The position numbers were made by a program, and so were the translations under genes. A DNA stretch of 46,708 nt from Candidatus Contendobacter odensis Run_B_J11 (GTDB taxonomy: Bacteria; Pseudomonadota; Gammaproteobacteria; Competibacterales; Competibacteraceae): the NCBI RefSeq assembly GCF_000531125.1, contig NZ_CBTK010000250.1, positions 1 through 46,708 on the forward strand, in the 5' to 3' direction. The notes below the pieces were generated by a model, which worked only from the letters and a program-made list of their open reading frames with translations, was not told where the DNA came from and made no database searches. Numbering within the stretch: the first letter of the stretch is position 1; the number at the start of each line of letters is the position of its first letter. Below are positions 1 to 46,708 of this stretch, in pieces.

Positions 1-35
1 CTACACTCTTTCCCTACACGACGCTCTTCCGATCT
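1..35 (+). other. Illumina sequencing adapter left on contig end
   Basis: The first 35 bases are identical to the 3' part of the Illumina TruSeq universal/Read 1 adapter, ending in GCTCTTCCGATCT. This is synthetic DNA. The genuine genomic sequence begins at base 36, in the middle of a reading frame, so this is an untrimmed contig end and not a biological boundary. Confidence 0.97.
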
Positions 36-383
36 CTGGCCGATTGCGCCGCCTGGCTCGACGCCTATCCGCAAGTCGCGGCGGTGGGCGTGAACTGCTC
101 CGCCCCGCGCTACATTCCCGATCTGGTGCGCGCCATTCGCAGCGCCACCCAAAAGCCGATTGTGGTTTACCCGAACTCGGGGGAGGTCTACGACGCCGCT
201 CGCCGCGATTGGCGCGGTTCTGGTTCCGGCGCGACTTTTGCCGAGCAGGCGCGGGAGTGGTACGCCTGCGGCGCTCGCATCATCGGCGGCTGCTGCCGCA
301 CCACTCCCGATCACATCCGGGCGCTGGCTGCTTGGGCGCGCGCGCTGCCGCCCTCTTCCAGCTCTGCTAGCGAAGCAAAGTAA
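36..383 (+). CDS. mmuM: homocysteine S-methyltransferase, C-terminal part (5' truncated)
   Basis: The open frame enters directly from the adapter junction and encodes about 115 residues of the C-terminal half of a homocysteine S-methyltransferase (MmuM type). These enzymes transfer a methyl group from S-methylmethionine or S-adenosylmethionine to homocysteine, giving methionine, in the cytoplasm. Visible family motifs are GVNCSAP, VYPNSGE-YDA and GGCCRTTP. The Cys of GVNC and the Cys pair of GGCC are the three zinc ligands that activate the thiol. The first half of the roughly 300-residue family is missing only because the contig ends here. The C-terminus is short and Ser-rich. The next gene converges on it from the other strand. 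Confidence 0.88.
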
Positions 384-402
384 TCTCGATCAGCAGCATC
401 GC

Positions 403-825
403 TCAGGACATGGGCATCAGGCCGATCAACCGGCTCAGCCGGTCTACGATTCCGGCTACTTCAGCCATCGAGTAATCCCGCTGCTCGCTCAGGTGGCCCC
501 ACACCGGTCGGGGCCAACAGGGGTCCGTTGGGCGCCGGCCAACTACATGCAGGTGCAACTGTGGGACAACATTGCCGATGGCGGCGAAATTGATCTTGGT
601 CGAGGGGGTTTGCTGGCGGATGAATCCGGCGATGCGGCTGCATTCCTGGAGTACCGGAATCTGAAGCGATTCGGGCAGTTCCAGAAACTCCAACGCTTCG
701 GTTTCTGGAACCAGAATGAACCAGCTTACGACCGCATTTTTGTGTAGCAGCACATAACTGTGCCGGAGCCGACCCAGAATCCGACAGTCGGCTGCGAGCT
801 GGGGGTGAATCAGGAACGGAGACAT
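403..825 (-). CDS. HIT family protein (histidine triad)
   Basis: A 140-residue cytoplasmic protein of the histidine-triad superfamily. The signature is PQLHLHVVGR near residue 90, the His-x-His-x-His-type loop used for nucleotide phosphate hydrolysis or transfer. The N-terminal half (FLIHPQL...SWFILVPE) also matches the compact HIT fold. Many gammaproteobacterial HIT proteins of this length are annotated only by family, and the substrate cannot be told from sequence. It is a single gene convergent with the homocysteine methyltransferase gene, with 19 bases between their stops. The upstream 140 bases hold an AT-rich stretch and a short hairpin (929-949, 7-bp stem) before a repeat element. Confidence 0.85.
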   Translation of the reverse strand: MSPFLIHPQLAADCRILGRLRHSYVLLHKNAVVSWFILVPETEALEFLELPESLQIPVLQECSRIAGFIRQQTPSTKINFAAIGNVVPQLHLHVVGRRPTDPCWPRPVWGHLSEQRDYSMAEVAGIVDRLSRLIGLMPMS

Positions 826-964
826 GTGTGTTAAACCTTCATCGCAACAATGAGTCCCATAATAATAACAAAAACAACAATATATTGCGTTCTTATTGAG
901 AGTGTTTATAATTTAACAGCTTTATAAAATCTTCCACTCTTCGGAAGATGAGCGGTAATAGTTT

Positions 965-1078
965 CAGGACTTTCGCTTTCCGTCATTCCCGCGTCAGCGG
1001 GAATCCAGTAAATCGCTGAACAGATTGGATACCCGCATTCGCGGGTATGACGAATTTGCGGGTTTGGCGAAAGTCCTG
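965..1078 (+). mobile_element. MITE family A, copy 1 (114 bp)
   Basis: A miniature element bounded by CAGGACTTTCGC and its inverse GCGAAAGTCCTG. It contains two internal hairpins, ATTCCC-N8-GGGAAT and TACCCGC-GCGGGTA. The 5 bases before (AGTTT, 960-964) are repeated after the element (1079-1083), as expected of a target-site duplication. It lies just upstream of the ParA-like gene and is in the same orientation as copies 2 and 4. It has no coding capacity. Confidence 0.9.
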
Positions 1079-1109
1079 AGTTTTTATCTTGAGACCAATG
1101 GAGTTAATG

Positions 1110-1805
1110 ATGGCTAATATTCATCTCGTCGGCGGCGAAAAGGGCGGAGTTGGTAAATCCATGGTAGCGCGAGTTATTGCGCAATACCTGATTGATAAGG
1201 AAATTCCATTTCGAGGTTTTGATACGGATCGATCACACCGTTCACTCCTGCGCTTTTACTCGGACTATGCCGCGCCGGTAGCGATTGATCGTTACGAAAG
1301 TCTGGATACGATGGTGGAAACCGCTACCGAGAATCCAGAAATACGCATTCTGGTTGATCTCGCCGCCCAAACCCATGATCCATTGGTGAAATGGCTGGAT
1401 GAATCCGGGGTGATGGAAATAGCAGACGAGTGGGGCATTGCTATCCGCTACTGGCATGTCATGGATTCCGGTAAGGACTCGGTGGACTTGCTTAAAAAGT
1501 TGCTGGATCGATTCGGTCCACGCCTTGGCTATATTCTCGTCCTGAACCAAATACACGGTGACCGCTTCGATTTATTTGAACGGTCTGGAGAAAAAGAGCG
1601 AGCGCTGGAATTGAACGCCAGGATCATTTCGATCAAGAAACTGCACGAAGCGGTAGTGATGAAGATTGATGCCAGCAATACCAGTTTCTGGGCGGCTAAG
1701 CATAAAGCAGAACAGGATGCCACGGGTTTGGGTCTGCTGGAAAGGCAGCGGGTCAAGATGTGGCTTAAGAATGCCTATGAACAGATTGATTCATTAAGCA
1801 TTTAA
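1110..1805 (+). CDS. orphan ParA/MinD-like P-loop ATPase
   Basis: About 231 residues beginning MANIHLVGGEKGGVGKS. This is a deviant Walker A motif (signature Lys 11 and catalytic Lys 16) typical of ParA/MinD/CobQ-type ATPases, followed by a DTD and an LVDLAAQ (Walker B-like) segment. Such ATPases dimerise on ATP and position DNA or protein cargo; the cargo here is unknown. No parB or parS-like partner is visible beside it, so a plasmid-partition role is not supported. The start is placed at 1110 because GGAG at 1100-1103 is well spaced; an ATG at 1107 and a TTG at 1089 are also in frame. The gene is bracketed by family A MITE copies in the same orientation. Confidence 0.78.
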   Translation: MANIHLVGGEKGGVGKSMVARVIAQYLIDKEIPFRGFDTDRSHRSLLRFYSDYAAPVAIDRYESLDTMVETATENPEIRILVDLAAQTHDPLVKWLDESGVMEIADEWGIAIRYWHVMDSGKDSVDLLKKLLDRFGPRLGYILVLNQIHGDRFDLFERSGEKERALELNARIISIKKLHEAVVMKIDASNTSFWAAKHKAEQDATGLGLLERQRVKMWLKNAYEQIDSLSI

Positions 1806-1907
1806 TCTCGGTTTATTACGCGGCTCATGGTTGAGCGCCTAATCATGAGCCGCTACTTTGATGATGCAGTTAATTTGCCTGGTTTCTGCACACTGTTTTT
1901 TTGATCT

Positions 1908-2022
1908 CAGGACTTTCACTTTTTGTCATTCCCGCGTAAGCGGGAATCCAGTAAGCCACTGAAAATATTAGATACCCGCTTTTGCAGGTATGATGAATTT
2001 AAGGGGCTTGGCGAAAGTCCTG
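1908..2022 (+). mobile_element. MITE family A, copy 2 (115 bp)
   Basis: Same organisation as copy 1: starts CAGGACTTTC, ends GCGAAAGTCCTG, with the ATTCCC-N8-GGGAAT hairpin inside. It is more diverged: the 5' terminal repeat reads CAGGACTTTCAC and the second hairpin is imperfect. The flanks are GATCT (1903-1907) and GGTCT (2023-2027), a 4-of-5 match consistent with an older insertion. It lies between the ParA-like gene and the kdp promoter. Confidence 0.85.
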
Positions 2023-2096
2023 GGTCTAATCCCTTGTTAAAGGCGCCATATTCAATAGCTAAACCCGCCTCTCAGCGCCGTAACCTCGACCAGTGG

Positions 2097-2163
2097 CGTT
2101 TACGCCATTTTTACACGATACCCACGTTTTTTTGCACCATTTTTTGATCTGTCTCCCTATGAT
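2097..2163 (+). promoter_or_regulatory. candidate kdp promoter with KdpE-type direct repeat
   Basis: Two TTTAC repeats start at 2099 and 2110, exactly one helical turn (11 bp) apart, the usual arrangement for OmpR-family regulators. The second is part of ATTTTTACACGAT. A good -10 hexamer, TATGAT, lies at 2158-2163. The -35 region is poor (TTGCAC at 2132 is too far upstream), as expected of an activated promoter. In E. coli KdpE binds a T-rich TTTACAC-containing site just upstream of the kdpFABC -35 region, so position and sequence both fit. The same motif recurs at 17447. Confidence 0.55.
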
Positions 2164-2196
2164 CCATAGCATCTAAACTGTGTGTGGAGGTGCGCC

Positions 2197-2292
2197 ATGG
2201 ACGATCTATTTATGCTGGGCGTCATGCTAGGTTTTTTCCTGTTGATGACCTTTTTGATTGAACTCTGCGCCTGGCTAGCCCGGAGGCGCTGA
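2197..2292 (+). CDS. 31-aa membrane miniprotein, first gene of kdp cluster
   Basis: A start codon behind GGAGGTGCGCC opens a 31-codon frame (MDDLFMLGVMLGFFLLMTF and so on) that forms one hydrophobic segment ending in Arg-Arg-Arg. That predicts a single-pass inner membrane peptide with a cytoplasmic positive tail. It is the first of three consecutive miniproteins with almost the same ribosome-binding site. No defined function is known to me. By position it may assist the Kdp complex as KdpF does, but this is inference. Confidence 0.6.
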   Translation: MDDLFMLGVMLGFFLLMTFLIELCAWLARRR

Positions 2293-2351
2293 CTGCATTA
2301 GCCATCCACTCATGCTCCATCGCATCATCACTTAACGTGCGGAGGCGCCCG

Positions 2352-2444
2352 ATGGACCTCGTTTATCTCGCTGGAATATCTCTATTTTTTATACTGATCA
2401 CCGGCCTCGCGGTCGGCTGTGCAAAACTGGGAGGCGCACAATGA
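2352..2444 (+). CDS. 30-aa membrane miniprotein upstream of kdpF
   Basis: The start at 2352 follows GGAGGCGCCCG. The 30 residues ([20 protein letters not shown] and so on) form one transmembrane helix ending in a short polar tail. Its stop (2442-2444) overlaps the ATG of kdpF, so the two are translationally coupled. Similar short peptides are found ahead of kdpF in other kdp operons as unnamed small proteins. It could be a second KdpF-like stabilising subunit; there is no direct evidence. Confidence 0.65.
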
Positions 2445-2530
2445 CTTGGCTCTACATTCTCAGCGGCATCATCTCGGTCGGGTTGCTGATCTATCTCATT
2501 GTGGCCCTGCTCAAAGCAGAGGATTTATGA
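2441..2530 (+). CDS. kdpF: KdpF, small subunit of K+-transporting ATPase
   Basis: 29 residues beginning [10 protein letters not shown] and ending LLKAEDL, one transmembrane helix. The LSG motif and the final Leu-Leu-Lys-x-Glu pattern are typical of KdpF, the miniprotein that stabilises the KdpABC complex in the inner membrane. It starts behind GGGAGGCGCACA, overlaps the preceding miniprotein by 4 bases (ATGA) and overlaps the kdpA start, giving a tightly coupled translational chain. Confidence 0.88.
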
Positions 2531-4338
2531 TGACTCCACATGCTTGGTTGCTCCTCGGGATCTATCTGCTGGTTCTCCTGGCGCTGGTCAAACCGCTCGG
2601 TATTTATATCGCAGAGGTCATGGCTGGTCGTCCCATTCTGGCGTTGCGTCTCGGTGGTCCCATCGAATCGGCGATTTATCGCCTCTGCGGCGTCCGCAAG
2701 GACGAAGAGATGGGCTGGTTGCACTACGCGCTCGCCCTGCTGCTGTTCAATGGGTTGGGGGTGCTGGCGGTTTATGCGCTGCAACGGTTTCAACTCTGGC
2801 TGCCGCTGAATCCGCAGCAGTTCGCCAATGTCAGTCCTGATTCCGCGTTTAACACCGCCATCAGTTTTGTCACCAACACCAACTGGCAGGGTTACGCCGG
2901 CGAATCAACCATGAGCTATCTCACCCAGATGCTCACGCTGGCCGTACAAAATTTCCTGTCGGGGGCGACCGGCATCGTTGTCGTCATTGCGCTGATTCGT
3001 GGCTTTGCCCGCCACACCGTAAAGAGCATCGGCAATGCCTGGGTTGATTTGACGCGGATTACGTTTTATGTGCTGTTGCCGTTGTCGCTGCTATTCGCAG
3101 TGTTTCTGGTCAGCCAGGGCGTGATTCAGAATTTTTCCGCCTATCAGAATATGACGACCATAGACATTACCGCCTATGAAACACCGAAATTGGATGCCGC
3201 TGGTCAAGCCATCAAAGATGCCGAAGGCAATGCAGTAACCGAGCCTGTCGCTATTCAAACCCAGACTCTGGCGATGGGTCCGGTCGCTTCGCAGGAAGCC
3301 ATTAAGATGTTCGGCACCAATGGCGGCGGCTTTTTTAACGCCAACTCGGCGCATCCCTTTGAAAATCCGTTGCCGCTCACCAACTTTTTCCAGATGCTGT
3401 CGATTTTTATCATTCCGGGGGCGCTGTGCTACACCTTTGGCCGCATGGTGGGCGACACCCGCCAGGGCTGGGCCGTACTCGCCGCCATGACCATCCTGTT
3501 TGTAGTCATGGCGGTTGCAACGATCACCTTCGAGCAGCAGGGCAATCCGCTGTTCGCCGCCGCCGGCGTCGATCAAACTGTCAGCGCGACCCAGGCCGGC
3601 GGCAATATGGAAGGTAAGGAGGCGCGTTTCGGCATCGCCGACTCTGGGCTATTCGCCACCATTACCACTGCGGCTTCCTGCGGCGCGGTGATTGCCATGC
3701 ACGATTCGTTTACGCCGCTTGGCGGAATGATTCCGCTGGTGCTGATGCAATTGGGGGAAGTGGTGTTTGGCGGGGTCGGTTCCGGTCTCTATGGGATGCT
3801 GGTATTCGCAATCATGGCTGTCTTTATTGCTGGGTTGATGATTGGCCGCACCCCGGAATATCTGGGCAAGAAGATCGAATCCTTTGAAATGAAGATGGTT
3901 TCAATAGCGATTCTGGTGACACCGTTATTAGTGTTGGCCGGAACCGCTATTGCGGTGATGAGCGCCGACGGACGGGCTGGCATTCTTAATCCTGGGTCGC
4001 ATGGTTTCTCGGAAATTCTCTACGCCTTCAGCTCTGCGGGCAACAATAACGGCAGCGCCTTCGCTGGACTCTCGGCGAATACGCCGTTTTATAACGTGAT
4101 GCTGGCTATTGCGATGTGGTTTGGCCGCTTCGGCGTCATCGTGCCAGTGCTGGCTATCGCCGGTTCGCTGGCAGCGAAAAAGCGCATTGCGGTCACGGTG
4201 GGAACCATGCCCACTCACGGGCCGCTGTTCATCAGCTTGCTGATCGGCACGGTGCTGCTGGTGGGTCTGCTCAACTATGTCCCCGCGCTGGCCTTGGGGC
4301 CGGTAGTCGAGCATTTCATGCTGTGGACTGGGCACTGA
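2527..4338 (+). CDS. kdpA: KdpA, K+-translocating subunit
   Basis: 603 residues. This is the channel-like subunit of the high-affinity KdpFABC pump, which binds and passes K+ through the inner membrane. It has about ten hydrophobic segments and the conserved selectivity-filter neighbourhoods TNTNWQ-YAGE and [19 protein letters not shown] (around residue 263). It is somewhat longer than the E. coli protein (557 aa), with extra sequence in the periplasmic loop containing [15 protein letters not shown]. The start is the ATG at 2527, overlapping the kdpF stop, or the adjacent ATG at 2530; AGAGGA lies just upstream. kdpB does not follow directly: an HTH-HATPase gene is interposed. Confidence 0.95.
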
Positions 4339-4422
4339 AACCATTAACCCCCTCTCCCATGCGAAGAGGGTTGGGCTGAGGAAACACCTCAAACCAAAGA
4401 TTGACACCGACAAAGATTAAAG

Positions 4423-4451
4423 TTGACAATAATCTTTTATAAAGTTGTCAA
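4423..4451. promoter_or_regulatory. inverted repeat, candidate operator of the 4468 gene
   Basis: TTGACAA (4423-4429) and TTGTCAA (4445-4451) form a 7-bp inverted repeat with a 15-bp spacer, ending 16 bp before the start codon of a protein with a winged-helix domain. TTGACA also resembles a -35 hexamer. Autoregulation through this site is an inference; no binding family is recognised. Confidence 0.4.
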
Positions 4452-4467
4452 TATGAGGTGTTTTCCG

Positions 4468-5505
4468 ATGACTAGGGTACAGGTGCGCGGCGAAGCTGTA
4501 AGGCGATTCATTCTTGAGTGTGTGGAGAAACATCCGGCGGATATCACGAGTATTACGGCTGAAAAATTCAATATCAGCCGCCAGGCTGTGAATAAACATC
4601 TTCAAAAACTCATTGGCGAAGGTGTTCTTAATCAGAGCGGCAATACCAGAAGCCGTCGGTACCAATTAACGCCATTGATTGATTGGCGTAAATTATATTC
4701 GCTGGCTGAAATTTTGGAAGAGGATCGGATTTGGAGAGAAGATATTGCTATTCTGATCGGCCAAGCGCCTCAGAATATTTTGGATATTTGGCATTATGGA
4801 TTTACCGAAATGTTTAATAATGTCATTGATCATTCTGAGGGTACCTGGGTTAGTATTAACCTGAATAAAACGGCAGTTGCCACCGAAATCGCAATCTACG
4901 ATAACGGTGTTGGCATTTTCAAGAAAATACAAATGGCTCTGGATTTAATGGATGAGCGCCATGCAGTGCTGGAACTGGCTAAAGGAAAACTGACGACTGA
5001 TCCAGCACGTCACACTGGAGAAGGAATTTTCTTTGCTTCCCGGATGTTTGACCATTTTGGAGTCATGTCCGGGGGAGTCTATTTTTCGCACCGATTTGAC
5101 GATAAAGAGGATTGGATCATGGAAAGAGAGCAATTTTCGTCTGGAACCTCGGTGTGGATGAAGCTTAATAATGACACGACTAGAACCACCAAAAAAGTTT
5201 TTGATGAATTCAGTTCAGGGAATGACTATGGATTTACCAAAACCGTGGTTCCGGTAAAGCTGGCGCAATACGGCGATGAGCATCTGGTGTCTCGTTCTCA
5301 GGCCAAGCGGCTGTTATCCAGAATTGACCGGTTTGAGACGGTGCTGTTCGATTTTCATGGGGTGGAATCCATAGGCCAGTCTTTTGCAGATGAAATTTTC
5401 CGAGTCTTTGCGGAACAACACCCGACCATGAAACTGTTGGGGATCAAGGCAAATTCAGCAGTTAAAAAAATGATCAATCGCGCCCGGAGCAATTTGGATC
5501 TCTGA
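4468..5505 (+). CDS. HTH - HATPase - STAS-like (DUF4325) switch protein
   Basis: 345 residues with three modules in order. First is a winged helix-turn-helix (about 1-70; the ISRQAVNKHLQKL helix). Second is a GHKL/HATPase domain (about 85-220) with N-box EMFNN at about 114-118, DNGVGIF at about 145 and a HTGEGIFFASRMFD lid. Third is a C-terminal STAS-like domain of the DUF4325 type (FDFHGVESIGQSFADEIF). There is no histidine phosphoacceptor domain, so it resembles an anti-sigma-factor kinase fused to its own antagonist-like domain and a DNA reader. The ATG at 4468 is preferred because GAGGTG sits 7 bases upstream; an ATG at 4453 is also in frame. It is AT-richer than its kdp neighbours and sits between kdpA and kdpB, which suggests later insertion. 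Function and signal are unknown. Confidence 0.82.
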   Translation: MTRVQVRGEAVRRFILECVEKHPADITSITAEKFNISRQAVNKHLQKLIGEGVLNQSGNTRSRRYQLTPLIDWRKLYSLAEILEEDRIWREDIAILIGQAPQNILDIWHYGFTEMFNNVIDHSEGTWVSINLNKTAVATEIAIYDNGVGIFKKIQMALDLMDERHAVLELAKGKLTTDPARHTGEGIFFASRMFDHFGVMSGGVYFSHRFDDKEDWIMEREQFSSGTSVWMKLNNDTTRTTKKVFDEFSSGNDYGFTKTVVPVKLAQYGDEHLVSRSQAKRLLSRIDRFETVLFDFHGVESIGQSFADEIFRVFAEQHPTMKLLGIKANSAVKKMINRARSNLDL

Positions 5506-5532
5506 ACGACGATCCCTGATTTTTGAGAGAGG

Positions 5533-7611
5533 ATGAAAGAAACCATGTCGCACCCAACGCTTTCCATGTTTGATCCAGCGCTGGCGAAACCCGCCGTCGT
5601 TGACGCCTTCAAAAAACTGGACCCGCGTATTCAATGGCGTAACCCGGTGATGTCCGTGGTTTACATCGGCAGCATTCTGACCACGGTGCTGTGGGTGCAA
5701 GCCTTGGACGGCCATGGCGAAGCGCCCGCCGGCTTTATCCTCGCCGTCGCGCTGTGGCTGTGGTTTACCGTGCTGTTCGCCAATTTCGCCGAAGCACTAG
5801 CCGAAGGCCGCAGCAAGGCTCAGGCGGCATCGCTGCGCGGGGCCAAAAAAATCGTAGTCGCCAAAAAACTGTGGGAACCGCGCTACGGTTCGCCAGTGGA
5901 TTTAATCGCCGGATCTGAGTTGCGGCGCGGCGATGTGGTGTTGATTGAAGCCGGTGACATGATTCCGGCGGACGGCGAAGTGATTGAGGGCGTGGCTTCG
6001 GTCAATGAAAGCGCCATTACCGGCGAATCCGCCCCGGTGATCCGTGAATCCGGCGGCGATTTCAGCGCGGTCACCGGCGGCACCAGCGTGTTGTCCGACT
6101 GGATCGTGGTGCGGGTGACGGTGAATCCCGGCGAGGCGTTTCTCGACCGAATGATCGCGATGGTGGAAGGGGCCAAGCGCCAGAAGACGCCTAATGAAAT
6201 CGCATTGACGATTCTGTTAGTGGCGCTGACCATTATTTTCCTGGTCGTGACGGTGACCCTGCTGCCGTTTTCGCTGTTCAGCGTGGAGGCGGCGAAAGCG
6301 GGTTCGCCGGTTTCCATCACCGTGCTGATCGCGCTGCTGGTCTGCCTGATTCCGACCACGATAGCAGGCTTGCTGTCAGCGATTGGCGTGGCGGGGATGA
6401 GCCGGATGATGCAGGCCAATGTGATCGCGACTTCCGGTCGTGCGGTCGAGGCGGCAGGCGATGTAGACGTATTGCTGCTCGACAAGACCGGCACCATTAC
6501 GCTTGGCAATCGCCAAGCCTTTGCGTTTCTACCCGCCCCCGGCATTCTCGAAGTAGAACTGGCCGATGCCGCGCAACTGGCGTCCTTGGCCGATGAAACC
6601 CCGGAAGGGCGCAGCGTGGTCATTCTCGCCAAGCAGCGTTTTAATTTGCGGGAACGGGATATTCACGCGCTTGGAGCGACCTTTATCCACTTTTCGGCGC
6701 AAACCCGGATGAGCGGCGTCAATCTGGATGGTCGGCAGATTCGCAAAGGTTCAGCGGAAGCAATTCGCCAACTGGTCGAAGCGGCGGGCGGTCATTTCCC
6801 GGAGCCGGTGGCGCGGGCGGTGGACGATGTGGCTCGTCGGGGCAGTACGCCCTTGGTGGTAGCCGACAGCGCGAAAGTGTTTGGCGTGATCGAACTCAAG
6901 GACATTGTGAAGGGCGGGATCAAGGAGCGTTTCGCCGAACTGCGGCGGATGGGGATCAAGACGGTGATGATCACCGGCGACAACCGGCTGACTGCCGCCG
7001 CCATCGCCGCCGAAGCCGGAGTGGACGATTTTCTGGCTGAAGCGACGCCGGAGGCAAAATTGGCGCTGATTCGCCAGCATCAGGCCGAAGGGCGGCTGGT
7101 AGCGATGACTGGAGACGGCACCAATGACGCTCCGGCGCTGGCGCAAGCCGACGTGGCGGTGGCGATGAACACCGGCACTCAGGCGGCGAAGGAAGCCGGC
7201 AATATGGTGGATTTGGACTCCAATCCTACCAAGCTGATCGAGATCGTCGAGACCGGTAAGCAGATGTTGATGACCCGGGGTGCCCTGACGACGTTCTCGA
7301 TGGCAAACGACATTGCTAAGTACGCTGCGATTATCCCGGCGGCTTTTGTTACTACCTATCCACAACTCAACGCACTCAACGTGATGAGATTGACTTCGCC
7401 GGAGAGCGCGATTATCTCGGCGGTGATCTTTAACGCAATCATCATCGTGTTTCTGATTCCGCTCGCATTAAGGGGCATAAAATATCAACCTCTAGGGGCA
7501 GCAGCCTTGCTGCGTAAGAACTTGCTGATTTATGGATTGGGGGGAATTATTACGCCTTTTATTGGCATCAAGGCCATTGACTTGATGTTGTCTACTCTGG
7601 GTTTGGTTTAG
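5533..7611 (+). CDS. kdpB: KdpB, P-type ATPase subunit
   Basis: 692 residues. The catalytic subunit of the Kdp pump, a P-type ATPase that couples ATP hydrolysis to K+ uptake. Hallmarks are the TGES actuator loop (ITGESAPV), the phosphorylation motif [10 protein letters not shown] (Asp about 317), the nucleotide-binding domain and [17 protein letters not shown] in the hinge, with several hydrophobic helices including the [14 protein letters not shown] segment. The start is uncertain: the ATG at 5533 directly abuts GAGAGAGG, while an ATG at 5545 ([11 protein letters not shown]) matches the family N-terminus better. A strong hairpin terminator follows the stop, before kdpC. Confidence 0.95.
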
Positions 7612-7629
7612 AGTGAATTTTTTTAGTGG

Positions 7630-7667
7630 GTGTCTCGAAGAAAAAACTTTCTTTGAGACACATTTTT
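7630..7667 (+). terminator. intrinsic terminator after kdpB
   Basis: Arms 7630-7643 and 7648-7661 pair over 14 bp with a single G-U wobble and a 4-base loop, followed by a T-run (ATTTTTAAT). It would stop kdpFAB transcripts before kdpC. On the minus strand the stem is followed by A-rich sequence, so it is not an obvious terminator for the HNH gene. Confidence 0.75.
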
Positions 7668-7700
7668 AATGCAAATATGTGTTTATGTGCCTTTCTGCAA

Positions 7701-8207
7701 TTAAGTCGAATCTTGATCATTAAGTACTAATTTACACCAAAATACGAGTTGCTCAACACTGAGATTTGATTTCATGGTATTCACTTGAAACGCTAAAAGT
7801 TGAACATTATCTTTGCTGTACCCTTGTTTTGGATCAATTCGATCAATGCTGGCGTTTGTAGAGATGTGGCCTGATCCTTTAATAAAAGTGAGAGGAATCC
7901 TGCTGATTGCGCATAGACCTCTCTGTGATTCCAATAGTAATTGCAAGAAATCCCTATCAATGTCATATACTATCTTGTGCTTTCGTGCTCTTTGTCGCAT
8001 AGCACGAGCGATATACGCCAAGTGATAATCAATGCCTCCAGCATGATGCCGTTTCTTTTGATTGCGTGAACTTCTTTCACGGAAACATGACCGGCATTCG
8101 GAACTTAAATTACCATTTTTCTTTTGGTAAAAGTGTTCAGCGTTTGGTGGCAGCGCGTCACCGCATGTGTTGCAAGGTCGTAGACCCTCGATATTTTTTT
8201 TGCGCAT
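7701..8207 (-). CDS. HNH endonuclease-like protein
   Basis: 168 residues. An N-terminal zinc-finger-like part has CxxC pairs (Cys 12/15 and 38/41). The C-terminal part is HNH-type (GLCAISRIPL, then SIDRID-KQGYSKDNVQL and NTMKSNLS), resembling free-standing phage or intron-associated HNH nucleases that nick or cut DNA. The first His of the classical motif is replaced by the SIDRID form, which is common in this subgroup. It is AT-rich and lies antisense between kdpB and kdpC, separating genes that are normally contiguous. It is probably a mobile or homing-type intruder; activity is unproven. Confidence 0.75.
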   Translation of the reverse strand: MRKKNIEGLRPCNTCGDALPPNAEHFYQKKNGNLSSECRSCFRERSSRNQKKRHHAGGIDYHLAYIARAMRQRARKHKIVYDIDRDFLQLLLESQRGLCAISRIPLTFIKGSGHISTNASIDRIDPKQGYSKDNVQLLAFQVNTMKSNLSVEQLVFWCKLVLNDQDST

Positions 8208-8269
8208 TTGAGTTGTCCCACTTGGAACCTGAATTTGGAACTTTCTTTATCTGAAGCTTGGAGATTATA

Positions 8270-8851
8270 ATGAAAACCCTGATTCGCCCCGCGTTAAGCC
8301 TGTTCATCCTGCTGACCATCATCACCGGCCTGATTTATCCGCTGGCAGTGACCGGCATCGGCCAAGCCCTGTTTCCGGCGCAAGCGGCGGGCAGCCTGAT
8401 CCAGCGCGACGGCAAAGTGATCGGTTCGCGGCTGATCGGCCAGAACTTCACCGATCCGAAATACTTCTGGGGCCGACCGTCGGCGACCGGACCCTATCCG
8501 TATAATGCGGCGGCTTCCAGCGGTTCCAATCTGGGGCCGCTGAATCCAGCGTTGCATGACGCGGTGGCAGGTCGGGTCAAGGCGTTACGCGAAGCCGATC
8601 CGGGCAATAGCGCGCCGGTGCCGGTGGATTTGGTCACCACTTCGGCCAGCGGTCTTGATCCGCAGATCAGCCCGGCGGCTGCCGCGTATCAGGCGGCGCG
8701 AGTGGCGCGGGTGCGCGGCTTGAAACTGGACGCGGTGCAAACTTTAGTGGCGCAGCACACCGAAGATCGGCAGTGGGGCGTTTTTGGCGAACCGCGAGTG
8801 AAGGTGCTGGAACTCAATCTGGCGCTGGATGGTTTGCAACCCAAGCCATAG
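8270..8851 (+). CDS. kdpC: KdpC, assembly/affinity subunit of K+-ATPase
   Basis: 193 residues with one N-terminal transmembrane helix ([21 protein letters not shown]) and a periplasmic domain containing [20 protein letters not shown] and SNLGPLNP, all diagnostic of KdpC. This subunit stabilises the complex and raises K+ affinity. The start at 8270 is chosen because GGAG at 8260-8263 is correctly spaced. It is separated from kdpB by about 650 bp holding a terminator and an antisense HNH gene, so it needs read-through or its own promoter. No clear -35/-10 pair was identified upstream. Confidence 0.94.
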
Positions 8852-8902
8852 AGTTAGGACGACTAATCGTCGCCAGTGGTGTTTGAGGTTGACCCTAGCG
8901 AC

Positions 8903-9057
8903 CAGCCCTTTCAAGGTGCTCAGTTGATGGTTGACGTAACCGCCTGATTCTCTGTTACCCGACTCGGCCTAACATCGGGTTTGGCTAAGAAGAGGGTTCG
9001 AGGTTAAATTCAACTTATTGATTTTCAATGTTGTATTTTTACACCTTGAAAGGGCTG
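8903..9057. mobile_element. 155-bp miniature element, family B
   Basis: The ends are perfect 16-bp inverted repeats: CAGCCCTTTCAAGGTG (8903-8918) and CACCTTGAAAGGGCTG (9042-9057). The 11 bases before (ACCCTAGCGAC, 8892-8902) are repeated directly after (9058-9068). This is the signature of transposition with a long target duplication. The interior is non-coding. IS4-group elements make duplications of about 9-13 bp, so a relative of that group is a possible parent; none is visible here. Confidence 0.8.
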
Positions 9058-9111
9058 ACCCTAGCGACTTCTCTGTTCTTTCACGGCATCAGACCATGGA
9101 GTCTAAAGCTA

Positions 9112-12039
9112 ATGAGTAAGCTTGAAGTTCGCGAGCGGTTCTTGCTTTCAGCGGTCGGCCTGATGTTTGCGCTGATCCTCTCGGGCGGACTGTCCCATGC
9201 GCAGTCCGACATCCATATCCTCGGCCAACCGGGATTGCCCAATCTGGGCCAACAGGACCTGCCCAATCTGGGCCAGCAGATTACGCCGCTAGCGCCCCCC
9301 GGTTCCCGGTTCGTACCGATGAACCCCGATCTGCCTGACAATCCCGCCTGGCTGGCCGGGCAAGCGGTCACCACCGTGGTGAGTCCGGATCAAAAGACCC
9401 TGCTGGTTCTGACCAGCGGCTACAACCGTGTCTTCAATACCGACAGCCAGGCGCCGGAGGCCCAGGACTCGAATGAGTACGTGTTCATCTACGACATTTC
9501 GACACCTGCGCCGATCAAGAAGCAAGTCGTGCAGATCCCCAATACCTACAACGGGATTGCCTTCGATCCATCCGGCTGGGCTTTTTACGTGGCCGGCGGC
9601 CAGGATGATAAGATCCACATCATTACTCGGAGCGCCACCGGAACTTGGGGGGAACAGCCCGGAAATTTCCTGGCCTTGGGCCACAGCAAGGGCCTTGGCC
9701 TCGGCCTTGACGTGCCGCCTGACAGCCCGCTGGTCGAGGTCAACACCCAAGTTGCCGTGAAGCCTTGCGCCGCCGGCGTGGCGATTTCAAAGGATGGCCA
9801 GACGCTGGTGGTGGCGAATTACTACAACGACTCGATCACGGTGTTCACCGGAGGCTACGGCAACTGGTCACCGGGAACCGAACTCGACCTGCGCCCCGGC
9901 AAAAGCGACGCCGCCCAGGCGGGCACGCCGGGCGGTGAATATCCGTTTTGGGTGGTCGTGAAGGGTAACGGACCGACCGCGACCGCGTATGTGTCCAGCA
10001 TTCGCGACCGCGAGATCGTGGTGGTGGATCTGAGCGGGGGGGTGCCGACGGTCACGGCCCGGATCCCCGTGAAAGGCCAACCGAACAAGATGACGCTGAA
10101 CAAGGCCCAGTCGCTCCTGTACGTCGTCGAAGACCAGTCGGATACGGTTGATGTGATCGACACTGCAACCCACGCGATCCTCGAAACCATCCCGGTCATG
10201 CCCGCGTCGGTGTTGCCTCCCGCGCTGGCGCGCTACACCGGCGCAAACCCCAATAGCGCGACGCTCTCGCCGGACGAAAAGCAACTCTATGTGACGAATG
10301 GCAATCTGAATTTCATCGCGGTGGTGGAACTCGGCGGAACCGGTGGCGGCGGCCAGGTCGTGGGTCTCATTCCGACCGGCTGGTACCCAAACTCGGTGAG
10401 CTTCAGCGCCAATGGCAAGTCGTCGATGGTTTACGTGGTCAACGGCAAGTCGCCGACGGGTTCAAATCCCGGCTGGTGCTATGGCTCCGGCCCGCCGACG
10501 CACGAAAATTGCTGGGCGGCGAACCAGTACAATCCCCAGTTGATTAAAGCCGGCCTCCAGAGCTTCCCGCTCCCCGACATGGGGCAGCTCACGACGCTGA
10601 CGGCGCAGGTCGCCACCAACAACCGGTTCTCCAGCACCGTGAGCGTCGACGACGCTGCGGTCATGGCGGCGGTGCGTCAGGGCGTCAAACACGTGATCTA
10701 CATTATCAAGGAAAACCGGACTTACGACCAGATTCTGGGTGATCTGGAAATCGGCAACGGCGATCCCGATTTGGCCGAGTTTGGCGAGGCGCTCACGCCG
10801 AACCAGCATAACCTGGCGCGAACCTTCGTCACGCTCGACAACTTCTACGCCACCGCCGAAACCAGCAATGACGGCTGGCCGTGGAGTACTTCGGCTCGCG
10901 CCCCCGACGTGATCGAACGCCAATTCCCGGTGGCCTACGCGGGACGCGGCCTCAGCTTGGATTCGGAGGGCACGAATCGTAGTGTGAATGTGGCCCTTCC
11001 GACGGTCAAAGCGCGTCAGGCCGCCAATCCTCTGACGCCGGACGATCCGGATCTGTTGCCGGGCCAAACCGATGTGGCTGCGCCGGATGGGCCGGACAAC
11101 GAAGTGAATACCGGCTATTTGTGGGACGCTGCGCTGCGGGCGAAGCTCACGGTTCGCAACTACGGTTTTTTTGTGGATTTGACCCGCTATGCCTTCCCCC
11201 AAGACTCCGCCTACAGCATTCCGCTGCTGAAAAATCCGGCCGCAACCCGCACCACTGTGGCTTACCCATCGAGCGCGTCCCTCGCCCCGCACACCGATCC
11301 GTACTTTCGCGGTTTCGACAATACGTTTCCAGATTATTACCGTTACAAGGAGTGGGAACGAGAGTTCGATACCCAATACGCCAGTGGCGGTCTGCCTTCG
11401 TTGAGCCTGGTTCGCCTCATGCACGATCACACCGGAAACTTCGATACCGCGATTGACGGCGTGAATACCCCGGAGCTACAGCAAGCCGATAACGATTACG
11501 CGGTTGGCTTGCTGATTGAGAAAATTGCAAACAGCAGGTACGCGAACGACACGCTGATCTTTGTCATTGAAGACGACGCGCAGGATGGCGGCGACCATGT
11601 CGATTCGCACCGCACGATAGCGTTCGTAGCGGGCGCCTACGTGAAGCGAGGCGCGGTAGTCTCCTCGCAGTACAACACCATCAACTTCTTGCGCACGATT
11701 GAAGAGGTTCTGGGCCTTCCGCCGATGAACCTGAACGACGCGCTCGCCACGCCCATGGCCGACCTTTTCCAGACAACGCCGAGTCCGTGGAGCTTTAGCG
11801 CCGTTCCCTCGGCGTTTCTCTACAATACGCAACTGCCCCTGCCGCCCAAGGAGGACAATCTGGCTGTGCCAAAGCCCACGCACGATGCGGAGTACTGGGC
11901 GCAAGTCACCAAGGGAATGGATTTTTCGGTGGAAGATCGCTTCGATTTCGCGACTTACAACCGCATTCTCTGGAAAGGGCTGATGGGCGACAAGCCTTAT
12001 CCCGCTGCGCCGACCCGGATGAACCTGCGCCGGAAATGA
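9112..12039 (+). CDS. secreted beta-propeller phosphoesterase (phospholipase C / acid phosphatase-like)
   Basis: 975 residues. The signal peptide is hydrophobic and ends GGLSHAQS. Next comes a short tandem repeat (LPNLGQQ twice), then a YVTN/NHL-type beta-propeller (about 90-480; repeats such as GQTLVVANYYNDSITVF and QSLLYVVEDQSDTVDVID). The C-terminal alkaline-phosphatase-superfamily phosphoesterase domain begins at KHVIYIIKENRTYDQILGDL and has a metal-site-like EDDAQDGGDHVDSH near the end. It probably cleaves phosphodiesters or phosphomonoesters in the periplasm or outside the cell; the substrate is unknown. The start follows GGAG at 9098. A family B element sits just upstream. Confidence 0.82.
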   Translation: MSKLEVRERFLLSAVGLMFALILSGGLSHAQSDIHILGQPGLPNLGQQDLPNLGQQITPLAPPGSRFVPMNPDLPDNPAWLAGQAVTTVVSPDQKTLLVLTSGYNRVFNTDSQAPEAQDSNEYVFIYDISTPAPIKKQVVQIPNTYNGIAFDPSGWAFYVAGGQDDKIHIITRSATGTWGEQPGNFLALGHSKGLGLGLDVPPDSPLVEVNTQVAVKPCAAGVAISKDGQTLVVANYYNDSITVFTGGYGNWSPGTELDLRPGKSDAAQAGTPGGEYPFWVVVKGNGPTATAYVSSIRDREIVVVDLSGGVPTVTARIPVKGQPNKMTLNKAQSLLYVVEDQSDTVDVIDTATHAILETIPVMPASVLPPALARYTGANPNSATLSPDEKQLYVTNGNLNFIAVVELGGTGGGGQVVGLIPTGWYPNSVSFSANGKSSMVYVVNGKSPTGSNPGWCYGSGPPTHENCWAANQYNPQLIKAGLQSFPLPDMGQLTTLTAQVATNNRFSSTVSVDDAAVMAAVRQGVKHVIYIIKENRTYDQILGDLEIGNGDPDLAEFGEALTPNQHNLARTFVTLDNFYATAETSNDGWPWSTSARAPDVIERQFPVAYAGRGLSLDSEGTNRSVNVALPTVKARQAANPLTPDDPDLLPGQTDVAAPDGPDNEVNTGYLWDAALRAKLTVRNYGFFVDLTRYAFPQDSAYSIPLLKNPAATRTTVAYPSSASLAPHTDPYFRGFDNTFPDYYRYKEWEREFDTQYASGGLPSLSLVRLMHDHTGNFDTAIDGVNTPELQQADNDYAVGLLIEKIANSRYANDTLIFVIEDDAQDGGDHVDSHRTIAFVAGAYVKRGAVVSSQYNTINFLRTIEEVLGLPPMNLNDALATPMADLFQTTPSPWSFSAVPSAFLYNTQLPLPPKEDNLAVPKPTHDAEYWAQVTKGMDFSVEDRFDFATYNRILWKGLMGDKPYPAAPTRMNLRRK

Positions 12040-12055
12040 ATCAGAGAGCGACCCA

Positions 12056-13711
12056 GTGAGCGAACCGACCTCATCTGCTGCTCCCGTAGTCCGCCATTTC
12101 CGCCAGATTCTGCTCTGGCCGTTGCGGGTGATCCCCGGCCAGGCGGAAGGAACCCATATCTCCAGATACTGGGAACTGCTGGAAGCGTTAGGCGAACAAT
12201 GTCCGTGGCGGGAGGTCGCGGATGAATTCGGCGATCCCGCCGATTTCAAAGAGCGGCACTACAAGGAGTTCATCACTTTTCTGCCTTATGTCCAACGCTT
12301 CCTGTATGGCGAGGGCATGGGCCGTGAAGGCTTGACCGGCTACGGCAACTCACCGATTCGGGTTTTCCGCCGCCAAGGCATTGAGCGAATGCGAGTCGTT
12401 TTTGACGATCAACTGCCGCCGGTGGTGTTTGAGGTCGCCCATATTGACCTCTATTTCTTCTACGACATTGACATCATCATCCTGGCGGTGGAGTTCTTCG
12501 CCAACGACCTGTCATTGCCGCTGGCCCAGGAGGCGCTGTTCAAGCTGGGACGCGCTTATCCAGGATTTTGGGAGGCCAACGGGCAGGGCGGGCAGTGTCC
12601 GAGCCGGGTGGAGTGGTTGTCGGCGACCGGCGATACGCTGGCGGTTTCCGACTATGAGGATCGGCAGCAATACCTTCCGTTCGTCTGTCGGCATCGCTCC
12701 CCCAACGTCGCTGCCCACTGGGAATATCTGCTGCGGCCACTGGCTCTGTACCATTCCGATAATGAAGGCGTGATGCAGTATCGGCAGGTTGAATATCACC
12801 GGATGCCGCTGCTGGCCTACCTCAGCTTCGACGATCCACACGCTCTGACCCGTGGCGATTTCGCCCGCTTGGCGCTCATTACCAAGGCAGGACCTTCTGA
12901 CACTCTGCCTTACTCCGAGCGGGAACTGACTCATTTCGAGCATCAGTATTGCTACGACAAATTCTGGGACCCCGCCAATCCGGCGTTCAGCAGCCGCTAT
13001 CTATGCTGCGGCCATGCTTTCGTGATGGTGGGCAAGGCCAGCGAGCGCTTCTTCACCGATCCGGAAGCCGGTCTGCTGGGCCAGTTTCGCCACCAGTATT
13101 TTCTGGTCAATCTGATCGCTCACTTCCACAAAGCGACCTTGATGCTGTTTTCAGAATGGCTGGCGGCGGCGATCAGCCAGCTCGATATTCGCGACGTGGA
13201 TTCGGTCAAATTTTTCAAGCGGGAAATTCGCCGGGTCATGGAAACCTTCCTGCGATTCACTCATCGCTACTGGTTTCATGAGGTGTCGAATCAGGCCCAA
13301 GTCAAGGATTTGTTTCGGATGTTGACCGGCCATCTCGACACCGACCGGATTTACCAGGATGTCAGCGTGGCGGTGAAGGACATGAATCAATATCTGGACA
13401 GCGACAGCTTGCGGCGGCAGGCCAATACGGTGGTGCGGCTGACCGTGGTGACCACGCTGGGATTGATCGCCACCGTCTCGACTGGCTTTCTGGGCATGAA
13501 CATCTTCGACGAAACCAGCAATCCGGTTTGGGTCAAGCTGTTGATTTTTGTAGCGGTACTCATTCCCAGTATTCTGCTGGTCAACTATGCAGTCGCCAAA
13601 GCCAAATTCCTTTCCGACTTTCTGGAAGCTCTGGCCGACGAGCGGCTGGCCTGGTGGGACCGCACCAAGGTATTGCTCAGGATTTGGTGGAAGCCCCGCC
13701 GCAAAACCTGA
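12056..13711 (+). CDS. CorA-like divalent cation transporter
   Basis: 551 residues starting at GTG. It has a long cytoplasmic N-terminal part and two C-terminal transmembrane helices. The first helix ends in the GMN motif (residues 480-482, STGFLGMNIF) that defines the CorA/Mrs2 pore for Mg2+, Co2+ or Ni2+. The protein is much longer than E. coli CorA (316 aa). It belongs to a less-studied CorA-like group with a large soluble domain, so the ion is not certain. It starts 16 bases after the phosphoesterase stop, so co-transcription is likely, and is followed by kdpD after 111 bases. Confidence 0.8.
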   Translation: MSEPTSSAAPVVRHFRQILLWPLRVIPGQAEGTHISRYWELLEALGEQCPWREVADEFGDPADFKERHYKEFITFLPYVQRFLYGEGMGREGLTGYGNSPIRVFRRQGIERMRVVFDDQLPPVVFEVAHIDLYFFYDIDIIILAVEFFANDLSLPLAQEALFKLGRAYPGFWEANGQGGQCPSRVEWLSATGDTLAVSDYEDRQQYLPFVCRHRSPNVAAHWEYLLRPLALYHSDNEGVMQYRQVEYHRMPLLAYLSFDDPHALTRGDFARLALITKAGPSDTLPYSERELTHFEHQYCYDKFWDPANPAFSSRYLCCGHAFVMVGKASERFFTDPEAGLLGQFRHQYFLVNLIAHFHKATLMLFSEWLAAAISQLDIRDVDSVKFFKREIRRVMETFLRFTHRYWFHEVSNQAQVKDLFRMLTGHLDTDRIYQDVSVAVKDMNQYLDSDSLRRQANTVVRLTVVTTLGLIATVSTGFLGMNIFDETSNPVWVKLLIFVAVLIPSILLVNYAVAKAKFLSDFLEALADERLAWWDRTKVLLRIWWKPRRKT

Positions 13712-13822
13712 GACTGCTTAAGGCATCCTGCCCCGGTTTCCAACCGGCGCTTTGCAAATCGGCAGGAAGCCCATTCCACGTCAACTGACGATGACCGGCC
13801 CCTTTATGAAAGGAAAAATTTA

Positions 13823-16531
13823 ATGGCCGATAGCCTCCGTCCCGATCCCGATCAGTTGCTCAACCGGATCAAGGAGGACGAGGCGCGTTCCCGGCGCGGC
13901 AAGCTGAAAATCTTTTTCGGCGCGTCAGCGGGCGTCGGTAAAACCTACGCGATGTTGCAGGCTGCCCGCCAGTTGCGCGAGCAAGGTTTGGATGTCGTCG
14001 TTGGACTGGCGGAGACGCATGGCCGCAAGGAAACCGCCGCATTGCTTGAGGGCATCGAACTCCTGCCCCGCAAGGAAATTCCGCATCGGGATCGAGTCCT
14101 GTGGGAGTTCGATCTCGACGGAGCCTTGACGCGGCGACCGGCGTTAGTCTTGGTGGATGAACTGGCGCACAGCAACGCGCCCGGTTGCCGTCACCCCAAA
14201 CGCTGGCAGGATGTTGAGGAGCTGCTCGACGCTGGTATTGACGTTTTCACCACGATCAACGTCCAGCATTTGGAGAGCCTCAACGACATTGTTGGTGGTC
14301 TCACCGGTATCCGGGTGTGGGAAACGGTGCCGGATCGGGTATTCGATGTCGCTGACGAAGTGGTGCTGGTGGATTTGCCGCCGGATGATTTGTTGCAGCG
14401 GCTCAAGGAAGGCAAGGTCTATCTGCCGGATCAGGCCGAACGCGCCATTGAGAATTTCTTCCGCAAAGGCAATCTGATTGCCCTGCGGGAACTGGCGCTG
14501 CGGCGCACCGCCGATCAGGTGGACGACGAGATGCAGAGCTACCGGCAGCAGGCCGGCGGCTCGGCGCGGTCTACCCGTGAGGCGCTGCTGGTATGCGTTG
14601 GCCCAGAACCCGGCGCGGATACGCTGGTGCGCGCCGCCAGTCGGCTGGCGGGCAAGCTGGATTGCGAATGGCACGCCCTGTATGTTGAAACCCCCGCTTT
14701 GCAACGCTTGGCAGAAACTCGTCGCCAAGCCATTCTGAATATCCTCAAACTCGCCCAGGATCTCGGCGCACACACCGCCACCTTGGCGGCTACCGATGCG
14801 CCACTGGCGGTGGTGGAATACGCCCGTCAACACCGACTGGCGCAACTGGTAGTGGGGCGGAGCCGATCCGGCTGCTGGTGGCAATGGCAACAACCGTTCG
14901 CTGCACAGCTTGCCCGGCTGGCTCCCGATCTCGATTTATTGGTGACGGCCCAGAATGACGCCCCGCGTCGCGCTGTTCGTCAGGAGAGCGCAACCCGTGA
15001 CGCCGATCAAAATCATTCGGCGTTTGTGCTGCATGGCTACCTCGCGGCGTTGGTGTTCTGTCTGGGTACCGCGCTGCTGGCTACACCGCTGTTGCCCTAC
15101 TTTGATCGGGCCAACATTGTCATGCTGTTTTTATTGGCCGTAGTGGGCACCGCCGTGCGCTACGGTCGTGGCCCAGCGGTGCTGGCCGCAATCGCCAATG
15201 TCGCCGCCTTCGATGTGTTTTTCGTCGAGCCGCGTTTTTCTTTTGCGATTCACGACTGGCAATATCTGCTGACCTTCCTGGTGATGCTGATCGTCGGTCT
15301 GATCGTCGGCCAGCTCACCGCCCGCTTCCGCTATCAGGCTTACGTCGCCAGCGCCCGCGAACAACGCACCCGCCATCTCTATGAAATGGCCCGCGAATTG
15401 TCCGGGGCGCTAGTGGTGGATCAAGTGGTGGAAATTGGCGAGCGCTGCGTTGAAGCCAGTTTCCGGATCAAGGCGCGGCTGCTGCTGCCCGATGAGCATG
15501 ACCGCCTGCCGCCGCCGCCGGTGCGCCCCGGTCGGCCTAAAGCGGATATGTCTATCGCCCAATGGTGTTTCGACCGCAATGCTCCGGCGGGCATCGGCAC
15601 TGACACGTTGCCCGCCGCTTCCCGCCTGTATTTGCCACTCAAAGCGCCGATGCGCACCCGTGGGGTGCTGATGATTGCGCCGGAACAGCCGCGCTGGTTG
15701 CTGATCCCGGAACAGCGCCGCCTGCTGGACACCTTCGCCGCCCTGATCGCGATTGCGCTGGAGCGGGTGCATTTCGTCACGGTTGCCCGCGATACGCTGG
15801 TAAAAATGGAAGCGGAGCGGCAGCGTAATTCGCTGCTGGCGGCGCTGTCGCACGATTTGCGCACCCCGTTGACTGCGCTGATCGGGCTGGCGGAAACGCT
15901 GGCGCTGGAACTGACCGCCGAGCAATCGCCGCATTCGGAACCGCTGACCGCGATCCATCAGCAGGCGGTGCGGATGTCGCTGCTGGTCAACAATCTGCTG
16001 GATATGGCGAAGCTGCAAGCAGGCGGGGTGCGATTGCGCAAGGACTGGCAGTCATTGGAAGAATTGGTCGGCGCGGCGGTGCGCACTCTGGAACAGGCGT
16101 TGCGGTCTCACCCGCTGCGGCTGGAACTCGATCCGATGCTGCCGCTGGTCAACTGCGATGCGGTGCTGATCGAGCGGGTGCTGGCGAATCTGTTGGAGAA
16201 CGCCACCAAATACACGCCGCCCGGAACCGTGATCGGCGTGACCGCATCCACCGAAGCCGACCGGCTGATCGTCGAAGTTTGGGACGAAGGGCCGGGTCTG
16301 CCCACCGGGCGGGAACAGGTTTTATTCGAGAAATTTACCCGTGGTCATCCTGAATCGGCGGCGCCGGGGGTCGGCTTGGGTTTGGCAATCTGCCGGTTGA
16401 TTGTCGAGGCGCACGGCGGGGAAATTCGCGCCGAGAACCGGGCCAGCGGCGGCGCTAGTTTTGTCTTTACCCTGCCGCTGGAAACGCCGCCACCGGTTGA
16501 AGAAACCGAGGATGCCCCGGAGTCCCCATGA
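13823..16531 (+). CDS. kdpD: KdpD, K+-sensing histidine kinase
   Basis: 902 residues. The N-terminal KdpD domain has Walker A GASAGVGKT (about 33-41) and Walker B-like LVLVDELAHSN, followed by a universal-stress-like domain (LLVCVGPEP...). Four transmembrane helices lie around 400-500. A GAF-like region follows, then the kinase core with phospho-acceptor His 677 (SHDLRTPL), an N-box (ANLLENATKY) and G-boxes (DEGPGLP, GVGLGLAICR). It senses low K+ or ionic stress in the inner membrane and phosphorylates KdpE. GAAAGGA precedes the ATG. Its stop overlaps the kdpE start (ATGA). Confidence 0.95.
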   Translation: MADSLRPDPDQLLNRIKEDEARSRRGKLKIFFGASAGVGKTYAMLQAARQLREQGLDVVVGLAETHGRKETAALLEGIELLPRKEIPHRDRVLWEFDLDGALTRRPALVLVDELAHSNAPGCRHPKRWQDVEELLDAGIDVFTTINVQHLESLNDIVGGLTGIRVWETVPDRVFDVADEVVLVDLPPDDLLQRLKEGKVYLPDQAERAIENFFRKGNLIALRELALRRTADQVDDEMQSYRQQAGGSARSTREALLVCVGPEPGADTLVRAASRLAGKLDCEWHALYVETPALQRLAETRRQAILNILKLAQDLGAHTATLAATDAPLAVVEYARQHRLAQLVVGRSRSGCWWQWQQPFAAQLARLAPDLDLLVTAQNDAPRRAVRQESATRDADQNHSAFVLHGYLAALVFCLGTALLATPLLPYFDRANIVMLFLLAVVGTAVRYGRGPAVLAAIANVAAFDVFFVEPRFSFAIHDWQYLLTFLVMLIVGLIVGQLTARFRYQAYVASAREQRTRHLYEMARELSGALVVDQVVEIGERCVEASFRIKARLLLPDEHDRLPPPPVRPGRPKADMSIAQWCFDRNAPAGIGTDTLPAASRLYLPLKAPMRTRGVLMIAPEQPRWLLIPEQRRLLDTFAALIAIALERVHFVTVARDTLVKMEAERQRNSLLAALSHDLRTPLTALIGLAETLALELTAEQSPHSEPLTAIHQQAVRMSLLVNNLLDMAKLQAGGVRLRKDWQSLEELVGAAVRTLEQALRSHPLRLELDPMLPLVNCDAVLIERVLANLLENATKYTPPGTVIGVTASTEADRLIVEVWDEGPGLPTGREQVLFEKFTRGHPESAAPGVGLGLAICRLIVEAHGGEIRAENRASGGASFVFTLPLETPPPVEETEDAPESP

Positions 16532-17229
16532 ATGCCATGCTCGAAACGCAGCTAACCATTTTGATCGTCGAGGACGAACAAGCGATCCGCCGTTTTGTGC
16601 GCGCCGCGCTGGAGTCCGAAGGTCATCGAGTGCATGAAGCCGATACTTTGCAACGTGGTCTGCTCGAAGCGGGCACTCGCAAGCCGGATGTGGTCATTCT
16701 CGATCTTGGCTTGCCCGACGGCGACGGCGTGGTTTTTATCCGTGATCTGCGAGCCTGGAGCGTCATCCCGATTCTGGTGCTGTCGGCGCGATCTGAAGAA
16801 TACGACAAGGTGGCCGCGCTGGATGCGGGCGCTGATGATTACCTGAGCAAACCGTTTGGGGTGGCGGAATTGCTGGCGCGAATGCGGGCGGTGTGTCGGC
16901 GGCATTCCCGCGATGCGGTGGGTGCTACCGTCGTCACGTTCGGCGAAGTCAGCGTGGATTTGGAGCGTCGGCAGGTGTTGCGCAATGACCAACCCATCCA
17001 TCTCACCCTGATTGAGTTCCGCTTGCTGGCGGCATTGATCAGCAAACCCGGCAAGGTGCTGACTCATCGGCAATTACTGCGGGAAGTCTGGGGGCCGGCC
17101 TATGTGGAACGCGGCCACTATCTGCGCATTTACATGGGCCATCTGCGCCAGAAGCTGGAAGCCAATCCGGCGCGGCCCCGCTACTTTCTCACCGAGACGG
17201 GTATTGGTTACCGCTTTTGCCTGAGCTGA
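16528..17229 (+). CDS. kdpE: KdpE, OmpR-family response regulator
   Basis: 233 residues. The receiver domain has acidic EDE at 15-17, phospho-acceptor Asp 59 (ILDLGLPDGDG), a conserved Ser (VLSARSE) and the Lys of SKPFG. The C-terminal winged-helix DNA-binding domain contains LTLIEFRLLAAL and GIGYRF. It is the partner of KdpD and the expected activator of the kdp genes; candidate sites lie at 2097 and 17447. It is translationally coupled to kdpD by a 4-base overlap. Confidence 0.95.
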   Translation: MNAMLETQLTILIVEDEQAIRRFVRAALESEGHRVHEADTLQRGLLEAGTRKPDVVILDLGLPDGDGVVFIRDLRAWSVIPILVLSARSEEYDKVAALDAGADDYLSKPFGVAELLARMRAVCRRHSRDAVGATVVTFGEVSVDLERRQVLRNDQPIHLTLIEFRLLAALISKPGKVLTHRQLLREVWGPAYVERGHYLRIYMGHLRQKLEANPARPRYFLTETGIGYRFCLS

Positions 17230-17271
17230 TGCCTCAACCTGAGGTAGCACGGACCTCCTGTCTGTAGTGTG

Positions 17272-17385
17272 CAGGACTTTCGCTAGCCCCATAAATTCGT
17301 CATACCCGCGAAAGCGGGTATCCAATCTTTTCAGCGAGTTACTGGATTCCCGCCTACGCGGGAATGACGGAAAGCGAAAGTCCTG
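17272..17385 (-). mobile_element. MITE family A, copy 3 (114 bp)
   Basis: Terminal repeats CAGGACTTTCGC and GCGAAAGTCCTG, inserted in the opposite orientation to copy 1 (the TACCCGC hairpin comes first, the ATTCCC-N8-GGGAAT hairpin second). The 5-bp flanks GTGTG (17267-17271) and GTGTG (17386-17390) are identical. It lies in the space after kdpE. Confidence 0.9.
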
Positions 17386-17446
17386 GTGTGGATAAACGCC
17401 GACACCGGCAGGATAGCCTGCGCAAGTTGCAGTCCATCTCCCGCAA

Positions 17447-17513
17447 TTTTTACACGATTTTTACACGGCGCTCCGCCATTTTTACGGCTTCTTTACGGCT
17501 CTTCGGGTAGAAA
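17447..17513 (+). promoter_or_regulatory. second candidate KdpE-type site and promoter
   Basis: TTTTTACACG occurs at 17447-17456 and again at 17458-17467, exactly 11 bp apart. It is followed by TTTTTACGG (17479) and CTTTACGG (17491). The TTTAC cores match those before kdpF. A possible -10 (TAGAAA, 17508-17513) lies downstream, and the next start codon is at 17560. This suggests that the following gene belongs to the KdpE regulon; that is inference. Confidence 0.45.
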
Positions 17514-17559
17514 CTCAAGGTTTCACAAATCTACCGCGAGCATCGTGAGGAACCCGGCC

Positions 17560-17964
17560 ATGCCCCGCCAACTGCAAGACCAATCCACTGAGAATCTGAT
17601 TCGCCGTACTGAGGCCGCCCAGGATGAGGCGGCGCTCAAGGATGTGCTGGTCGAAACCCTGACCCTGCTGGCGATTGTTCGGGAGGATATTCGGACGCTT
17701 GCTCATCGCATCAGGGCATTGGAGGAATCCGCGCCCGATCAAGCGGCACTGGAAGAGACGCGAGCCGATATTGACCAGTTATTGAATCTCGCCGCAGGAA
17801 CCACATACGAGCGGTTCGCTCTGGCCGCACGGCGCTATGTCTACGATGAAAACTGGCAAGAAGCAGATACCACTCTGGCCGCATTTCGCGAGCCAGGTGA
17901 ATTGCGCGACTTGGCACTGCGGATCGGGGTGGAACGAGCTGTCGTGTTATCTGCCGCCATTTGA
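17560..17964 (+). CDS. hypothetical protein, possible KdpE target
   Basis: 134 residues (MPRQLQDQSTENLIRRTEAA and so on), acidic, mostly alpha-helical by composition, with a likely coiled-coil segment around residues 30-75. There is no signal peptide, membrane helix or recognised domain. The start at 17560 follows a GAGG-containing leader; the frame stays open upstream but that part looks non-coding. Its leader carries the TTTAC direct repeats shared with the kdp promoter. Family unknown. Confidence 0.5.
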   Translation: MPRQLQDQSTENLIRRTEAAQDEAALKDVLVETLTLLAIVREDIRTLAHRIRALEESAPDQAALEETRADIDQLLNLAAGTTYERFALAARRYVYDENWQEADTTLAAFREPGELRDLALRIGVERAVVLSAAI

Positions 17965-18151
17965 GATAAGTCACTATTTTAATTGGGTATCGGAAAACAA
18001 GTGTTTGGCGACAGGGATAGCCATCAGGCATTCGTGCAGTTTTGAAGCCCTGAAAAACTTGTGCGGAAAACCCTGTCGGAAAGGCAAATAGTCGGAAACT
18101 GTGCGGGTACAGGTTTTCCGGTTGCTCAGTGGCGGCTGATGACACGACTGC

Positions 18152-18547
18152 TTGTTCTATCCCAAAACGGCGGGCGGCGCACTGATGAACATCATCATCA
18201 TCATCCTGACCGTGGCTATCGGCTCCACCATGGCCGCCGACAAGTTCCTGAACTGGGATACAATTCTGATCGTCGTGCTTGGGTTGCTGGCGTTCCTGTT
18301 TGGCACCGCTTCTGGCGTGGTCACCGCCAAGATCATGAACTTGTTCCTGAAGGTCAAGATCAATCCGTTGATTGGATCCGCCGGGATCGCGTCGGTTCCC
18401 ATTGCTGCCCGGGTTTCCCACATCGTCGCCAATCAGGAAAATCCGCACAACCATCTAATCTTCCACGCCATGGGTCCCAATCTGGCTGGCGTGTTTGGAA
18501 CCGCTATTTCGGGGGGAATCATGCTGGCGCTGCTGGGCGTCAACTGA
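18152..18547 (+). pseudogene. oadB: 3' fragment of a Na+-pumping decarboxylase beta subunit gene
   Basis: About 120 residues aligning with the C-terminal quarter of OadB/GcdB/MmdB, the beta subunit of sodium-pumping decarboxylases. Conserved stretches are KINPLIGSAGIASVPIAARV and HAMGPNLAGVFGTA. A full protein is about 380-430 residues; the N-terminal three quarters, with the catalytic Asp region, are absent. The preceding 187 bases show no continuation in any frame. No alpha or gamma subunit is nearby. An ATG at 18185 could still express a short membrane peptide, but a decayed remnant is more likely. Confidence 0.7.
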
Positions 18548-18573
18548 AGTCTCCATAAGCCGCTGCAAAAAAG

Positions 18574-18608
18574 CACGGCCCCGGTAGATTATCGCTACCG
18601 GGGCCGTG
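18574..18608 (+). terminator. strong hairpin after the oadB fragment
   Basis: A 14-bp perfect stem, CACGGCCCCGGTAG (18574-18587) with CTACCGGGGCCGTG (18595-18608), and a 7-base loop. It is preceded by an A-run and followed by T-containing sequence (TTCATTCCTGTTT). It is probably the original terminator of the oad operon, left with the fragment. Confidence 0.7.
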
Positions 18609-18639
18609 TTCATTCCTGTTTACCTTACCGCAACCGGTA

Positions 18640-19020
18640 TTGGCTATCAATTCTGTCCGATCTGACCTCAAGCGCCTTGCCGTAATGTTGCCACGCCGCC
18701 ATGCCGCCCCCGACCCAAACGCCTCATCCGCCCCAAAATCCGTCATCACCCGTTGCATGGGCAGTGAACTCTCTCGGCACTTCAAGCCCGGCCACCGCGC
18801 TAAACGGCCGCTCCATCCCGCTGCCGTTGCGCCAGAGCGGTTCCCTCACTTCGATCCGACCCAAGGGGCCGTACCAATACCGTTTTTTTTACCGCCCGCT
18901 GGCCACTCCGACTCCGCCGGTGCGAACACCGCCGGCTTTTGCGCGCCGCGTTCGGCCCACACCGTCAGCGCTTCGTTACCCATCTGACGCCACTCTTCAA
19001 TCATCCGCTGCTTTTCAAGC
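18640..19020 (-). pseudogene. ISKra4-like transposase N-terminal remnant
   Basis: Read on the minus strand, pieces of one protein appear in different frames. First is EEWRQMGNEALTVWAERGAQ, then a PFSAVAGLE stretch, then LPMQRVMTDFGADEAFG, then WQHYGKALEV. Their order and wording resemble the N-terminal half of ISKra4-family transposases (short-circuited by frameshifts and stops). No complete frame, no DDE core and no clear terminal repeats are present, so it is a dead relic. Confidence 0.5.
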
Positions 19021-19062
19021 CTAAGCGAAATTTATCATTAGTAATTTTATGGTTTTTGTGAT

Positions 19063-19068
19063 ATAGTT
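19063..19068 (+). promoter_or_regulatory. possible -10 element of the riboswitch leader
   Basis: TATAGT lies just before the structured leader, in an AT-rich stretch (19025-19070). No good -35 hexamer was found at the right distance. Confidence 0.3.
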
Positions 19069-19077
19069 CGCCTGAAG

Positions 19078-19168
19078 ATAAAAGCCGAACCTGCTGTAAG
19101 GCAGAGACGGAAAGTCGCGGATCCTGGAACGATTTCAGGAAAGCCGGACTGCCGGAAGTGATCCACGT
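19078..19168 (+). ncRNA. candidate riboswitch aptamer, GEMM (cyclic dinucleotide)-like
   Basis: The leader contains AACC, then a hairpin CTGCT-GTAA-GGCAG (19092-19105) capped by a GNRA tetraloop, then GAGACGGAAAGTCGCGG. A second stem follows, GGATC (19120-19124) with GATCC (19161-19165), enclosing CCTG/CAGG and CCGG-ACTG-CCGG hairpins. This order and the GACG-AAAG block resemble GEMM-I RNAs, which bind c-di-GMP or cGAMP: AAACC, GNRA hairpin, GGGACGCAAAGCC, then a receptor stem. Several normally conserved bases differ (GGC to GCC, GCAAAGCC to GGAAAGTC), so the ligand, or even the class, may differ. Confidence 0.55.
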
Positions 19169-19198
19169 CAGGGTCACAAGGGTAGTCTGGCTTTTTTA
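19143..19198 (+). terminator. riboswitch expression platform (terminator)
   Basis: AGCCGGACTGCC (19143-19154) pairs with GGTAGTCTGGCT (19182-19193) over 12 bp with two G-U wobbles. Inside it GTGATCC pairs with GGGTCAC over 7 bp, and TTTTTT follows. The 5' arms are the same bases that build the second half of the upstream aptamer (CCGG-ACTG-CCGG and GATCC). The two folds therefore exclude each other, as in an on-switch where ligand prevents termination. Confidence 0.65.
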
Positions 19199-19366
19199 TT
19201 GGCGCTAGCGCGCTCTACCATCGCTGGGGGTTTGTGCCTGCCAGCGACCCAAGAGGAGATCGCTTTGGGCCGGCAGGAAAGCCGCCTGTTTGAAAATACC
19301 GGATTCAGACCCACCCGAATCCAACCAGATCGGAGTCGGTCAGGATCAAATGTGTCGAGGTGTGCC

Positions 19367-19642
19367 ATGTTGACTTATGAAGATTGCGTAGGATTAACGG
19401 GTTTGGAAGAAGAGGAAATCGAAGCCATTGCTCAGCACGAGCATCTCCCGGAAATTGTTGCCGCCGAAATGGGCTGCTGTCTGGTGGGAAAACTTGGCGG
19501 CGAATTACAAATAATGCAGATCATCCGCGACGATATCGAAGCAGCCAATGATCATCACCACCCGGAGGAGGCGTTGCACTGGAAGCAGGTGCTGACGCAC
19601 TTTAGCCAAATCCATCACTTGCCGGAATGCGAAGCGGCTTAG
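19367..19642 (+). CDS. small conserved hypothetical protein under the leader RNA
   Basis: 91 residues (MLTYEDCVGLTGLEEEEIEA and so on), strongly acidic, helical, with a His-rich loop (NDHHHPEE) and HHLPEC near the end. Soluble, no signal peptide. I recall similar unnamed short proteins in other proteobacteria, but know no function. The start at 19367 is set by GAGGTG six to nine bases upstream; the frame remains open upstream through the terminator region, which is not expected to be translated. It is the only gene directly after the candidate riboswitch, and modC converges on it. Confidence 0.7.
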   Translation: MLTYEDCVGLTGLEEEEIEAIAQHEHLPEIVAAEMGCCLVGKLGGELQIMQIIRDDIEAANDHHHPEEALHWKQVLTHFSQIHHLPECEAA

Positions 19643-19675
19643 AGTCTGGGGTATCCGCTGCCGGCGATCTATCTC

Positions 19676-20752
19676 TCAGGCCGCGCCCAGATAGTGCCAG
19701 GCGCGGGCCTTGAACAGGCAATAGACTGTGTCGCCTTCCGCCAGGCGCAAGTCGTGAACCGCTTTGACGGTGATTTCTGCCAGGATCGGCACGCCAATAT
19801 CCACTTCTGCCACGATGCGGTCCGCAACGCGCCGTAGATCAAGAATGCGGCCCGGCACCTGATTTTGAATGGTAATTTCAGTCACAGGCTGACGCGCCAA
19901 AGCAACATCGGTGGCGCGCAGCGCGATCCAGGTCGGCGTACCCAGCGGCAGGGCGGACAGTGGCAGATGCAATTCATGATAATCGTAATGCACCGTGGTG
20001 CAGCCGATGTCCGGTTCGTGCCGACTGACCGTCACCTGCAACACATTTTCCAGCCCCAGCGAGCGCGCCAGTCCAAGAATATGGTCTTGGCGGATCACCT
20101 CCAAGAACGGTCCCTGACCCAGAATGCGGCCCTGTTCCATCACCGCCAGATGCGGAGTCAGATACAGGATTTCATTAATCGCGTGGCTGACATAAAGCAT
20201 CGGCAGGCGCAATTCATCGCGCACCCGGCGCAGGAACGGCAGAATCTGTTGCTTGCGGCCCTCGTCCAGCGCGGCCAGCGGTTCATCCAGCAACAGCAGG
20301 CGAGGTGATGCGAGCAGAGTACGACCCAGCGCTACACGCTGCCGTTCGCCGCCGGACAGGTGGCGCGGGCGGCGCTGCAACAGGTGGCTGATGTCCAGCA
20401 GGTCGAGAATTTGCGCCAAGGTGAAACGCCGTTGCTTCGGCGACAGCCGCTTGAAACCGTAGAGCAGGTTGTGTTCGACCGACAGATGCGGGAACAACTG
20501 GCTGTCCTGAAACACCAGCCCGACTCGGCGGTGATGGGGCGGCAGATGGATGCCACGTTGAGCATCGAACAGGACTTCCCCGTTGAGGGTGATGTGCCCG
20601 GTTTGTGGGCGCGCTAAACCGGCGATGGCTCGAAGCAGAGTGCTTTTACCGCAACCGGAGGGACCAAACAGCCCAGTGACCGGTTGATCGAGTGTCAGCG
20701 GGCCTTGCAGGGTGAACGGGCCTTGTCGTAATTCGAGATTCAGATCGAGCAT
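19676..20752 (-). CDS. modC: ModC, molybdate ABC transporter ATPase
   Basis: 358 residues. The ABC domain has Walker A GPSGCGKST, signature LSGGERQRVALGR, Walker B LLLLDEPLAALDE and an H-loop His (VSHAINEI). The C-terminal MOP/TOBE domain (PGRILDLRRVADRIVAEVDI...) binds oxyanion. It energises molybdate uptake by ModB. The ATG at 20752 (MLDLNLELRQ) fits the family; a TTG 15 bases upstream overlaps the Uma2 stop. It is the last gene of the mod operon, separated from modB by a Uma2-type gene. Confidence 0.94.
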   Translation of the reverse strand: MLDLNLELRQGPFTLQGPLTLDQPVTGLFGPSGCGKSTLLRAIAGLARPQTGHITLNGEVLFDAQRGIHLPPHHRRVGLVFQDSQLFPHLSVEHNLLYGFKRLSPKQRRFTLAQILDLLDISHLLQRRPRHLSGGERQRVALGRTLLASPRLLLLDEPLAALDEGRKQQILPFLRRVRDELRLPMLYVSHAINEILYLTPHLAVMEQGRILGQGPFLEVIRQDHILGLARSLGLENVLQVTVSRHEPDIGCTTVHYDYHELHLPLSALPLGTPTWIALRATDVALARQPVTEITIQNQVPGRILDLRRVADRIVAEVDIGVPILAEITVKAVHDLRLAEGDTVYCLFKARAWHYLGAA

Positions 20753-20763
20753 GGCACTGAGGG

Positions 20764-21309
20764 TCAATCAATATCCGCGTACAACTCATCCATCGGCAAT
20801 AGAAATTTTACCGAACGCAACTCTACGGTGCCGTGGGTGTAAATAGAAATCTGCCAGTCATCCATACGCCGATAAATCTCGATATGTTTCGCTTCCTGAG
20901 AGACCAGCACGTATTCTTCGAGGCTTTCAATTTGCTGATAGGCTAAGCGCTTTTTATGCCGATCCTTGTACGACGTGGAGTTGGACAGGACTTCGATAAT
21001 CAGCTTGGGTTCTTTGCAAAGCAAATCCTGATTTTCCTGCTGGGCGCAGGTGACGACGACATCAGGATAAAAGATGTCTTCAGCGGCTTGTACCTTCAGA
21101 TCGGAAGTGAAGGCGCGGCAAGGCGTACCTTGAAGATGATTAAACAATCGCGCCCCGATAGCCATAATGAGACTGGCATGGGCGACAGTTCCGCCGGTCA
21201 TCGCAATCATCTCACCGTCGATCAATTCATGTTTGGTTCCCTGCTCATTTTCCCAATCGAGAAAATCAGAGACGGTTAAATAGCTTGGCTTCAGCACCGC
21301 GTTCATCAT
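20764..21309 (-). CDS. Uma2-family PD-(D/E)XK nuclease-like protein
   Basis: 181 residues of the Uma2 (DUF820) restriction-endonuclease-like family. Conserved features are TKHELIDGE, YPDVVV, PKLIIEVLS and the basic KDRHKKRLAYQQ helix, consistent with an intact Asp/Glu/Lys catalytic set. These proteins are abundant in cyanobacteria and some proteobacteria, often of unknown role. Here it is inserted between modB and modC in the same orientation, with AGGAG before its ATG, and it ends at the start of modC. It does not belong to molybdate transport and is probably a hitch-hiker. Confidence 0.85.
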   Translation of the reverse strand: MMNAVLKPSYLTVSDFLDWENEQGTKHELIDGEMIAMTGGTVAHASLIMAIGARLFNHLQGTPCRAFTSDLKVQAAEDIFYPDVVVTCAQQENQDLLCKEPKLIIEVLSNSTSYKDRHKKRLAYQQIESLEEYVLVSQEAKHIEIYRRMDDWQISIYTHGTVELRSVKFLLPMDELYADID

Positions 21310-21319
21310 TTCGTTTCTC

Positions 21320-22021
21320 CTATTTCCCTAATAGTCGCTCCACTCGCCGCGATCCCAACTCGCTCAGCCATAATGCCGCCAGCGCCAGCAGAATGGAAAT
21401 GATTACCAGCCGTAATGCCGGTCCATCTGCGCCGGGGATTTGGGTGTAGGTGTAGATGGCCAGTGGCAGAGTTCGGGTTTCTCCGGCCACGTTACCGACA
21501 AAGGTTACGGTCGCGCCGAACTCGCCCAGGCTGCGGGCGAAGGCCAGCACCAGCCCGGTCAGAATGCCGGGCGCGGCCAGCGGCAGGGTGATGGTCAGCC
21601 AAACCCGCAGCGGCCCCGCACCCAAAGTGCGCGCCGCATCTTCCAGCCGGGGTTCCACCAGACTGACCGCCAAGCGCACCGCCCGCACCATCAATGGCAA
21701 CGCCATTACCGCCGAAGCAACGACTGCGCCCTGCCAAGTGAACACCAGCGTGATCCCCCACATGTCGTACAGCCAGTGTCCGAGCGGCCCCTGTTTGCCC
21801 AGCAGCAGCAGCAGCAAATAGCCCGGCACCACCGGCGGCAATACCAGCGGTAAATGGATCAGGCCGTCCACGATGGCTTTACCGGTGAACTGCACCCGCG
21901 CCAGCAGCCAGCCGAGCAGGATGCCCGGCCCGGCCACCAGCGCGGTACACCACAACCCCACCTTGAGCGATAGCCCCAGCGCCGACAGTTCTTCCGGGGT
22001 CAATTGCAGCGACGACCACAT
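21320..22021 (-). CDS. modB: ModB, molybdate ABC transporter permease
   Basis: 233 residues with about five transmembrane helices. It carries the ABC-permease EAA loop (EPRLEDAARTLGAGPLRVW) and the FARSLGEFGATVTFVGN signature typical of ModB/CysT-type permeases. It forms the inner-membrane channel for molybdate together with ModC. It starts 6 bases after the modA stop, so the two are co-translated. Confidence 0.94.
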   Translation of the reverse strand: MWSSLQLTPEELSALGLSLKVGLWCTALVAGPGILLGWLLARVQFTGKAIVDGLIHLPLVLPPVVPGYLLLLLLGKQGPLGHWLYDMWGITLVFTWQGAVVASAVMALPLMVRAVRLAVSLVEPRLEDAARTLGAGPLRVWLTITLPLAAPGILTGLVLAFARSLGEFGATVTFVGNVAGETRTLPLAIYTYTQIPGADGPALRLVIISILLALAALWLSELGSRRVERLLGK

Positions 22022-22027
22022 GGCAAC

Positions 22028-22771
22028 TTATTTAATCACGGTAAAGCCGTAGCGGCTAAAAATTGCGGCGGCTTGTGAAGAGGCCAGAAACTCCAGAAAT
22101 CCTTTTGCCGCTGGCTTTGCACCCTGCACCAGCGCCGCCGGATACAACACCGGCGAATGGCTATCCGATGGGAATGTAGCCAGCACTTCCACTTTATCCG
22201 ATACCTTGGCGTCGGTGGCATAGACGATACCGACCGCGCACTCGCCCCGCTCCACAAAAGCCAGCGCCGAACGTACATCCGGCGCTGCCGCCAATCGAGG
22301 TTCCAATGCCGCCCACCAGCCCAAAGCGGTCAGTGCTTGTTGGCTGTACTGGCCAATGGGCACCGATTGGACACAGGAACACCAGCGACCCTCAAACGCG
22401 CCAGGCAGATCGAAGCTCTTTTCCAGCTTGACCGGAAACGCTTTGCCTTTGGGCGCGATTAATACCAATTGATTACCCATCAGATTGCGGCGGCTGGTTT
22501 TGACAATCTTGTCCTTGCCATCGAGATAGTCCATCCATTTCAAATCGGCGGAAATAAATACATCCGCTGGCGCACCCTGTTCGATTTGTTTCGCCAGCGC
22601 CGACGCAGCAGCAAAGGACGTTTTGACCTCAACGCCTTTTTCCTTTTGGTACAACGCAGCGATGTCCTGAATTGCATTGGTCGTGCTGGCAGCGGCGAAT
22701 ACGGTAATTTGATCTGCCGCCCAAACCGGCACAACAAGAAGCAGGCCAATCAGAGTGAAAATGCGGCGCAT
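22028..22771 (-). CDS. modA: ModA, periplasmic molybdate-binding protein
   Basis: 247 residues. The signal peptide is MRRIFTLIGLLLVVPVWAAD; the mature part starts DQITVFAAASTTNAIQD. Molybdate-ligand regions are present: the Ser of AAAST, the Ser of FAAASAL, the VPIGQY loop and the Tyr of VGIVYATDA. Unusually, the segment before VPIGQY reads GRWCSCVQS where homologues have a GDP-containing loop one residue longer, perhaps from two compensating indels. It delivers molybdate to ModBC for FeMo-cofactor and other Mo enzymes. It is 23 bases after modE. Confidence 0.93.
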   Translation of the reverse strand: MRRIFTLIGLLLVVPVWAADQITVFAAASTTNAIQDIAALYQKEKGVEVKTSFAAASALAKQIEQGAPADVFISADLKWMDYLDGKDKIVKTSRRNLMGNQLVLIAPKGKAFPVKLEKSFDLPGAFEGRWCSCVQSVPIGQYSQQALTALGWWAALEPRLAAAPDVRSALAFVERGECAVGIVYATDAKVSDKVEVLATFPSDSHSPVLYPAALVQGAKPAAKGFLEFLASSQAAAIFSRYGFTVIK

Positions 22772-22794
22772 AGCGATGATTCTTCCGTTAAAAA

Positions 22795-23613
22795 TTACAG
22801 TCCTACGCCCAAAATGACGCTGGACGATTTGATTACGGCGACCGCCTGATTGCCTTCCTTGAGCGCTAACCCGTCAATGCTGTCATTGGTGATAATGGCG
22901 GTCACCGTTTTGCCGCCCGCCAATTGAATAGATACTTCACCATTGACCGCTCCTTTCTTGCAACTTGACACCGTGCCGCGCAGTTGATTGCGGGCACTGA
23001 GTTTCATTTTCTCGACACTCGCCATAATGATCACTGACGAGGCTTTCACCAGTGCATAAACCTCGCTACCTTCCTTAATTGCCAGATTTTCAACGCTGTT
23101 GTTGGTAATCAACGCCGTAATCTGGTCGCCGCCACCAATATCCACACTCACTTCAACATTGATCGGGCCGCTTTTCAGCGCAGTGACCCGCCCCAGAAAT
23201 TGATTTCTTGCACTGGTCTGCATCATTAATCTCCGCATGAAGTTAATTAACTCGTCCACATCGTGGACCTTTTCGCCCAACCGGGCCAGGAACCGCCGAT
23301 ATTCACTCTCGACGGTATCAAACAACTCAATTTGCCGCAGTCCATAGTCAGTGATGCGGCTGCCGCCGCCGTATTTGCCGCCGGTGGCACTCATCACCAG
23401 CGGTTGATCGGCCATGTTGTTCATCGCGCTCACTGCATCCCAAGCCGCTTTGTAACTCAAATTAACCGCTTTTGCGGCATGAGTGATGGAACCGGTTGCG
23501 GCAATTTGGCGTAATAACTCCACCCGCTTTTGGCCTAAAAACCGCTGTTCGGACTTATCCAGCCAAATCGATCCAGTGAGCTTGGTTTGCTGTTGTTGAC
23601 CCGCCAGCATCAT
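22795..23613 (-). CDS. modE: ModE, molybdate-responsive regulator
   Basis: 272 residues from the chosen start (MMLAGQQQ, with GAGGG upstream). The N-terminal LysR-like winged helix (ATGSITHAAKAVNLSYKAAWDAV) is followed by two tandem MOP/TOBE domains (SARNQFLGRV... and SARNQLRGTV...) that bind molybdate. It represses mod operons when Mo is plentiful and can affect nif expression in diazotrophs. It heads the mod operon and has a ModE box 23 bases before its own start, which implies autoregulation. Confidence 0.93.
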   Translation of the reverse strand: MMLAGQQQQTKLTGSIWLDKSEQRFLGQKRVELLRQIAATGSITHAAKAVNLSYKAAWDAVSAMNNMADQPLVMSATGGKYGGGSRITDYGLRQIELFDTVESEYRRFLARLGEKVHDVDELINFMRRLMMQTSARNQFLGRVTALKSGPINVEVSVDIGGGDQITALITNNSVENLAIKEGSEVYALVKASSVIIMASVEKMKLSARNQLRGTVSSCKKGAVNGEVSIQLAGGKTVTAIITNDSIDGLALKEGNQAVAVIKSSSVILGVGL

Positions 23614-23635
23614 CGTATAAACCCTCAACCTGAAA

Positions 23636-23661
23636 TCGTTATAAAATAAGATATATAACGA
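23636..23661. promoter_or_regulatory. ModE operator upstream of modEABC
   Basis: TCGTTATA and TATAACGA form an imperfect palindrome, with TATATAACG on the right arm. This matches the known ModE box pattern CGTTATATA-spacer-TATATAACG. It is placed just before the modE start codon, where bound ModE-molybdate would block transcription of the whole modE-A-B-uma2-modC unit. Confidence 0.75.
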
Positions 23662-23716
23662 AATGTGCAATCCTATGATGATCGCTGCTCAACAGCAAGC
23701 GATGGAGTAATCCAGC

Positions 23717-24526
23717 TTAATTCAGCAGAGCCTTGGGCAAGGTGGGCCGGTGATGTCCTAACAGCTTGATCGCCGACGCCAGCAGGATAATACCGAGCAG
23801 AACATGAAGCATCGAACTGGGTGCGAAGCCCAACAACAGGCTTCCAATCCATGCGCCGACAATTGAACCCAACGCCATAGCAATAACAAACGTGCTTTGC
23901 GCCGCTATGATGCGAGCGCGTCCTTTCAGAATATATCGGGTCAAACCAATAATAATGGTGGGAATACTGATCGCCAAACTTAGGCTGCCGGCCAGTTTAA
24001 TATCCAGTGCGAATAATAAAATCAGGGTGGGAATAATCAATTCACCACCGGCTACACCCAGCATTCCGCTAAACACACCAATGACCACACCTGCCGCCAC
24101 ACCGAGCGGGATTTGCAACCACGCTGGAATAACCAGGCTGAACTGCTGAGAAACAATTTCGTGCCCTATCAATACTCCACTTAGGCCGATCAATAAGATC
24201 GCGACTGCACGGGTGAGTGTCCATTCATCAATCCGAGTAGCGAAATGGACTCCTATCCAGGAGCCTGCCAGAGATCCCGCTAAGATGTTAAGCACGATGT
24301 GCATTTGGGCCGCGATAGGTTCCAGTCCAGCTAGTCCAACCCGGAAAGCCAATGCGAAGATCACCGTCACCAAACTCATCATCAAATTAAGAATAATCGC
24401 ATCTAGGGTTGGAAACTTAAATACGCTTACCAGCACCGGCAAACGAAATTCTGCACCGCCCAAGCCGATCAGTCCGCCCAACACACCAATGACGCCGCCC
24501 CAGATAAAAGCTACGAATTTTTGCAA
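23717..24526 (-). CDS. TauE/SafE-family membrane permease
   Basis: 269 residues with about eight hydrophobic segments and two repeated glycine-rich motifs (GVIGVLGGLIGLGGAEF near the N-terminus and GVFSGMLGVAGGELIIP in the middle). This is the internal duplication of the TauE/SafE (DUF81) sulfite/sulfoacetate exporter family. The substrate cannot be told; a sulfur or oxyanion role near molybdate and Fe-S genes is plausible but inferred. It lies between the nif ferredoxin and modE on the same strand. Confidence 0.85.
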   Translation of the reverse strand: MQKFVAFIWGGVIGVLGGLIGLGGAEFRLPVLVSVFKFPTLDAIILNLMMSLVTVIFALAFRVGLAGLEPIAAQMHIVLNILAGSLAGSWIGVHFATRIDEWTLTRAVAILLIGLSGVLIGHEIVSQQFSLVIPAWLQIPLGVAAGVVIGVFSGMLGVAGGELIIPTLILLFALDIKLAGSLSLAISIPTIIIGLTRYILKGRARIIAAQSTFVIAMALGSIVGAWIGSLLLGFAPSSMLHVLLGIILLASAIKLLGHHRPTLPKALLN

Positions 24527-24613
24527 AAAACCTCCGATAAGACTCCGGCGCTGGATTTCCCATCTCTGAAAATCAGGGAAATTGATGAGAAATAGCGCCG
24601 GATTCTGAACAAC

Positions 24614-24928
24614 TCAAGCCGCTAAAGCCATAGGCGAGTGAGTGAAACACGCCTTGGGACAGACCCGAGAACACGCTTCACAGCCGATGCAATCCATGGC
24701 ATTCGAGAGCGTCATAAAAGAATTGTCACTATCGTCATCATCATCATCGTCATCATCAAAATCCACATCGTCCACCGCCCGCTGCACGATAGTCAGCACA
24801 TCACGCGGACACACCTTAAAACAGCGTCCACAACCGATGCACTTTCCTTCATCCAGTGCGGTCACGAACTGGGCCACCCACGGTGTACCGCCACGGGTCA
24901 GGCCAGTGATGACTTGTTCTGCGCCCAT
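24614..24928 (-). CDS. fdxB: nif-associated 2[4Fe-4S] ferredoxin (ferredoxin III type)
   Basis: 104 residues. Cluster motifs are CIGCGRCFKVCP (about residue 30) and CIGCEACSRVCP (about residue 80), with TRGGTPWVAQF before the first, as in FdxB ferredoxins beside nifX. The linker between the clusters holds nine consecutive Asp in DFDDDDDDDDDSDN, encoded by a GAT/GAC triplet repeat (about 24733-24765). It probably donates electrons in FeMo-cofactor synthesis or to nitrogenase. It follows nifX on the same strand after about 100 bases that include a perfect 16-bp palindrome (24953-24968). Confidence 0.9.
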   Translation of the reverse strand: MGAEQVITGLTRGGTPWVAQFVTALDEGKCIGCGRCFKVCPRDVLTIVQRAVDDVDFDDDDDDDDDSDNSFMTLSNAMDCIGCEACSRVCPKACFTHSPMALAA

Positions 24929-25030
24929 AATACTTTCTACCTCTCGCTAGACGCGCCATGCATGGCGCCTATCACACCCCGGTGCGGACACATGCCTCAA
25001 CCGGGAACCATAAAGAACCGTTGTCTGTGC

Positions 25031-25465
25031 CTATTCCTGCCAGCCTTCCGCTGCCATCACATCAAAGCGGCTGGAATCCGCCGACTGCCGGCGGCGCAGC
25101 GCCTGATTCAACCACGGCTTCGATCCAGCGTTGAGCGCGGCTTGCAATTCATGCAGCAGCGGCTCAATCAGCGTGCCTTCCGCTACCTTGAACGGTTGCA
25201 CATCCGCCGTCAGCAATTGCCGAATGGCGGATCCACCGACCGCTTGGCAGTACACCGCGACGCAACCGTGTAGCAGCGCCATCTTGGCTTGCAGCTTGTC
25301 CTCGTGTCCGTCAGCTTCCAGTTCGCCGAACTGAGCAAATTCCACCAGCGTCGCCTGTTGTGGCGTAATTGAGTAGATCGCCAAGGCGCTGGCCGTACCG
25401 AAGTGCTGATCCACCCGCTTGCGGTCGCTGGTGGCGAACGCCACCCGGATGTTTGCTGTCGTCAT
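25031..25465 (-). CDS. nifX: NifX, FeMo-cofactor precursor carrier
   Basis: 144 residues starting MTTANIRVAFATSDRKRVDQ, with HFGTASALAIYSI and a C-terminal GTLIEPLLHELQAAL. This is the NifX/NifB-C-terminal (dinitrogenase FeMo-cofactor) fold that binds NifB-co or VK-cluster between NifB and NifEN. The start at 25465 is chosen because homology begins there, although the frame extends upstream. It lies 10 bases after the nifN stop, in the classical nifE-N-X order. Confidence 0.92.
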   Translation of the reverse strand: MTTANIRVAFATSDRKRVDQHFGTASALAIYSITPQQATLVEFAQFGELEADGHEDKLQAKMALLHGCVAVYCQAVGGSAIRQLLTADVQPFKVAEGTLIEPLLHELQAALNAGSKPWLNQALRRRQSADSSRFDVMAAEGWQE

Positions 25466-25475
25466 GGCCTGCACC

Positions 25476-26903
25476 TCAGTGCCGCCGTTCACAATCCACC
25501 AATGCCTGTTCAGAGCCATATGCCATCGTCTCCCAGCGGTGGTCGTCTTTGCGGGAATAGAAGGAATGATAGGGCGCAACTCCGCCGTGGCCGTGGCCGA
25601 GCAGCAGGTTGGCAATGTCAAACAAGGCTTGCCGCGCCCCGCGATAGCCGATCCAGGTGCGCTGGTAGCCGCCCAGTTGATCGTAAAGCGGGAAACCAGC
25701 CCGCAATAACGGAATGCCTAGCCGTTGTGCGGTGTCCACCGCGTGGGAATTCCCGATCAGCAATTCCGCATCGCCCTGGCGCGCCCAGGTTTCCAGGTCT
25801 TCCAGATCGCCGATTTGCACCTGAGCCAGCGGGGTTCGTTCCAACACCGCAGCACGATCCGATGCCACCGCCGCCACCACTTCCGCGCCCATTTCCGCCA
25901 GCCATTGGCTGAAGGCATGCAGCAGATCGGGGTCGGCGGCGAGGGCGATGCGGGCCTGGCCGAGCATGAAATGGGTGTCGAGCATGGCGTCCAGCAACTG
26001 CGCCCGCTGCCGCGCCAGTCGCGCCGGCACCGCGTGCCCGGCGATGCCGGCTAAAGTCATTACCAACTGATCGTTGGCGGCCAGTCCCAGCAGGTGATCG
26101 AAACGATGCAGCGGGACGCCAGTGCGCTCATACAGCAGATCGGCGACGGGATACAGCGAGGCACCGATAACCAAGGTAGCGACGGCATTGCCTAAGGTGG
26201 TGAAGGCGTTGACCGACAGGCCACCCACCGTAACCGGCTTGAAATCCTCCGGGTCGAGATGGCCGTCCAGTGAATCGGCGAGGTCCGGAATCATGACCGG
26301 ATGCAGGCCGAAACTCTCGATCAGTTCGCGCAAGGCTTCCACATCGCCCGGAGTCAGCAGCGAACCGCACAGCACGTTGACCTGTCGCGTCCGGCAGCCA
26401 AGACGGGTTTCTTTCACCGTCGCGGCGGGCACCCATTCGCTGATCATTGCCCGCAGCGCAGCCGCGTAACCGCTCTCCAGGCAACCGCTGAAATCCGGGG
26501 TATTGACTGGAATGATCCGCACCGCCTGAAATTCGGGATGCAGCTCACGGAAGGTCTTGAGTACCCGAACAATGTCGGTGCCCTGGGCTTCGGACAGGCC
26601 AGTGGTCAGCAAGCCAATTGCGGCGGGCCGGTTTTTTTCGCAAACGGTTTTCAGCGCCTCGATCACATTATCGTCCGCGCCCATCACACTGCTGATCGGG
26701 TCCATCGCGGTGGTCTGCAACGGAATCGGTTCGCGGAAATGGCGAACGAAGAAGACCTTGGCGAAAGCGGTGCAGCCTTGCGCGCCGTGCAGCAGTGGCA
26801 TGGCCCGCTCCAATCCCAGCACCGCCAGACTGGCGCCCATCGCCTGACTGGTTTTCAGCGGACTGACCGACAGCGCTTTACTGCGGCGGATGATTTCAGC
26901 CAT
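25476..26903 (-). CDS. nifN: NifN, FeMo-cofactor scaffold beta subunit
   Basis: 475 residues, homologous to NifK. The N-terminus [19 protein letters not shown] and the [21 protein letters not shown] stretch are diagnostic of NifN. With NifE it forms the heterotetramer on which the Fe-S precursor is converted to FeMo-co with Mo and homocitrate. It overlaps the nifE stop by 8 bases, which indicates coupled translation. Confidence 0.95.
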
Positions 26904-28296
26904 GACGGGCCTCCAGCGCGATCAGGTCCCACGGCGCGGGACGGCGTACCGCATCCCAGACCGGATTTTCCACCGTCCGCGCAATCTGCCGCGCCAGTTC
27001 CACCATGCCGCGATAACCGGCATAGGCAAATTCGCGCTCCTGATTGATGTCGAGAAACGGCAGGCGGGCCTTGAGCGCGGTGTACATGTTGCGCCCGCCC
27101 GCAATGAGCAAATCGGCCTGATATTCCTTGGACAGCGCCAGCAATTCACGCGGATTGCCGTCCTCAATCATCCGGGCGTCCTCGCCCATCAATTCGCGGA
27201 TGCGGGCCTTATCTTCTTCAGTGGATTTCTTGGTGCCGGTAGCGACCACGGTAATCCCCAAATCCTGTAGCGCCGACACGATGGACCAGGATTTGACCCC
27301 GCCGGTGTAGAGCAGCGCCCGCTTACCGTGCAGCCGTTGCCGCCACGGCTCCAGCGCACTATCGGCGCTGGCTTCTTCACGGGCGATCACCGCTTCGGTG
27401 CGTTGACTTAAATTGGGATCGCCGATCAGGCGGGCGATGTCGCGCAGGGCTTGCGACACATCGCGCACCCCGTAAAAACTGCCCTCGAACCAGGGGGTGC
27501 CAAAGCGTTCCTTGAGTTTGCGGGCGACGTTAAGCATGGCCCGCGAGCAGACGATCATGTTGACTTCGGCGCGATGCATGGTTTGCACCTCACGAAAGCG
27601 GGTATCGCCGGACAGCGTACACAGCACCCGCAAACCCAGTTCATCGAACAGCGGCAGCACCCGCCACAGTTCGCCGGCGATGTTGTATTCGCCGATTAAA
27701 TTAATGTCATGCACCTTCAAATCAGGCCGCGCCGGATCGACCGGCGGCGGCGATGGTTCGCAGGTGCCGACCACGTACTGCACCATCACTTCACCGGCAA
27801 TGCGGTTGCCCAGATTCTTGCTGCCGTAGAAACCAGCGGAATCCACCGGTACTACCGGCACCCCCCAGCGCTGTTCCGCCGCTTTGCAGATAGCGGGCAG
27901 ATCATCACCGATCAAGGCGGTTACGCAGGTGCTGTAAACGAACACCGCCGCAGGCTGGTAGCGATCAATCGCCTGCTTGACGGCATGAAACAGCCGCTTC
28001 TCGCCACGCCCCATGATTACGTCCTGCTCGCTGAGGTCAGTGGTCATCCCCAGCCGGTACAAAGCCGGGCCGGTGGAACGAGCGCCCCGGTTATCCCAGG
28101 AACTGCCAGCGCAGGCGATAGGGCCGTGAACGATATGCGCGACATCGGCAATCGGTAACAAGGCGATCTGAGCGCCGTCAAAGGCGCAACCGCCCGCCGA
28201 GGCACCCGGTTTGGGACGGGCGCAGCCGGATTTGGCCTTGAGGTTGTGATCGCAGGCCGGTTCATCGCGCAGAGCGGCCAGATCGCTGGGTTTCAT
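26896..28296 (-). CDS. nifE: NifE, FeMo-cofactor scaffold alpha subunit
   Basis: 466 residues, homologous to NifD. It contains [27 protein letters not shown] and [11 protein letters not shown], which carry the cysteines binding the NifEN clusters, and [13 protein letters not shown] further on. It is the partner of NifN. The gene starts about 105 bases after nifF; that space holds a palindrome and a weak candidate sigma54 site. Confidence 0.95.
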
Positions 28297-28324
28297 CGAG
28301 GCGTCCTCGCGGTGGTTGGCGTGG

Positions 28325-28343
28325 AACGGGCATCCTGCCCGTT
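28325..28343. repeat. REP-like palindrome AACGGGCA-TCC-TGCCCGTT
   Basis: A perfect 8-bp stem with a 3-base loop in the nifF-nifE gap. An almost identical copy (loop TCT) lies at 45285-45303. The recurrence suggests a dispersed REP-type repeat more than a gene-specific terminator; on neither strand is it followed by a clear T-run. Confidence 0.6.
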
Positions 28344-28377
28344 ATTGGGTTAGCTAAACGCGGATACGAGCAGACCA

Positions 28378-28393
28378 TACAAGCGATATGCCC
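28378..28393 (-). promoter_or_regulatory. weak candidate sigma54 promoter before nifE
   Basis: Read on the minus strand, GGGCAT-N5-TTGTA resembles the -24/-12 consensus TGGCAC-N5-TTGCA, but the -12 GC is GT. It would give a leader of roughly 70 bases for nifE. The match is marginal, and nifE could simply be read from upstream. Confidence 0.22.
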
Positions 28394-28401
28394 GCACAAC
28401 T

Positions 28402-28965
<564 letters not shown>

Positions 28966-29232
28966 TCAGGAATTCAGCACCGTCGCCAGCACCACACCGG
29001 TGGCTTTCTGGGTATCGGCGGTGAGATGTAGGCAGGTCTGCCGGCCATCCACCAGGTAGACGTTGAAATCGGCACCGCTGACGACCGGTTCAACCGTGGT
29101 GATGTCGTCATCCAGGCAACTGGCGAAATAGACGCTGGGATAGATCCGCCGCAAGTGGGTCAGCGTGTTTGGATTGATCCCCTCGGCGGTGGCGAGTCGG
29201 GCAATATCAGTCAGTTGGCGCGGGGTAATCAT
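28966..29232 (-). CDS. small conserved nif-cluster protein (DUF6129-like)
   Basis: 88 residues (MITPRQLTDIARLATAEGIN and so on) with FASCLDDDI and FNVYLVDGRQTCLHLT segments. It resembles short proteins of unknown function found beside nifY/nifX in proteobacterial nif clusters, which I believe are classed as DUF6129. Its start overlaps the nifY stop by 4 bases, so it is translationally coupled. No catalytic motif is visible. Confidence 0.7.
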   Translation of the reverse strand: MITPRQLTDIARLATAEGINPNTLTHLRRIYPSVYFASCLDDDITTVEPVVSGADFNVYLVDGRQTCLHLTADTQKATGVVLATVLNS

Positions 29233-29942
29233 GATGCGGCCTCCGCGATGGACGGTTTCGATTCTTCAGCAGCGTGGGCGCGGCGTTTAGCCAGCCAGGG
29301 TGGCGGGTCGCCGGCCAACACCTGTTGCAATTCATGCAGCAGCGCCGAGATCTCCTCGGCCTGTGGGCGCTTGAAGGGATGAACGCCGCTGTTCACGACG
29401 CGAGCGGCGGCGGGACCGCCAATGGACAGCACACACAGCAGATCACAATCGCTGATCAGCGCCACCCGTTCCGCGCTATGGTCCACGCTGAGGCGGGCTA
29501 TAGACGGTGCGGGTCGCACCGCGACCAGCCGTGCTGCGGTCGCCGATACCTGATAAATCAGGAAACGGGCGCAGGAACCAAAATGACCGTCCAGCCGCTC
29601 GCTATTGTTAGAGGCGCAAGCGATCTGAATCGAATCCGGCAATGGGCCATCCTCATAAACTTGAGGAGCCGGGATGGCGGTTTTCGCCGCCGCTTCCTCT
29701 TCGCCATGTAAACGGTCCAGCGCCTGCCGCAGCACGGCGCCATCCATTTCTTCCAGCGCACCATCCGCGCCGGTTTTGAGATCCTTGACCTTCAGGCTGT
29801 TGAGTTTGGCTTCGGTCAGCGGTTCACCCACTATCGCGACCAGCACTCGTAACAGTTGGCCCGGAGTGGTATCCGGCAGTTGCCGTGCCGCCAGGCCGAT
29901 GCGCAGCGCGAGACAATCGGGCAGTGGGCTAGTGTCGTTCAT
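29229..29942 (-). CDS. nifY: NifY, nitrogenase cofactor-handling protein
   Basis: 237 residues. The N-terminal helical domain (LALRIGLAARQLPDTTPGQL...) is followed by a NifX-like FeMo-cofactor-binding domain (IQIACASNNSERLDGHFGSC... through GVHPFKRPQAEEISALLHEL). NifY binds apo-dinitrogenase or FeMo-co and aids cofactor insertion. It overlaps nifT by 4 bases (ATGA). Confidence 0.9.
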   Translation of the reverse strand: MNDTSPLPDCLALRIGLAARQLPDTTPGQLLRVLVAIVGEPLTEAKLNSLKVKDLKTGADGALEEMDGAVLRQALDRLHGEEEAAAKTAIPAPQVYEDGPLPDSIQIACASNNSERLDGHFGSCARFLIYQVSATAARLVAVRPAPSIARLSVDHSAERVALISDCDLLCVLSIGGPAAARVVNSGVHPFKRPQAEEISALLHELQQVLAGDPPPWLAKRRAHAAEESKPSIAEAAS

Positions 29943-30151
29943 AGCCGCTTCACTCGCACCGTCAGGGGCAGCTTGGGCTTTTGCTCCAAGGGTTCGAGAT
30001 AGAACCGCGACCCATCAGATAACTGCATTTCACCACCCCAAGTACCGGGTCCCGCATGTTCCAGCGCGACGACGATTTCTTCGTGATCCTTTTTGGTGAT
30101 GTAAAACACCAGTTCACCGGCTGCGTTGTTCCGTAACATGACGTTTGGCAT
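29939..30151 (-). CDS. nifT: NifT/FixU family protein
   Basis: 70 residues (MPNVMLRNNAAGELVFYITK and so on). It is the small beta-rich NifT protein that regularly follows nifK; its molecular role is unclear. Coupled to nifY by overlapping stop and start codons. About 67 bases separate it from nifK, including a C/G-rich hairpin. Confidence 0.92.
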   Translation of the reverse strand: MPNVMLRNNAAGELVFYITKKDHEEIVVALEHAGPGTWGGEMQLSDGSRFYLEPLEQKPKLPLTVRVKRL

Positions 30152-30178
30152 GGCTGCATTCTCCTGAAACCCTCGACG

Positions 30179-30198
30179 CCCCCTTTATCCAAAGGGGG
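30179..30198 (-). repeat. hairpin between nifK and nifT
   Basis: CCCCCTTT-ATCC-AAAGGGGG, an 8-bp perfect stem with a 4-base loop. On the minus strand it is not followed by a T-run, so it looks like an mRNA-processing or attenuating stem, not a full terminator. It may explain lower expression of nifT-Y downstream of nifHDK. Confidence 0.5.
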
Positions 30199-30218
30199 GG
30201 GATTTTCATGATCCGTCG

Positions 30219-31784
30219 TTAGCGCACCAAATCGAAGGCGTAGTCGGTTTCGCCTAGCGTCATGGTGTCCTGGTCCAGCTTTTCCATCACTGCATTCACC
30301 AGCAGCTTGAGCATGTGCATCGCGCCCTCGTAACCGAGCGTGGTATCACGGTGCAGGTGGTGACGGTCGAACAGCGGGAAGCCCATCCGAATCAGCGGCA
30401 CTTCATGCTCTTTGCCCTTGTGCAGGGTGTCGCGCTGAATGAACTTGCCGTAGGAGTTGCCGATCAGAAAATCGGGTTTGTTGCTGAACACCAGCGAACG
30501 CAGATGCCAGAGATCCTTGCCCACATAGACTTCGGCATCCTGACCGTAGGGCGAGTCCTTGAGCAGCTTGGTGATGTCCTTGGCCCAGCGCTTGTTCGCG
30601 TTGTGACACAACACATGCAGCGGTTCAGCGCCCAGCTCCAGCAGGAATTGGCACATGCCGGTCACAAAGTCGGGATCGCCGAACACTGAGAACCGCTTGC
30701 CGTGCAACCAGGTATGGGAGTCGGTCATCATGTCCAGCAACCGACCCCGCTCCTGAGTTAGTGATTCCGGGATCGGCTTGCCGGTGAGTTCCGAGACCTT
30801 CATCAGGAAATCGTCGGTCCAGCTTAGTCCCATCGGGATGTTGATGGCACTGGCGGGTTGATGCCAGGTGTCTTGCACATACTTCTTGGTCTTGGGCAAC
30901 TGGTACGGTTGCAGCAGCAGGGTGTCAATGGCGTTGGGGGCGTCCTTGATCTGGTCCTGAGTGGTGCCACCCGCGTACATGCGGAATTCGCCGTCGGCGG
31001 GGGTATCGAGTACTTCTTCCGGATCAGACAGGAAGCTGTAAGCCACGCCCATCTCGTTCAGCATCCGCTTGATCACCCGCAGATTGCCCAGATAGCCCTC
31101 AAAGCCGGTCACGATGTTGAGCTTGCCGTTGCTGCCAACGACCTTGTCCTCCATCGTCTTGAGGGTGAAGTAGCTTAAAATTCCTTCCAGCATATTGTCC
31201 CAGCCGGTGGTATGGCTGCCGACGAAGCTGGGGGTATGGGCAAACGGGGTGGGAAAATCCATCGGCACCCGCCCGTCATGCTTGGCATTGGTGATAAAGG
31301 CATTCAAATCATCGCCAATCACTTCAGCCATGCAGGTGGTGGATACGGCGATCATTTCCGGCTGATACATGGCCTTGGAGTTTTCCAACCCCTCGAACAT
31401 ATTCTTTTGCCCGCCGAATACCGCCGCGTCTTCGGTCATCGAGTCGGAAACAGCAGCCACTGGTTCACGGAAATGGCGGTTGAAGTAGGTGCGGAAATAA
31501 GCGACGCAGCCCTGCGAGCCGTGAACATAAGGCAGGGTCTTGTAAAAGCCCAGCGCGCACAACACCGCGCCCAACGGTTGACAGGCTTTAGCCGGGTTGA
31601 TGGTCAGCGCCTGGCGCTGAAAATTGAGTTCCTTGTACGCCTCGGTGGTGGTCCACTGGAACACTTCTTCCAGTTTTTCGGTCGCCGGCGCTTCCTCGAA
31701 CACCCGCTTGCGGGCAAAAGCCTCCTGGTATTCGTCGGTATTGAACAGCGGATAGCCCGGTTTAATCGTTTCGACGTCTTGCAT
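30219..31784 (-). CDS. nifK: NifK, MoFe protein beta chain
   Basis: 521 residues starting MQDVETIKPGYPLF, behind GAGGAT. P-cluster cysteine regions are present: NPAKACQPLGAV, HGSQGCVAYFR and STTCMAEVIGDD. With NifD it forms the alpha2-beta2 dinitrogenase carrying P-cluster and FeMo-co. The start is set at 31784; the upstream in-frame extension is not homologous. The length is typical. Confidence 0.97.
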   Translation of the reverse strand: MQDVETIKPGYPLFNTDEYQEAFARKRVFEEAPATEKLEEVFQWTTTEAYKELNFQRQALTINPAKACQPLGAVLCALGFYKTLPYVHGSQGCVAYFRTYFNRHFREPVAAVSDSMTEDAAVFGGQKNMFEGLENSKAMYQPEMIAVSTTCMAEVIGDDLNAFITNAKHDGRVPMDFPTPFAHTPSFVGSHTTGWDNMLEGILSYFTLKTMEDKVVGSNGKLNIVTGFEGYLGNLRVIKRMLNEMGVAYSFLSDPEEVLDTPADGEFRMYAGGTTQDQIKDAPNAIDTLLLQPYQLPKTKKYVQDTWHQPASAINIPMGLSWTDDFLMKVSELTGKPIPESLTQERGRLLDMMTDSHTWLHGKRFSVFGDPDFVTGMCQFLLELGAEPLHVLCHNANKRWAKDITKLLKDSPYGQDAEVYVGKDLWHLRSLVFSNKPDFLIGNSYGKFIQRDTLHKGKEHEVPLIRMGFPLFDRHHLHRDTTLGYEGAMHMLKLLVNAVMEKLDQDTMTLGETDYAFDLVR

Positions 31785-31810
31785 GACCAAATCCTCGTTA
31801 GCGCGGAGCG

Positions 31811-31843
31811 CATAACCCAACAGGATGAAAATGTTGGGTTATG
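31811..31843 (-). repeat. stem-loop between nifD and nifK
   Basis: CATAACCCAACA (31811-31822) pairs perfectly with TGTTGGGTTATG (31832-31843) around a 9-base loop. It lies in the 87-base nifD-nifK gap, ending 27 bases before the nifK start. There is no T-run. It is probably an mRNA-stability or processing element that sets the nifHD:nifK ratio; that role is inferred. Confidence 0.55.
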
Positions 31844-31871
31844 GCCGATGGCCTCACCCAACCGACAGGTT

Positions 31872-33344
31872 TCAGGCAGCCGACTTTAATGCTTCGGCGC
31901 CGGCGCGCTTCCAGGGAGCCTGCAATTTCTTCCAGCAGGGGTTGTTAATCGTCATGTCCATATCACGGGCAAAAATGGCGAAGCCGTCGTAGCCGTGATA
32001 GGGGCCGGAGTAATCCCACGAATGCATCTGCCGGAACGGAATGCCCATCTTGTGGAACACGTATTTCTCCTTGATGCCAGACCCGATCAGATCGGGTTTC
32101 AGCCGCTCCACGAAGGATTCCAGCTCGAAACTGGTGGCGTCGTCATAAATCAGCGCACCATCCTGCAACTCCTTGAAGGTACGGTCGTAATCATCGTTGT
32201 GAGCAAACTCGTAGCCCGCGCCGATGATTTCCATCCCCAAATCTTCATAGGCGCCAATGACGTGACGGGGCCGCAGGCCGCCGACGAACAGCATCACCCG
32301 CTTGCCTTCCAGCCGGGGACGGTATTTGGCGATAATCGCATCCTGCATCGGCTGATGCCGGGCGATCACCCGCTCGGCGTTCTCCTGGATCGTGCTATCG
32401 AAGAACGCAGCAATCTTGCGCAGGCTGGCGGCGATTTGGGTCGGCCCGAAGAAGTTGTATTCCAGATAGGGAATGCCGTACTTCTCTTCCAGATGGCGGC
32501 TGATGTAATTCATCGAGCGATAGCAATGCAGCAGATTCAGCTTGGCGTGGCGAGTCGTTTGCATTTCCGGGATGGAGCCATCGCCCGACCACTGCGCAAT
32601 CACCCGCAGCCCCATTTCTTCCAGCAACACCCGCGACGACCAGGCGTCGCCGCCGATGTTGTAATCGCCGGTGATCGCCACGTCGTAAGGGGTGGACTCG
32701 AAACTGTTGTCGTCATCGCGATTGTGCAGCACCCAGTCACGCAACGAGTCATTAGCGACATGGTGACCCAGCGACTGCGACACGCCACGGAAACCTTCAC
32801 AGCGCACCGGCACCACCGGCTTGCCAATGTCCTTGGCCGACTTCTTGGCGACCGCTTCAATATCGTCGCCGATCAGGCCGATGGGGCATTCCGACTGCAC
32901 GGTAACGCCCTTGGCCAAGGGAAACAGGGTGTCGATCTCGGCAATCATCTTGGCCAATTTCTTGTCACCGCCGAACACCACATCCTTTTCCTGAAAGTCG
33001 GAGGTGAAGTTCATATCGGCGAACACGTTGACACCGCTGTGGCCGGTGACGTAATTGCGGCGACCGGCGCGGGAGAACTGACCACAGCCGACCGGGCCAT
33101 GCGAGATGTTAACCACATCCTTAATCGGTCCCCACACCACGCCCTTAGCCCCGGCATAGGCGCAACCGCGAGCGGTCATCACGCCGGGCAGTGCTTTCTT
33201 GTTGGCGACGATGCACTTGTTGGACTTTTCCAGGGTGGGGTCGTTGGCCATCAGATGCTTGGCGCGCTGCTTGCCAGTCGCTTCTGGATAGACCTGCAAT
33301 ACTTCCTGGATCAGTTGTTCGGTTTCTTGGCGGTTCATGCTCAT
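31872..33344 (-). CDS. nifD: NifD, MoFe protein alpha chain
   Basis: 490 residues. P-cluster ligands are Cys 61 ([12 protein letters not shown]), Cys 87 ([11 protein letters not shown]) and Cys 153 ([12 protein letters not shown]). The FeMo-co cysteine lies in [12 protein letters not shown], and the His of [19 protein letters not shown] is near the C-terminal end. All mark a Mo-type nitrogenase, not a V or Fe-only type. GGAG precedes the start; ATGs at 33344 and 33338 are both possible. It lies 20 bases after nifH. Confidence 0.97.
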
Positions 33345-33364
33345 GAGGCGATCTCCGGTGAGGT

Positions 33365-34267
<903 letters not shown>

Positions 34268-34308
34268 CTATCGCTGAATACGAAGTTTTTACTTTCACTA
34301 CTCACTCT

Positions 34309-34324
34309 TCAACACTCATGCCAA
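34309..34324 (-). promoter_or_regulatory. sigma54-type promoter of nifH
   Basis: Read on the minus strand: TTGGCAT-GAGTG-TTGA. GG is followed after 10 bases by GA, so the -24 element is good and the -12 lacks the last C. A start about 43 bases before the nifH ATG would be expected. An A/T-rich stretch lies between this and the NifA site, compatible with looping. Confidence 0.55.
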
Positions 34325-34398
34325 ACCCAAAAAAGAAATCAACATGATGATTTTTTGATATTTTTTTTTCAGGTTCCCATCAGAATACAGTGGCATAG

Positions 34399-35268
34399 AT
34401 GACAAACGTGGCGTCTTGTGCGGTTAGTGACAATCTCGACATTCCCTGCGATCCCCGGTTACCCAGGGAAGCGTACCTGTCGATTAATCATTGCAATCTG
34501 CCGGCGGCGATCCTCGGTGGATTGACGTTCCAGCGCCATCCCGCGCCGTTACTGCTGGATGGGGTCGCGGAGCTGCATGTCCGCCTGTTCCGGCGGTTGG
34601 CGGTTCTGGCGGAACCCGAAGCGCGGGCGCAACAATTCATGGACTATGTGACGGTGTATTTCCGGCTGGAGGCGCTGGAAGAAGTAGGACTGACGCCGGG
34701 ACGGCCTAAGTCCAAATTACGCGGGCGGGCGGATTATTTACGCATGGTGCGCGGCTGGGCCTTCGACACCGACAGCCGGGAAGGGGCGGTACTCAAGGGG
34801 TGGGTGGAATCGCGCTTCGGTCTGCTGACCCGTTACCACGGCGGCCTGCTCAATGACCGCGCTAACGATACCTATCTGCATTTTATGGAGGCGCGCAGTC
34901 ATGGCCTCTACAACACCAATGCCCTGGAAGCGCAACTGGACCTGCTCTATACCTACTGCCAGTATGAGTTGTATCGGCAGCAGCTACCGGAACAGACGCA
35001 TCTCACCCTGTATCGCGGCTTCAACCGGTTCAGCGATGATCAGGTGTTGCATCAGGCCGACCGGCGCCGTTGGGTCGTGCTGCTCAACAACCTCAGCTCC
35101 TTCAGCACCCAGCGTGAGCGTGCCGAAGAATTTGGCGATCATCTGCTGCGGGCGCAGGTGCCGATCAGCAAGGTGTTTTTTTACAACCGGGTATTGCCAG
35201 GAATGCTCAAGGGTGAAGATGAGTACGTGGTGATCGGCGGGATTTACGACGTAGAGCGGTTAGCGTAG
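34399..35268 (+). CDS. draT: DraT, NAD-dinitrogenase-reductase ADP-ribosyltransferase
   Basis: 289 residues matching DraT, with LPREAYLSINHCNLPAAILG, LTFQRHPAPL and LTLYRGFNRFSD. DraT transfers ADP-ribose from NAD+ to NifH Arg 101 (100 without Met), switching nitrogenase off on ammonium or darkness. It is divergent from nifH with only 143 bases between. The removing enzyme DraG is not in this window; the next gene is a histidine kinase. No strong ribosome-binding site is visible at 34399, but homology extends almost to it. Confidence 0.93.
   Translation: MTNVASCAVSDNLDIPCDPRLPREAYLSINHCNLPAAILGGLTFQRHPAPLLLDGVAELHVRLFRRLAVLAEPEARAQQFMDYVTVYFRLEALEEVGLTPGRPKSKLRGRADYLRMVRGWAFDTDSREGAVLKGWVESRFGLLTRYHGGLLNDRANDTYLHFMEARSHGLYNTNALEAQLDLLYTYCQYELYRQQLPEQTHLTLYRGFNRFSDDQVLHQADRRRWVVLLNNLSSFSTQRERAEEFGDHLLRAQVPISKVFFYNRVLPGMLKGEDEYVVIGGIYDVERLA
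34417..34432. promoter_or_regulatory. NifA upstream activator sequence
   Basis: TGT-GCGGTTAGTG-ACA is an exact TGT-N10-ACA NifA-binding consensus, about 95 bp upstream of the nifH -24 element, a normal distance. It lies inside the first codons of draT. The motif is short, so chance occurrence must be considered. Confidence 0.55.
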
Positions 35269-35289
35269 CCATAGCAGAAAAGGTGCGAT

Positions 35290-37074
35290 ATGACGCAGGA
35301 TGATCAAGGTGGAGCAAAAAATCTCAGGGAAAAAGCAGAAACCAGCGCTTCGGGGCGCTACCTGGAGATGCCGGAGCTTTCGAGCGATCAGGCCCGCAAG
35401 CTGTTTCATAAACTTCAGGTTCACCAGATTGAACTGGAGATTCAGAACGAAGAGTTGCGCCGCATCATGGGGGAGCTGGAACAGTCGCGTAATCAGTTTT
35501 CCCTGCTGTTTCACCAGGCGCCGATTGGCTATCTGGTTCTCAATGAGGTAGGACTGATTTATGAGGCTAATGAAACCTTTTGCCGCATGATCAGCTACAC
35601 CCGGGATCAGTTAATGGGTAGCCCATTTGCCGAGTGCATGGAAGGCGATGATCGTGGCGTGTTTCTGGCGCGTTATCGGGCGCTCTTCAAGAATCCAGCA
35701 GAGAAGAGTCTTGAAGCGCTGATCCGGCGTAATCAGGGTCCGGCGTTTTATGCGCATATGGAAGGCGCGATCATCCATACGATTTTGGGGCGTAATCAGA
35801 ATAACAATACGCCCCTGTTGCTGCTGGCGGTCACGGATATCACCGAGCGCAAGTGGGCTGAGGAAAAGCGGTTGCAGTTGGAGCGCCAGTTGCAGCAGAC
35901 CCAGAAACTGGAAAGCCTGGGCGTACTGGCGGGTGGCATCGCCCATGATTTCAATAACCTGCTGGCGATTATCCTGGGTAATGCCAGTTTGGCGCTGGAT
36001 GATTTGCCCCACCTGTCTCCCGCCCGCGAGAACCTGAGCGCGATTGAAGCGACCTCATTGCGCGCCGCTGAACTGTGCCGTCAGATGCTGGCGTATTCGG
36101 GCAAGGGCCGGTTCGCTATTGAAAACATCCGGCTTGGGGCGCTGATCGGAGAAATGGTGTCCCTGCTCAAATCTTCACTGTCGAAGAAGGCGGTGCTGAA
36201 CCTGAATCTGAAGGAGCCGCTGCCTCCGCTGCGTGGCGACCCCAGCCAGATCCGCCAGGTGGTGATGAATCTGGTCATCAACGCTTCCGAGGCGATTGGT
36301 GAACGCAGTGGCGTGGTTACCATTTCAACCGGGGTCATGGAATGCTCGCACGAATACCTGGGCGATGTTTATCTGGACGAGCGGTTGACGGAAGGTTCTT
36401 ATGTGTGGCTGCAAATCGCCGATACCGGGTGCGGCATGGACCCGGAAACGCAGCGGCGGATCTTCGAGCCGTTTTTTACTACCAAATTCACCGGTCGGGG
36501 TCTGGGTCTGTCGGCAGTGATCGGCATTGTGCGGGGTCATCGCGGCACCCTGAAGGTATACAGTAAGCCGAACAAGGGTACGACGATCAAGCTGTTGTTC
36601 CCAATCACAACTGAGGAAGCGATGCCGGTCGATACTTATGATGGGGTGGTGCCGAGCGACTGGAAAGGGACGGGCATCATCCTGCTGGTGGATGATGAGG
36701 AGTCGATCCGGGCCATGGGCAACCGGATGCTGGAACGGCTGGGATTCCAGGTTCTGGCAGCGGCGGACGGGCGGGCAGCGCTGGAAATTTACCGCACCCG
36801 GCGCGAGGAAATTGCCCTGGTGTTGCTCGACCTGACCATGCCCCACATGGATGGCGCGGAAACCTTCCGCGAACTGCGCCGGATCGATCCGGCGGTGCGG
36901 GTGGTGATGTCGAGCGGCTACACCGAAAGCGAGATTGCCCCGCGGTTCGCCGGTGATCGGCTGTCCGGCTTTCTGCAAAAACCCTACGCACTGTATGCGC
37001 TGGCTCAGTGCTTGCGCGGCGCACTCAGCGGCAGCGATCTGGTGAGGGGCAAAGATGCAAGTTCGCCGGCATAA
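35290..37074 (+). CDS. PAS hybrid histidine kinase with receiver domain
   Basis: 594 residues, no transmembrane segment, so cytoplasmic. A coiled-coil N-terminus (HKLQVHQIELEIQNEELRR) is followed by a PAS domain (about 75-200), a HisKA with His 219 (GGIAHDFNNLLA) and an HATPase with NLVINASEAIGE, DTGCGMD and GRGLGLSAV. The C-terminal receiver has phospho-acceptor Asp 514 (LLDLTMPHMDG). This is the NtrB/HWE-like 'HDFNN' class. It starts 21 bases after draT, so it may be co-transcribed. A CheY-like protein is encoded convergently 33 bases away. Confidence 0.9.
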   Translation: MTQDDQGGAKNLREKAETSASGRYLEMPELSSDQARKLFHKLQVHQIELEIQNEELRRIMGELEQSRNQFSLLFHQAPIGYLVLNEVGLIYEANETFCRMISYTRDQLMGSPFAECMEGDDRGVFLARYRALFKNPAEKSLEALIRRNQGPAFYAHMEGAIIHTILGRNQNNNTPLLLLAVTDITERKWAEEKRLQLERQLQQTQKLESLGVLAGGIAHDFNNLLAIILGNASLALDDLPHLSPARENLSAIEATSLRAAELCRQMLAYSGKGRFAIENIRLGALIGEMVSLLKSSLSKKAVLNLNLKEPLPPLRGDPSQIRQVVMNLVINASEAIGERSGVVTISTGVMECSHEYLGDVYLDERLTEGSYVWLQIADTGCGMDPETQRRIFEPFFTTKFTGRGLGLSAVIGIVRGHRGTLKVYSKPNKGTTIKLLFPITTEEAMPVDTYDGVVPSDWKGTGIILLVDDEESIRAMGNRMLERLGFQVLAAADGRAALEIYRTRREEIALVLLDLTMPHMDGAETFRELRRIDPAVRVVMSSGYTESEIAPRFAGDRLSGFLQKPYALYALAQCLRGALSGSDLVRGKDASSPA

Positions 37075-37107
37075 CCGGGCGGGGCGACTGCGGGGCGGCC
37101 AGGCCAT

Positions 37108-37479
37108 TTAGCTGCTGCTTAATACTTCGCGGAGTCGAGCCAGCCCGATAGGTTTGGTCAGGGTGATCACCGAACGCAAGCCATTGAATTCGGCTAACAC
37201 GCTGGCATCCTTGGCGTAGTCGGGACTATAGCCGGTGATAATGATCAGGTTGGCGGCGTAGCGTTGTTCCATCAACCATAAGACCAGTTCGTTGCCGTCC
37301 ATTTCGGGCATCACCATATCCATGACGATATGGGTGGGATGCAATTCATGGTAGGCGATTTGGAATGCATGACCGGTTGTGGTCGCCCGCGCCTCGTAAC
37401 CCAGGCCGGTCGCGACCTTGCGCACCAGCTCGCCAAATTCAGGTTCGTCGTCGACTACCAGAAGACGTTTATCGCTCAT
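37108..37479 (-). CDS. CheY-like single-domain response regulator
   Basis: 123 residues, receiver domain only. Acidic pair Asp 10/Asp 11, phospho-acceptor Asp 54 (IVMDMVMPEMDG), Thr 82 (IIITGYS) and Lys 108 (TLTKP) are all present. There is no output domain, so it acts by protein contact. It is convergent with the hybrid kinase, a possible partner. It lies 21 bases after the upstream Pat-like gene region on the same strand. Confidence 0.9.
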   Translation of the reverse strand: MSDKRLLVVDDEPEFGELVRKVATGLGYEARATTTGHAFQIAYHELHPTHIVMDMVMPEMDGNELVLWLMEQRYAANLIIITGYSPDYAKDASVLAEFNGLRSVITLTKPIGLARLREVLSSS

Positions 37480-37500
37480 TCAATGTGCCCTGCGGAAAAT

Positions 37501-40155
37501 TTACCCGGCGGATGATGCAACGCAATGAAGCTTCAAAATAACATGCTTCAGGCCGGGATCGTTAAGATCAGCATGAATGGAAAAGCCCAGCGACCGATCC
37601 AGTTGCAACATGGATTTGTTTTCTCGCAAGACTTCGCCGTGAATTTCGCTGATGCCCCGCGCCCGGGCGTAAGCAATGATCCGTTGCATCAGCAGATTGC
37701 CGAGACTCAGACGCATCATGGCCCGATCTACCAGAATGGAATACTCGGCCCGGTCGTTGTTCGGATCGGCGCTGAGGTTGACGATGCCATAAATCTCGGC
37801 CTTGCCTGGCAGACCCGGCCCCACCGCTACCAGCGCCATTTCCCGATGGTAGTCAATCTGGGTCAGCGTCGCTGCCAGGTCGTGCGAGAGTTCGCGGATC
37901 GGCTGGAAGAATCGCAGACGTAAATCTTCGGGCGAGGCCCGTAGCGCCAAGGCTTGTAGCGCCGGCTCATCTTCGGGTAACACCGGGCGTAGCAGTAACT
38001 CCTGCTGGTTGGGCAAGCGGATGGTTTCTTCCAGGTTCTTGGGATAGGGACGAATCGCCAACCGCTGGGCCGGGATGGGGGAAGTCGGAGTCAGTTGCAC
38101 TTGGGCATCCAGCGCGACCACGCCCCGCGCATTGACCCGTAACGGGTTGATCGCCAGTTCCGCCAATTCCGCCAGGTCAATCACCATCTGCGAGACTTTG
38201 ACCAGGGTTAGCGCCAGGGCATTGAGGTTGGCGCGGCGCAGCAGGCTGTAACGCAGCCGTTGATAAATCCGGGTTTGCGCCATGATTTCGCGGGCCAGGT
38301 GCAGATTACAGGGCGGCAGGCCATAGGCGATATCGTTGATGACTTCGGCTTCGGTGCCTCCCTGCCCAAAGTAAAGCACCGGCCCGAAGCGCTCGCCGGA
38401 GCGTGCCCCCACGGTCATTTCATAAGCACCATCGCGGGCCACCATCGGTTGCAACGCAAAACCCTTGAACGGGATCGACGGCACTACGCAGCGCAACCGC
38501 ATCATCATCAGGGTCGCCGTTTCCCGCACCGCCTCCGGGGTATGCAGATAACGGGCGATGCCGCCCACTTTCGATTGGGTCATGGCATCCAGGGAGATGA
38601 TCTTCAAGGCGACGGGCTGCTTGAGGCGAGCGGCAATGTCAGCGGCTTCAGCGGGGGAATGCGCCAGCAGGGTTTCCACCACCGGGATGCGGTAGGCGAT
38701 CAGCAACCGCATGGCTTCGCACTCATTGAGACTGCGGCGACCATCGGCCAGCGCCTCGGCGATCACCGCTTGGGCAGCAGCGACGTCCGGGCTAAATGCC
38801 TCCGGCAGCGACGGTGGAGTTTCCATTAACAGCGCCTGATTGCGCTTGTACTGGACGATCCGCATGAATGCCTGTACCGCGCCATTTGCGGTTTCATAGG
38901 TTGGTACTAGCTGCACCAGCAACCGCCGTCGTGCTTCCGCGCCGGTTCGTGAGCCTGGAAAACTGGCGATGATACAGCGGCGACTTTGGGCGAGACGCTG
39001 GATCAGGCTTTCGGCGACCGCCACCGTTTCGCTAAGGTCACTTGGCGTTTTAATCACCAGCACCCCATCCACCCCCGGATCGGTGAGTAGTAAATCCAGC
39101 GCTTGGCCGTAGGCGTTGGGGCTGGCCTGATCGCCGAGATCCACCGGATTGGGCTGGGCGCTGGGTTCAATCAGTTTTTCCAGTCCCTGCTGGGTGGCCT
39201 CGGAAAATTGCGCCAGCCGTCCGCCGAAGCGATACAAGGTGTCGGTGGCCAACAGGCTCATGCTGGAGCTATTGCTGAGGATTGCCAGCCGGTCATTATT
39301 GACGCGCTTGGCCGCTTTTAGCACCTCCACCATTTGCATCAGTTCATGGCTGTCTTCGACCCGCAGTAAACCGGCGCGGCGAAAAGCAGCGGCATAGACC
39401 GCATCACCGGGTTCTTCTTCCGGGTAACGACGCGGTTTCAACACGATCACCGGTTTCATTCGCGCCACCCGCCGCGCGGCTGACATGAATTTGCGGGCAT
39501 CGTTGATATGCTCCAAGTACAAAAGAATGGCACGAGTTTGGTAGTCACCGGCCAGATAATCGAGGACATCAGCTAAATCCACATCCAGGCTATCGCCCAA
39601 ATGGATCATGTGGCTGAAACCAAAACCGGAATGCTGCTCAATGTCCAGCGCAGTTTGTCCAATGGTGCCGGATTCAGTAATGAAAGCGATCTGGCCGGGG
39701 ATCAGCGGCTGGAGGTTCTGGCTGATGTTGAGTTGGGACAAGGGGATGCTGATTCCTTGGGAACTAGGGCCTAGCACTCGCAATAAATAGGGTTGAGCGG
39801 CGTCCAGAATGGCTTGAAAGAGGGCTTTCCGTTCGCCGGGCGGGATAGCGCGTGCTTCGCTAATTAGCACCACAGCGCGAGTGCCGCGCTCACCCAGTTG
39901 TTGAATCAGGGTCGGCGCTTCTCGCAGCGGTCGGGTGATGATGGCTAATGTCGGCGGGAGAGGCAGACTGGCGATATCGCGATAGGCGAGCGCACCTTCC
40001 AAAGCCCATCGTTCCGAGTCTACGGGCAGGATAGGGCCTTTGAAACCGCTGCTCATCAGATTACGAGCGACATTGATTTCGGTAGCGCCGCCGCCACCGC
40101 AAATGAGAGCAATAGTATCTGGCTTGAAAAGGGCATCGAGATTGCGAGTCGTCAT
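37501..40155 (-). CDS. Pat/PatZ-type acyl-CoA synthetase (NDP-forming) - GNAT fusion
   Basis: 884 residues. The N-terminal CoA-binding Rossmann domain (LDALFKPDTIALICGGG) is followed by succinyl-CoA-ligase-like domains (SQGISIPL, AFITESGTIGQTALD), an ATP-grasp region (CEAMRLLIAYRIPV, VALKIIS, YFGQGGTEAEV) and a C-terminal GNAT domain (LLRPVLPEDEPALQAL to SLGFSI). This is the architecture of protein lysine acetyltransferases such as PatZ, which acetylate acetyl-CoA synthetase and other proteins. The start at MTTRNLDALF fits the family; an in-frame extension to 40266 looks non-coding. No clear ribosome-binding site. Confidence 0.88.
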   Translation of the reverse strand: MTTRNLDALFKPDTIALICGGGGATEINVARNLMSSGFKGPILPVDSERWALEGALAYRDIASLPLPPTLAIITRPLREAPTLIQQLGERGTRAVVLISEARAIPPGERKALFQAILDAAQPYLLRVLGPSSQGISIPLSQLNISQNLQPLIPGQIAFITESGTIGQTALDIEQHSGFGFSHMIHLGDSLDVDLADVLDYLAGDYQTRAILLYLEHINDARKFMSAARRVARMKPVIVLKPRRYPEEEPGDAVYAAAFRRAGLLRVEDSHELMQMVEVLKAAKRVNNDRLAILSNSSSMSLLATDTLYRFGGRLAQFSEATQQGLEKLIEPSAQPNPVDLGDQASPNAYGQALDLLLTDPGVDGVLVIKTPSDLSETVAVAESLIQRLAQSRRCIIASFPGSRTGAEARRRLLVQLVPTYETANGAVQAFMRIVQYKRNQALLMETPPSLPEAFSPDVAAAQAVIAEALADGRRSLNECEAMRLLIAYRIPVVETLLAHSPAEAADIAARLKQPVALKIISLDAMTQSKVGGIARYLHTPEAVRETATLMMMRLRCVVPSIPFKGFALQPMVARDGAYEMTVGARSGERFGPVLYFGQGGTEAEVINDIAYGLPPCNLHLAREIMAQTRIYQRLRYSLLRRANLNALALTLVKVSQMVIDLAELAELAINPLRVNARGVVALDAQVQLTPTSPIPAQRLAIRPYPKNLEETIRLPNQQELLLRPVLPEDEPALQALALRASPEDLRLRFFQPIRELSHDLAATLTQIDYHREMALVAVGPGLPGKAEIYGIVNLSADPNNDRAEYSILVDRAMMRLSLGNLLMQRIIAYARARGISEIHGEVLRENKSMLQLDRSLGFSIHADLNDPGLKHVILKLHCVASSAG

Positions 40156-40290
40156 GGGAAGAGTTAAACATTCCAATAAACAAATAGTTCGGACAGTTTT
40201 CGGGAAGGCATGAGCGGGAGGTAGCCGCATCGGGTCGGCTTCGGAGAGGGTGGAGTTGCGAAACAACCCTCTATCCGTGCGAAGGAACCG

Positions 40291-40680
40291 ATGCGACTGT
40301 GCGACAGTGTAGTGGCGACGCCGGGGTTAAGCCAACCGTTGCAGCGGTTTGTGCGCGAGGTGCTGATGCTCCTGTGGATCATTCCGGGGCGGGCGACGTC
40401 TCTGAATTTGAGTCGCTATAGCCACTACGATGAGAAGACCTTCCGGCGGTGGTTCCAACAGGAGGTCAACTGGGCCGGATTGAATGTGGTGGTGATCCGG
40501 GCCGTAGTGCCGGCGCATCACCACCAAGTTCTGGCCTTCGACCCGAGTTTCGTGCCGAAAAGCGGGAAACCCGCCCCCGGTTTGGGGCGCTTTGGGAACG
40601 GCAGTGCCGGGCGGGCGGAACAAGGCTTGGAAGTAACCATCTCCCGGCAGAGTCCTGTCGATTCCACACATCTTGATCCC
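40291..40680 (+). pseudogene. transposase N-terminal fragment (IS remnant 1)
   Basis: The frame encodes YSHYDEKTFRRWF and then FDPSFVPKSGK-GLGRFGNGSAG, the first catalytic Asp region of a DDE transposase. It then runs into unrelated residues and stops. The rest of the catalytic domain is missing. The family is uncertain (IS4/IS701-like group). It starts immediately upstream of the Pat-like gene's start region. Confidence 0.6.
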
Positions 40681-40715
40681 AAGAGTTGCGGCCCTATTTG
40701 AAGGGGTAGGTCAAG

Positions 40716-40943
40716 GTGAGTGAGGCAGACGGAATGACGGAAACGGCGGCGGAGTTGGGCGGGGCGAACTTGGGGGATGCCCGGCTGAACCGACGGTTGG
40801 TGCGGGTGGCGGAACGCCTGGGGGCACAGCCCGGTGCCAGTATTCCGGCGGCCTGCGGGGGCTGGGCGGAGACGCAGGCAACGTATCGGTTGCTGGCCCA
40901 TGAGGCGGTGACGTGGGAGCAAGTGCTCACGCTGCACTGGGAC
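40716..40943 (+). pseudogene. Tn5-type (IS4 family) transposase N-terminal fragment
   Basis: About 76 residues of the Tn5-like DNA-binding domain (ELGGANLGDARLNRRLVRVA, then PAACGGWAETQATYRLLAHE). Homology ends abruptly at LHWDC near 40943, where AT-rich sequence of a different element begins. The catalytic domain is absent, so it cannot be functional. It was probably interrupted by the next IS. Confidence 0.7.
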
Positions 40944-41033
40944 TGTAGAAGTAAATTCTCTGTACATGACAAAAAATTTAACTTATTGAAATTGTGGTAA
41001 AATATTGCCTTTCTCACGAAGGAGATGAATATC

Positions 41034-41590
41034 ATGAATCAAATCCACGAGCTATCGACACTGATCAATCAAACATTTCAGGACTTTCGCTTTCCGTCAT
41101 TCCCGCGTCAGCGGGAATCCAGTAAGCCACTGAAAAAATTGGATACCCGCTTTCGCGGGTATGACGAATTTAAGGGGCTTGGCGAAAGTCCTGCATTTAA
41201 CTGGAATAAAGCGAGAATAGATTGTTTAGTTGGAATGCTCATTGCTTTACTGAGTACACGCAGTATGAATTTAACCGAATGAGCCATCGCTTTTCCAAAC
41301 GAGGCTAAACCCGATTCACGGTATCGGCGTATTCAACGTTTTATCCGTGATTATTTGCCCGATTTTGATAAATTTTCGCTATTTATCATGAAATTATTTG
41401 GTTTTTTAACTCAAGATTATTATTTAATTCTCGACCGAACAAATTGGAAATGGGGTAAAAAAATATTAAAAGACTTTTAATCGTTCCGGTAATTGCTTTT
41501 TGTTGGTCGTATCGTACTGGCGAATGGCAACCCGATTTAGTTAAACCGATTACAGTAAAAAAACATCTCCGTTCCCGATTTGCGGTTGCC
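41034..41590 (+). pseudogene. AT-rich IS4-like transposase, multiply disrupted
   Basis: Starts at the ATG at 41034 behind AAGGAGATG. The reading begins MNQIHELSTLINQT, is interrupted by MITE copy 4, resumes FNWNKARIDCLVGMLIALLS, hits a TGA at 41280, and continues in frame as RRIQRFIRDYLPDFDKF and LILDRTNWKWGKK. An internal deletion then joins it to a C-terminal piece in another frame (FCWSYRTGEWQPD). At least three lesions: insertion, nonsense, deletion. Base composition is much more AT-rich than the surroundings, consistent with import. Confidence 0.75.
41079..41193 (+). mobile_element. MITE family A, copy 4, inside a transposase gene (115 bp)
   Basis: Ends CAGGACTTTCGC and GCGAAAGTCCTG, with both internal hairpins perfect. 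Flanked by CATTT at 41074-41078 and 41194-41198. Removing the element plus one CATTT restores the transposase frame exactly (codons for Gln-Thr-Phe-Asn-Trp). Same orientation as copy 1. Confidence 0.95.
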
Positions 41591-41663
41591 GACTGCGGAG
41601 CGAACCGCTCCCCGGACTTGATGCCCGGAGATCAGTTCACGGTTGGTAATGCGCGGTCTCCCG

Positions 41664-41975
41664 TTACTTGAGCCGCATGTCATTCTTAACCGATGTCACG
41701 CCAGGAACGCCGCGCGCAACCTGCACCGCCTTGTTAATGTCTCCCTTGGAATTGACGAAGCCGCTCAATTGCACCACGCCTTTGAAGGTTTCAACGTTGA
41801 TCTCCGCCGAACTCAGCGCCGGATCGTTGAAAATGGCCGCCTTCACTTTGCCAGTCAGGACGGTGTCGTCTACATATTCCCCGGTTCCTTCCTGCTTTGT
41901 GGTCGAGGCGCATCCCAACAGAGAGGCGAGAAAAACGACGATGAAAAAGGTAGCGAATCGATTGAATAATTTCAT
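41664..41975 (-). CDS. BON-domain lipoprotein
   Basis: 103 residues. A lipoprotein signal (FIVVFLASLLGC, lipobox Cys at about 22) is followed by one BON domain (VDDTVLTGKVKAAIF through VTSVKNDMRLK), as in OsmY/DolP-like envelope proteins that contact phospholipid or stabilise the outer membrane under stress. CAGGAG precedes the ATG. It heads a run of small envelope-type genes on this strand. Confidence 0.88.
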   Translation of the reverse strand: MKLFNRFATFFIVVFLASLLGCASTTKQEGTGEYVDDTVLTGKVKAAIFNDPALSSAEINVETFKGVVQLSGFVNSKGDINKAVQVARGVPGVTSVKNDMRLK

Positions 41976-42114
41976 GCTGATACTCCTGGTGAATGATGAA
42001 TCTTAGAATCTTGGAATCTTGGAATCTTGCGTAGGGTGGAAAAGGGTTCAGAACTTTTGCTTCCAGTTCAAGAACCGTTCGGGATGAGCCGGTCGAACCC
42101 TGTTCTTTATTGAT

Positions 42115-42229
42115 CAGGACTTTCGCTAATAAACCTTGCGTCGTCATACTCGTGAAAACGGGTATCCAGTCTTTTCAGCAGCTTACTGGATTCCTGCTGA
42201 CGCGGGAATGACGAAAAGCGAAAGTCCTG
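42115..42229 (-). mobile_element. MITE family A, copy 5 (115 bp)
   Basis: Terminal repeats CAGGACTTTCGC and GCGAAAGTCCTG, reverse orientation relative to copy 1. Identical 5-bp flanks TTGAT at 42110-42114 and 42230-42234. Lies between the BON lipoprotein gene and the coiled-coil protein gene. Confidence 0.92.
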
Positions 42230-42291
42230 TTGATCAATGACCCTTCGATAGGCTCAAGGCGAACGGAAGGAGTGAAAGTTCTGAGGTTAGC

Positions 42292-42579
42292 TCATTTGAA
42301 ATGTGCTTTGAACGCATGCACGGAGTCCTTAAAAGCATCCCAGACATTTTCGGTTTCTGCTTTGAGTTGCTCCCAAGAGTCTTCAGTAGCAGCCTTGAGA
42401 GTCTCCAGCCTCTTCTCACCGTCCTGACGCATGGCATGCAGTGTGCTGAGCTGTTCCTGATATTTCACCTTAGCCTCCTTCTGGCTCTTGTGCGCTTTCG
42501 CCTCCAAGACATCCATTTCCGCGCTCCATTTATCGAGCCGTTGCTTCATTTTTTCCACATATTCGTCTTTTGTTGACAT
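42292..42579 (-). CDS. small coiled-coil protein
   Basis: 95 residues (MSTKDEYVEKMKQRLDKWSA and so on), almost wholly helical and highly charged, with heptad-like spacing throughout and no signal peptide. Its C-terminal AFKDSVHAFKAHFK is amphipathic. Similar short proteins are annotated only as hypothetical coiled-coil proteins and often occur with stress-type genes. CAGGAG lies upstream of the start. Confidence 0.75.
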   Translation of the reverse strand: MSTKDEYVEKMKQRLDKWSAEMDVLEAKAHKSQKEAKVKYQEQLSTLHAMRQDGEKRLETLKAATEDSWEQLKAETENVWDAFKDSVHAFKAHFK

Positions 42580-42649
42580 TGGGACTTGCTCCTGTTCTGA
42601 ATCGGGAATGAGTATCTGCTCGACGCATCACTCACGGTCTCATATTAAA

Positions 42650-42841
42650 TCACCTTCCCACATGCATTCCTGAGAAGGAACCCAAAACTCCGAAGGCGCT
42701 TAATACAAAAAGAATCACCACAATGATGACGACCACATTCAAGATTTTCTTGATGGTCGCATCCATCGGTATGTAATTGTTAATCGCCCACAGGACTACC
42801 CCGAAGACGACTAAGACAATGATTAATTGAATCAACGGCAT
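42650..42841 (-). CDS. Thivi_2564-like small membrane protein, copy 1
   Basis: 63 residues (MPLIQLIIVLVVFGVVLWAI and so on) with two hydrophobic helices separated by NNYIPMDATIKKI. The same protein is encoded again at 44066-44254 with only a handful of differences. It resembles the short inner-membrane family I know as Thivi_2564, of unknown function. AAGGAG precedes the ATG, within a leader partly shared with copy 2. Confidence 0.82.
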   Translation of the reverse strand: MPLIQLIIVLVVFGVVLWAINNYIPMDATIKKILNVVVIIVVILFVLSAFGVLGSFSGMHVGR

Positions 42842-42898
42842 GGCGCTTCTCCTTTCCTACTGCGTTAGAGACACTCTACAACACATCGCAGCCCGTCT

Positions 42899-42917
42899 CT
42901 GTGCGCTAGCGAACAGA
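42899..42917. repeat. leader hairpin shared with 44319-44337
   Basis: The 19 bases CTGTGCGCTAGCGAACAGA occur here and upstream of the second membrane-protein gene, at a similar distance from each start. The centre CGCTAGCG is self-complementary, flanked by CTGT/ACAG arms. It marks the limit of a duplicated module and may be a regulatory or processing hairpin. Confidence 0.6.
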
Positions 42918-42935
42918 AGCGGTAAGGCATTGAAG

Positions 42936-43050
42936 CAGGATTTTCGCCAAACTTCTAAATCTGTCATACCCGCGAAAGCGGGTATCCACGGGTTATCCGT
43001 CGCTTACTGGATTCCCGCGGGTGCGGGAATGACGGAAAGCGAAAGTCCTG
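42936..43050 (-). mobile_element. MITE family A, copy 6 (115 bp)
   Basis: The left end is CAGGATTTTCGC (one change), the right end GCGAAAGTCCTG, in reverse orientation to copy 1. Flanked by TGAAG at 42931-42935 and again at 43051-43055. Located between the first membrane-protein gene's leader and the end of the 43103 gene. Confidence 0.92.
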
Positions 43051-43102
43051 TGAAGTAAAGTGCATCCTGAACGGTTGAATTTCGGATGCACGGTGACCGC
43101 TC

Positions 43103-43699
43103 TCAACGCCAGTAGAAATCCAGCCGGGATTGGCCCGAACCCTCGATATGCGCTGTTTTTCGCTGGGGCTGCTGCGAGGCTTGATCGGTGGCACTGGCTT
43201 CCACGACGTAGTCACCCGGCGGCAGTTGGGCGAGAAACCAGGGGCCTTTTGATTCGACGCTCAGGACCGATCCACCGTGCGAATCCAGAATATTGACCCG
43301 GACCGCTGATAGATACTCGCCGCTGCCCTGCATCGCGAACATCAAGCGCAGGTTGAACTGATTGGACAGGGCATTGAGTTCGGCGCGTTCGCCTTCGCCC
43401 ACGCCGCCCGTTATGTAACGAATGCCTTGATCGATGCGGACCTGCATTAACCGGCTCGCCGGCGACCCGGGGGTAGCGTCCGATGATCGCGAAGGGGGCG
43501 CCGATTCCGAACCGGCATAGAAATTCGAGCGCGGCAATGGCGCAGGCATGACCGGCGCCGGTTCCTGATAGCGTGGCGATGCGTCCAAGTCGTAGGCCGG
43601 GGGAGCGTTATCCGCCTGCTGCGCGCTGGCCGACTGCAACATGCCGCCGCCCAGGATCAGCGCGGTTGCCATCAAACTTATCTTGTGCATCTTTACCAT
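43103..43699 (-). CDS. secreted protein with carboxypeptidase-regulatory-like beta domain
   Basis: About 198 residues. The signal peptide (KISLMATALILGGGMLQSASAQ) is followed by a low-complexity Pro/Ser-rich stretch, then a C-terminal beta-sandwich-like domain (AVRVNILDSHGGSVLS, then WFLAQLPPGDYVVEASATD). That is typical of CarboxypepD-regulatory-like or transthyretin-like folds in periplasmic proteins. Function unknown. The start is uncertain between ATGs at 43699 and 43690. Confidence 0.72.
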   Translation of the reverse strand: MVKMHKISLMATALILGGGMLQSASAQQADNAPPAYDLDASPRYQEPAPVMPAPLPRSNFYAGSESAPPSRSSDATPGSPASRLMQVRIDQGIRYITGGVGEGERAELNALSNQFNLRLMFAMQGSGEYLSAVRVNILDSHGGSVLSVESKGPWFLAQLPPGDYVVEASATDQASQQPQRKTAHIEGSGQSRLDFYWR

Positions 43700-43806
43700 T
43701 TTGAGAGTCTCTTTAGTCTGCTTGAAGGGCGCCGAAAATAGCGTTTCCGACGATGGATTTTCCCTCCGGGAGGAGGACATTTTTAGCGTCTCCAGCAATA
43801 CGGGTG

Positions 43807-44025
43807 CTAGCTGTTTTTGGGTACAAACAGCAGAAGCGTGCCCGCCAGTATCGCCGCCACGCCCGCCCAGACCGGGATATTGACCGTCTGTTGCTCCTTC
43901 ACCGTCAGTTCAATTGGACCGATCCTGGCTTCCTGTGTCTCCTTGGTGTAGCTGAAACTGCCATACGCCAAGCCCAGGACGCCCACCATGATCAGCGCGA
44001 TGGCTGCAATCTTAATTGCGTTCAT
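43807..44025 (-). CDS. small two-helix membrane protein
   Basis: 72 residues (MNAIKIAAIALIMVGVLGLA and so on), with one hydrophobic helix at each end and a periplasmic-type polar middle (SYTKETQEARIGPIELTVKE). It resembles the DUF3185-like small membrane proteins. The start at 44025 is chosen because GGAG lies directly upstream (GGAAGGAGACAAC). It lies 40 bases after the second Thivi_2564-like gene, probably one transcript. Confidence 0.78.
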   Translation of the reverse strand: MNAIKIAAIALIMVGVLGLAYGSFSYTKETQEARIGPIELTVKEQQTVNIPVWAGVAAILAGTLLLFVPKNS

Positions 44026-44065
44026 GTTGTCTCCTTCCACCGATAAAGCCTTACGGATTGATCCG

Positions 44066-44254
44066 CTATCCAACCCGTATCCCTTGCATGGAACCCAAGA
44101 GTCCAAAGGCGCTTAATACGAAGAGAATCACGACCAGGATGACGACCACATTCAAGATTTTCTTGATCGTGCCATCCATTGGTATGTAGGTATTGATCGC
44201 CCACAGGATCACTCCGAAGACGACTAAGACGATAACTAATTGAATCAAGGGCAT
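44066..44254 (-). CDS. Thivi_2564-like small membrane protein, copy 2
   Basis: 62 residues, MPLIQLVIVLVVFGVILWAI and so on. It differs from copy 1 (42650-42841) at only a few positions, mostly in the last ten residues. Two transmembrane helices, function unknown. AAGGAG and the GCGCC spacer before the ATG are identical to copy 1, so the duplication includes the ribosome-binding region. Confidence 0.82.
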   Translation of the reverse strand: MPLIQLVIVLVVFGVILWAINTYIPMDGTIKKILNVVVILVVILFVLSAFGLLGSMQGIRVG

Positions 44255-44315
44255 GGCGCTTCTCCTTTCATGCTGTATTAGCACTGAACGCACCCTACAA
44301 TGTTTCCTGGCAGGC

Positions 44316-44339
44316 GGTCTGTGCGCTAGCGAACAGACC
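44316..44339. repeat. leader hairpin of membrane-protein copy 2
   Basis: GGTCTGT (44316-44322) pairs with ACAGACC (44333-44339), and CGCTAGCG in the loop is self-complementary. It shares 19 bases with the hairpin at 42899 and occupies the matching place in the second module. Confidence 0.6.
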
Positions 44340-44458
44340 AAAAAAAATCACTAAAAATTTTGTATAAAAATTTTTGCCGCAATATCAGCAATTCCATACT
44401 ATGTTCAGGCTACGGCATTAAGAGGAGTCTATAGATCAGTGGCATAGAAGCAGGTTGC

Positions 44459-44680
44459 CTACTTCCAACTTGATCGAGATTTCAACGAACTTCCATCATC
44501 ACCGCCTTTGCTCGCCCAGTAGTCGGCGATTACTGCAAGGGCGCGGGCTTCAGCCGGTGAATTGGGCGCAGCGGTCAGCGCCCGGATCATTTTCAAGGCA
44601 TTGATGGCGCGGTCGCGGTCGGTCATAGTCAGATTCGCCAGATCAGCGCGGCGAATCGCTTTCAAAGTCATTATGGTCAT
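44459..44680 (-). CDS. small hypothetical protein
   Basis: 73 residues (MTIMTLKAIRRADLANLTMT and so on), helical and basic at the N-terminus, with TDRDRAINALKMIRAL and SPAEARALAVIADYWASKG. No signal peptide or known motif. The start at 44680 has only a weak A-rich ribosome-binding site; the ATG nine bases later is an alternative. It is accepted because amino-acid composition looks natural, but it is the least certain gene of this run. Confidence 0.5.
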   Translation of the reverse strand: MTIMTLKAIRRADLANLTMTDRDRAINALKMIRALTAAPNSPAEARALAVIADYWASKGGDDGSSLKSRSSWK

Positions 44681-44804
44681 TAGGTTTTCTCTTGTAGCCA
44701 AGTCGTTAAAATTTTCTCGCGTCGAAGTACGGTGAAAGGATCGGAACATTCATAAGCGCCGGCTAAAGTTTCAGCCAGTGGGCTTTAATCGGGGATCACT
44801 GCTG

Positions 44805-45107
44805 CTATTTATTTTGATATCCTTTGTGGTGATGATGGTTATATTGATAATTATGTTCAGAATAATGACGACGGTAGTAATGATGGCCGCCTCTGTGGTA
44901 CTGCCTCTGGTAATACCGATGGTTGTAAGAACGAGAACCGTTGTTGTAGTGATTTCTCTGGTATTGATGGCGGTTGTCGTCAACACGGATCGTGCTGCGA
45001 TCCTCGGTTCGATGATGATTGTAGGCTTGCGCGACAGCCAGCATCGGGGTTACTCCTAGCAGGACAGCGAGAATCCCGCCGAGTCTCATCCACTTGTTCA
45101 AGTTCAT
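44805..45107 (-). CDS. secreted His/Tyr/Asn-rich small protein
   Basis: 100 residues. The signal peptide (LGGILAVLLGVTPMLAVAQA) is followed by a mature part that is extremely rich in His, Tyr, Asn and Arg (YNHRYYQRQYHRGGHHYYRR, ending NHHHHKGYQNK). Such composition could bind metal ions or stick to surfaces, but no family is recognised. The start at 45107 is preceded by GGAAGG. It reads as periplasmic. Confidence 0.7.
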   Translation of the reverse strand: MNLNKWMRLGGILAVLLGVTPMLAVAQAYNHHRTEDRSTIRVDDNRHQYQRNHYNNGSRSYNHRYYQRQYHRGGHHYYRRHYSEHNYQYNHHHHKGYQNK

Positions 45108-45261
45108 CGAATGGCCTTCCAGAGAGTGGGTTAAGCGCAGGCCCAAGGTTATTAGCATCCTGAGCCGATGTTGTTTGTAGTACGGAGCTGGAAATTACCA
45201 TTACCCTATAGAGAAATCTGTTCGATAGCGCACATAAAATCGCGTTCTTGAGATTTAGAGA

Positions 45262-45303
45262 CAGGACTTTCGCTTGCAGTGATGAACGGGCATCTTGCCC
45301 GTT
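45262..45303 (+). repeat. MITE-A end fragment joined to a REP-like palindrome
   Basis: CAGGACTTTCGCT (45262-45274) matches one end of the family A MITEs, but no opposite end follows. A few bases later comes AACGGGCA-TCT-TGCCCGTT (45285-45303), the palindrome also found at 28325. It is a decayed or composite repeat. Confidence 0.5.
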
Positions 45304-45373
45304 TCACTAAAGGCGTCATGGCAGGCGGGGGCTTTCTTGGCGCAAAACTCTCATCACCGGCTGGAAACCGGTT

Positions 45374-46708
45374 CTACTGAAGGGTCCACGCCTCAGGCGC
45401 GGTCCAGCCGGCGATCCAGGCGGGGATTTGTTCCGGCGGCATGGGGTGGGCGATGCCATAACCCTGAGCGAGGTCGCAGCCCAGCCGGATCAGCAGGCTG
45501 CCTTGGGCGTCAGTTTCCACTCCTTCGGCAATCACCTGGCGGCGGAAGGCCACCGACAACCCGATCACGCCTTCGACAATCGACCGCGCATCGGTATCCA
45601 CCAGCAGGTCACGCACGAACGATTGATCAATCTTCAGTAGATGCACGGGCAGATTCCTGAGGTAGGTCAGCGAGGAATAGCCGGTGCCGAAATCGTCCAG
45701 GGCGAAGCGAACGCCCAGTTGCCGGCAATCTTCGATCAACTCGGAGATGGCGGCGATATCCTCCAAGGCAACCGTTTCCAGGATTTCGAGTTCGAGTCCG
45801 TCCGAGGACACCGTTGGATAAGCCGCCAGCGCCGCCCGCAACTTGGCGACGAAATCCAGTTGTTGCAAATGGCGGCTGGAGATATTGATGCTCACCGGTA
45901 GACACAGACCCTGCGTCGTCCAGACCGACATCTGCCGCAGCGTTTCCTTCATCACCCATTGCCCAAAGACGATGGACAGTTCACTGGTGTCGACGGCAGG
46001 CATGAACCGCTCCGGCAAGAGCAGGCCCTCCTCCGGGTGCTGCCAGCGAATCAGGGCTTCGACGCCAATGACTCTGCTGTAGCGCATATCCACTTTGGGC
46101 TGGTAATAAAGACGCAGTTCATTCGCGGCCAGCGCTTCCTTAACCCGTTGCAGGCGGTCGCGGGCACAGCGGGCGCGGCGGTCGCAGTCGGCGTCAAACC
46201 AGTAATAGCGGTTGCCGCCGGCCTCCTTGGCGGCATACATGGCCTGGTCAGTATGGCGCAGCAGGGTATCGGGATTGGACATGTCATCGGGATACAGGGT
46301 CACGCCAAGGCTGGTGCTCAGCGGAATCGGCTGGTCCAAGACCACAAAAGGAACGTGCAGCGCCGCCACCACCCGATTCAGGGTCTGTTCGCATTCTTCC
46401 ATGTCCGTTAAATTCCCCAGCAGCAGGATAAATTCATCGCCCCCCAGCCGGGCCACCGTGTCATTGGCGCGCACACAGCTTTTCAAGCGGCGGGCCACCT
46501 CGATCAGCACTCGATCACCGTGCGCATGGCCCCAGGTGTCGTTGATGGCTTTGAACCCGTCCAGGTCCAGGTAACACACCGCCAGCCGCTTCTGATCACG
46601 CAGGGTTTGGGCCATGGCCTGTTGCAAGCGGTCGGTCAACAGCACCCGGTTAGGCAACTGGGTCAGCGCATCGTGGTAGGCCAGATGGTCGAGCTGCTCT
46701 TCGACCTG
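45374..46708 (-). CDS. GGDEF-EAL protein (c-di-GMP turnover), N-terminus beyond window
   Basis: The frame is open to the window edge, so the start lies outside; 444 residues are visible. The GGDEF domain starts at HLAYHDALTQLPNR and has an intact active site (VARLGGDEFILLL). The EAL domain has YYQPKVDM, GVEALIRWQHPEEG, ALDDFGTGYSSL and KIDQSFV. Both diguanylate cyclase and phosphodiesterase motifs look intact. It could supply or remove the ligand of the candidate GEMM-like RNA at 19078, although nothing links them directly. Confidence 0.92.
   Translation of the reverse strand, partial: QVEEQLDHLAYHDALTQLPNRVLLTDRLQQAMAQTLRDQKRLAVCYLDLDGFKAINDTWGHAHGDRVLIEVARRLKSCVRANDTVARLGGDEFILLLGNLTDMEECEQTLNRVVAALHVPFVVLDQPIPLSTSLGVTLYPDDMSNPDTLLRHTDQAMYAAKEAGGNRYYWFDADCDRRARCARDRLQRVKEALAANELRLYYQPKVDMRYSRVIGVEALIRWQHPEEGLLLPERFMPAVDTSELSIVFGQWVMKETLRQMSVWTTQGLCLPVSINISSRHLQQLDFVAKLRAALAAYPTVSSDGLELEILETVALEDIAAISELIEDCRQLGVRFALDDFGTGYSSLTYLRNLPVHLLKIDQSFVRDLLVDTDARSIVEGVIGLSVAFRRQVIAEGVETDAQGSLLIRLGCDLAQGYGIAHPMPPEQIPAWIAGWTAPEAWTLQ

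Follow-up and report, generated by a model that had tools for sequence, protein, structure and literature searches.

A winged-helix, GHKL and STAS-like fusion protein encoded between kdpA and kdpB is probably a self-regulating one-component switch from a mobile-looking gene family

In partner-switching, a GHKL kinase works together with a STAS partner, and such a pathway normally involves several proteins. The hallmark of GHKL proteins is an N-box with Glu, Asn and His together with glycine boxes, and the phospho-serine of anti-anti-sigma STAS proteins is located in the loop after the LDF strand. KdpDE represents another ATP-using, DNA-binding form of control. Iteron-type repeats of plasmid origins and operators are tandem direct repeats, spaced by two DNA turns and located at the gene of the protein presumed to bind them. 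No description of the fusion protein or of the repeat array reported in this paper was found in the open-access literature searched. DUF4325 is listed there in a table entry for a Francisella prophage protein of 112 residues (PMC7924643) and, as 'ATPase, DUF4325', in a table entry for a bacterial-like gene of the mycorrhizal fungus Rhizophagus irregularis (PMC5982333); judging from the latter entry, such genes may have entered a eukaryote. The name 'STAS-like domain' is given in a table on Paenibacillus larvae prophages (PMC9341999) and also occurs in the MlaFB paper (PMC7367683).

The gene examined here is located at the kdpA-kdpB junction of Candidatus Contendobacter odensis Run_B_J11, in a window that comprises the whole analysed stretch of 46,708 nucleotides. 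Most likely, it encodes an autoregulated one-component switch that was inserted ahead of kdpB. A probability of about 0.6 is given to the full reading, a one-component, ATP-gated and self-regulating transcription switch that travels as a single gene. As seen in Table 1, the ORF and profile searches revealed an intact ORF flanked by kdpA (TIGR00680) and kdpB (TIGR01497), confirming the original prediction of a switch-protein gene at this place. The expected AT-richness was also observed (GC 0.44 versus 0.59 for kdpB), and the gap from the regulator stop to the kdpB start is 39 nt. The predicted start, TTG at 4423, was abandoned because of its position inside the repeat array, that is, within the control site. 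The most likely start codon, judged from the sequence, is ATG at 4468 with its upstream GAGGTG, and in the alignment M(T/S)xVRxxGE forms the N-terminus of close relatives.

Table 1. Features of the kdp region and of the regulator, in window coordinates.
Feature	Position	Strand	Basis or remark
kdpA ORF (actual start possibly internal)	2419..4338	+	TIGR00680 771 bits, PF03814
Short hairpin-forming repeat after kdpA	4349..4381	+	compared by eye
Array unit 1, ATTGACAC, weakest copy	4400..4407	+	22 bp before unit 2; 2-mismatch match, genome scan
Array unit 2, GTTGACAA	4422..4429	+	sequence, motif and genome scans
Array unit 3, GTTGTCAA; same variant in both other kdp-borne copies	4444..4451	+	motif and genome scans
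Ribosome-binding-site-like GAGGTG	4455..4460	+	sequence
Regulator gene, 345 aa, winged helix - GHKL - STAS-like DUF4325	4468..5505	+	ORF, Pfam, model
Winged-helix domain, residues 1-68	4468..4671	+	model, PDB matches
SpoIIAB/RsbW-like GHKL domain, residues 69-240	4672..5187	+	Z 13.8 to 1til_E
N-box E114-xxx-N118-xxx-H122, the three residues invariant 32/32	4807..4833	+	alignment
STAS-like DUF4325 domain, residues 256-345	5233..5502	+	PF14213, STAS matches
SRSQAKR motif, residues 275-281; 276-281 invariant 32/32	5290..5310	+	alignment
IGQSFADE, residues 302-309; Ser305 not conserved	5371..5394	+	alignment
kdpB; 5533 start possible, 5545 agrees with sister starts	5545..7611	+	TIGR01497 1085 bits
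kdpC	8270..8851	+	NF001454, PF02669
kdpD, usual sensor, still present	13823..16531	+	NF007793 1274 bits, cut-off 1123; PF02702
kdpE response regulator	16528..17229	+	NF007820 381 bits, cut-off 325

The predicted combination of an HTH domain, a GHKL ATPase and DUF4325 in one polypeptide was borne out, DUF4325 by Pfam and the other two domains by an AlphaFold2 model. DUF4325 (PF14213) scored 52.6 bits against a Pfam cut-off of 23, placing the protein in this family, and the HATPase and HTH matches both fell under their cut-offs. Apart from this protein, in which DUF4325 is the third domain, other DUF4325 matches are short frames of 48-165 residues. The full-length model reached a pLDDT of 85.9 and a pTM of 0.79. 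Its residues 5-69, approximately, were matched by several winged-helix chains, and residues 69-237 were best matched by SpoIIAB (1til_E; Z 13.8, 132 residues, 2.7 A), while RsbW (6m37_C) matched the middle part with a Z of 12.3 over 108 residues at 1.9 A. Of the best ten structure rows (Z 11.4-13.8), nine were SpoIIAB, RsbW or other anti-sigma proteins and one was a response regulator; the next group scored 9.4. In the model, the GHKL fold is accordingly nearest to the anti-sigma kinases and appears to belong to the SpoIIAB/RsbW branch. The GHKL part is also matched by phrog_3364, a phage family without assigned function (E 2.7e-8).

A STAS fold of the C-terminal domain has moderate support from modelling. 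As a separate model this part reached a pLDDT of 89.6, and its structure rows were mostly STAS domains with Z of about 5-7, a fold shared with SpoIIAA, RsbV and RsbS; a Foldseek search with it gave no match at E up to 0.001. The absence of a His phospho-acceptor, as predicted, also holds, for no HisKA-type Pfam match was present in the regulator at E up to 1, and in the model the SpoIIAB-like fold starts directly after the winged helix, unlike in a sensor histidine kinase. The window encodes both members of KdpDE; compared to that His-Asp pair, the regulator lacks a phospho-accepting His domain and is encoded among the structural genes. In contrast to SpoIIAB and RsbW, with which it shares the ExxxNxxxH N-box, it fuses the GHKL domain to a DNA-binding domain and to a STAS-like domain of its own. 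From alignment and model, one chain appears to combine three parts: a winged helix, a GHKL domain of the SpoIIAB kind whose nucleotide-binding motifs are intact, and a STAS-like domain.

The conservation of residues was compared in 32 aligned proteins (the masked locus L051 was excluded from this alignment and from the fixed-motif count below). E114, N118, H122, D145, G147, G149, G184 and G186 are invariant in all 32, and the same holds for RSQAKR, with which the STAS-like domain opens. The serine of IGQSFADE, originally proposed as the phospho-acceptor, did not survive this comparison: residue 305 is Ala or Gly in 31 of the 32 proteins (25 Ala, 6 Gly) and Ser only in the window, while residue 304 is Gln in 30, Ala in one and Arg in one. 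Ser305 also occurs in both other kdp-borne copies and in L002. Because Ser305 is not conserved, a SpoIIAA-type serine switch at this residue is unlikely and was dropped. Moreover, no conserved Ser or Thr was found from D295 to V313 in the 32 aligned sequences, in contrast to SpoIIAA, RsbV and RsbS; the regulator has the invariant RSQAKR instead.

The control site of the gene is a direct-repeat array with a period of 21-22 bp, located just 5' of the start codon. An operator of its own, as predicted for this gene, is strongly supported by the sequence comparisons, whereas the inverted-repeat geometry ascribed to it is not. The two halves of the supposed inverted repeat, TTGACAA and TTGTCAA (4423-4429 and 4445-4451), are two units of an array with copies at 4400, 4422 and 4444, which also reads as inverted because the unit GTTGWCAA(C) is nearly palindromic. 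A palindromic operator was dropped as the main geometry since the direct spacing is kept in relatives. With a fixed motif, at least two in-phase sites were found in 17 of 32 loci, compared to 0.04 expected from shuffles, and all spacings were 21 or 22 bp with the sole exception of L054 (24). The layout was also evident without any motif, when direct repeats matching at eight of nine bases were counted in 58 distinct upstream regions out of 60, for every shift between 8 and 60. Shifts of 21, 22, 43 and 44 occurred in 29, 37, 22 and 8 of these regions, while every other shift occurred in at most 5 and the shuffle mean was 1.0 per shift. A repeat at shift 20-24 was present in 55 of the 58, the repeat being absent from L053, L057 and L099. 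In a partly new class set of 27 non-window regions, 6 of which are places already in the 58-region count, shifts of 21 and 22 were seen in 13 and 22 regions. These counts are not probabilities because related regions are not independent, and the sample includes near-duplicate loci (for example L047/L103/L104, L099/L101 and L111/L112). Most control sites hold two to four direct repeats. By eye, the arrays of a divergent clade (L121, L123, L179, L183) are of the TCCTTTAAGAAA type and, after the direct copies, end in a reversed one.

The best promoter-like match in 2300-8400, TTGACA-18-GACAAT (10/12), is composed of TTGACA from unit 1 and GACAAT from unit 2, and its position inside the array fits self-repression. 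The scan itself is weak, as promoter-like matches numbered 3 compared to 5.0 in shuffles and terminator-like matches 11 compared to 7.4; in the same weak scan, nothing terminator-like turned up from the regulator to kdpB, and the two genes may be co-transcribed. Like iteron-type repeats, the array is tandem, direct, spaced by two turns and located at the gene of its presumed binder, with the difference that this binder is a GHKL fusion.

The sequence of the array varies among clades while its spacing persists. Homologues carry, among others, GTTGACAA-type and CCTTTAAGAAA-type arrays, and clade motifs such as GGTTGACAA, GTTGTCGA, TCCTTTAAGAAA, CTTTACAATA and TATAGTTAAAA are each paired with their own recognition-helix sequence (6 of 86 loci, in which the match started after model position 20, were dropped from this comparison). 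For a correlation test, 79 loci were narrowed down first to the 63 that show a clear repeat, those without a clear array being excluded, and then to 58 non-redundant sequences. Motif similarity tracked the HTH beyond the rest of the protein, with a partial r of 0.244 that was reached in 0 of 5000 permutations. That the motif changes together with the DNA-binding helix implies, on the sequence level, that the winged helix reads the repeats. Both halves of a partner-switching system and a DNA-binding domain are here combined in one protein with an operator of constant geometry and changing sequence, and the family represents a natural set for studying co-evolution of a winged helix and its site.

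The distribution of the motif in whole genomes was scanned with 22-bp pairs allowing up to 2 mismatches and with mismatch-free pairs. Of 16 homologue-bearing genomes, 10 contain exact GTTGACA pairs; these occupy 11 distinct places, and at 10 of the 11 the homologue follows directly. The reversed control pattern gave two matches in the 16, both in one genome. The eleventh pair, in G151, overlaps an unrelated ORF and was set aside. In the window's genome, 22-bp pairs with up to 2 mismatches gave the array (read four ways) and one other site, which is at chance level, given five matches of the reversed control. The mismatch-free search yielded the array and one 21-bp pair at G000:C270, regarded as chance, inside a 490-residue ORF that is glycogen synthase-like by eye. 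Since the 22-bp-spaced copies are confined to the gene, bar the one chance-level match, autoregulation is indicated, and no array regulon is apparent from these pairs. Observations against the one-component switch include the extra 21-bp pair in another gene of the window's genome and the 6 of 16 genomes without exact pairs, in which the arrays are less regular or lacking.

For this switch, the following mechanism is suggested. Direct units two turns (21-22 bp) apart suggest that protomers would lie on one face of the DNA as a head-to-tail chain, so that the regulator would bind several units side by side and, when bound, would repress its own start. DNA binding may in turn be set by the GHKL domain as it binds or hydrolyses ATP. 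The fold relation to SpoIIAB and SpoIIAA suggests, by analogy, that the two domains dock within or between chains, and docking of the GHKL domain to the STAS-like domain of its own or of the next protomer could also set DNA binding. The regulator would then offer a compact test of GHKL-STAS docking as a direct control of DNA binding. At kdp, the array may tune kdpB and kdpC independently of kdpA and KdpDE; an effect on kdpB is conceivable because the gene sits so close before it.

The rarity of the kdp placement bears on such a role. KdpB was found at E up to 1e-100 in 19 of the 39 genomes of the window's taxonomic family, and 18 kdpA/kdpB junctions could be read. Fifteen of these measure approximately 11-98 bp and lack the gene; it is present, in the same orientation, in the window, G019 and G031, the latter two from other genera of this family. 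Five other genomes of the window's own genus have kdpA and kdpB adjacent. At 83 other loci, no kdpA, kdpB or kdpC was found in the flanks examined, the kdpB-like match at L194 (38.6%) being a heavy-metal P-type ATPase by best score. A check of relatives for a kdp neighbourhood thus gave a mixed outcome, positive for G031 and G019 and negative for the 83 loci. Because the placement is limited to 3 of 18 junctions in the family and was not seen outside it, the case for a role specific to Kdp is weak. With its recurrence at a single kdp junction, the gene illustrates how a mobile regulator enters a conserved operon.

The gene could also be a neutral passenger, a mobile lone gene at an insertion-tolerant junction with no tie to potassium, and this explanation is considered possible, short of probable. 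It agrees with the absence of the gene from most junctions of the family, with the unrelated neighbours of homologues elsewhere and with the uptake of an endonuclease-like gene between kdpB and kdpC of the window's operon. Other repeats are also held by the junction in four genomes: by eye, hairpin repeats similar in type to that after the window's kdpA lie there in G007 and G030, and those of another type in G004 and G018. The two types in several genomes indicate that the junction may be an insertion hot spot. However, the junction, orientation and array layout, including a third unit of GTTGTCAA, are common to three genera. The three kdp-borne proteins also form one clade (support 1.0) and, judged from their sequences, are under purifying selection, with dN/dS of about 0.06 and 0.09 in two of the three pairs, the third not being computable and synonymous sites being partly near-saturated.

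The same monophyly would suit an old part of Kdp control, which was present in the kdp operon of the family ancestor and repeatedly lost; this history can be held only tentatively. The synonymous divergence of G031 from G019 is in agreement with it, being 0.79 for the regulator and 0.62-0.88 for the kdp genes. Against it, the window's copy is near saturation when compared to the other two (pS 0.73-0.76; 0.73 versus G031), while its kdp genes show dS of 0.93-1.13 (0.93-1.01 versus G031). All three copies are still AT-rich, with GC of 0.38-0.44 compared to 0.59-0.64 for kdpB. Furthermore, the host-gene trees never place the window with G019 or G031. In the kdpABC and rpoB trees the window's partners are G003 and G006 (97 and 99), and in the kdpB tree they are G003 and G026 (94); G019 and G031 pair only in the kdpA+kdpC tree (61), and kdpB of G003 and G031 is fragmented in these assemblies. 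With the window parted from the other two, approximately six losses on the kdp tree would be required by hand count. A recombined kdpA/kdpB tract was looked for in the window and not seen. The simplest reading, hinted at by these comparisons, is at least two arrivals at the junction, with perhaps one shared by G031 and G019; single ancestry with about six losses keeps some weight because base-composition differences inflate pS.

The switch protein belongs to a widespread and little described family of lone, mobile-looking regulator genes. Using short exact peptides of the window protein against a species-genome collection, a scan that overlooks more distant relatives, 32 relatives with 34-64% identity were found, with record titles naming Gamma-, Beta- and Alphaproteobacteria, Planctomycetota, Nitrospira, Bdellovibrionales and Lachnospiraceae (L031 and L035 are titled Bordetella parapertussis, a label as given for metagenome bins). 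In the window's class, 31 of 369 genomes carry a homologue, the window's own included, and no DUF4325 match was found in 7 other genomes of its genus. Measured in 24 of the 32 loci, the gene is AT-richer than its flanks in 23, by at least 0.05 in 19. Unlike for SpoIIAB and RsbW, no widely shared neighbour gene was found among 33 loci, the next most shared cluster occurring in 4; many flanks stop at contig ends or at about 1.5 kb from the gene. The suspicion of a mobile regulator is well supported by this patchy distribution, the lack of widely shared neighbours, the AT-richness and phage genes at 2 of 4 scanned viral-contig loci. At L006/L021 (G076:C72), a second DUF4325 segment, identical where aligned, lies about 1 kb past the full-length homologue in a 94-residue frame, apparently a partial duplication.

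The patchy distribution and AT-richness could also be expected from defence or lysogeny cargo that consists of one gene. Its product would be an ATPase switch, autorepressed until phage infection frees it to act on a host target. Of the homologue loci, 22 come from viral contigs. Ten neighbour proteins were scanned at four of these loci: at L110 the gene lies between a phage transcription regulator and a terminase small subunit, and at L096 an exonuclease and an integrase are nearby. However, L100 and L107 have only neighbours of unknown-function families or without a match. Of ten chromosomal neighbour proteins at six loci, four lack a Pfam match, and the other six fall into families that are widespread or of ordinary cellular function, namely sulfatase, pyruvate dehydrogenase E1, phosphoglycerate mutase, GSCFA, pseudouridine synthase and UPF0182. 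Searches of 50,697 phage records (E up to 1e-5) and of 72,556 plasmid records (E up to 1e-5 and again up to 0.01) gave no match. Moreover, no nuclease or toxin family is among the regulator's Pfam matches, and PADLOC models gave only weak HTH similarities (best E 6.4e-5, residues 18-73) and no full-length match. Such cargo is judged unlikely.

Inhibition of E. coli KdpB by phosphorylation of Ser162, with the kinase called still unknown, and a listing of SpoIIAB, RsbT and RsbW as atypical bacterial serine kinases are both given in PMC7535926. It is very improbable that the GHKL domain is a working serine kinase captured by kdp which phosphorylates the inhibitory serine of KdpB TGES, with the two-turn array coupling kinase level to kdpB transcription and each GHKL domain holding its neighbour's STAS-like domain in a head-to-tail chain on DNA. 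The same pump is encoded by kdp operons that lack the regulator gene.

Several other features of the window were observed. Upstream of kdpA, a 99-bp element is present in two direct copies with 84% identity (964-1062 and 1907-2005) that flank a TraL/ParA-like ORF at 1089-1805, below the NCBIfam cut-off; this stretch resembles a small composite cassette and is absent from the sister genome G006. After kdpC, a 1003-residue ORF occupies 9028-12039; in G006 its two ends alone are present at this place, and it is unmatched at the four remaining sister loci. Between kdpB and kdpC, an Endonuclease VII/HNH-like gene on the minus strand (7701-8207; phrog_1035, E 8.7e-29) has no match in five sister kdp loci or in L118/L119, and the C-terminus of kdpB differs at the site of this gene.
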